From positions 1 to 33,698 of the IMG/VR virus record IMGVR_UViG_3300025319_000070: a stretch of DNA of 33,698 bases. The stretch is one strand, 5' to 3'. Of this stretch, positions 1 through 33,698 are shown in pieces (the stretch's first letter is position 1; every line of letters starts with the position of its first letter). Source of the DNA: a virus. A program made the translations under genes and the position numbers. The notes beneath the pieces were generated by a model. That model did not search any database and was not told the DNA's origin. It was given only the letters and a program-made list of their open reading frames with translations.

Positions 1-35
1 CCCCTCCCGTCCGGGCCGGGCACGGACGGGAGGGG
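1..35. other. Fold-back inverted repeat at the contig start
   Basis: Bases 1-13 are a perfect reverse complement of bases 23-35, around a 9-base loop. Only bases 11-35 are supported by the right-hand copy, where the sequence before the match is different (33563-33572). Bases 1-10 are therefore most simply a fold-back or read-end artefact of assembly. In the right copy this region encodes the proline-rich linker of the endolysin without interruption. Confidence 0.65.
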
Positions 36-136
36 GGAAGGCCCCGGCTCCGGGGGCATCATAGGCTGTTGGCTCATATCGGCATTAAATATAATCCGAA
101 AAATCCATTTGATAAATTCTATCACGGCATCCAATC
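11..136. repeat. Direct terminal repeat, left copy (circle closure)
   Basis: Bases 11-136 are identical to 33573-33698, 126 bp in all. An exact overlap of this size at contig ends is what a de Bruijn assembler leaves on a circular or circularly permuted molecule. The right copy is continuous with an open endolysin reading frame. In the left copy the match stops at base 11, where bases 1-10 diverge. A genuine short terminal repeat of the virion DNA is a less likely alternative. Confidence 0.85.
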
Positions 137-355
137 CCGCATTTTAATGGGCAAATGATTGGTGGGGCCACGGAAAAAGGTTTCCGCCGGACAGGAAAGG
201 GCCCCCGATTTTTCGGCATAATGTATCACGGTTTCCCGTTCCGGTTTTTCATGTTTGAATATAGCGGCCAATAGCATAAGGGAGGGCCACGGATTGCCCC
301 CCGTGGCCAAATTGGCCCGCCTAGCTATGGCGAAGCTTCGGCTTAAAGTGGCCAT
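122..355 (-). CDS. Hypothetical protein in lysis cassette
   Basis: A 77-residue protein of unknown function. The start chosen is the ATG at 355, which overlaps the end of the upstream membrane-protein gene by 35 bases; an in-frame ATG at 400 would add 15 residues. Neither has a clear Shine-Dalgarno sequence. The frame ends in TGA at 122-124, and this stop overlaps a GTG that I take as the endolysin start (GTGA). That coupling is the main reason to accept the gene. No signal peptide, membrane segment or catalytic motif is evident. It could be a lysis accessory protein by position only. Confidence 0.5.
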   Translation of the reverse strand: MATLSRSFAIARRANLATGGNPWPSLMLLAAIFKHEKPERETVIHYAEKSGALSCPAETFFRGPTNHLPIKMRDWMP

Positions 356-512
356 TCGCTTTTTGGGAAAGGAGATTTTCCGTTTCACGCTTGAGGCCAT
401 ATAAGGCGTTATTTTGTTTATGAATATTTTTATACAATTTTAATTCAAAGGCCAGCCATACGGCGGTTAGGGTAAGGCATCCCATCAAGGTTACCACAAT
501 ATCACCCTTCAT
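321..512 (-). CDS. Small membrane protein, holin-like candidate
   Basis: A 63-residue protein with one strongly hydrophobic segment at about residues 4-22, followed by a charged, probably helical tail rich in Lys, Asn and Glu. This single-span layout with a basic C-terminus is seen in small phage holins and other lysis membrane proteins. It lies three genes upstream of the M15 endolysin on the circle, and its ATG overlaps the stop of the preceding small ORF by 11 bases. Function is inferred from topology and position. It could instead be an inner-membrane partner of a spanin-like pair. Confidence 0.55.
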   Translation of the reverse strand: MKGDIVVTLMGCLTLTAVWLAFELKLYKNIHKQNNALYGLKRETENLLSQKANGHFKPKLRHS

Positions 513-666
513 TATCGGCCAACCTCTTTACGTCCCCGGCTATCCCTATGAGAATTTCGGTTTGTTTATCTACCTTATCCTCAACGCGATTCATCAAACG
601 CCAGGCAATATAAATTGGAAAGCCGATTTGACCTATGAATTGTGCATATGGTGCCAATTCGCCCAT
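502..666 (-). CDS. YvrJ-like small membrane protein
   Basis: A 54-residue ORF starting at ATG 666. The pattern IGFPIYIAWRLMNRVEDKVD, a hydrophobic segment ending in Trp-Arg followed by an acidic/basic helix, resembles the YvrJ family and other tiny holin-associated phage proteins. An in-frame stop lies just upstream, so this is the only ATG; an AAGG about 12 bases before it is a poor ribosome site. It sits 26 bases after the upstream gene and overlaps the next membrane-protein gene by 11 bases. The family assignment is from memory of the pattern; the lysis role comes from context. Confidence 0.6.
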   Translation of the reverse strand: MGELAPYAQFIGQIGFPIYIAWRLMNRVEDKVDKQTEILIGIAGDVKRLADNEG

Positions 667-692
667 GAGATTAGTTTACCTTATTTCCTCAT

Positions 693-1229
693 TTATCCAA
701 CCCCCATCATGGTCAGGGTTCCCCCTTTGGCTGGCACCACGCCCCAATCAATCGTGAGGTAGGGTTTTGGCGTGTAACTAAATTTGATCCCGCCCGGATC
801 ATCCCCGTATACTTGACACCAAAGAGACAAGTGAAAAATATTTGACCGAGCCCACCCGCCGGAAAGTATATCAAAGGTCCATACTCCCGTGGATAATGGA
901 AAATCTAGTACCTGATAACCGCCGCCGCCTATTCCGCAATCCGTATAATCAAACGTGGCCCCGGCATTCGCCCCGGATTGCGGAAGGAAATAGCCGCCGC
1001 CCAATGGAGTAACTAATTCGGTTACATTGAGGCTTAATTGTACCCTTGTCCATGAGGCAAAATCAGGCCCAACCGCCGAAGTATCAAACCAAATATGAGC
1101 TTCATTTCTACTGAATTCTGAGGATGAAGATTCTGAGGAACGGTAATCATCATTTATTGCATTATAAAGGCCGGATTGGTTATTGCAGTAGCCGCCCTCG
1201 GTCCCTGCGTTGACAATATCTTGAGACAT
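693..1229 (-). CDS. Putative tail-associated beta-rich protein
   Basis: A 178-residue protein of unknown function. After a low-complexity Ser/Glu patch (about residues 31-40) the sequence alternates short hydrophobic strands with Gly-rich turns. The layout (IWFDTSAVGP, then VQLSLNV, then WTFDIL and YLTIDW) recalls DNRLRE-type or jelly-roll surface modules. It starts 2 bases after the stop of the nucleotidyltransferase-like gene and is the last large gene before the lysis cassette. A role as a fibre or virion-decoration protein is inferred from position and fold style only. Confidence 0.6.
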   Translation of the reverse strand: MSQDIVNAGTEGGYCNNQSGLYNAINDDYRSSESSSSEFSRNEAHIWFDTSAVGPDFASWTRVQLSLNVTELVTPLGGGYFLPQSGANAGATFDYTDCGIGGGGYQVLDFPLSTGVWTFDILSGGWARSNIFHLSLWCQVYGDDPGGIKFSYTPKPYLTIDWGVVPAKGGTLTMMGVG

Positions 1230-1231
1230 AC

Positions 1232-1969
1232 CTAGACTTCAACTAAATTGCCGTTAGCTTGGATATATCCCGTATAGCGTTCCCCGTATAAAGTTTTCCA
1301 AGGTTCTTGTTCGGAAGCAAATTCATCTTCTGAAAATTGTGAAGATAATTCTTTGTAAGGATTCGGATAAGGCACCCATCGGAAAGAATAGTTATCTAAG
1401 CGTAAATGAATATTGTGAACCGGGGGCGGGGTATCGGTGGCCGGATCAAACGCCATGATATCAATGGGCAGATATGATTCCACCCGTTCAATTTGTTCAA
1501 CCGTTGATTCCCCTTTAGAAAGGATAGGCAAATCTTCATCATACCGATAGTGCAAAAGCATGGAGTCACAATCCAAATGGATATTATATTCAAGGCTCTT
1601 GGCATCCACACAACCTACATCTACCCGGAATCCATTATCATTGCCCCAATGTTCTTTGATTTGCCCAAAAGCCAATCGGAAATTTCGTGAATAATACAGC
1701 ATCCGGGCGGCCTGTTGCATATCCCAATTCGGCCAGGATAAATTAAAATCCAAATCCGAATGGAGCCGGGCATCCCCAAAGGTATAGCTTCCCACCATTT
1801 CCAATTTCGGGATAATCGGTACTTGGTATTGTTGTGAAAATTCTTGAAGCTTTCGGCTTTGGCTCCAATCCAAGGCCGGAAGCCAGGAACGGACCACGGC
1901 CAGCAAATCCGTGAGTACCGCCTTATCCATGAAAAGGATATCGGATACCCGATATTTTGGATGCTTCAT
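1232..1969 (-). CDS. Pol-beta-type nucleotidyltransferase-fold protein
   Basis: A 245-residue protein. Residues about 59-74 read GSYTFGDARLHSDLDF, which fits the pol-beta superfamily signature (Gly-Ser, ten residues, Asp-x-Asp). A third acidic strand follows in FRVDVGCVD, about 45 residues later, where the third catalytic Asp is expected. Such enzymes transfer a nucleotide or nucleoside monophosphate to protein, RNA or a small molecule; the substrate here is unknown. The start is ATG 1969, overlapping the stop of the fibre gene upstream (ATGA). An upstream in-frame start at 2038 is rejected because it would lie deep inside that gene. The C-terminal 100 residues match nothing I recognise. It lies between fibre-like genes, an odd place for an enzyme. 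Confidence 0.72.
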   Translation of the reverse strand: MKHPKYRVSDILFMDKAVLTDLLAVVRSWLPALDWSQSRKLQEFSQQYQVPIIPKLEMVGSYTFGDARLHSDLDFNLSWPNWDMQQAARMLYYSRNFRLAFGQIKEHWGNDNGFRVDVGCVDAKSLEYNIHLDCDSMLLHYRYDEDLPILSKGESTVEQIERVESYLPIDIMAFDPATDTPPPVHNIHLRLDNYSFRWVPYPNPYKELSSQFSEDEFASEQEPWKTLYGERYTGYIQANGNLVEV

Positions 1970-2994
1970 CCTTTTTTCTTCACAGCTTGGGCCATGATTT
2001 CTATGGAGGATACGGCCCCGGAAAGCTGGGCCGTCCAATTGGTATTCACGGCGGCCTGATTCTTCGGCACTTGGAATACTACGCCCCTGGTGTCATTGGC
2101 CGGAACATAAATATTGATTTTCACCGTGCCCCCCGTGGTATCACGGATTTTCACATTTACCCCCGTGGCGGAAGTATTCGTTATCACCAAAGAAAGTAAA
2201 TCCAAGAAGGTACTGGCCACTTGAGCCAAGAGGGTGGTTTCCGTGGTGGTGGTTAGAGTAATTTGATTATCCGTCACCAAAGACCGATCCCCATGGGGTG
2301 TCACCACTTGCCGCCCCTCGGAATCCATAGCCATGCCCGCCCGCTTGCCATCGGCCAGGGCCGTTATATTGGTGTTTTGAACCTTGCCGCCCACCTTCAC
2401 GGGATTGCCGCTATCGGTTCCGCCTTCGGCTATATCCCCGGAGGTTAAATCCCCCTTGACCACTTGCCGCCCATTCAAATCATACCAAGCATTGACCCGT
2501 TGCCCATCCGTTACCGCCGTGGGCGTACCGGAAAAAGCTTTGCCACCCACCTTTACCGGATTGCCGGAATCGGTAGCCGCCGAAGCTATATCACCGGCAC
2601 AAACGGCATTGATGGTTTCCAATAGGACCGCTAACGCCGTAAGAGTAATATCTAAGTTATCGGTTTTGGCCTTGATTGCATCCAATACCGCTTTTAAGGA
2701 AATAGATTGAACGTAAACCGCATTCTTACCCCCATCGGCTTCAACATTTACCCGGTCATCCGTAGTCGCATTTTTTAATTCCACCGCCCCGATTTCGATA
2801 TCACCGGCTCCAATGGTGATAGTTACGCCCCCAATATCCACATAGAGCCGCTTGGTTACGGGGTCCACATAGGGAAAAATGCCATCGGACCACGGCACGG
2901 CTGGGGGGCTCACGGGGCCCAACATCGGCCCCCGGGCTGGCCCTTGGCCATTGATGGGCACTTTTTTGGAATAGGTATATTTCCCTTTGGCCAT
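1966..2994 (-). CDS. Tail fibre-like repeat protein
   Basis: A 342-residue protein containing two copies of a module with the core TDSGNPVKVGGK (about residues 165-175 and 196-205). Each is followed by a segment ending in GRQVV. The N-terminus is Gly/Pro-rich and basic; a DxDITLTALAVLLETI helix lies in the middle; and the C-terminal 80 residues form a beta-rich domain with many Thr, Asn and Val. Repeats of this sort are common in trimeric phage side fibres and baseplate-associated virion proteins. It starts 41 bases after the preceding gene without a clear ribosome site and overlaps the next start by ATGA. Receptor binding is inferred. Confidence 0.7.
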   Translation of the reverse strand: MAKGKYTYSKKVPINGQGPARGPMLGPVSPPAVPWSDGIFPYVDPVTKRLYVDIGGVTITIGAGDIEIGAVELKNATTDDRVNVEADGGKNAVYVQSISLKAVLDAIKAKTDNLDITLTALAVLLETINAVCAGDIASAATDSGNPVKVGGKAFSGTPTAVTDGQRVNAWYDLNGRQVVKGDLTSGDIAEGGTDSGNPVKVGGKVQNTNITALADGKRAGMAMDSEGRQVVTPHGDRSLVTDNQITLTTTTETTLLAQVASTFLDLLSLVITNTSATGVNVKIRDTTGGTVKINIYVPANDTRGVVFQVPKNQAAVNTNWTAQLSGAVSSIEIMAQAVKKKG

Positions 2995-3035
2995 GATTCT
3001 ATTCTATCCGGTATGCCCTAAATGCCAAGGCATCA

Positions 3036-3635
3036 TTAGGATTTCCAACCTTGTAAATGTAGCCTTCTAGTACCTGGGGCCGTAAAGGCCGTTGTTGTTC
3101 CCTTGGTTTTCCAAATTATTTTAATGGTATTTGATCCAACGGGAAGGCTAAGAATATCCCAATGGGAAAAATCAAAGCTAACGGTTGTAAAAAATCCACT
3201 GGTTTCAACCCAGGCATATGATCTTGGTGAATCCACGCCATTAAGCCGAAAAACAATATCTACCTCTGAGGCCCCGGCGGAAGCCGGAATCCTTGCCGTA
3301 TAAAGTGCTAATACCTTGGTGGCCACGCTTGAGCTAACCGTTATCGTATTGGTTAAATTCGTATCTTCCGTTTCATTAGTAGCCGCCGCCACCGATAAGC
3401 CCCCAGCATCGGAATCATCTAGTTTATAGGGGCTCATAGCACGGGAACGGATTTCCGAATCTTCAATATGCCGTTCCAATAACGTGGCACTAGGGATAGC
3501 CGCCGCCGCAATCTTGGTAGCTAATGGCTCCGAATGGTCATGAGCTATTTGAACAAAATTCCTCAAGGCCAAGACAATGGAGGAAAGCCCGGCCTTACCG
3601 GATGATAAAAAGCCATCCGTTAAATGGTTAAACAT
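3036..3635 (-). CDS. Tandem HxH tail protein C
   Basis: A 199-residue protein, the third and most diverged of three neighbouring paralogue-like proteins. It begins with a helix-rich segment that ends in AHDHSE, the position where its relatives carry SHTH and GHSH. A linker follows, then a C-terminal beta-sandwich-like half ending TRRLHLQGWKS. The start is ATG 3635, which overlaps the upstream gene by 8 bases; a longer frame back to 3791 would duplicate upstream coding sequence. The likely role is a small fibre or collar-type protein. Similarity between the three is by eye and modest. Confidence 0.65.
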   Translation of the reverse strand: MFNHLTDGFLSSGKAGLSSIVLALRNFVQIAHDHSEPLATKIAAAAIPSATLLERHIEDSEIRSRAMSPYKLDDSDAGGLSVAAATNETEDTNLTNTITVSSSVATKVLALYTARIPASAGASEVDIVFRLNGVDSPRSYAWVETSGFFTTVSFDFSHWDILSLPVGSNTIKIIWKTKGTTTAFTAPGTRRLHLQGWKS

Positions 3636-4251
3636 GGCTTTCCCAGGTAAAAAACCGCCGTGGCCCCAAGGTAAAATCCGCCGAAGAAATAACAAACCCG
3701 GATAAATTGCGGAAGCCCAATTGGTAGCTATGCGTTCCGGCCAACGGATTGAGGAATATATGAGTAGTAAGCGGGGCCGGATAGCTGGCACGGGCCGTAT
3801 TGGTTTCCTTGAATTTTATTTTGCTATCACTTAACAATATGCCATCTTCAAATATACCTAATTCAATCCTGGCATTATTGCCGATAGTGGGAAATGAAAA
3901 TTGGCAGTAAATAATTAAATTGATAGGATACGTTGCCGTATACTCAAAGCTAAATTCCGGGTCAAGGGTAAATATATTTACGTTTTGATCCTGAAAAAAA
4001 CCCTTGATAAGGGTATTGCTTCCGAATTCATAAACATTTATGGGGGCAACCAACAGACTTGGGCCCAAGGTTCTATCCGTTACTTTTTCACGGATCACGC
4101 AATTATCCGCAAAGGAACCGGCTACCAAAGCCCCGCCCTGCCCACCAATATGGGAATGCCCATAAATATTGTCCCTAAATTTCCGTAATAGGCTTGGCGT
4201 AATCGGCTTGCCATTCGCAATTTCGGAATCGGTAATTGTGTTATAACTCAT
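3628..4251 (-). CDS. Tandem HxH tail protein B
   Basis: A 207-residue protein. The N-terminal 40 residues (helix, then LRKFRDNIYGHSHIGGQG) match the same region of the upstream protein (LRNNIDSHTHITGQG). The rest is beta-rich and ends GPRRFFTWESHV, again echoing its neighbours. The start is ATG 4251, overlapping the upstream TGA (ATGA). His-x-His motifs in trimeric phage fibres and spikes can bind a metal ion on the threefold axis, as in T4 gp37 and P2 spike tips. Whether this one does is inference. It is probably a virion fibre component. Confidence 0.68.
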   Translation of the reverse strand: MSYNTITDSEIANGKPITPSLLRKFRDNIYGHSHIGGQGGALVAGSFADNCVIREKVTDRTLGPSLLVAPINVYEFGSNTLIKGFFQDQNVNIFTLDPEFSFEYTATYPINLIIYCQFSFPTIGNNARIELGIFEDGILLSDSKIKFKETNTARASYPAPLTTHIFLNPLAGTHSYQLGFRNLSGFVISSADFTLGPRRFFTWESHV

Positions 4252-4826
4252 TGGCCCATTTCCACAATAAGTAATTCCCGTGGCGATTTGAATGTACCCA
4301 CGTTGGTAATCGCCGGGGTAATCGTATGGGCACCCGCCGTTACGTTGATCCACCACATAACGCTAAAGCCAAATTCTTCATACATTTCATCATTCCTTGG
4401 AATCCCTAGGGCGATATTAACGCTTGAATCATAAGCCCCATCAACCCGAATCCGTAATTCAAGGCTTGATGTTGAACCCACTACGGGCTTTTCATAATTC
4501 CGGTATAGAATCATTAACCGGGAATCTACGGGGGGGTTAATAGCTATTTCTACCGCCGTATCGTAACCCGTAGCCGTGCCCACATCGGCATATGAAGTAG
4601 CCCGATAAATGGTATGGGCTTGCTTTTTTCTGGTAATCACGCCATCAGTAAATTTGGCCCCCGTTAAAATGTTGTTCGTAATTCCGCCGCTTGGGATAGT
4701 TTTTCCTTGTCCCGTGATATGGGTATGACTATCAATATTATTTCTAAGCTTTACCCATGTGGCATTAGTAAAAGCCGCTACAGCATCCGTGAGTAAATCC
4801 GTTATGGGAATTGAAGAAAAGGCCAT
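4248..4826 (-). CDS. Tandem HxH tail protein A
   Basis: A 192-residue protein and the first of the three related products. Residues about 25-40 contain the segment LRNNIDSHTHITGQG. The C-terminal two thirds alternate hydrophobic strands (LELRIRVDG, FGFSVMWWINVT), as expected of a jelly-roll or beta-sandwich. The start ATG overlaps the hub gene's TAA by one base (TAATG), so translation is probably coupled. Position directly after the hub-like protein suggests a baseplate or fibre part. No enzyme motif is seen. Confidence 0.68.
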   Translation of the reverse strand: MAFSSIPITDLLTDAVAAFTNATWVKLRNNIDSHTHITGQGKTIPSGGITNNILTGAKFTDGVITRKKQAHTIYRATSYADVGTATGYDTAVEIAINPPVDSRLMILYRNYEKPVVGSTSSLELRIRVDGAYDSSVNIALGIPRNDEMYEEFGFSVMWWINVTAGAHTITPAITNVGTFKSPRELLIVEMGQ

Positions 4827-6454
4827 TATGCGGCCCTAATAGATTGCCCGATAAATAACCTTTCCAATTGTTGGGCCGCCGTAGCGGAAGCATAATCCGG
4901 GGTGCCATCTTCCGCTACGCTGGCATAAAGATTTGAAGCCGGTATATCGGCATCAAACAATTTGAATTGAATATCCCCACCCGCTACCCGTACCGCCTTA
5001 CTTAATATTTTTAGGAAATGATCCGCTACCCCACGGCTTCCGGCGGAAAGCTTGGGCAATATTTGATGGGTCACTCTGAGGGTGTCCCCTATTTCCATAT
5101 CCAATTGCCGCATATCCGCTACGGATAACCCTATTTCGGGATGGGGGGCCGCAAACATCAGGAAATGATACCGGGCTATCAATTCGGCCAAATCCGCCCC
5201 GCCGTTGGCTTCCCGTAAGCCTTTTAGGGATATTTCCAACGGATTGCGAAGGCCAAAGCGGGCGGTTGATGCTATGTCCGTTACTTGCCTGGATTTCAAA
5301 AATCCTCCTGTGGTTACATCAAAATCATAATACACCGTCACCCGATTGCTTAATAATTCGGCCTGGCCATTCCATGAAATATCCGATTTCAAATGCTCAC
5401 GGTTTAATTGCCGGGCCGGGGCCAAGGGTATGGGCCGTTCAATCATTTTCACCAAGCCAATGGTATTGCCCACCGTGGAACGCATAAATAATTTCAGGGG
5501 TTTCATCACTTCCCCCTCGGCAAAATTCTTAATGAATTGGGCCGTAAGGGTCCGATATTCGTACAAGATTTCCCGTGTACGGTCCTTGGCTTCAATCCAT
5601 GAAGCCGTATCAATGGAAAGGGTTTCTAATACTTTCCACCCGCTTGGCACCGTTTCAAAATTGATATCTTCCTCCAAGGATTCACCCGTTAGTATCACCG
5701 CCAATATATCTAGGGGGTGCCCCGGCCATATCACTACTTCTTTCACTTCGGCCCCAATAGCAAAGGCGTGATATAGGGTTCCCAATTGTGCCCGGCTTAA
5801 CCCCGTAAACGTGGTAGAGGTTTTCCCGGTCCACTTTATTATCTCGGCGGATTCACCGGAGCCGAGTATCAGGTAGCCCCGTGCCCCGATGGTTTCATAA
5901 TTGGAGAAGGGCCCCGCCGTGGCAAAATCCGCCGTGGATTCCACGGTAATAACCGTATCGGTTTCCGTAAAGGCAAGGGTTATTTTCGTTTTCGCCACCC
6001 GGAAAACCATTTGGGAAAGGTTTTCCTGTATGTCCGTGGTTTGAAAATCATAGGCCGTTGCATCGGCATTCAATCCCAGGTTGGTAATCACCCCCAGGAA
6101 TATGTTGACAAAATCCGCATAGGACGTTTTCGCCGTGCCCATTTTAATGGAGACAGATTTGCCAATAAAATCAATATCGTCAAGGCGGGCCGTGATTTCA
6201 TTGTCCTTATCTTGAATGGCAAACCCGATTCCCGCATAGGTGGCCTTCGCCGCATCCAAGGAAACGCTTGAAGCATTATCCCGAATGGGTAAGGCCAGGG
6301 AACGCACTTCCTTCCCTGAAATATTCAGGGGGGCCGAAGCATATACGATGGGCACGGCTTGGGCATTGGCATACCCTGATATTTCCACCAGGAAAACAAA
6401 ATCCTTTTCACCGGCGGCCAAATCGGCGGCTAAGGCCGTGGATAGGGTAATCAT
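4826..6454 (-). CDS. Baseplate hub-like distal tail protein
   Basis: A 542-residue protein. The first 130 residues form a beta-rich domain with the pattern common to siphovirus tail-tip proteins (LAGEKDFVFLVEISGY, then VSLDAAKATYAGIGFA). Residues about 160-240 contain a Thr/Phe/Gly-rich module (YLILGSGESAEIIKWTG, then FTGLSRAQLGTLYHAF) often found inserted in tail and baseplate proteins. The remainder resembles the hub or tail-associated-lysin class in layout, without a recognisable peptidase motif. It lies two bases after the previous gene and couples to the next by TAATG. It probably caps the tail tube and holds the fibres. Confidence 0.7.
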   Translation of the reverse strand: MITLSTALAADLAAGEKDFVFLVEISGYANAQAVPIVYASAPLNISGKEVRSLALPIRDNASSVSLDAAKATYAGIGFAIQDKDNEITARLDDIDFIGKSVSIKMGTAKTSYADFVNIFLGVITNLGLNADATAYDFQTTDIQENLSQMVFRVAKTKITLAFTETDTVITVESTADFATAGPFSNYETIGARGYLILGSGESAEIIKWTGKTSTTFTGLSRAQLGTLYHAFAIGAEVKEVVIWPGHPLDILAVILTGESLEEDINFETVPSGWKVLETLSIDTASWIEAKDRTREILYEYRTLTAQFIKNFAEGEVMKPLKLFMRSTVGNTIGLVKMIERPIPLAPARQLNREHLKSDISWNGQAELLSNRVTVYYDFDVTTGGFLKSRQVTDIASTARFGLRNPLEISLKGLREANGGADLAELIARYHFLMFAAPHPEIGLSVADMRQLDMEIGDTLRVTHQILPKLSAGSRGVADHFLKILSKAVRVAGGDIQFKLFDADIPASNLYASVAEDGTPDYASATAAQQLERLFIGQSIRAA

Positions 6455-6456
6455 GG

Positions 6457-7662
6457 CTATAATTGTGGGACTTCCCTAGCTTCTCCTTTCAGATCAAAGG
6501 TTAATATCTTGGTAGTAAAAATCGGGTCAGCATTTATCATGGAGAGCCGATACCAATACCGCCGGGATTTAAAAATATCCCTGGGTTGATAATCGAATTG
6601 TAACGGGTCTGCCAATATCACCGCTACGCCGGGGTAAATATCCTTCACCGTCACATATTCTTCGGCATCTTCGGTCACGGCGGAATAGACCAATCCAATT
6701 ATGGGCGTAAACGGGCTAGGGTTAGGCCGTTGCTCCGGTTGCCATTCGTCTATCCAAAAGGTGGTAGCCGTGGCGGCATCCGTGAATAGGGCCATTTTAA
6801 GGCTCGTAATCCCCTTGGGGGGCACAATAACGGTCATATAATGGAATTCAAAAGCCGCCGCATTGGTGGGCGTGAAAGTAATTTCCTTGGTTATGGTGGT
6901 GCCATTTTCCACCCATTTAATCCGCATCCTCATGGCCACTACCGGATTGACGGCAATCTTAAATCCAAGGGTAATAAAGCCCAGGCGGGCCGGAATGGCT
7001 AGGGTTTCCTCCCATCCTTCCCCGGCCCCGGACCCAGGGCAAACGGCCTTAATTGACCCCGCCCCTTCACTTTTGAAAGCGGTATCTAGGCTTAGAGTGG
7101 CGGCCCCCAAGGCTGTAGCCCCGGAAATGGAGGTATTGAAGCCCCCATTGGCCGAAAGGTTCCGGGTGGCATTCATCCCCATGGTATCGGCCCGGACCAA
7201 ATACCGGCGGCCTTGGACAATGCCCGCCGTGGTCATCAGGTCCAACCGGGTAGCCCCCCGGGTGGCGGCATTTAGAATGGCCAATTGCACTTGGTCCGAA
7301 TCTTCAAACCCCAAGCTAAATTCCTGGCCTTCCTTGGCTTTCGCCCACCAACTTTCTAACGCCTGGAAAAAGGTATCCGTGGCAATATCCAGGGATTCAA
7401 ATTTGATCCGATCATAACGGCCAAAATTCAATTGCTTACGGTTGCCGGAAAGGGAAATGTTTATGGCGGCATCCTGGTAGCGGAGCCGTTCAATAAAAGT
7501 CACATCTTCCCGAATGGGAAATTTGAGTAATTTGGAATCCTGGTCATAACGGATAAATGCGGCTACGGTCCCGCCGAGGTTGGTACTATCCAGGGGCCTT
7601 ACTTGCTCAAATGCCCCGCCCCAGGTATCTACTCCCCATACGGCCCCGCCCCATATCCACAT
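6457..7662 (-). CDS. Distal tail protein with carbohydrate-binding-like insert
   Basis: A 401-residue protein opening with a Trp/Gly motif (MWIWGGAVWGVDTWGG) typical of some tail-tip proteins. Residues about 20-150 resemble the strand-rich N-terminal domain of distal tail proteins. Residues about 165-305 look like an inserted carbohydrate-binding module: it opens LSANGGFNTS, includes SLDTAFKSEGAGSIK, and closes with FWIDEWQPEQ. The C-terminal 90 residues resume the tail fold. It starts 3 bases after the upstream stop. The insert could touch cell-surface glycans; this is inferred from the fold style. Confidence 0.68.
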   Translation of the reverse strand: MWIWGGAVWGVDTWGGAFEQVRPLDSTNLGGTVAAFIRYDQDSKLLKFPIREDVTFIERLRYQDAAINISLSGNRKQLNFGRYDRIKFESLDIATDTFFQALESWWAKAKEGQEFSLGFEDSDQVQLAILNAATRGATRLDLMTTAGIVQGRRYLVRADTMGMNATRNLSANGGFNTSISGATALGAATLSLDTAFKSEGAGSIKAVCPGSGAGEGWEETLAIPARLGFITLGFKIAVNPVVAMRMRIKWVENGTTITKEITFTPTNAAAFEFHYMTVIVPPKGITSLKMALFTDAATATTFWIDEWQPEQRPNPSPFTPIIGLVYSAVTEDAEEYVTVKDIYPGVAVILADPLQFDYQPRDIFKSRRYWYRLSMINADPIFTTKILTFDLKGEAREVPQL

Positions 7663-7665
7663 GAA

Positions 7666-7914
7666 TCAAACCCAAGTGCCATCAGCACTTACTACCACAG
7701 CATTTTCCATCGTATCGGAAGGGGGTTCATCGGGCGTAAAGGTTTTGGTTTTGTTGGCCGTAATTTGGGCCGCGCTCAAGGCGGTTACGTCCACCCAATA
7801 GCATTGTGATTGATAGGAACCCCCGATCAACCCTAATACTTCGGAGCCTTCAAATACCTGGCCGCAATATACCGGCTTGTTATCGGATTTGAGAATAAGA
7901 AGAAATTTTTTCAT
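7666..7914 (-). CDS. Small tail-cassette protein, unknown
   Basis: An 82-residue protein with an N-terminal strand-like segment (KKFLLILKSD) and an acidic/Thr-rich middle. It directly follows the putative receptor-binding protein, with the start overlapping its TAA (TAATG). Small proteins in this position are often fibre chaperones or attachment factors, but I recognise no family here. No ribosome site is evident, which fits coupled translation. Confidence 0.6.
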   Translation of the reverse strand: MKKFLLILKSDNKPVYCGQVFEGSEVLGLIGGSYQSQCYWVDVTALSAAQITANKTKTFTPDEPPSDTMENAVVVSADGTWV

Positions 7915-8999
7915 TAGATTTCTGCGTCAGCCGTCCAATGTGCAATCATATGGTCATTCGCCGCACCATCTACCCCGCCCGTATTATTTCCAATATTAAA
8001 ACAACTGTCACCCGGTCCACCCGCCACGCTGGCCTTATCCACCCCTGTCGTATTATTTCGGATGACTCCCGTGGCACCCGTGGCAAAAGAATATAAAACG
8101 ATTGTCGGTGTGGTGCGCTTGGTCACTTTCCACCTGACGGTATACCCCCAAGATTCCCCATTCGGAATAGCTCCCGTTAGCCTGAACTGTTCGCTATTGA
8201 CTCCGGTTAAGGATGCTGGATTGGTCCCAATCGCATAGCTCTTTTCATAATATCTTTGGCACCTGGCGAGCTCAATTTCCGGGTCACTTGGAACAAAGGC
8301 AAGGGGCGTCAGCCCCACGATAAACATACCCGAATCGAAATAAGCCGTTCCCACGGACGGGGCGCTATCCTGACCCATACCGATACGGAGCCGGGTAGCC
8401 GTGGCGCTAACGGCTAAGATAACCGTGAGCGTTTCGTAGGCCGAAGCCCCGCTATGATAACTACTGACCGCCGTGGCGCTAATGCCGTCATCGAGCGTAA
8501 GGCGGAACTTACTGGCCACGTTTGCATGGACACGCATTTGAAAACTGACAGTCTTTCCACGGTACTGCTGGAAATTTTCTATGAACTGGTAATGTACCAG
8601 GCCAGTACAACCCGCCACCACGGTAAGGTCAACCTTCATAGCATACAATCCCTCGTCAATGACGCTGGCCTCGCGTGACACGGTGAATGTCGGCGGCCCT
8701 GCGTCTATTTGGAGCTTCCATCGGTCTGCTGTATAACTCCCGCTTGCGGGCGAACTGAAAGACGTATTCCTTTGCCACACTTCAAAGCCCCCGTTGATGA
8801 TGATATTTATTATTGATCGCAAGTCGAGGGCATTAAGCCGAGCTTTAACATCTACATGATTGCCCTTCGGCAAGATCCCGAATTCAGTAAGAGCCGCCAA
8901 CAATTCACCGGAAATGTCATTGATAAAGGCCCCTGTACCTATCCCGCCATCCGTTTGGGTGGGGAAGATTGGTAAGGTTGTGGGATATTCAATAGCCAT
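7914..8999 (-). CDS. Putative receptor-binding tail protein
   Basis: A 361-residue protein. The N-terminal 70 residues look like a tail-attachment helix-rich domain. Residues about 70-215 form a carbohydrate-binding-like module (INGGFEVWQRNTSF, ADRWKLQID, then strands FQMRVHANVASKFRLTLDDG). The segment after DPEIELARCQRYYEKS is a widespread phage fibre motif that introduces the C-terminal beta domain. By eye the gene uses GCGC and CGC more, and GGCC less, than its neighbours, suggesting recent acquisition. It starts directly after the previous TAA. Host-surface recognition is inferred from these modules. Confidence 0.72.
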   Translation of the reverse strand: MAIEYPTTLPIFPTQTDGGIGTGAFINDISGELLAALTEFGILPKGNHVDVKARLNALDLRSIINIIINGGFEVWQRNTSFSSPASGSYTADRWKLQIDAGPPTFTVSREASVIDEGLYAMKVDLTVVAGCTGLVHYQFIENFQQYRGKTVSFQMRVHANVASKFRLTLDDGISATAVSSYHSGASAYETLTVILAVSATATRLRIGMGQDSAPSVGTAYFDSGMFIVGLTPLAFVPSDPEIELARCQRYYEKSYAIGTNPASLTGVNSEQFRLTGAIPNGESWGYTVRWKVTKRTTPTIVLYSFATGATGVIRNNTTGVDKASVAGGPGDSCFNIGNNTGGVDGAANDHMIAHWTADAEI

Positions 9000-9464
9000 T
9001 TACGCTATCTCCACTTCCCAAAGCATTTGAAGTGATTGACTCGCCCCTTTGACATAAGGGCTAAAATTCGACTGCCTGGAAAACATGGTGCCGCTTGTGC
9101 TGGCCGAGAATAACCCGCATTCCCGTATGGTGCCGGTCCCGTTCCCTGCGGCAAATGTGGCATCATTGATATATCTTACACCCGTTTGGGTTATTGTCCC
9201 CGCTACCCTGGTGCCTAGCTCCGTAGCCAAGGTGATATCAGAATCAAAGGCTTCCGCCGCCCCGGACCCAATCCCCACGTAGGGCATAAAGACGCCCGCC
9301 GGGCCGCTTGTGGTCATTCGGGCCGCTAGGGCCGCCTTCCCCGCCGCCGTCACCAAATTATCAAATTCCCGTATTTCGGCTATCCGGCCATCGGAATGCC
9401 GTAAAATCATGGTCACAAAGCCCCTGGGCTTCACTTTACAAACCCTGGGCATCAGAATTTGCAT
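9000..9464 (-). CDS. Tail/fibre-associated structural protein
   Basis: A 154-residue protein with a short basic N-terminus, a segment FDNLVTAAGKAALAARM, and a Gly/Ala-rich beta region (VGIGSGAAEAFDSDITLATELG). That segment is characteristic of a widespread family of small phage tail proteins carrying the sequence style 'GxGSGxxA...D.xL..ELG'. It starts one base into the tape-measure stop codon (TAATG), so translation is coupled. It is probably a virion component near the tail tip; the exact role is not known. Confidence 0.65.
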   Translation of the reverse strand: MQILMPRVCKVKPRGFVTMILRHSDGRIAEIREFDNLVTAAGKAALAARMTTSGPAGVFMPYVGIGSGAAEAFDSDITLATELGTRVAGTITQTGVRYINDATFAAGNGTGTIRECGLFSASTSGTMFSRQSNFSPYVKGASQSLQMLWEVEIA

Positions 9465-11767
9465 TAGGCCAAAACCTCCGAGCTTATCAACCTGGCCCCT
9501 CCAAATTGCACCCTATCGCTGATTTTCTCAACCAATAAATCAATATAGCGAACATCAGATATATTTTCGATGGTGCCTATGTTGATATTAACACCGTTGC
9601 CGTTCCCGGCAATCCCGCCCGGGGCCGCCCTACCGCCGCCCCGCGCCTGATCCACGGCATCCACGATAAAATTTGAAATGGCCGGGGGCAATACCATTTC
9701 CTTGGGTTTCATCAAACCCATCACGGAATCCTTGCCGGGGGTGCCGCCCTCTACAATGCCCCCCTGGGCGAATTTTCCGGCGGAATGGATTAAGGCTTTA
9801 GCCCCTTCCCCGGCGGCCAGGATCAAAGGAATAGCAAATAAGGTGGCCCCGAAGGATAGGAACCCGCCCAATTGAGCCTTGCCGATTTCCGCTACCATGG
9901 TGGTTTGGATTTCCGCTACTTTGGCATCAATGATTGCGTCAACCGTTTTGGACAGCCCCGCCACAAAGGCGGCATGAAAGGCCCGTTGAAAATCCCCTAG
10001 GTTTTTGAGATTTTCGCTAAAAGAGGCCCGGAAGGTATCCGTATAGACCCCCGCAAATCGCATGATATTGGCCGTCCGTTCATCGTTAGCCTTCTTTTCG
10101 GATAGTAATATTTCCTGGGCCGCTTGCTGTTGGGTCATCTTCCCGGCCAACACGGATGTTTCAATGATTTGCTTCCGTAAGGCAAATTGCTTGGCGGTAT
10201 CATTGGTTAGCTGGGTTTGCATTTCAAGATTTTTAATATTTTCCTCGGCTTGCATTTGTTCTCTCGCCACACGATGATTGGCCCGAATGGTCATAAGGGC
10301 CATTTCCCCCTCTACGGTCAATATGCCTTCCTGGCTGAATTTGAGCCGGACGGCTTCCAATTCGGCGGATTGCCGGGCCTGTAATTCGGCCAGACCCGCT
10401 AACCCCTGGGCCGCCCTATCCGCCCGCAATTTGGTGCCGCCTTCCTGAACAATCTTCAAAGCTTCTTCCGCCCGTTTCGCTAATTCGTCCAATTCTGCCT
10501 TGGTCAATTCCCTAGTGGCCGTAGTGGATTCCTGATTGGCTTGTTTCTCGGAAGCCGTCCGTTTCAATAACATTTTCTCTAAATTCTTCACGGATTCTTC
10601 TCGCATTTGAATTTCATGGTTAAACCGATCCGCCGCCACGCCCTTGGCATCCTGGGCCTGTTGTTTCAGGTTAGCAATTTCCTCATTTTGAATTTTAATC
10701 AAGCTTTCAATCGTCCGGCCCGTTTCAATCCGGGCTATTTGTTCCTCTTGTTTTTTGGACAGCCATTCCGTGAGGGCTAACGTGGCCGCCGCCGTAGCCG
10801 CCGTAAAGGCTACAAAAGGATGGGCCGCAATAATGGCAAACAAGGCCACCGCCGCCCCCTGGGCCGATACCAGGGCCGCCGTAAAGAGGGGAAGGACCAC
10901 AGTAACGGCCATCACCGCCGCTTGATACCCCAGGAAGGCCGTAGCTAGGCCCCCAATAATTAGGGCCAATGCCGTGGCCGCCGTGGCAATGGTTTGATGC
11001 TGATTGATAAAGGCGGTCAGGGCCGGAATAATTTGGTTTAAGGTGCCGTGAATGGCTTGTAACGCCGGGGTCAAGGCTTGCCCCAAGGCCACTTGGAGCC
11101 CGGTGACAGCTTTGGTGGTATCGTTCATGGTGTCATCTAATTCCCCGGCGGCCTTGGCGGTTTGGGTAGAAATAATCGCCCCAAGCTTCCCGGCTTCATC
11201 CCGTACCTTGGCCAGCCCATCACTTCCATTCCGTAGCACGGGTAAGAGGTCCACCCCAGCCTTGCCTAACACTTCTTGGGCCATGGCCGCCGCCTGGGTT
11301 TGATTCTTCATCCCCTTAAAGGCATCGGCTATTTCCGGTAGGATATCTTCCACCCGCCGTAATTGCCCATCGGAATCCTTAATGGATATCCCCAGCCGTT
11401 GAAAGGCTAACGTAGCATCGGCATTCCCATCAGCCGCCGCCGCCATGTTCCGGGTCAGGGTTTTAATCCCAGCTTCCACGGACCCCATATCAGATCCGGC
11501 CCGTTCCGCCGCCAAGCCAAGGGTGGAAAGTGATTCCGTGCTGATCCCTGTTTTTTGGGCAATATCATCCAAGGCATCGGCAATTTTAATGCCCCCCGTG
11601 GCAAATTCTAATACCGCCTTAGTGGCATTCTTGGCATCCTTGGCAATTTCTTGAAAAGCTTTAGCTTGGAGAACCGCCAGCTTTTCGACTTCCTTCCCTA
11701 CGCCTTTAATATTGTCGCTTACTTCATCAATGGCCTTGACGGTAAAGGAAAGATTTTGATTAGGCAT
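9464..11767 (-). CDS. Tail tape measure protein
   Basis: A 767-residue protein, the longest in the tail module. The first 230 residues carry the typical tape-measure N-terminus, with alternating helices and the motif GKAGVDLLPVLRNGSDGL. A long hydrophobic stretch follows at about residues 255-335, then a predicted coiled coil rich in Glu, Gln, Lys and Ala (about 340-600), a Gly/Ala-rich membrane-like segment near 620-670 and a Gly/Asn-rich C-terminus. It sets tail length and enters the cell envelope during DNA delivery. At roughly 0.15 nm per residue the tail would be about 110-120 nm. It overlaps both neighbours by TAATG. Confidence 0.93.
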   Translation of the reverse strand: MPNQNLSFTVKAIDEVSDNIKGVGKEVEKLAVLQAKAFQEIAKDAKNATKAVLEFATGGIKIADALDDIAQKTGISTESLSTLGLAAERAGSDMGSVEAGIKTLTRNMAAAADGNADATLAFQRLGISIKDSDGQLRRVEDILPEIADAFKGMKNQTQAAAMAQEVLGKAGVDLLPVLRNGSDGLAKVRDEAGKLGAIISTQTAKAAGELDDTMNDTTKAVTGLQVALGQALTPALQAIHGTLNQIIPALTAFINQHQTIATAATALALIIGGLATAFLGYQAAVMAVTVVLPLFTAALVSAQGAAVALFAIIAAHPFVAFTAATAAATLALTEWLSKKQEEQIARIETGRTIESLIKIQNEEIANLKQQAQDAKGVAADRFNHEIQMREESVKNLEKMLLKRTASEKQANQESTTATRELTKAELDELAKRAEEALKIVQEGGTKLRADRAAQGLAGLAELQARQSAELEAVRLKFSQEGILTVEGEMALMTIRANHRVAREQMQAEENIKNLEMQTQLTNDTAKQFALRKQIIETSVLAGKMTQQQAAQEILLSEKKANDERTANIMRFAGVYTDTFRASFSENLKNLGDFQRAFHAAFVAGLSKTVDAIIDAKVAEIQTTMVAEIGKAQLGGFLSFGATLFAIPLILAAGEGAKALIHSAGKFAQGGIVEGGTPGKDSVMGLMKPKEMVLPPAISNFIVDAVDQARGGGRAAPGGIAGNGNGVNINIGTIENISDVRYIDLLVEKISDRVQFGGARLISSEVLA

Positions 11768-12000
11768 TAGTCATCCCCGTACAGGCTGGCCAGGAAAGCC
11801 ACCGTATGATTATGGTTTTTCTTCCCCAGGATTCGCTTAACGTCCTTATGTCGTTCCTTCACGGCTTCGGTCAAAATCATTTTCGTAATGACCAATTCCG
11901 GGTAATGCCATTGCATGATTTCATGCGGGGGCACCCGGTACGCTTTCCCGATCCGATGTATGAGCAATCGGTATTCCTTCGGGAGAAAAGGATAATTCAG
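11767..12000 (-). CDS. Tail assembly chaperone, frameshift extension (T frame)
   Basis: This frame is open from just after a TAG at 12001-12003 to TAA at 11767 and overlaps the end of the upstream chaperone frame by 80 bases. Its product begins LPKEYRLLIHRIGKAYR..., which looks conserved from before any possible start codon, so it is probably made as a fusion through programmed frameshifting. It lies +1 (equivalent to -2) to the upstream frame. A TTG at 11967 could start a 66-residue protein but has no ribosome site. The fusion would bind the tape measure and the tube protein during tail assembly. Confidence 0.72.
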   Translation of the reverse strand: MNYPFLPKEYRLLIHRIGKAYRVPPHEIMQWHYPELVITKMILTEAVKERHKDVKRILGKKNHNHTVAFLASLYGDD

Positions 12001-12355
12001 CTACCGCCTTAGAGCCGAGGGAAAACGCTATGATTTCCGCTTGGAGGGCGTCACCATCCCCGCCCAAATCTTCCACTAGGATTTCATCCGGCCCGGCATT
12101 GACTAGCACCACTTTGGGCGATACCACGGCCAAGCAAATAAGCTTGTGCATAAACTGGCTGGCTTTGATAGGGTCAGCATTGATTTTTTCCTGAGTAGTG
12201 ATATTCGGCTCAGGCAAAAAGCCAAATTCCGCCACCAATTCAATGCCTTTCACTTTCCGAATTTGCACCTTGGCCCCCGAAGGCAAGGTAATATCCTTCC
12301 GGCTCCGGGCCTTAAATTCACTGGCCAAAGTATAGCCGTTGGTTTCGCTCATCAT
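11921..12355 (-). CDS. Tail assembly chaperone (G frame)
   Basis: A 144-residue protein with the order and position of lambda gpG: after the tube protein and directly before the tape measure, with a second overlapping frame. The start is a double ATG at 12355/12352 behind GAGGGGG. Content is helical and acidic (IRKVKGIELVAEFGFLPEP, ASQFMHKLICLAVVSPKVV). The 60-residue C-terminal part contains the likely frameshift site (TTTTCTCCCGAA around 11978-11989). The protein acts in tail assembly and is not expected in the virion. Confidence 0.8.
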   Translation of the reverse strand: MMSETNGYTLASEFKARSRKDITLPSGAKVQIRKVKGIELVAEFGFLPEPNITTQEKINADPIKASQFMHKLICLAVVSPKVVLVNAGPDEILVEDLGGDGDALQAEIIAFSLGSKAVAELSFSPEGIPIAHTSDRESVPGAPA

Positions 12356-12362
12356 TTCCCCC

Positions 12363-12938
12363 TCACGCTGAATTTGCAATCTTCCGCATGGTGCCCATAA
12401 TAGCATCAACGGCCCGCCGTTCAAATTCCCCCAGGGAATTGAATAAGAATTTTTGGCCCGTGGTCCCGGGGTGGTTGACCTTTTTGGCAAATACGAAAAA
12501 TTCCGTTTTGGATTTTTTTAAGGCTTTGCCGGTTAGGCGGCTAATGGTCCTCACAATCGCCCGGCCCCCGCCCCCTTTCCCGGTTTGCCATGCTAGGAAT
12601 TTGGCCCGCCGGGGCCGTATTTCGTGGGGGGTGGTATCATCTTCCACCCATAAGGCAAACCGCTTGCCTTCTTTGGTTTGGGCAATATTTTCCACAATGA
12701 AATTTAATGGCCCCAAGGCCCGGAACCCAGCCGCCCAGCCTTTGCGAAGGGTGCCCCGGCCCACTACCCCCGGCCCGGCCTTCGCTATCGGGGTGCGGTT
12801 GATTAACCCCGGCAACCCTTCGGCCAGCCCCCGGCCAAGGGCTTTGTGGTAAACATCAATATTGGCCGCCTCTTGAAGCTGTTTCCGTATGCGGGCTAGG
12901 TCAGCCTTGTTAATCGTAAGCCGCAAGCTATACGGCAT
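12363..12938 (-). CDS. HK97 gp10-like tail completion protein
   Basis: A 191-residue basic protein. An N-terminal helix (KADLARIRKQLQEAAN) is followed by a region resembling the HK97-gp10 family, with LINRTPIAKAG, then GTLRKGWAAGF, and a C-terminal helix FNSLGEFERRAVDAIMG. Members of this group join head and tail or complete the tail. It sits between the tail tube gene and the tail chaperone and ends 8 bases before the chaperone start. The order differs from phages in which this gene precedes the tube gene. Family assignment is by pattern only. Confidence 0.7.
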   Translation of the reverse strand: MPYSLRLTINKADLARIRKQLQEAANIDVYHKALGRGLAEGLPGLINRTPIAKAGPGVVGRGTLRKGWAAGFRALGPLNFIVENIAQTKEGKRFALWVEDDTTPHEIRPRRAKFLAWQTGKGGGGRAIVRTISRLTGKALKKSKTEFFVFAKKVNHPGTTGQKFLFNSLGEFERRAVDAIMGTMRKIANSA

Positions 12939-12944
12939 GGATGG

Positions 12945-13898
12945 TTAAGCGGCACTTTCGCCATTCACTACGGTTACTTTGAAGGCATCAGCCGCCCCGG
13001 TTTCGTCATAAATAGCCTGATAAGGAATGGTCAACGGCACCAATCCAGGCCCGGATACCGTGGGAACATCACCCATCAGGACACATCGGGGCATATCAAT
13101 GGTGAATTTGTAATTGCCCGCCCCCAGGACCGGCCCCGTATAATCCAATTGAATGGCCACTTCCGTACCCGCTACCCATTTATCATATAGGGCGGCAATA
13201 TCGGCGGTTTCAAAATCCTTGGAAATACTCCCGGTCACGGTCCGAAAATCGTTAGCCGCCGGTTCCTTAGTCAACCGCCCGCCGAATTTATGGCGTTCCG
13301 CCGTCAAGCCATTATTCAATGTCACTTCAAAGCCCTGGGCATCCGTGGCTACCGTGGCAATTTTTAGAATCCCCTGGTGAAAGGGTATTAACCGTTCCGT
13401 GGGATAGGTAGCGGCTCCCGCCGTCACCTTTTCCTCATCTTCCCCTAAAATCCCTAGGGCCAATTTCAAGGTATCGGCTACCTCTTGGGAAAGGGTCAAT
13501 TCGTTAATTTTGCATCCATGATACCGCCATCCCTGCAAATCCCGGCCCAATTCAAACGTGAGGCCCGTAGGCAGGGCCGCATTGGCCACAAGGGTAAAGG
13601 TATGGGTCCAACGGGTAGCGGCTTCGGTTTCCACTGTGGCCACACTTCCCAAGGCGTGTTTCAACAATTTTAGCATTCCTTCATACATGGCTTCAATTTC
13701 CACGGACCCGCCCACGGTTTTGATAGATTGGAAAAAGCCCCGTTGGGTAGCCCCTCGCATGGAGGGTTTAATAATCGGCTCATCCGTAAGCTTCAAGCTT
13801 TCGGAAAGTATTTCGTTCCATTTTGAGGAAGCTACGGGGGTGCCATAAGTGGATTCTTCCCCGTATCCCAATGTCGTTTTGAATCCTTTTGCTGGCAT
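12945..13898 (-). CDS. Major tail tube protein
   Basis: A 317-residue protein. The opening FKTTLGYGEESTYGTPVAS is characteristic of tail tube proteins of long-tailed phages. The rest alternates beta strands, including GSVEIEAMYEGMLKLLKH, LTFELGRDLQGWRYHGCK and VTGSISKDF. It forms the stacked hexameric tube through which DNA passes. Start ATG 13898 is preceded by AAGGGGG, a strong site fitting a highly expressed gene. A Gly-rich linker near the C-terminus may mark an extra surface domain, since many tube proteins are shorter. Confidence 0.87.
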   Translation of the reverse strand: MPAKGFKTTLGYGEESTYGTPVASSKWNEILSESLKLTDEPIIKPSMRGATQRGFFQSIKTVGGSVEIEAMYEGMLKLLKHALGSVATVETEAATRWTHTFTLVANAALPTGLTFELGRDLQGWRYHGCKINELTLSQEVADTLKLALGILGEDEEKVTAGAATYPTERLIPFHQGILKIATVATDAQGFEVTLNNGLTAERHKFGGRLTKEPAANDFRTVTGSISKDFETADIAALYDKWVAGTEVAIQLDYTGPVLGAGNYKFTIDMPRCVLMGDVPTVSGPGLVPLTIPYQAIYDETGAADAFKVTVVNGESAA

Positions 13899-13900
13899 GG

Positions 13901-14083
13901 CTATTTACCCCCTTTGATTTTTTTGGGTTCCGTCACGGCTTCCCAATCATCCGGCAAATTCTTTAAGAGCCGATCCGCCAAAGAATCGGGAAGGGTCACG
14001 GTTTCCCCCCGCTTAAAATTCCAAGAAGCCCCGGCATCGTCAACGGACCCTTCCGGCAATGATCCCTTATATTTCATCAGCAT
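13901..14083 (-). CDS. Small protein between connector and tube genes
   Basis: A 60-residue protein. The start is ATG 14083, overlapping the upstream TAA (TAATG), with AGGGGG about ten bases upstream. A longer frame to 14167 would run inside the upstream gene and is rejected. The sequence starts MLMKYKGSLPEG and contains an acidic patch and a basic end (TEPKKIKGGK). It resembles small phage proteins that support head or tail building, but no function is known. Confidence 0.65.
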   Translation of the reverse strand: MLMKYKGSLPEGSVDDAGASWNFKRGETVTLPDSLADRLLKNLPDDWEAVTEPKKIKGGK

Positions 14084-14538
14084 TATGTCCGTGCCCCCTT
14101 TTGAAAAAGCTTCACCGCTTGCAATACGATTATACAGCCATACGTTTTTTCGCCTATCCCCTCCCATCGGTCCGTAAAGATATTGAAATATTCCACGGTA
14201 TTGGCTAATTGCATATCGGCCTCTAGGACATTACAAATATCATCCTTCATTTTTAAGGCCCCTCGCACTTGGGAAAGACTGGTGGGCACTTCGGTATCCT
14301 TGCATACGCAATGCAATTCCACGGCTAGGTTACAGGTTCGCCGGTTTTGGAAGCTTCGCCATTCCTCCGGGTCACGGGTGGGCCGAATGAGAATAAAGGG
14401 GGTTTCCCCGGTCAAGGCCCGGTCATCATCCCCCTGGTATACCGATTTGACATAAGAAAGGGTTGTGGCCTGGGCGGCTACAATTTTGGCAACTACGGCA
14501 TCAAAGATATCCGTGGTAATGCTCACCGTGGGGGGCAT
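14083..14538 (-). CDS. Tail terminator-like protein
   Basis: A 151-residue protein. The N-terminal helix (DIFDAVVAKIVAAQATTLSYVKSV) is followed by strands (PFILIRPTRDPEEW, CNLAVELHCVCKD) and another helix. This alpha/beta layout and the place between connector and tube genes suit a tail terminator or minor tail protein (gpU-like). It follows the connector gene by 3 bases. Sequence identity to any named member is not something I can claim. Confidence 0.6.
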   Translation of the reverse strand: MPPTVSITTDIFDAVVAKIVAAQATTLSYVKSVYQGDDDRALTGETPFILIRPTRDPEEWRSFQNRRTCNLAVELHCVCKDTEVPTSLSQVRGALKMKDDICNVLEADMQLANTVEYFNIFTDRWEGIGEKTYGCIIVLQAVKLFQKGART

Positions 14539-14541
14539 GAC

Positions 14542-15087
14542 TTATATCCGCTTAATTCGGAGGGTTTCCAATTGTTCTTTAATATGGGTAGGCCAGGAAG
14601 TAAGAGTAATGGTTTGTTGGACCCCATCCCCTGTGGTAAAGGTTTTTGTTTTCTCCAGGGCCAGGATACCCGCCATTTCCGTGGCAATCATTTCAATAAA
14701 AGGGGGCGTAGGGTCTACGCCAAAATCTCCGGCCACTTCAATTTTGTTTCTGCGGGTATCCCAAAATCCGGCCACCCGTTTAATGTATTCCGGGTATAGT
14801 TCGTAATCCGTTTCCACTACCAGGGTCACGCCATCTTCTTTAAGGGAAGATAGGGAAATGATGGGAAAGTATTTGCCCGGTAAAAAAAGATTGGTTTGTC
14901 GTTCCGCTTTTGCCTGGGTTTTAATCGGGGTGCCCGCATTGACCGTGATTTTTTGCCAAAAGCGGCCCGTTACGTCATCCAGATAGGAGGTCACATAGGG
15001 AATGATTTGGGTAATCTTGGCATTCTGATTGGTGCCACCAATGGAATGGTACGCCTTAACTTTGTCTAACGTGGTGTAATCGGCCAT
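14542..15087 (-). CDS. Head-tail connector (gp6-like)
   Basis: A 181-residue protein starting TTLDKVKAYHSIGG with helical bundle segments (AKITQIIPYVTSYLDDVTGRFWQ) typical of the gp6-like head-tail connector family. The ring docks below the portal. The start ATG at 15087 directly follows the U-tract of an intrinsic terminator and has no Shine-Dalgarno sequence; the bases before it are CCCCCTTTTCTTTT. A later start would remove the first conserved helix, so I keep this one and note the odd leader. Confidence 0.8.
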   Translation of the reverse strand: MADYTTLDKVKAYHSIGGTNQNAKITQIIPYVTSYLDDVTGRFWQKITVNAGTPIKTQAKAERQTNLFLPGKYFPIISLSSLKEDGVTLVVETDYELYPEYIKRVAGFWDTRRNKIEVAGDFGVDPTPPFIEMIATEMAGILALEKTKTFTTGDGVQQTITLTSWPTHIKEQLETLRIKRI

Positions 15088-15129
15088 AAAAGAAAAGGGG
15101 GCCCAGGTGGTTTAGACCCGGGCCCCCTT
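15088..15129 (-). terminator. Strong intrinsic terminator inside the late operon
   Basis: Bases 95-107 of this block (15095-15107) pair with 15117-15129 in a 13-bp stem with one G-U on the transcribed strand and a 9-base loop. It is followed on the minus strand by TTTTCTTTT, which ends exactly at the next start codon (15087). It lies after the capsid, protease, portal and two small head genes and before the head-tail connector gene. It would cut transcription of the tail genes relative to the head genes, provided termination is partial. Confidence 0.85.
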
Positions 15130-15139
15130 GCTCATGTCC

Positions 15140-15367
15140 TTATTTCCTTTTGCCTTTCTTGCCTTCGGGTTTGGTTATGGCCTTGTGTTCCTGGGGGGCT
15201 TCCACCGCCGCCGTTTCAGACTTCGGCTTCCGGCCCACCGTTTCCACCATGCCCAATTCCACCAACCTGGCCGCCCGGTCCGGGGCTACTTCAAATTCAG
15301 CCCCGGACAGATATTCTCTATGGTTTTCATACATCAACCCCAGGGCCCGGACGGTAACGCTTTCCAT
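15140..15367 (-). CDS. Small head-region protein, unknown
   Basis: A 75-residue protein. The N-terminal 45 residues (VRALGLMYENHREYLSGAEFEVAPDRAARLVELG) look like a compact domain found beside capsid and connector genes in many phages, and the C-terminal 30 residues are Lys/Glu/Pro-rich and probably disordered. The start overlaps the upstream TAA (TAATG). It ends 11 bases before the terminator stem. The function is unknown; it may be a decoration or capsid-assembly helper. Confidence 0.62.
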   Translation of the reverse strand: MESVTVRALGLMYENHREYLSGAEFEVAPDRAARLVELGMVETVGRKPKSETAAVEAPQEHKAITKPEGKKGKRK

Positions 15368-15753
15368 TACGATTGCGGCAAGTTATGGGCTTTACCCAAG
15401 ACCGCTATGCAAGAGGTAATGGATGATTGGGTGGCCCCTGTAAGGGTGAACACCAACCGCACAAATGCCAATCGGGCTTCCAAATCGGCATACAATTCAA
15501 ATCTCTTATCATCATCCGAACCCACGATGTTGGCGATTGTTGCCCCGGTCACATCGGCATAAGTTCCGCCCGAAGTGGCGCATTCTTGCATTTTGACAGC
15601 TATAACCGTATCGGCATGAATGGCCCCGATCCCGATTAAGAATAACACTTCATTGAAGCCCTGCCGATCCACCGCTAACCCGTTGGCCGAAGCCGCCAAG
15701 GTTTGAGGGGTCAGGGCCAAAATCGTTTTCGTTCCTTCCTGCATTGTGTGCAT
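15367..15753 (-). CDS. Head-associated protein, decoration candidate
   Basis: A 128-residue protein with good ribosome binding (GGGAGG nine bases before ATG 15753). It alternates strands (TKTILALTPQTLAAS, EVLFLIGIGAIHADTVIAVKMQE, ARLAFVRLVFTLTG) and contains the motif CATSGGTYADVTGA. It follows the major capsid gene by 25 bases. Genes here often encode head decoration or stabilising proteins, and the strong ribosome site fits an abundant product. No sequence family is recognised. Confidence 0.65.
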   Translation of the reverse strand: MHTMQEGTKTILALTPQTLAASANGLAVDRQGFNEVLFLIGIGAIHADTVIAVKMQECATSGGTYADVTGATIANIVGSDDDKRFELYADLEARLAFVRLVFTLTGATQSSITSCIAVLGKAHNLPQS

Positions 15754-15778
15754 TGTCGTTTCCTCCCTTATCCCTGCG

Positions 15779-16915
15779 TTATTTGACGCCGGTTAATTTC
15801 TTAAAGGCATCCGTCAAAGCCACTTGCCCATCCCAACGGCCCCACATTTTCATCAAAAGCTGGTGCTTGACGAAAGCATTTTCCGCTTCCGTGGAAGTTT
15901 CCAGGCCGAATTCGCCACGGTCAAACCAAAAATATTGGCTCCAATCCCCTAAGAAGATTTCCGATTCCGTGCCCGCCCCTAGGGTGGTGGGAATTTGCGG
16001 AATTTCAAGGACCGGGTGCCCTAACAGGGTGCCGGGGGCTTGAGGGGCCAAGCCGTCCAAATACAGGAAACGGCCCTGTAAGTCTATCAATTGCTCGATC
16101 AAGGAAATAACCGTGCCGTGAATGGCCCATGCGGCATTTTGCCGGTATTCTTCGGTTAAGGTACGCCGAACCTTGATTAGGTCGGACGCCGCCAAATTGG
16201 CCCCTAATTGGCCCGTTGCACCAATACCAATTTGGTTATGCAAGCCCAGGGGTTCCCCGGAGCCGGTCCCATTGATAATTTTGTTTTGGATTTCCTTACG
16301 GAATGCCTTAGCAAATAACGTGTCAAAATATTGCACCACGTTAAACCGGCTATCCGCCAGTAATTCCCGGCTCGTCCGGGTCATGCCAAACAAGGCATTC
16401 ACTTTCCATTTGATTTGCTCTGTGGCGGGGTCTGATTCTGTCCCCGTGGTATTTTGCCCTTTCCAAAATACGGATACCGCCGCCCCTTCCCTGGGCATTT
16501 CGCCGGAAATGGAACCAATGGGAACCGTAGTCACCTTCCCCAACAAATGATTGGGGGCTTCGATTTTGTAAATAATATCCTGGGCCATTTCATCGGGCAC
16601 CAAGAATCCGCCTTCTGATCCCACCTGGGTATTCAGGGCTTTCAATTCCGATTGGTTCTTATCCACCACGGCGGTAACAAACCGCTTGGCATTGGCTTCC
16701 CATGACTTATCCACTTGCTTGCCATCGGGGGCCGTGAATTTCATATCCCGATTGGTGGCCGGGGAAGCTTTTAGGGCCGCAATTTGGGCTTCCACCGTTT
16801 CCGCGGAAACAAATCCCTTCAATGCCTTTTCGATTTCGCCCAACCGTTTTTCCGTAACCGAACCGATTTTCTCAAATTCTTCTTTAATGCCCGCTACCAA
16901 CTCCTTAACGTCCAT
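15779..16915 (-). CDS. Major capsid protein, HK97 fold
   Basis: A 378-residue protein. The N-terminal 70 residues (about MDVKELVAGIKEEFEKI to EAQIAALKAS) form a predicted coiled-coil delta domain that the neighbouring protease would remove. The mature part then starts with QVGSEGGFLVPDEMAQ and shows the segments of the HK97 fold, including VPIGSISGEMPREG, NALFGMTRTSRELLADS and NGTGSGEPLGL. Start ATG 16915 has GGAGG nine bases upstream, a strong site; a longer frame to 16960 lies in the protease gene. The neighbours (protease upstream, two small head proteins downstream) fit. Confidence 0.95.
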   Translation of the reverse strand: MDVKELVAGIKEEFEKIGSVTEKRLGEIEKALKGFVSAETVEAQIAALKASPATNRDMKFTAPDGKQVDKSWEANAKRFVTAVVDKNQSELKALNTQVGSEGGFLVPDEMAQDIIYKIEAPNHLLGKVTTVPIGSISGEMPREGAAVSVFWKGQNTTGTESDPATEQIKWKVNALFGMTRTSRELLADSRFNVVQYFDTLFAKAFRKEIQNKIINGTGSGEPLGLHNQIGIGATGQLGANLAASDLIKVRRTLTEEYRQNAAWAIHGTVISLIEQLIDLQGRFLYLDGLAPQAPGTLLGHPVLEIPQIPTTLGAGTESEIFLGDWSQYFWFDRGEFGLETSTEAENAFVKHQLLMKMWGRWDGQVALTDAFKKLTGVK

Positions 16916-16916
16916 A

Positions 16917-17657
16917 TTATTTTCCTCCCGTGAGTTTATCGGCCAAGGCTTTTGCCTCATCGGCCAATTGTTTTAATGCTTGGTCCACTATTGACGCTTG
17001 CAAGTATTCCAACAAATCCGCCAATTCCTTGGCCGTGGCCGCATCTTCCAAAGCCTTAGCATCGGATACCGATTTGCTTTTTCCTATCTCCGTGAAGGCC
17101 GCCCGCAAATCCTTCAAATCCCCAAAATCAATGGACCGGCCCGCCGCCGTAACCAAGGCTTCCCGGTTGGCCGGGATGGGCACAGCCGACACCTCCAACA
17201 ATTCCAAATCTTCAATCACTCGGTAAATATTTTGCCCGTAGGATTTGACTTCATCCTCAGTAGGTTTCCGCCATGCCTTCGGAATGAAGCCCACGGAAAA
17301 GGCACTTAAAAACCCATCCCGGTACATTCCCCATACTTCCTCGGCAAAGGCATGATCCGCAAATATGGGCGTAAACCGTAGGCCGTTTTCGTCCACCATT
17401 AATTTGGTGGCCTTTGCCACTGGCAAGGTATCGTAATTATGCGCCCAGGGCACGACAGGATTTTTCTTAAATAATTCCAGGGTGCCGACAAAGGCTTGGG
17501 GCAAGATAATTTCCCCTTGCCGGTCCACGCTCTTAAAACTAGCATAGGCTTCCACGCTACGCTCATCCACGTTCACGGACCGAACCTCGGCAAAAGATTC
17601 ATGGGCTTTTTTCTCTCGCAATTCTTTTTCCAAAGCCGCCATTTCTTCTTTAGTCAT
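16917..17657 (-). CDS. HK97-type prohead protease
   Basis: A 246-residue protein of peptidase family U35/S78. Key segments are ARSVNV-like N-terminal strands, RQGEIILPQAF, the WAHNYDTLPV segment with a likely catalytic His, and FLSAFSVGFIP with the nucleophile Ser. The segment LELLEVSAVPIPANREAL is the conserved end of the catalytic domain, and the C-terminal helix-rich tail may act as scaffold. It cleaves the capsid delta domain and then itself. It sits between portal and capsid genes. No clear ribosome site is seen at ATG 17657, 30 bases after the portal stop. Confidence 0.93.
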   Translation of the reverse strand: MTKEEMAALEKELREKKAHESFAEVRSVNVDERSVEAYASFKSVDRQGEIILPQAFVGTLELFKKNPVVPWAHNYDTLPVAKATKLMVDENGLRFTPIFADHAFAEEVWGMYRDGFLSAFSVGFIPKAWRKPTEDEVKSYGQNIYRVIEDLELLEVSAVPIPANREALVTAAGRSIDFGDLKDLRAAFTEIGKSKSVSDAKALEDAATAKELADLLEYLQASIVDQALKQLADEAKALADKLTGGK

Positions 17658-17687
17658 GGATTGGTTTTAACATTGAAGGGTAAACCG

Positions 17688-19745
17688 TCAACCCCTCCGG
17701 CCCGGCACCAACACGCCCACATGATTAGGGTGGAATTCGATACTATCCGCCTCATCAATGGGTATGCCCGTGGAAAGGCACCCGTATTTTTCCCCCTCCA
17801 CGGTATGCCCCTCCGGCCCGCCTTCGCATCCGATTACGTCTAAAGTGGATATCCCCACATCTTTATAGCTTCGGACACTCACCCGGTCCCAGGTAGCGGA
17901 AATTTCCGTGCGGGCAATTCGTTCCGCCCGGTAGTTTGTAGCTTCCGTGAATACGCCTTTCACGCCCTTAAATTCATCGTCCGAAACGCCGTCAATAATT
18001 TGCTCCAAAGAATAGCCCCGATCCACGCCCAAGGATATTACTTCATCCAAATCCGTCCGAGTAGTCCGATTAACCCTGGGCACCCGATTGGCCAACGTGC
18101 TACGGGCCGCCGATAGCTTGGGGTCATCATGTTTTAATTTTGAGCCGGTTAGGGCGTTCAAAATATCCACGCTGGCCGATATCGTGGCGTCAAATTCCCC
18201 TTTCATCAGATTATTGATTTTCCCCGCCTGGCCTTCCCAATTAAATCCCGAAGTGGGAGCCTTCACCACGGCCATGGCCTTGGCTCGTACCCCATGTTCC
18301 CGAAGATAGCGGATTACGGCGGCCTGTTGATCCTTGAAATAGGCAATCAACGCCGCCCGCACTTTAGGCCGCCTTCGGTTTTTCATCCGATCATACGAAA
18401 GCAAAATCCGATTACGGCCCACGGCTCGTTTCATGTGCGATACGGTCAACCGGGGGTATAACGCCCTGGTGGGGGTGGACTCGCCCGGGGGTTCCGTGCC
18501 TTCCTGGGGGGCCGGTTCTTCCATGGCGTCAACCGGCATAAGGCCCACCGGAAGATAAAAGCTATTCATGCCGGGGGTATCGGATTCCTCCAAGCCTAAA
18601 AATTCTACCCGCACTTCATTAGGGGTAATCGCCCCTAAGGCAAAGTACCGTTGGGCTACTTCGCTTTCGGATTTGTCATCATCGAAAATTGGCATATCCG
18701 TTTCCACCCGCCAATCAGGATTGAACGGCATCACAATATCTTTGGTTATTTGCTCATCAATTCGCTTGACCAACGGGGCAATGGTTTCCCGTTGATACGT
18801 TAAATCCTGTTCCTCAGAATTAGAATAATTGGCATTCTCCATAATGCCCGCCTTGGCCGGGGGCACCCCGAAAATAGACAGGATTTCCTGTTGGGTAAAT
18901 TTCAACGTGCCCAAAAATTCCATATCCTTTTGAGTGACGCCGGTTTGTTTGTACTTCAATCCGGCTTCCAAGAGGGCCAGCTTTTGCATCCTCTCTACGC
19001 CTTGATGCTCCTGTAAAAATTCTTTTTTGAGCCGGGTGAAACTTTCCTCGGTCATTTGGTTTTCTGATTCCAGTACCCCGGAGAGCCACGCCCCTTGTTC
19101 AAAAAATTTCCAACTGAATAGATGGGCGGCATTGTCAATTTCGTAAGTCATAATAGATGCTTGAATTTTCCCCATGCCATACCAGGAATCCCTAGGGTGG
19201 GGCAATTTCGTATGGCTCACCCGCGCCGCATCAAATGGCATCCCATCCCCACGCCCACTGGCCCCATTCGGGCGGAACACAAACCCGGAAATAAATGTTT
19301 CCCTGTTAGGAATGATGGTCACATTTTGCGGGGGCATCTGCCATAATTCCCGTGGAAGATTCCCGATTAAATCATCTTTGAGGGTATAATTATTTCCCAC
19401 TAGCAAAAGATTCCAGGCCATAGCTTCCCGCAATTGCGGGCCGGTCATAAACGGATTAGGCCGCTTGAGCAAATCAATTACTGGCCCTTTGGTAATTTCC
19501 CCGTTATCGGCATCCAATACCTTAAACCGCTTGAGGTAAATAGATTCCCCGATAATAGAAACGCATTTATAGACCATGGCAATTTGTTGGGCCGCCTTGA
19601 GGTAGGAATCATAATCAATGTATTTGGATTTCGGGTCTAATTGGGTTTGCCCATATGCCCGCAAGGCGGAAAAATTCTTGGCCCCAATAGACCAATGGAA
19701 TAGAATTTGCCTGATCCGAGGCATGAGCAACGCAAAGGGATTCAT
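17688..19745 (-). CDS. Portal protein fused to MuF-like head morphogenesis domain
   Basis: A 685-residue protein, much longer than the usual 400-500 residues of HK97 portals. Residues 1-420 show a portal pattern (AMVYKCVSIIGESIY, VIDLLKRPNPFMTG, LLVGNNYTLKDD, QEILSIFGVPPAKAG). After a Pro/Glu/Thr-rich linker at about 425-450, residues 460-685 look like an MuF/SPP1 gp7-type minor head protein. The characteristic segment is YRAERIARTEISATWDRVSVRSYKDVGI, followed by Cys-Glu and His residues near the end. The start overlaps the terminase stop (ATGA). The domain may enter the capsid with DNA or help portal incorporation. Confidence 0.88.
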   Translation of the reverse strand: MNPFALLMPRIRQILFHWSIGAKNFSALRAYGQTQLDPKSKYIDYDSYLKAAQQIAMVYKCVSIIGESIYLKRFKVLDADNGEITKGPVIDLLKRPNPFMTGPQLREAMAWNLLLVGNNYTLKDDLIGNLPRELWQMPPQNVTIIPNRETFISGFVFRPNGASGRGDGMPFDAARVSHTKLPHPRDSWYGMGKIQASIMTYEIDNAAHLFSWKFFEQGAWLSGVLESENQMTEESFTRLKKEFLQEHQGVERMQKLALLEAGLKYKQTGVTQKDMEFLGTLKFTQQEILSIFGVPPAKAGIMENANYSNSEEQDLTYQRETIAPLVKRIDEQITKDIVMPFNPDWRVETDMPIFDDDKSESEVAQRYFALGAITPNEVRVEFLGLEESDTPGMNSFYLPVGLMPVDAMEEPAPQEGTEPPGESTPTRALYPRLTVSHMKRAVGRNRILLSYDRMKNRRRPKVRAALIAYFKDQQAAVIRYLREHGVRAKAMAVVKAPTSGFNWEGQAGKINNLMKGEFDATISASVDILNALTGSKLKHDDPKLSAARSTLANRVPRVNRTTRTDLDEVISLGVDRGYSLEQIIDGVSDDEFKGVKGVFTEATNYRAERIARTEISATWDRVSVRSYKDVGISTLDVIGCEGGPEGHTVEGEKYGCLSTGIPIDEADSIEFHPNHVGVLVPGRRG

Positions 19746-21286
19746 AGCCAGCGTGCCCTAGGTATCTTGGCGAACCGCCAAGCAATTGTATCTAGGTTTT
19801 GGGCATGGCGGAAATGGTCCGGGCCGGTCCTTGCATATTCGTACCATATATTCCCCATCTTATCTTGCTTCCTCACTTTGACAAGGTTTTCGCCATGCTT
19901 GCAAAATTCCTCAACGTCCCGGCTCATGGGCGGCAAAATCGCCATTTTGTTTAGGAGTACGTCCCGGCTTACGTCCAAGGTCATGGTGCGGTTACTATTC
20001 ACCTGGCCTTTTTTGTTATCTAGCTTCGGGTCATTATCCACGTTGTCATCGTAATAGCTTAACCACACACGGCCCGGAAAACGCTTTTGTAAATCCCTGG
20101 CCTTCCGTGTCTCCGGCATGGCGTCAATAATCACGCTGAAAGCCCGATACTCACGAACCAGGGAATCTATTTCCTCAAATTCTCGGAGGACACGAAACAG
20201 ATATTGCCGCCGTCCATCCGGGGCGGGCCAACTAATCACGCAATGCAAAAGCTTCCCCTGGTCAATGCCAATGGTGGATTGCATCCCGGCGGGAAAGCTG
20301 GGGGCTTCGGAACCGCAAAGGGTTTTGAGAAAATCGGCTTTCAATTGCTCCGATATGTCAATATAAGGAAGCCCCAATTTATTGTTATAGAAAACATCCT
20401 TGTATACCAAATCCTTGTAGGCCGTGAGAATTTTAAGCGGGCTAATCGTGGCGGAAAATAATTGACTGAAATGGTAGCCCCTGATTTTACTTGAAGGATT
20501 TCGGGCAATCCATGTTCCATTTCGGTAATCAATTTCCTTTTTGCATTTTTGGCATATCCGTATTACATGACCCTCGGAGACTTCGGCCAAACAATCGGGG
20601 AAATAATCGGTTAGCACGTTCTCATGACCGCACCCGTGGCATTTGATATGCCAATACCGTTGATCCGATTTCTTGAATTGTTTATCTATTCCATAATCCG
20701 GCAAGGTGGGATTGGATAATTCGGTAATCCGTTGAACCTTGGAAGCCGATACCCGTTCTATAGCTTCCTCCCGGCGGGCAGGTTCGATTTCGTCTAATTC
20801 ATCAAATACCAATTCATCAGCCGGAAAGCTTTTGATGCTCGCCTTGGATTTCATCCCACGCAAATATAAATAGGCCCGGCCTATCCGCTTGATCCGTGTA
20901 TTATCTAATTCCTCAGATTTCACTTCCTGGGATTTCAATGTGGGATTGGATTCTAAAATAGGGTTCACTTTATAGTTAGCAAAATCCCGCATATCCGTAA
21001 GAGTGGGAAGGAAGTAGCCCACGCCTAGCGGCAATTCGTATTTGCATCCGTGGATAGACCAAATCAATACCACGGTACTTAAACCCATTTGGGGGCTTTT
21101 TTCTATAACGGTATGTTCAGCCCTGGGAAATTCGTACAATTCGGCCAGGTAAGGCCGTTGAATTAAATCAATCCGGCCTTCGGGAATTTTAATAGCTTCT
21201 TGGGCAAAGAAGGCTAAAGAATGGGCCGCCCAAAAACTATTATAAGCCGGGTTCTTTAGCTCGTTTGGCTCTAGCCCTGGCAACAA
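19742..21286 (-). CDS. terL: Terminase large subunit (GpA-like)
   Basis: A 514-residue protein. Residues about 55-75 hold a degenerate Walker A (EKSPQMGLST), and ELVFDELDEIEPAR near 150 is Walker B. A zinc finger follows (CHGCGHEN ... CQKCKKEID, about 220-250), characteristic of GpA-type terminases. The nuclease half contains IGIDQGKLLHCVISW and SVIIDAMPETRKA, with the acidic residues expected of an RNase-H fold. It uses ATP to push DNA into the head and cuts it. The start is taken as TTG 21286, which overlaps the small subunit gene by 47 bases. The protein is shorter than lambda gpA (641 residues). Confidence 0.93.
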   Translation of the reverse strand: MLPGLEPNELKNPAYNSFWAAHSLAFFAQEAIKIPEGRIDLIQRPYLAELYEFPRAEHTVIEKSPQMGLSTVVLIWSIHGCKYELPLGVGYFLPTLTDMRDFANYKVNPILESNPTLKSQEVKSEELDNTRIKRIGRAYLYLRGMKSKASIKSFPADELVFDELDEIEPARREEAIERVSASKVQRITELSNPTLPDYGIDKQFKKSDQRYWHIKCHGCGHENVLTDYFPDCLAEVSEGHVIRICQKCKKEIDYRNGTWIARNPSSKIRGYHFSQLFSATISPLKILTAYKDLVYKDVFYNNKLGLPYIDISEQLKADFLKTLCGSEAPSFPAGMQSTIGIDQGKLLHCVISWPAPDGRRQYLFRVLREFEEIDSLVREYRAFSVIIDAMPETRKARDLQKRFPGRVWLSYYDDNVDNDPKLDNKKGQVNSNRTMTLDVSRDVLLNKMAILPPMSRDVEEFCKHGENLVKVRKQDKMGNIWYEYARTGPDHFRHAQNLDTIAWRFAKIPRARWL

Positions 21287-21746
21287 TGTTTCCGATTTCT
21301 CTTAAAGAATTCTTATCCAAATCCTCCAAACTTGGCGGGATTTCATCCCCGGTCCGGTCCGTGACTTCCCCCCGGGCTAACCGTTCCGAATCCAAGGCCA
21401 GCCGGTAGGCACTTACGGGGTTATCGGAAAGGCCGCTTTCCAATTGCTTGTAGGCCACTTCTTGAATTTTGATAGCCCGTTCAATATGCCGGGCGTTCAT
21501 TTCGGCCACCGTGCCTATGGTACGCCGTTCCGTTTCTACCGCCACCTTGCCGACATAGGCCCGCCTCTTTTCTACCCATCCTTGTTTGCTGGATTTCCTT
21601 TCCAGGCAACGCAAGGTATAGCCCCGCTTGCCTTTGTATTTTATGGCAATGTCAGCTAAGGAAAGCCCATTATGGATATATTCCACGGCGGCATTGATGG
21701 GCTTCTTCGTGGGATTGGCTTTCTCGGGCCGGGTCTTTTTGCTCAT
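21240..21746 (-). CDS. terS: Terminase small subunit
   Basis: A 168-residue protein with a basic N-terminus, a helix-turn-helix-like segment (LSLADIAIKYKGKRGYTLRCLERKS) and a helical oligomerisation region (IERAIKIQEVAYKQLESGLSD). It recognises phage DNA and feeds it to the large subunit. The start ATG at 21746 overlaps the stop of a tiny MKP peptide frame (ATGA) but has no ideal ribosome site of its own; GAAGG lies further up. It is the first gene of the late operon, after the terminator that ends the early operon. Confidence 0.85.
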   Translation of the reverse strand: MSKKTRPEKANPTKKPINAAVEYIHNGLSLADIAIKYKGKRGYTLRCLERKSSKQGWVEKRRAYVGKVAVETERRTIGTVAEMNARHIERAIKIQEVAYKQLESGLSDNPVSAYRLALDSERLARGEVTDRTGDEIPPSLEDLDKNSLREIGNIVARARAKRAKEPGL

Positions 21747-21781
21747 GGCTTCATGGTACGCCTTCGGAACAAGGAAAAGAA

Positions 21782-21812
21782 ACTCCCCCCAGGTGTACTA
21801 CCCCAGGGGGAG
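21782..21812 (-). terminator. Intrinsic terminator at the end of the early operon
   Basis: On the transcribed strand a stem pairs CTCCCCC (21806-21812) with GGGGGAG (21783-21789). An inner GGT/ACC pair flanks a short loop, and TTTCTTTTCC follows. It starts 5 bases after the stop of the last early gene. It also lies upstream of the terminase genes, so read-through or antitermination would be needed for one long transcript. Confidence 0.75.
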
Positions 21813-21816
21813 CCCA

Positions 21817-21939
21817 TTACACGATTGGCGGGACTGATCCAGCCCCCGGAGCCTGAGCCGGAGCCGCCACCTTTGAGCCAATGGTTAATTTCTTGGCCTT
21901 GTCTTTCTTGCGCTTTTTTGCCGTCTTTTTGTTGGCCAC
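21817..21939 (-). CDS. Small basic protein before the terminator
   Basis: A 40-residue ORF starting at GTG 21939 with AGGGGG 7 bases upstream. Its first 18 residues are almost all Lys/Arg (ANKKTAKKRKKDKAKK), then it turns Ala/Pro/Gly-rich. The stop is followed within 5 bases by the terminator. An alternative 67-residue frame over the same bases would read through the terminator and has no spaced ribosome site. Such a basic peptide could bind nucleic acid or a virion protein; the function is unknown. Confidence 0.6.
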   Translation of the reverse strand: MANKKTAKKRKKDKAKKLTIGSKVAAPAQAPGAGSVPPIV

Positions 21940-21950
21940 TTGTCACCCCC

Positions 21951-22136
21951 TTATTGTCCTGATTCCGTTTCCTGTTTCACATCATGCCTCCCCACAAAGG
22001 ATGCAATATCGTCGTAATGATCCAAAATTAGCCGGGCCTTGCGAATTCCAAAACTAAATGGGTAACGATCTTCCGGCCCTTGGCTGAGAATCAATACCGG
22101 GCTTCCCTTATATTCGGATTCCTGTACTTCACTCAT
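21951..22136 (-). CDS. Small acidic protein, unknown
   Basis: A 61-residue protein with a strong ribosome site (AAAGGGGGTGAAAC before ATG 22136). The core is SFGIRKARLILDHYDDIASFV, which resembles small phage proteins found near nuclease and terminase genes. Charged ends suggest a soluble cytosolic protein. The upstream gene stops 28 bases before this start. No function can be assigned. Confidence 0.65.
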   Translation of the reverse strand: MSEVQESEYKGSPVLILSQGPEDRYPFSFGIRKARLILDHYDDIASFVGRHDVKQETESGQ

Positions 22137-22164
22137 GTTTCACCCCCTTTTGTCTATTTGAACC

Positions 22165-22311
22165 TCATTTCAATTTGCCAAGCTTGCGAAGCTGTCCGTT
22201 CACGCCCCGCCGGTACATCGTCCCATCAGGGTGAATCACGATATCCAAGGGAAGCCGGGGCTTCATCAGCCAAATATACAGCTTCAAGATTTCAAAAGGA
22301 AAATTTCCCAT
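22165..22311 (-). CDS. Small protein, unknown
   Basis: A 48-residue ORF from ATG 22311 to TGA. It has a hydrophobic N-terminal helix (FPFEILKLYIWLM) and a basic C-terminus (IHPDGTMYRRGVNGQLRKLGKLK) with a strand-turn pattern HPDGT. It fills the gap between two larger genes in the same direction. There is no clear ribosome site, so confidence is moderate; a competing 17-codon frame starts a little upstream. Confidence 0.45.
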   Translation of the reverse strand: MGNFPFEILKLYIWLMKPRLPLDIVIHPDGTMYRRGVNGQLRKLGKLK

Positions 22312-22326
22312 GCCAGCCGGGCGATT

Positions 22327-22662
22327 CTAACTATCATGGCCCGGCATCTTGGCATGGCTATGGACTAGACAACTTTTTAAATCCCAGGCTACGGGTTGCC
22401 CGGCCAATTCCACTTTGAAAATATGAGCAAAGGCCCCCAAAGCTAGGGCTTCGGGGTCATTCACGTTTAATTTCACATTGGCCAATACCGCCGTGGCCTG
22501 GAAAGCATGAGCCGGGGAACCGATAAAGCCCCGAAGGATCAATTCTACTCCTTGAATTTGGAGGGGTCCACGAGGCCGGGGGCTACCTTCCCCGGCGGGT
22601 GGGGGAGGGCTTTTCTTCATCTTCACGTTAAGGCCGGACCATTTCACCCATCTATTGCCCAT
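22327..22662 (-). CDS. Hypothetical protein after HNH gene
   Basis: A 111-residue protein. The ATG at 22662 overlaps the end of the HNH frame by 11 bases; a longer frame to 22749 would lie inside that gene. A basic N-terminus and a Pro/Gly-rich segment (SPPPPAGEGSPRPRGP) lead into a strand-rich C-terminal half (GVELILRGFIGS, ATAVLANVKLNV). No motif is recognised. Its place beside a nuclease gene hints at DNA handling but proves nothing. Confidence 0.55.
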   Translation of the reverse strand: MGNRWVKWSGLNVKMKKSPPPPAGEGSPRPRGPLQIQGVELILRGFIGSPAHAFQATAVLANVKLNVNDPEALALGAFAHIFKVELAGQPVAWDLKSCLVHSHAKMPGHDS

Positions 22663-22969
22663 ATTGGCGGGTGGCCACCAAATCCCGAATATGCCGGGCA
22701 TCCTCCCGCACCGTGGGATTAAAGGCTTTCCAATCCTTCCCATGGCCAATCAAGAAGTGGCAAGCCGTGGAAGATTCGCAAAGGGTTACTAGGTTGGTGG
22801 GGTCTAGCTCCCGTTCCGGCGCCAAATGAAACGGGTGGATATGATGCACTTCCGGTTTCTTCACCCCTCCACACGCCGCGCAATCGGAATGGGCGGCCAG
22901 GTGGGTTTTTCGCACCCTCCACCACCGGGGGGAACGGGTTAGCCCTTTTAAGAGGGTCCGAAGGGTCAC
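22652..22969 (-). CDS. HNH endonuclease
   Basis: A 105-residue protein with a full HNH fold: CAACGG zinc ribbon, EVHHIHPFHLAP with the catalytic His pair, LDPTNLVTLC, then CHFLIGHG. HNH enzymes cut DNA, and small phage members beside the terminase genes are often needed for DNA packaging or for nicking host DNA. Start GTG 22969 overlaps the stop of the basic peptide gene (GTGA). The terminase genes are about 0.9 kb downstream on the same strand. Confidence 0.88.
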   Translation of the reverse strand: MTLRTLLKGLTRSPRWWRVRKTHLAAHSDCAACGGVKKPEVHHIHPFHLAPERELDPTNLVTLCESSTACHFLIGHGKDWKAFNPTVREDARHIRDLVATRQYGQ

Positions 22970-23061
22970 GGCTTACACCTCCCCCATAAACCTTGCAGGG
23001 TCCGAAGGGCCTTTTTCTTTTTCCGCCGGGCCTTGGCTTTGTTCCTTCGGGCTTTATTCAT
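22966..23061 (-). CDS. Tiny basic protein
   Basis: A 31-residue ORF (MNKARRNKAKARRKKKKALR...) with about half of its residues Lys or Arg. It overlaps the upstream stop by 8 bases and its own stop overlaps the HNH start (GTGA), so it fits the tight coupling of this operon. It may bind nucleic acid or may be a translation leader for the nuclease gene. The function is unknown. Confidence 0.5.
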   Translation of the reverse strand: MNKARRNKAKARRKKKKALRTLQGLWGRCKP

Positions 23062-23326
23062 TGGCGTAACCCCATTTGACAAACCGGATACGGCCATTCT
23101 TCAAGCGCTTGAATTGCGGATTGATTTTTTCAATATGACATCCGTTAAGAATGGGTTTCAGGCTTTTATGTTGCACTTTGAGCAAGAGTGTATCTTTCAT
23201 AAATTCCTGGTCTGAAACATGCCAGCCTAGCACTTTGGTATACTTCGGGAAAGGCATCAATTGGAATAACAATTCCGCCGTGATTTCAATAACGGCCTTC
23301 CGGCTTTCGGCGGGGTGCCGTTTCAA
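23054..23326 (-). CDS. Hypothetical 90-residue protein
   Basis: It starts at TTG 23326, overlapping the upstream TGA (TTGA). A helical N-terminal half (RKAVIEITAELLFQLM) leads into a mixed region with basic patches (PQFKRLKNGRIRFVKWG). No metal-binding cluster, membrane segment or catalytic motif is evident. It lies in the block of small early genes before the HNH nuclease. The function is unknown. Confidence 0.6.
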   Translation of the reverse strand: MKRHPAESRKAVIEITAELLFQLMPFPKYTKVLGWHVSDQEFMKDTLLLKVQHKSLKPILNGCHIEKINPQFKRLKNGRIRFVKWGYANE

Positions 23327-23478
23327 GAGGCTTTCCCAATCCGTTGGCTTACGTTATCCCAACACGGATTGCATATCACGGTTTCCCGGCCTTGGGCCGG
23401 TTGCTCTTTGGACCCGTGGGGGTTGCCTTCCTTGTCCACCCCGGACCCGCATTCAAAACACCAACGGGTTAAATTCAC
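23323..23478 (-). CDS. Zinc-ribbon-like small protein
   Basis: A 51-residue ORF from GTG 23478. It contains two Cys pairs, CFEC at residue 7 and CNPC at residue 36, separated by a charged, Pro-rich loop: the layout of a zinc ribbon. Its start overlaps the upstream stop (GTGA) and its stop overlaps the next TTG start. Small zinc ribbons of this kind often bind nucleic acid or other proteins. The function is unknown. Confidence 0.65.
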   Translation of the reverse strand: MNLTRWCFECGSGVDKEGNPHGSKEQPAQGRETVICNPCWDNVSQRIGKAS

Positions 23479-23663
23479 GGCTTCATGTTCGGGGGCAAGG
23501 CTACTGCCGGAACAATGGCACTCTTGGGTTTAAAACATTGGGCCAATATTCCGCCTTCCATCATTCGTAATGCCGCTATTGCTTCCTCCGGGGTGAAGCC
23601 TTCCACCCCAAGATGGAATCCCGTACCGTCCGGTTTTCGTTCAATAAAAATTACCTGTCTCAT
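23475..23663 (-). CDS. Small phage protein, unknown
   Basis: A 62-residue protein with the pattern VIFIERKPDGTGFHLGVEGFTPEEAIAALRMM, a short strand-turn-strand then helix. It resembles a small protein type seen in many phage early regions. It overlaps both neighbours by 4 bases. The name and role are not known; I call it hypothetical. Confidence 0.65.
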   Translation of the reverse strand: MRQVIFIERKPDGTGFHLGVEGFTPEEAIAALRMMEGGILAQCFKPKSAIVPAVALPPNMKP

Positions 23664-23950
23664 GGGGCGGTATTTTCACCTTTCCCGGCTCCGGCTTCAA
23701 GTACCCGTTTCCAAAATTCGTCCCAATCTTTGGCATCACCGGGGGGCCGTTGGTTATTCAGCCGGGTATTTTCCAGGTTTAATTTGGCCATGTAGGGTTT
23801 CACTTCCGCCAGGGCCTTTTCCGCCGCCTGACAATCCGCCTTCCAGGCTTTCCGGTCCTGGCGTTCCATGATCCACAGCGTACAAAAGAGGACCGCCAGC
23901 CATCCCGCAAAAATAGCCTTCATGCTCATACGCTTGTAATCGTCAATCAT
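23660..23950 (-). CDS. Membrane-anchored coiled-coil protein
   Basis: A 96-residue protein with one hydrophobic segment at about residues 10-27 (AIFAGWLAVLFCTLWIM) and a long charged helix after it (KALAEVKPYMAKLNLENTRLNNQ). Topology is like inner-membrane spanins, but no outer-membrane partner or lysis genes lie nearby: its neighbours are a zinc-rich 51-residue protein and a small hypothetical. A superinfection-exclusion or membrane-linked replication role is equally possible. Confidence 0.62.
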   Translation of the reverse strand: MIDDYKRMSMKAIFAGWLAVLFCTLWIMERQDRKAWKADCQAAEKALAEVKPYMAKLNLENTRLNNQRPPGDAKDWDEFWKRVLEAGAGKGENTAP

Positions 23951-24102
23951 GGCTTGACCATATGGCGGTTACAACGCCCACACCATAAATGCTTAGAGCA
24001 TTCACGGCCACAATGGCAATTCAGCCAATCCCAACCATCATCATGGCCAACGGCCCAACACCCAATAAGAGCTTTGATCCGTAAATACCATTTTTCAAAC
24101 AT
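23947..24102 (-). CDS. Cys/His-rich zinc-binding-like small protein
   Basis: A 51-residue ORF starting at ATG 24102, which overlaps the resolvase stop (TAATG). It has six Cys and four His in 51 residues, mainly CHCGRECSKH and CGRC, plus a Trp-rich stretch (DGWDWLN). That is consistent with one or two zinc sites. The stop overlaps the next start by ATGA. It probably binds nucleic acid; the role is not known. Confidence 0.62.
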   Translation of the reverse strand: MFEKWYLRIKALIGCWAVGHDDGWDWLNCHCGRECSKHLWCGRCNRHMVKP

Positions 24103-24533
24103 TAGGATTTTGCACCCCACGGCTGGCCATATCTCACCGTGATTTCCGTTCTTGGGTTGGCCTTGTCATATTTTTTATCCTGAGCCGTATGCACCAATTG
24201 GGCATCATCCAACCACAGGATTTTATTACCCGCATCCTGAACAATTTTAATAAGGTTGTCATTATCAATGCGCCTGTAGGTGGAACGGTAGAATATGCAT
24301 TCTAACCAAGCGGCCTTGGCGGGGTTCCAGGCCGCCGCCATCTTGGCTTTGGCGAATTCATAGCCCAGCATATTGGCATAGGCCCGGCTGGCCCGATCTT
24401 TGAAAAAGACACCCCGCCCGGCTCGTACCCGTTTCCAGGCCATGGGTTCAAGGGCTATGGTAATTTGGAGGGTTTCTATTTTAAGATTTTTCAATGACTT
24501 CCATTCTGCCCAATGCTCCCACCGCCTCATCAA
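24102..24533 (-). CDS. rusA: RusA-family Holliday junction resolvase
   Basis: A 143-residue protein, or 130 if TTG 24494 is the start. It shows the RusA layout: a first strand (LQITIALEPMAWKR), then YANMLGYEFAKAKM, then IFYRSTYRRIDNDNLIKIVQDAGNK with the conserved Asp residues, and DDAQLVHTAQDKKY. It cuts four-way junctions during phage recombination and packaging. The end overlaps the next gene by TAATG. The ATG/TTG cluster at 24530-24533 lies in the upstream gene, so the true start is uncertain. Confidence 0.87.
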   Translation of the reverse strand: MMRRWEHWAEWKSLKNLKIETLQITIALEPMAWKRVRAGRGVFFKDRASRAYANMLGYEFAKAKMAAAWNPAKAAWLECIFYRSTYRRIDNDNLIKIVQDAGNKILWLDDAQLVHTAQDKKYDKANPRTEITVRYGQPWGAKS

Positions 24534-25248
24534 TAATTTTCATGGCGGATTCCATGGAACGCCGAACATCATTCAATCTTATCAACACCTTAGATTCATC
24601 GTTATTCAAGAGGCGATAAACCGCCTCACCAATATTTCCATCCATCCATTTTTCTATCTTGATCCCTGATTTAACTTCAAATTCTTTGAGGCATTTTCGC
24701 AATTCTTTCAAATCTTTTTCCACCCATTCTACTTTAGATTTAATATTTTCTTCGCCTAACTTGATTCCTTCCGCTTTACCCTTTCTAAATGATTCAGCTA
24801 TTTTGGATTTTGGAGTAATAATTTCCGTGCATTTCCTCATAATCCCACAAACAATTTCGATATCCATGGAATTGGGTTTCATTTTTTCGGGATTCTTCGC
24901 CGCACGGAGAGTTTTACCAAATGGATATAATAATCCCCAATTCATGGGCACTTCAGATTTTGGGATAACTTTTTCTCCTGGGGCTACCATCCACCAAAAA
25001 TGACAATATCCGGCAATTGCATCGGCCTTTTCAGGATTCTTCAATTCGTTAAGCCAATCAGCACGGGCCGTTTTAATCTCAAATCCATGTAAGTGAAGCC
25101 CTCGGCTTGGGAATAACGACATAGCTAGGGCATCAGCCGTTCTAACTCTGTAGCCAAATCCTGTTTGATTTCTTACCTGTGGAAGTAGGGCATACTCGGG
25201 GGAACAAAAACGATTTTCTAAAAGTGCTATTAAATCTGATTCATGCAT
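24481..25248 (-). CDS. PD-(D/E)XK-like protein with C-terminal coiled coil
   Basis: A 255-residue protein. Residues about 25-110 match the MmcB-like nuclease-fold pattern: RVRTADALAMSLFPSRGLHLHGFEIKTARADWL, with Asp, Glu-x-Lys and a following KADAIAGYCHFWWMVAP. The second half, residues 145-255, is a long charged coiled coil (AESFRKGKAEGIKLGE, VEWVEKDLKELRKCL). The coil is an unusual extension. It starts within the previous stop (TGATG). A DNA repair or degradation role is likely from the fold; the substrate is unknown. Confidence 0.75.
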   Translation of the reverse strand: MHESDLIALLENRFCSPEYALLPQVRNQTGFGYRVRTADALAMSLFPSRGLHLHGFEIKTARADWLNELKNPEKADAIAGYCHFWWMVAPGEKVIPKSEVPMNWGLLYPFGKTLRAAKNPEKMKPNSMDIEIVCGIMRKCTEIITPKSKIAESFRKGKAEGIKLGEENIKSKVEWVEKDLKELRKCLKEFEVKSGIKIEKWMDGNIGEAVYRLLNNDESKVLIRLNDVRRSMESAMKIIDEAVGALGRMEVIEKS

Positions 25249-25676
25249 CAGAATTTCACCCGGCGCATTTCCACCCAGGATTCAACCTGGGGGTGCAACT
25301 CAATCACCCGGCGCATGATGTATGGCACATGGGAATTATTCAGCTTAAATCCTTCCTCATCCTTGGCGTACACCGTGACTTCCCACCTTACGCGCTGGGC
25401 AATCATCATGGCGGCAAATTTCTTTTTGTGGGCCACGGCCTCCAAGGCGAATTGAATAAACAGGGTCAGGATACGGGGGTATTGATCCAGATACTTAAAC
25501 GCCTGTTCCCGGTAATTCGTTTTCTTCACACCAGGGATTAACCCGGCTGAAATGGATACTTTCCGGCCCACGCCGGGCACGGGGGCCAGATTCTTAAACA
25601 ATGGCAATTCCTCGGGCCGGATGGCCGGAGCTACTCGCACACGGGTAAGGGCGTCTTTGAGGGGTGTTATGCTCAT
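25248..25676 (-). CDS. Hypothetical 142-residue protein
   Basis: The start is ATG 25676, overlapping the upstream stop (ATGA); an in-frame start at 25703 lies in the previous gene. The N-terminal half carries a Gly/Pro-rich motif (APVPGVGRKVSISAGLIPG), and the C-terminal half is helical and basic (FALEAVAHKKKFAAMMIAQR). It lies immediately before the PD-(D/E)XK-like gene and overlaps it by one base. The function is unknown. Confidence 0.65.
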   Translation of the reverse strand: MSITPLKDALTRVRVAPAIRPEELPLFKNLAPVPGVGRKVSISAGLIPGVKKTNYREQAFKYLDQYPRILTLFIQFALEAVAHKKKFAAMMIAQRVRWEVTVYAKDEEGFKLNNSHVPYIMRRVIELHPQVESWVEMRRVKF

Positions 25677-25993
25677 GCGGCTACCTGTTCCGGACTTTCC
25701 CATATTTCCACGGGGCCCAACTGTTCATCATTTTCAAGTCTTGGTGTAAACCCCCATTTGCCTAAAATACCCTCCATCAAGCCCAATGGAGTGGGCACGG
25801 ATACCTTGAATCCATCACCTTCAATAGCCTGTATTAAATCCTTAAAATATCCTTTTCGTTTTTCCGTCACTTCCACCATGCTTATAAATATCGTGTTATC
25901 CGTTTTCCATAACCATGATAAATCTAAGAATCTTTTTTTATTAAATCCCCAATGTTCCGGGGCATTGCCTATTTGAATCATCCCGTTTTTCAT
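25673..25993 (-). CDS. Small protein, possible acetyltransferase-like fold
   Basis: A 106-residue protein. The order strand, helix (KGYFKDLIQAIEGDG), strand (KVSVPTP), helix, then LGKWGFTPR resembles the second half of a GNAT acetyltransferase. The length is too short for a full GNAT, and the acetyl-CoA loop (R/Q-x-x-G-x-G/A) is not convincing. It overlaps both neighbours by ATGA. The assignment is weak. Confidence 0.55.
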   Translation of the reverse strand: MKNGMIQIGNAPEHWGFNKKRFLDLSWLWKTDNTIFISMVEVTEKRKGYFKDLIQAIEGDGFKVSVPTPLGLMEGILGKWGFTPRLENDEQLGPVEIWESPEQVAA

Positions 25994-26346
25994 GGCCCCA
26001 TTTCCACATTCTTTTCAAGCTTAGACCGTTCCATAGAAAATAAAGAACGGTATATATCCAATTCTTTTTCCAACACATCCACTTCATGCGAAGCGGCCCT
26101 AAATTCCGCTTCTAAGGCTACGGCATCCATCCGGTAGGTGTGGGTTTCCTCGTAGGCCATTTGCTTGGCCGTTTCCACGGTCATGGCGGGCCGGGCCTTG
26201 TGAATTAGGTATGCTTTGGTTTCCTCTTGCTCGGCTATTAAGTCGGCCTGTTGCCATACCAACCGTTTGCCGTCCATTTGCTGATAAAACCCTGGGAGCA
26301 TTTCGATAATGGCCACCATTTTAGTTTCGATTTCTTGGGCGGTCAT
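25990..26346 (-). CDS. Helical protein of unknown function
   Basis: A 118-residue, largely helical, charged protein with heptad-like stretches (AVALEAEFRAASHEVDVLEKEL). No Cys cluster, membrane segment or catalytic motif is seen. It overlaps the upstream stop (ATGA). Proteins like this in replication blocks sometimes bind ssDNA or replisome parts; nothing here confirms it. Confidence 0.62.
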   Translation of the reverse strand: MTAQEIETKMVAIIEMLPGFYQQMDGKRLVWQQADLIAEQEETKAYLIHKARPAMTVETAKQMAYEETHTYRMDAVALEAEFRAASHEVDVLEKELDIYRSLFSMERSKLEKNVEMGP

Positions 26347-26576
26347 GGTTTAAATCTTTCGCTCAATAACTCCAAATATTTAGCGGCTTCAAGCATGGCG
26401 GCTAAAACTTTTCTAGCTTTGGCTGGCTTACTGTTTTGAAAAAGGAATTTTGTTCCAGCATTTCCAAAATCAGCAAAAGGAAACAGGCTGATTGATTTAT
26501 CATAGTGGGCAATCCCGGCAATCAAAATACCTTCATCCTTGAAAATTACCCTGATTTCCTCAAACTTAATTTCCAT
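26343..26576 (-). CDS. Small early protein, unknown
   Basis: A 77-residue protein with an excellent ribosome site (AAAGGGGGAAATAA before ATG 26576). N-terminal strands (IKFEEIRVIFKDEGILIAGIAHY) precede a helical, basic C-terminus (AKARKVLAAMLEAAKYLELL). It is the first gene after a third promoter-like site. It may bind DNA or a replisome part; unknown. Confidence 0.65.
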   Translation of the reverse strand: MEIKFEEIRVIFKDEGILIAGIAHYDKSISLFPFADFGNAGTKFLFQNSKPAKARKVLAAMLEAAKYLELLSERFKP

Positions 26577-26600
26577 TTATTTCCCCCTTTCCGGCTTGCC

Positions 26601-26642
26601 ACCGGATAACCAAATACTAGCAATTCACTTTCCCTTTTTCAA
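26601..26642 (-). promoter_or_regulatory. Promoter-like site P3 after the loader gene
   Basis: On the transcribed strand there is a -35 TTGAAA (26637-26642), a 17-base spacer and a -10 TAGTAT (26614-26619). A single ATCCGGT box (26601-26607) lies just downstream. The -35 falls in the last codons of the loader gene. The first gene after it has a strong ribosome site at about 26585. The box differs from P1 and P2 in having only one clear copy and in lying after the -10. Confidence 0.5.
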
Positions 26643-27407
26643 CCGCCAATCTTCCCCTTTTATTTCAATCACCCGGCACAAGCCCGCCAATCGTGAGGCC
26701 AGCCGATCATCCCCCATCTTTTCGGCTAGGGCTTCCGGGCTGTAATTAGTGGTGAGAATGAGGCCATTTTTTCCCCACCGTATCCGGGCTTCGATAATCT
26801 CATATAGGATTTGATTAGAAAATTCCGTGGCCCGGCCCACGCCAATATCATCCACGGCTAATATTTCCACTTCCCTAAATTCCTTGAGTAAGGCCCTTTC
26901 AGTCTCCGGGTCTAATTTGCGGAATTGCCGGGATAGCTCAATGGCGGAAATAAACTTAGCCCTAGGATAATCATGGAGTAAGGCCGCAAGTAAATGGGTT
27001 TTCCCCACCCCGCACGGGCCCCATAAAAATAAATTATCGTCCGTGGGTTTAAAATCCTTGGCGGCCATGAAGGCACGTTGATTATCCGGGGTTTTCTGAA
27101 ATGTGGCCCAGGTCAGGGCCAGGAAGGCCGGGCCATATAAATTTTCCATATCTCGTAATTTACGATAATATACTAGGCATTCCCCGCATGATTCGCTTGG
27201 TACTCCCGGTTCATCATTAAATGCCCGATCCGTGTTTTTCCATTCTTGTTTACCACTTAACCATTCCACTAATTCAAAACGGCTTTCCTTGCCGCACCGT
27301 GGGCAAGGCCGCATTTCCGTGGGATTATTCGCTAAGGTGGGCATATTTTCCCGGCTTGGGCGTAGCGGCTCCGGCATAGATTCCATTGCCTTTTTGATAG
27401 GCTCCAT
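26625..27407 (-). CDS. DnaC-like helicase loader / AAA+ ATPase
   Basis: A 260-residue protein. The N-terminal third has a zinc-ribbon-like CPRC ... CGEC pair. The AAA+ part follows: Walker A LWGPCGVGKTHLLAAL (about 130-145), sensor and Walker B VEILAVDDIG, then GKNGLILTTNY, and an arginine region RLASRLAGLC. Members load the replicative helicase onto phage or host DNA. Start ATG 27407 is supported by AAGGGGGG, although it lies 83 bases inside the initiator gene. A later start would lose the Cys pair. Confidence 0.9.
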   Translation of the reverse strand: MEPIKKAMESMPEPLRPSRENMPTLANNPTEMRPCPRCGKESRFELVEWLSGKQEWKNTDRAFNDEPGVPSESCGECLVYYRKLRDMENLYGPAFLALTWATFQKTPDNQRAFMAAKDFKPTDDNLFLWGPCGVGKTHLLAALLHDYPRAKFISAIELSRQFRKLDPETERALLKEFREVEILAVDDIGVGRATEFSNQILYEIIEARIRWGKNGLILTTNYSPEALAEKMGDDRLASRLAGLCRVIEIKGEDWRLKKGK

Positions 27408-28047
27408 TGTTTCCCCCCTTGATTTTGAAATTCTCTAATGGCTTGACGCTATCGGTAAATTTTATCACGCCCCGGCTACAAAATTCTCCCAAGGCCCATT
27501 TATAGCTGAACCAATATTCTTTTGGCAATCCCATCACGGCATTGTAATTACTGATTGCCTGTTGGATTTCCTCCAAGGAATAGGCTTCCAGGGCTTTAGT
27601 CATGCCTTTTTCATGTGGGGCGGGGGTTTTATGCTTCGGTAAATGTTCCATAGCTTGCCACCACTGATATATCTTTTGTTTATTCTTTAATTCTTCTTCT
27701 TCTTCTTCTTCTTCTTCCTTCTTCTTCTTAGGCGTTTCCAACCCCGTTCCGTTATTTCGTTCTCGTTTTCGTTTCCATTCTCGTACTCTTAAATATTCTC
27801 CCTGGTAATCTTGCCACTTAACGATTGTTATTACCCCATCCGGGCCTATTATGACCATGTTATTTTGAACAAAAAACCGGGATAATTCCACCCATTCCTT
27901 GCGGGTAATTCGCATCATGTGGGCCATTTGTTCAAAGGTAAATCCCATTTTTTCAGTTACGCCAATATTGCCATAGCCGCATTCATTCCCACAACGGGCC
28001 GCAATTTTTAGAAGGCGAACCCATCCCCCCTCTTGTTTCATAGTCAT
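27325..28047 (-). CDS. DnaD-like replication initiator
   Basis: A 240-residue protein. The N-terminal half holds a winged-helix-like segment (FTFEQMAHMMRITRKEWVELSRFFVQNNMVII) similar to phage replisome organisers. A basic patch with a KKKK EEEEEEEEE run follows, then a second helical domain (QQAISNYNAVMGLPKEYWF). It probably binds the origin and calls in the loader encoded downstream. Start ATG 28047 follows GAGGGGGG; a longer frame to 28101 is not needed. The last 83 bases overlap the loader gene in another frame. The origin itself is not located. Confidence 0.78.
   Translation of the reverse strand: MTMKQEGGWVRLLKIAARCGNECGYGNIGVTEKMGFTFEQMAHMMRITRKEWVELSRFFVQNNMVIIGPDGVITIVKWQDYQGEYLRVREWKRKRERNNGTGLETPKKKKEEEEEEEEELKNKQKIYQWWQAMEHLPKHKTPAPHEKGMTKALEAYSLEEIQQAISNYNAVMGLPKEYWFSYKWALGEFCSRGVIKFTDSVKPLENFKIKGGNNGAYQKGNGIYAGAATPKPGKYAHLSE
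27691..27729. repeat. (GAA)9 plus (AAG)4 coding microsatellite
   Basis: Nine perfect TTC triplets on the plus strand (27691-27717) followed by four CTT triplets. On the coding strand this is AAG x4 then GAA x9, giving KKKKEEEEEEEEE in the initiator linker. Pure triplet tracts are prone to slippage, and changes in copy number would keep the frame. It is the only clear microsatellite I saw. Confidence 0.9.
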
Positions 28048-28072
28048 GGTTTCGCCCCCCTCGGAAAAATAT

Positions 28073-28222
28073 TTAAACCAAAGCATAGGAATATTTTGCA
28101 ATCTCAGAACCCGCCCCCTGTACCCGGCAAGGTGTGGGATTTACCGGGGGAAACATTGGCTCACCCACGGGGGCGGGGTCTAACATTGGCCGGATACTCA
28201 TTTCTTCTAAGGTTGTAATCAT
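28073..28222 (-). CDS. Small protein before initiator, unknown
   Basis: A 49-residue ORF, start ATG 28222, preceded by AGGGGGAAACGAAA. It is Pro/Met/Glu-rich (RPMLDPAPVGEPMFPPVNPTP) and probably disordered. An alternative longer frame to 28393 would lie in the previous gene. The function is unknown; the strong ribosome site is the chief evidence. The 103 bases above it, 28223-28325, hold no gene I can support. Confidence 0.55.
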   Translation of the reverse strand: MITTLEEMSIRPMLDPAPVGEPMFPPVNPTPCRVQGAGSEIAKYSYALV

Positions 28223-28325
28223 TTTCGTTTCCCCCTGCAAGTAAAAAATTGGCGGCATAGAATGGGGTAGCCGCCTTAATAGGGGTTCACGGATACAGTC
28301 CCGCCCATCCCCCCGGCCTGTATTC

Positions 28326-28952
28326 CTATCCTTTCCGGCTTTGTAAATCCTTCCAAATCTTAACGCCGGATATTTCCCGTACCCCATCATCAACCGCCCT
28401 TTGAATCAATCGGGGGTCCGGCACCTTGAATTTGTCCGGCACTTCCTTAGCATTCACCACTTCCGATTTCCACACTTCCACATAGGTAACTTTCCCTTCC
28501 GGGGTGTAATGGGTTTTCGGCATAGGGGCCGGGGCCATCACTGGGGGCGGGGTGTATTCCTTCCCCTTAGCCTCGGCCTTTTTACGGGCTTTTTCTGATT
28601 CTTCGGCCTGTTTTCGGGCTAATTCCTCGGCTTTGCGATCCTCGGCCAGCTTCCAATCCTTTGCCGCCCTATCCACCTTCTTTTCGGCCATTTCGATGGG
28701 TTGGAGCCGGGCCTTGAAGGCATCGGAAAGCCGTTTCCACCCCTGGTAAATCGGATCACAAAAATAGGCCCGCATTTGTTCAATCCGTTTCCGTTCCTGG
28801 GCCAATTGCACCAAAAAGAAATTGGCTTCCCCAAAGCTGGCCGCATCCTTCACAATCAAGCCTTCCGCCTTCTGAATCAACGGGTGCATGGATTGATCCA
28901 TTTCCTTCAATTTCAATTCTGCTTCCTGATTTCCTACCGTTGCCGTTTCCAT
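28326..28952 (-). CDS. Coiled-coil protein of early region
   Basis: A 208-residue protein. A helical N-terminal region (LVQLAQERKRIEQMRAYF) leads to a long Lys/Glu/Ala-rich coil (EELARKQAEESEKARKKAE), a Pro-rich hinge (YTPPPVMAPAPMP) and a C-terminal strand-rich domain (KVTYVEVWKSEVVNAK, VDDGVREISGVKIWKD). The layout is common among phage proteins next to recombination genes, sometimes called a host-nuclease-related coiled-coil protein. The function is not established. It begins 12 bases after the nuclease gene. Confidence 0.7.
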   Translation of the reverse strand: METATVGNQEAELKLKEMDQSMHPLIQKAEGLIVKDAASFGEANFFLVQLAQERKRIEQMRAYFCDPIYQGWKRLSDAFKARLQPIEMAEKKVDRAAKDWKLAEDRKAEELARKQAEESEKARKKAEAKGKEYTPPPVMAPAPMPKTHYTPEGKVTYVEVWKSEVVNAKEVPDKFKVPDPRLIQRAVDDGVREISGVKIWKDLQSRKG

Positions 28953-28964
28953 TGTTTCCCCCTT

Positions 28965-29582
28965 TTATTCAAGATGATTGGCGTAATAATATCGCCAACC
29001 TTCATACAAATGCCGGGCTTGTAAAAATGATTCTGGCCGGTAGTCTACCCAATGCGGTTTGAATTTTCCATTGGGTTGTAATTCCACCACGGCCAATTTA
29101 TCCGCCGGGGCCAATTTCATTTCCCGCCGGGCGAATTCGTAGGCATTAACTTGCATCGGGTGTTCAAAGGGCCGGAATTTCCCGGCCTTAAAATCCACCA
29201 CGATAAGGCTATACGGCTTAGTTTTTTCCTGTATTTCTTGATCTAACGTACCGGCGAATTTATATTTCAAGGAAAATACGGTACGTTTCCGGGCTACCAC
29301 TTTGAGCCCATGCACTTTAAGGAAATTTCTGTAACTGTCCACATAGCCGCCCATCAGGGGCACGGAATGGGGCGGGGCCAGCCGTTCCTTATCTATTTCC
29401 GCATGGACCGCCGTTCCCCAATCCATTTTGGCTTGTTGGTCATTCAATCGCCCCATAGCCCGTAATTTTTCAACGTCCGGCTTGCGGATCATGGCCAATA
29501 CACTGGTAACACGGGCAAAGCTTTCACCCTTGCCATTCACATAAAAGAGCCCGGAGGAATGGAGCAAAGGGGTTTGGCTCAC
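28965..29582 (-). CDS. RecB/Cas4-like PD-(D/E)XK nuclease
   Basis: A 205-residue protein. Motifs in order are TAVHAEIDKE, AGTLDQEIQE with a likely metal-binding Asp, LIVVDFKAGKFRP (Asp-x-Lys catalytic pair), and HPMQVNAYEFARRE (Gln-xxx-Tyr motif of the RecB family). No Cys cluster is seen, so it is closer to RecB-type exonucleases than to iron-sulfur Cas4 proteins. The start overlaps the upstream stop (ATGA). With its upstream partner it could form a two-component recombination system of exonuclease and annealing protein. Confidence 0.85.
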   Translation of the reverse strand: MSQTPLLHSSGLFYVNGKGESFARVTSVLAMIRKPDVEKLRAMGRLNDQQAKMDWGTAVHAEIDKERLAPPHSVPLMGGYVDSYRNFLKVHGLKVVARKRTVFSLKYKFAGTLDQEIQEKTKPYSLIVVDFKAGKFRPFEHPMQVNAYEFARREMKLAPADKLAVVELQPNGKFKPHWVDYRPESFLQARHLYEGWRYYYANHLE

Positions 29583-30460
29583 GCCGCCCCCCCATTGCCC
29601 TGCCCTTCAATTTTCTTAATTAACTGCAACACCTGGCCGGAGGTTAATTTACTTAAATCCACCCGCCCGGATTTGTCTTTCCCCAAGGCCGGGAACATTT
29701 CCACGGCCCATTTCGCCACATGAGTATTCACCTTTTTGCCGTAGGCTTTCCCCCACATGGTTTTCAATTCCTTTTCATCGGCGGCCCCGGATTCTTTGGC
29801 CCCGGGCGTTATGCCATGGTCCTTATCTCCCGGTACGACTTCGGCATCATCCACCTTGGGGGCGGAATCGCCTTCCCCTTCCTCGGCGGTAATGTCCTGG
29901 GTGAAGATATCGGACAAGCGGCAAGCTTCCAGGGTGGCATCAATCAGGCTCCGCTTTTTGCCAATCTTGAGAATGGTATTAACCAAGGTGAAAATTTGGT
30001 CATTATCCACCCGGAAGGTTATACGGTCATTCCATCGTTTCATGGGCAGGGCGGAAATATCGTAGGCGGGCGGCACTTCTTTTTCCGTCACCCAACGGTA
30101 ACGGTATTTCGTTTCCATGGAATTGCATTCCCCAAACCCTTCCCCAGCATAGAGCCCCGCCATGTTCCGCAATTCACACCGGAATTTGAACCGGAAAAGC
30201 GGTTTATCCCAATCCTCAATTTCGTTAAGGATTTCGTATTTTGCAATCAAGCCGTGCATCTTAATCAACTTTTCCGCCCCCGGTTTCCACAGGCTGGGCT
30301 TATGGGCCCCCGGCTGTACCCCATAATCCAGGCCCAACCGCATTTCCTTTTGCACCATGATTTGGAATTCCCGAAGCTTCTTGAATTCGGCGGCCATATA
30401 GGCTCGATCCGGCACCGCCAAGGCATTCACTGTTGTGGCTAATTCTTCCCCTTTGCTCAT
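29579..30460 (-). CDS. Conserved early protein, annealing/ssDNA-binding candidate
   Basis: A 293-residue protein of a family widespread in phages and plasmids. Diagnostic stretches are GLDYGVQPGAHKP, LWKPGAEKLIKMHGL, FRCELRN, ECNSMETKYRYRWV and ILKIGKKRSLIDATL, followed by SDIFTQDITAEE. A disordered Asp/Glu/Pro-rich linker (about 200-235) and a C-terminal helical domain follow. The family's reaction is not settled as far as I know. Pairing with a RecB-like nuclease makes a single-strand annealing role attractive, but this is inference. It is the second gene of its unit, 15 bases after the regulator gene. Confidence 0.72.
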   Translation of the reverse strand: MSKGEELATTVNALAVPDRAYMAAEFKKLREFQIMVQKEMRLGLDYGVQPGAHKPSLWKPGAEKLIKMHGLIAKYEILNEIEDWDKPLFRFKFRCELRNMAGLYAGEGFGECNSMETKYRYRWVTEKEVPPAYDISALPMKRWNDRITFRVDNDQIFTLVNTILKIGKKRSLIDATLEACRLSDIFTQDITAEEGEGDSAPKVDDAEVVPGDKDHGITPGAKESGAADEKELKTMWGKAYGKKVNTHVAKWAVEMFPALGKDKSGRVDLSKLTSGQVLQLIKKIEGQGNGGAA

Positions 30461-30475
30461 TATCGTTTCCCCCCT

Positions 30476-30670
30476 TTATTCGGGCTTCCGGCCCGGCTTG
30501 ATTGGTTCATTGTTCGCCGCAATGCCTTTGTACCGAAGATAGGCCGCTATCGCCATGCGGATATGGTAGGCAATCGGCTGGCCGCCGTGTTTGCCGTCCT
30601 CGGAAAGCTTCTTTAGCCCGGCCCATTGGCTTTTCCAAAATCGGACCGTCATTTCAACCACCTCATCCAT
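30476..30670 (-). CDS. Ribbon-helix-helix regulator, candidate autorepressor
   Basis: A 64-residue protein. The segment VEMTVRFWKSQWAGLKKL ... AYHIRMAIAAYLRYK matches the MetJ/Arc/CopG pattern: a short strand that pairs in the dimer to fill the major groove, then two helices. The C-terminus is basic (IKPGRKPE). It is the first gene after promoter P2, whose spacer carries two ATCCGGT boxes 10 bp apart, a spacing typical for side-by-side ribbon-helix-helix dimers. A GGGGGG site lies upstream. Repression of P1 and P2 is inferred. Confidence 0.78.
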   Translation of the reverse strand: MDEVVEMTVRFWKSQWAGLKKLSEDGKHGGQPIAYHIRMAIAAYLRYKGIAANNEPIKPGRKPE

Positions 30671-30697
30671 TCATCACCCCCCGGTTATTGCTATTGA

Positions 30698-30727
30698 ATA
30701 CTACCGGATTCCACCGGATTATTTCAA
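30698..30727 (-). promoter_or_regulatory. Promoter P2 with paired ATCCGGT operator
   Basis: On the transcribed strand, -35 TTGAAA lies at 30722-30727, then an 18-base spacer, then -10 TAGTAT at 30698-30703. Two ATCCGGT repeats in the same orientation fill the spacer (30713-30719 and 30703-30709), 10 bp apart. The -35 overlaps the stop of the preceding gene. It should drive the ribbon-helix-helix gene and the recombination genes behind it. Confidence 0.75.
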
Positions 30728-31005
30728 GCCCTCACTATAACCCGCTTGATATAGGGAAATTTCACCCGCATCAGTGCGAGGGAATCACGGGGGCACCCCA
30801 GGGCTTCAAATTTTTTACACCCGCATTTTTCCGCCATAAAATCACCCGTACAGGCCCCATATCGTCCAGTAGACTGGCCCTTCACTTTAAATTCATTGTG
30901 GATACGTGTTTCATGGCCGCAATCACACGCCCCCCCCCGGACGATTAACTTAATAATCTTTTCGTATTCGGCCTTCATTTGCTTTTTGAATTTATCGGAT
31001 TCCAT
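30724..31005 (-). CDS. Cys-rich zinc-binding-like protein
   Basis: A 93-residue protein. The Cys/His pattern is CDCGHE, then CTGDFMAEKCGCKKF and a later Cys, with a basic C-terminus (RVKFPYIKRVIVRA). The layout is consistent with a zinc finger. The start at 31005 has GGGGG about 7 bases upstream. Its stop codon lies within the -35 of promoter P2. It probably binds nucleic acid or a host protein; the role is not known. Confidence 0.65.
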   Translation of the reverse strand: MESDKFKKQMKAEYEKIIKLIVRGGACDCGHETRIHNEFKVKGQSTGRYGACTGDFMAEKCGCKKFEALGCPRDSLALMRVKFPYIKRVIVRA

Positions 31006-31015
31006 TTATCACCCC

Positions 31016-31159
31016 CTAATCTTCTAAGATGAGATAACCACAATGGGCACAAATTTCCTCCCAGGAAGCCCCCCCATCCCTGCAAATATGTCCATCCAAA
31101 ATGGTGTTATGGTCCCCACACTGGGGGCAAGCTTCGGCCCGTGTCCGGTAGCGGATCAT
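31016..31159 (-). CDS. Zinc-ribbon small protein
   Basis: A 47-residue protein with a clean pair of Cys knuckles (CPQCGDHN ... CAHCGYLI) around a short acidic loop. The start is ATG 31159, overlapping the upstream TGA (ATGA); an upstream in-frame ATG (31198) lies inside the previous gene. Its form is close to zinc ribbons of transcription and replication factors. The function is unknown. Confidence 0.68.
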   Translation of the reverse strand: MIRYRTRAEACPQCGDHNTILDGHICRDGGASWEEICAHCGYLILED

Positions 31160-31356
31160 TCCCCGGCCTTCCATGATTTCCGTTCCGTCCGGGCCCATCG
31201 GGCATAGGCCAGCCGCAAGGCCAAGGAAATTTTCACGGCCATACCATAGCCGGTATCCGATAAAAATTTATCCATCATCTTTTGCCGGGCTTCCCCGAAT
31301 TCGGCCCCCCGATCATGGGCACGGTTGGCAATTTCGTAATATTGTTGGCTTGTCAT
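31156..31356 (-). CDS. Small helical protein, unknown
   Basis: A 66-residue, mainly helical protein (YYEIANRAHDRGAEFGEARQKM, VKISLALRLAYARWARTER) with a positive C-terminus. It overlaps the metallopeptidase-like gene stop (ATGA) and the next start. No known motif is visible. Position in the early operon hints at host takeover or DNA handling. Confidence 0.6.
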   Translation of the reverse strand: MTSQQYYEIANRAHDRGAEFGEARQKMMDKFLSDTGYGMAVKISLALRLAYARWARTERKSWKAGE

Positions 31357-31799
31357 TGGGCACCCCCCATATTAGATTTTCGCCATTCCCGTAATTTGCG
31401 GATAGCGTAGGCATCGGCATCCCGTTCCGAAAATTGGCCACGGGCCCCCCATACCCGCCAGCCGGATTTTACTTTGGCTTGCCATAGGTGGCGTAATTCG
31501 TGGGCCATTACATATACCAAAGCTTCAACCCGGCTTCCCATCCAAGGGGTAGGTAAATATCCGGCCCGCCGTGATTCTATCGGACGGGCTGGAAATAATT
31601 TGGATTCGCCCACCCGGACCACTACCAAGGGCGTAGCCGTGCCATGATAGCCGCAACCCTCATGGTAGGCCGATCCGGCCAACAACCCGGAGCAATTTTT
31701 AACATGAATATCAAATTTTGAAATGCCATTAGGACGGACAAAAGAAATAACCGCCCGAATGGTACCCATATCAATTTGGGTTGTGTTTCCAATTCTCAT
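31353..31799 (-). CDS. Zincin metallopeptidase-like protein
   Basis: A 148-residue protein. AHELRHLWQAK gives the HExxH zinc motif (HELRH), and SERDADAYAIRKL about 25 residues later has the acidic residue placed like the third zinc ligand of gluzincins. The first half is beta-rich with three Cys residues. It starts at ATG 31799, overlapping the preceding stop (ATGA). Possible roles are cleavage of a host regulator or an ImmA/IrrE-like switch; the target is unknown. A catalytically dead relative is possible. Confidence 0.7.
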   Translation of the reverse strand: MRIGNTTQIDMGTIRAVISFVRPNGISKFDIHVKNCSGLLAGSAYHEGCGYHGTATPLVVVRVGESKLFPARPIESRRAGYLPTPWMGSRVEALVYVMAHELRHLWQAKVKSGWRVWGARGQFSERDADAYAIRKLREWRKSNMGGAQ

Positions 31800-31999
31800 T
31801 CCGACACCCACAAAGCACAATTATTTTCTTTGGCCAATTTCAGCCAATCCAAAATCATGCCTACGGTATCCGTTACTTTGAAGGTTTTATTAACCGCCAT
31901 GATTTCATGACCCACTATCCAAGCTTCCACAAAAATACCTTCCTTAAAAACGTCATTCTTAAATTGCCATTCCACACGATATTGAAATTCTTTTTCCAT
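31796..31999 (-). CDS. First early-operon protein, unknown
   Basis: A 67-residue protein, start ATG 31999 behind GAGGGGGAATAAA. The sequence (MEKEFQYRVEWQFKND...) looks beta then helical, with Trp and Asn-rich ends. It is the first gene after promoter P1 and so would be among the earliest expressed. A longer frame back to 32143 passes through the promoter and is rejected. The function is unknown. Confidence 0.65.
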   Translation of the reverse strand: MEKEFQYRVEWQFKNDVFKEGIFVEAWIVGHEIMAVNKTFKVTDTVGMILDWLKLAKENNCALWVSE

Positions 32000-32048
32000 T
32001 TTATTCCCCCTCGCCCCTGTAGGTGGGGCCACCTTGCCGGACAAGTAA

Positions 32049-32077
32049 AGTATAACCGGATAGCACCGGATAAACAA
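32049..32077 (-). promoter_or_regulatory. Promoter P1 with paired ATCCGGT operator
   Basis: On the transcribed strand, -35 TTGTTT lies at 32072-32077, a 17-base spacer follows, and -10 TATACT is at 32049-32054. The spacer is exactly two ATCCGGT boxes (32065-32071 and 32055-32061) separated by 3 bases, as in P2. It is placed about 50 bases before the first early gene. A strong terminator just upstream isolates it from the late operon. Confidence 0.8.
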
Positions 32078-32147
32078 GTGGAAATGAATAATAATCGGCA
32101 TCACGGAAAGCCTTATGCCATAAAGCAAATATGAGTAATACAAATTA

Positions 32148-32181
32148 AAACCCCCAGGTCAGGAAAGGCCCGGGGGTTTAT
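32148..32181. terminator. Bidirectional-type terminator between late and early operons
   Basis: An 11-bp stem (32148-32158 with 32169-32179, one A/C or G-U position) encloses a 10-base loop. It has T-rich tails on both strands (TTTTAATTTG for minus transcription). It lies after the holin-like gene and before promoter P1, so it ends the late/lysis operon. With a 213-base gene-free interval it separates the two main units. Confidence 0.82.
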
Positions 32182-32212
32182 TTGCTTGGCGATTATTCCA
32201 AGCGGGGCCCTC

Positions 32213-32497
32213 TTATTTGGATTTGGGTTTGATTACCTCATTATAAAATACGGCCCCGGTCCCGGCCATCGGCCCGGTTACGGTCAAGGCTTCCATTACA
32301 TTGCCGCCGGATATCCACGCTAGGAATCCATTAAGGCCGTAGCCCACCGCCGCCGCAATCCACGGCAACAGGGTTTTCACCCAGGGCCTTTGGCTGGCCT
32401 GAGTCATGAGGCTTTTAGCCAAATCGGTTGAATGCTTGGCCACCCCGGAGGAAATGGCGGCCACTACCAACGGATTATGCAATAGGGAAAGGTCCAT
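32213..32497 (-). CDS. Holin-like membrane protein
   Basis: A 94-residue protein with two hydrophobic segments, about residues 40-58 (VKTLLPWIAAAVGYGLNGFLAWI) and a second near 66-80, and a short Lys-rich C-terminus (NEVIKPKSK). Such topology fits a small holin. The start ATG 32497 has a GGGGGG site further upstream and follows the secreted-protein gene by 2 bases. It is the last gene of the lysis cassette. Other small membrane proteins in the cassette could also be the holin. Confidence 0.62.
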   Translation of the reverse strand: MDLSLLHNPLVVAAISSGVAKHSTDLAKSLMTQASQRPWVKTLLPWIAAAVGYGLNGFLAWISGGNVMEALTVTGPMAGTGAVFYNEVIKPKSK

Positions 32498-32499
32498 AT

Positions 32500-32949
32500 T
32501 TATATACCCCCCCCGATCAATACAAGGCCCACTTGTCCGGTTAATACATTCATGCCGTTTTTGTAGGATAGTCCCAGGGAGGCATGGATACCCGCCCCCC
32601 GCAAAAAAGCCGGAAGGTTTAATTTAATCCCGGCATCCTCTAACCGGCTCATGGGAATACTGAATCCAAATTCGTGGGCACTCCAAGATTTAGACATACC
32701 CTGGATATACCCGTACCGAATGCCCACCACTTGTTTTAAGGTCATAAATTCCGTGGAAAATCCCTTGTAAAAATCTTGATGCTCCATGAATTCAAACCCT
32801 ACTTCCGCTTGGGCATTCAAACCGGGGTAATGAAGCCACCCCGGCAAAATATCAAATGCCGTGATCCGCCGGGCTTCTTCGGCCTGGCCGCCCTGGGGCA
32901 TGACCAATCCCAGGAAAATTACCATTGTTGCCATCATCTTTTTGAACAT
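32500..32949 (-). CDS. Secreted small protein, beta-rich
   Basis: A 149-residue protein with a standard signal peptide (MFKKMMATMVIFLGLVMPQGGQA) and a likely cut after residue 23, then a soluble or outer-membrane part. It alternates hydrophobic strands (AEVGFEFME, VGIRYGYIQGM, FGFSIPMSRL, LTGQVGLVLIGGGI), which suggests a small beta-barrel. The start ATG 32949 has AGGGGG upstream; a longer frame to 32985 is rejected. Export from a lysis cassette is unusual. It may be a spanin-like or host-modifying factor. No lipobox is seen. Confidence 0.65.
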   Translation of the reverse strand: MFKKMMATMVIFLGLVMPQGGQAEEARRITAFDILPGWLHYPGLNAQAEVGFEFMEHQDFYKGFSTEFMTLKQVVGIRYGYIQGMSKSWSAHEFGFSIPMSRLEDAGIKLNLPAFLRGAGIHASLGLSYKNGMNVLTGQVGLVLIGGGI

Positions 32950-32965
32950 TACCGCACCCCCTAAT

Positions 32966-33043
32966 TTAATTATCGCCCTGCACAATTAACATGATTCCAA
33001 CAAAGCAAAGGCCGATTAACGCTAAGGCCATCCATTCCGACAT
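32966..33043 (-). CDS. 25-residue membrane peptide
   Basis: MSEWMALALIGLCFVGIMLIVQGDN: one hydrophobic segment of about 18 residues with a short acidic tail. It starts 2 bases after the endolysin stop, with GGAG ten bases upstream, and ends 17 bases before the secreted-protein start. It has the size of the smallest phage membrane peptides. The function (lysis modulator, holin regulator) is inferred from place only. Confidence 0.5.
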   Translation of the reverse strand: MSEWMALALIGLCFVGIMLIVQGDN

Positions 33044-33045
33044 GG

Positions 33046-33687
33046 TTACAGACTCCGGGCCAATTCTAAGCTAGTTTCAACGTGCATTCCGTCCTTGGTA
33101 TTCCACCGGCCCCCCCATACAAACCCGGCATCTTCCCAAATCTTCACCACACGGCCATCTAGCTTGGGATTCACGCCATATCCGTTAGTAGTGGGGTTCA
33201 TGTCCCAGGCCATCCCCCAAGAATGCCGGGAAAGCGGCTTTTCCTTTTTGAAAAGCATATGCCGGGGAACAAAACACCCACCAATCTTTTTGGTATCCTC
33301 AATCTCAATGGCTTCAGGGCATTGCTTGGCAATCTTGGCCCAAATGGCTTGGTAGGCATCAAACAATTTAATATGAACCCTGGCCTTCCCAATCAAGGGA
33401 AACGTGCCCACTGTAAGATTAGCCGCCATCCAATCCTGGGCGATTTCAATAAAGCCATCGGCCTTATCCTGATATGCAAATTTCCCAAAATGGGTTTCAA
33501 TGTCGGCTAGGGTCATCATGGTTATGCTACGGATGGGGGGAGTCACCGGATGGGCCACTACAGGGGGTAGGACCGGGCCGGGCACGGACGGGAGGGGGGA
33601 AGGCCCCGGCTCCGGGGGCATCATAGGCTGTTGGCTCATATCGGCATTAAATATAATCCGAAAAATCCATTTGATAAATTCTATCAC
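33046..33687 (-). CDS. M15-family endolysin with proline-rich linker
   Basis: A 213-residue protein. The N-terminal 15 residues form a hydrophobic, positively charged segment (IEFIKWIFRIIF). A Pro-rich linker follows (about 17-55), then the catalytic domain. RHSWGMAWDMNP gives the SxHxxGxAxD-type zinc motif and KDGMHVE the final His of M15 peptidases. Such enzymes cut peptide cross-links of peptidoglycan, for example L-Ala-D-Glu. I take GTG 33687, overlapping the upstream stop (GTGA), as the start; a TTG at 33696 is possible. The N-terminal segment may anchor or delay the enzyme, which is inference. Confidence 0.85.
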   Translation of the reverse strand: MIEFIKWIFRIIFNADMSQQPMMPPEPGPSPLPSVPGPVLPPVVAHPVTPPIRSITMMTLADIETHFGKFAYQDKADGFIEIAQDWMAANLTVGTFPLIGKARVHIKLFDAYQAIWAKIAKQCPEAIEIEDTKKIGGCFVPRHMLFKKEKPLSRHSWGMAWDMNPTTNGYGVNPKLDGRVVKIWEDAGFVWGGRWNTKDGMHVETSLELARSL

Positions 33688-33698
33688 GGCATCCAATC
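33573..33698. repeat. Direct terminal repeat, right copy (circle closure)
   Basis: This is an exact copy of 11-136. It lies within the 5' end of the endolysin gene, and on the circle the lysis-cassette genes at 122-666 continue directly upstream of it. The base before the match is adenine here and thymine at the left end. Confidence 0.85.

Follow-up and report, generated by a model that had tools for sequence, protein, structure and literature searches.

We analysed a stretch of 33,698 bases, which is an entire IMG/VR virus record and is referred to here, at its full length, as the window. The ends of the record overlap by ~115-120 bases, and it is therefore very probably a circularly closed assembly. 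At the two ends (window 1-35 / 33583-33698), the first 15-20 bases mismatch the overlap and make up a perfect inverted repeat of 13 bp (CCCCTCCCGTCCG...CGGACGGGAGGGG), which probably arose as a fold-back artefact where the assembly was closed. The presence of terminase, portal, major head and tape-measure genes indicates a tailed phage. Neither an integrase nor a match to an HTH_3 repressor was found in it, its early region had no match among annotated phage records, and an Rfam element or tRNA was rejected after search.

All of the genes discussed are encoded on the minus strand, and the features of the early units are collected in Table 1. The unit behind the promoter-like sequence P1 includes a metallopeptidase-like gene, which is mosaic and recurs at 42-57% identity in nine IMG/VR contigs that are otherwise mostly unrelated. 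The unit behind P2 opens with an orphan gene encoding a 64-residue protein, preceded by a ribosome site (GGGGGGTG) of the form common to the neighbouring genes, and continues with a phrog_10048 gene and then with exonuclease, Gp157-like, DnaD-like and DnaC-like genes.

Table 1. Promoter-like sequences, candidate operators and genes of the early units in the window
Feature	Coordinates	Strand	Details
P1, promoter-like	32049..32077	-	TTGTTT-17-TATACT; between a bidirectional terminator-like hairpin and the first gene (ATG 31999)
O1, candidate operator	32055..32071	-	ATCCGGT GCT ATCCGGT, exact match
First gene behind P1	31796..31999	-	67 residues
Metallopeptidase-like gene, P1 unit	31353..31820	-	HELRH motif
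P2, promoter-like	30698..30727	-	TTGAAA-18-TAGTAT, 9/12
O2, candidate operator	30703..30719	-	ATCCGGT GGA ATCCGGT, exact match
64-residue orphan, first gene behind P2	30476..30670	-	net charge +4, pI 9.6
phrog_10048 protein, second gene of P2 unit	29579..30460	-	
P3, promoter-like	26614..26642	-	TTGAAA-17-TAGTAT, TG ahead of -10
O3, candidate operator	26590..26607	-	ATCCGGT N4 AGCCGGA; one perfect box, one 5/7, 11-bp pitch
First gene behind P3	26343..26576	-	77 residues, good ribosome site
P4, promoter-like (weak candidate)	3001..3028	-	TTGGCA-16-TAGAAT, 10/12

A paired box in the early promoter-like sequences

We found that the exact arrangement ATCCGGT-N3-ATCCGGT occurs twice in the window, in both cases on the minus strand (32071-32055 and 30719-30703), and nowhere else, and that even the relaxed form TCCGG-N5-TCCGG has no copies in the window beyond these two pairs. 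Both are intergenic (in the gaps 32000-32212 and 30671-30723) and both lie inside promoter-like spacers. The two direct boxes three bases apart that had been described between the -35 and -10 hexamers of P1 and P2 are confirmed as exact matches. P1 reads TTGTTT-ATCCGGTGCTATCCGGT-TATACT, with the candidate operator making up the whole 17-bp spacer, and P2 reads TTGAAA-TA-ATCCGGTGGAATCCGG-TAGTAT, in which the first base of the -10 hexamer is the last T of the second box. The hexamers had been called good at both promoters. This is a fair description of P2 (9/12), as it is of the P1 -10; the P1 -35, by contrast, matches at only 3/6, and overall P1 scores 8/12 and falls under the cut-off of the promoter scanner. 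At the start of the gene at 30724-31005, a stretch of 26 bases (30979-31004) is 73% like the P2 operator region and contains ATCCGAT, which may be a degenerate site or chance.

Two further boxes in non-coding DNA, which the original prediction had missed, both adjoin promoter-like sequences. P3 has in common with P2 the hexamer pair TTGAAA and TAGTAT, which is found at no other place in the window, and the first base of its perfect box (26607-26601) falls on the expected start site. At P4, a single box in reverse orientation (3012-3006) abuts the -10 hexamer; there is no ribosome site before the ATG at 2994 of the following gene, for which reason we treat P4 as a weak candidate only. A box at another promoter-like site, at 3631, was set aside, since it lies within a gene and is probably due to chance.

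Next, we investigated whether the box exceeds chance expectation. In 7 of 200 dinucleotide shuffles of the genome, some 7-mer was doubled with a gap of 0-15 and recurred in a second place; non-coding DNA makes up ~3% of the window (~1.1 kb; 1,068 bases), and a random 17-bp site falls inside the spacer of a promoter scoring at least 8/12 in ~2.6% of cases. Although these three factors are not fully independent, jointly they make chance unlikely. Of all 7-mers in the 1,068 non-coding bases, ATCCGGT has the most copies, and this DNA holds half of those in the window (6/12; binomial 8e-7); upon shuffling the non-coding pieces 1,000 times, any 7-mer reached six copies in just 4 of the shuffles. When the four boxes that prompted the finding are left out, two of the eight remaining copies are non-coding (binomial 0.025), and the independent support from these is real but modest. 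Across the whole genome, a box accompanies 4 of the 46 promoter-like sites on the minus strand, the intragenic one at 3631 among them, but none of the 39 plus-strand sites (permutation p 0.002). The proposed operator would have been in doubt had paired boxes been equally frequent at random places; that comparison was run, and the proposal withstood it, with the two exact pairs being the only ones in the window. Another 7-mer, CCGTGGC, is doubled with a 2-base gap at 8069, 10972 and 13343, in coding DNA of the structural gene region.

Beyond this phage, we observe the double box in at least 119 stretches of viral_contigs, roughly the chance expectation, and the double box together with a -35 TTG in 15 IMG/VR records, again at about chance level and with none of the records recognised as kin, which indicates that the motif is not widely shared among phages.

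The 64-residue protein and the relatives of the phage

The protein encoded at 30476-30670 had been assigned a MetJ/Arc/CopG pattern, that is, to the ribbon-helix-helix (RHH) proteins, and none of our profile, structure or homology tests backs this. It has no match in Pfam or NCBIfam (E <= 10), in PHROGs (E <= 1) or among PDB sequences, and PF01402 was silent across the window at E <= 10. With a home-made RHH profile built from 19 sequences, it ranked 73rd when set against 2,000 shuffled versions of itself and 7th among the 245 open reading frames of the window; the former rank means that the profile cannot separate the protein from its own shuffles. A single-sequence AlphaFold2 model of low confidence (pLDDT 72, pTM 0.35) contains helices at residues 2-28 and 33-48 and no strand, and a Foldseek search with it returned zero matches. 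As a control, the genuine RHH protein of L136 (described below) taken through the same route gave an extended N-terminus followed by two helices, with CopG and Arc as the top matches.

RHH proteins carry a loop motif G-X-S/T/N and have Ser/Thr where helix 2 begins (PMC2812701). Upon aligning the 64-residue protein by hand on the IRxAIxxYL helix, its loop is G30-Q-P32, in which the G is kept and P replaces S/T/N, and it is ~3 residues longer than that of CopG. Its segment IRMAIAAYL resembles RHH helix 2 and its stretch MTVRF could be a strand, which makes the initial RHH impression understandable. Overall, we consider it rather unlikely, though with an appreciable chance, that the protein is an RHH protein, and on present evidence the arrangement in the window cannot be filed as an RHH system.

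Exact short-peptide scans, which by our estimate may miss relatives below ~80% identity, found no relatives of the 64-residue protein in viral_contigs, genome_contigs, phages or plasmids, and 398 genomes of one bacterial phylum gave just chance-level matches. We also sought relatives of the early region with scans for the phrog_10048, terminase, capsid and metallopeptidase proteins, and found none with either the 64-residue gene or the boxes. L122-L124 and L223 are short pieces of the same phage, 100% identical in the matched genes, and the three of them that were searched do not contain the early region; the other scan matches are mosaic relatives with one or two common genes. The lineage is uncultured, with hardly any sequenced relatives.

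Two contigs are informative about the organisation of such early units. In L136 (IMG/VR contig 3300033149_005302), the phrog_10048 protein is 46% identical to that of the window, and a genuine RHH gene (RHH_1, E 9e-8) stands first behind a strong promoter, TTGACA-17-TAAAAT, upstream of recombination genes. As in the window, a small protein gene thus comes first behind the promoter and ahead of the recombination-associated phrog_10048 gene, whereas the RHH protein of L136 has no sequence similarity to the 64-residue protein, L136 is temperate with integrase-like and repressor-like genes adjacent, and TAACAC/GTGTTA elements replace the CCGG boxes. At 4742-5422, L136 has the layout of a temperate phage: its HTH repressor gene is divergent and an RHH gene is the first early gene, and the TAACAC...GTGTTA repeats of its promoter are a possible operator pair. 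L329, a distant syntenic relative, has the same unit order as the window (lysis genes, metallopeptidase unit, recombination genes), with an HTH-like gene immediately ahead of RecT; its two corresponding regions have no common operator. Before its metallopeptidase unit (5441-5574), there are three 12-base direct repeats at a 13-bp pitch and a 21-base inverted repeat. The RHH protein of L136 and the HTH-like protein of L329 suggest that a small DNA-binding protein heading the recombination genes recurs, while its family changes.

Its small size, its basic character and its place at the head of the P2 unit make the 64-residue protein the best candidate for the regulator. With no relative and no recognisable DNA-binding domain, it is tied to the boxes by position alone, and that it binds them is possible but somewhat short of an even chance. 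Its candidacy for box binding and self-repression draws on gene position and on the analogy with Arc of phage P22.

Candidate regulation of the early units and its alternatives

Taken together, ATCCGGT is likely part of an operator common to two, and probably three, early promoters, as far as can be judged from the sequence. The original prediction held that a double operator turns down both early units; the common operator is well supported by the sequence, and repression, likely by promoter occlusion, is the likeliest reading of it. The place of the box varies, in the spacer at P1 and P2 and at the start site at P3, which favours occlusion by a repressor over either a core promoter element or a class II activator site. 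We propose that a phage-encoded repressor would recognise the ATCCGGT box. At P1 and P2 it would bind two boxes one helical turn apart that occupy the spacer between -35 and -10, and at P3 one good and one poor box that cover the start site, so that RNA polymerase would be blocked at all three. Once enough repressor had been made, expression would fall together in the P1 unit, in the P2 unit, which carries genes for recombination and replication, and probably in the P3 unit. The repressor would most likely be the 64-residue protein, which, first behind P2, would keep its own production in check in the way that Arc does in P22. To this reading as a whole, including the activity that we infer for the promoters and the autoregulation of the orphan, we give about an even chance of being correct. 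The first-gene position of the RHH gene in L136 speaks for it, while the weak -35 of P1, the absence of both boxes and gene from the relatives and, in L329, the HTH-like gene at the equivalent place and the missing common operator weigh against it.

Several other explanations of the boxes were weighed. They could be operators of another phage protein, such as a helix-turn-helix dimer, with the first P2 gene unrelated to them. CCGG-N6-CCGG is its own reverse complement, and each pair can therefore be read as a single inverted repeat with half-sites 10 bp apart, a geometry of the 434 operator type; the absence of a detectable DNA-binding fold in the 64-residue protein and the HTH-like gene directly ahead of RecT in L329 point the same way. 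Nevertheless, the bases flanking CCGG at P1 and P2, AT before and T after, repeat directly and not inverted, the ATCCGGT boxes at P3 and P4 are single, and there is neither an HTH_3 match in the phage nor an HTH match among the early proteins scanned, and we regard this explanation as unlikely. An operator for a host regulator, tying the early genes to the state of the host, is a still less probable reading. Regulators of the OmpR/PhoB type bind direct repeats of ~7 bp at a 10-11 bp pitch, which the 7-bp direct repeat with a 3-bp gap would fit, and the phage has no clear regulator of its own; on the other hand, class II activators usually overlap the -35 and not the spacer, and the double box combined with a -35 TTG is about as frequent in the IMG/VR records as chance would give.

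Activation, with a protein like CII of phage lambda switching on P1 and P2, appears quite improbable. Lambda CII binds direct repeats 10 bp apart (TTGC-N6-TTGC), so that the 10-bp direct pitch is one that CII-type operators also have, and the -35 of P1 is weak, as is often the case in activated promoters. Yet the sites of CII lie on either side of the -35 and do not, like these boxes, take up the spacer; at P3, an activator bound to the box would sit on the start site and stand in the way of polymerase; the hexamers of P2 and P3 are adequate unaided, and no CII-like gene was recognised. Finally, the boxes might have no binding protein at all and reflect chance or one promoter copied to a second place. 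The doubled 7-mers recurring in some of the shuffled genomes and the presence in real phage DNA of another such double, CCGTGGC, with its gap of 2, in three coding places, are in keeping with chance, but the non-coding enrichment and the third promoter speak against it and leave it very improbable; copying was rejected, as P1 and P2 are unlike in their hexamers, in their 3-bp gap and in the distance from the -35 to the boxes.

Repression by a phage-encoded protein, the reading that we prefer, can be compared with known switches. In the P22 record, the promoter (14793-14821) encloses the Arc operator (14798-14818), and arc comes first among the genes behind it. The window resembles this Arc/P-ant arrangement in having the operator between -35 and -10 at P1 and P2, half-sites about one turn apart and a small protein (53 aa in the case of Arc, the candidate regulator in the window) encoded first behind the promoter. 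It differs in that the operator of Arc forms an imperfect palindrome of 21 bp with differing half-sites, whereas the boxes are identical 7-mers in direct repeat, in that the operator stands at two promoters plus a third site, and in that Arc is a true RHH protein, while the candidate of the window is not recognisable as one. The direct repeats, the 10-bp pitch and the location in a phage promoter are also found in the sites of lambda CII and P22 C1, which flank the -35 and activate, unlike the boxes in the spacer (P1, P2) or at the start site (P3). F55 of the Sulfolobus virus SSV1 is an RHH repressor acting at tandem repeats in several early promoters and at its own promoter (PMC5569661). The tandem repeats in several early promoters and a small viral repressor, for which the window offers a candidate, are common to the two systems, but F55 belongs to an archaeal virus with archaeal promoters, has an established RHH fold and serves the maintenance of lysogeny, whereas in the phage of the window no integrase was found.

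Switches in which a repressor operator lies inside an early promoter are known from phages; the window provides what is probably a clean new example, and the orphan gene becomes a testable candidate for the regulator. It is distinctly unlikely, in our judgement, that the 64-residue protein founds a family of small repressors with neither RHH nor HTH fold, acting through 7-bp CCGG-centred boxes at three or more early promoters in a phage without integrase or lysogeny repressor; if the orphan did bind the boxes without either fold, it would be a new type of small repressor. Overall, these findings indicate that one genome, with relatives not being needed, can be enough to expose a regulon when a short direct repeat lies in the spacers of two promoters.
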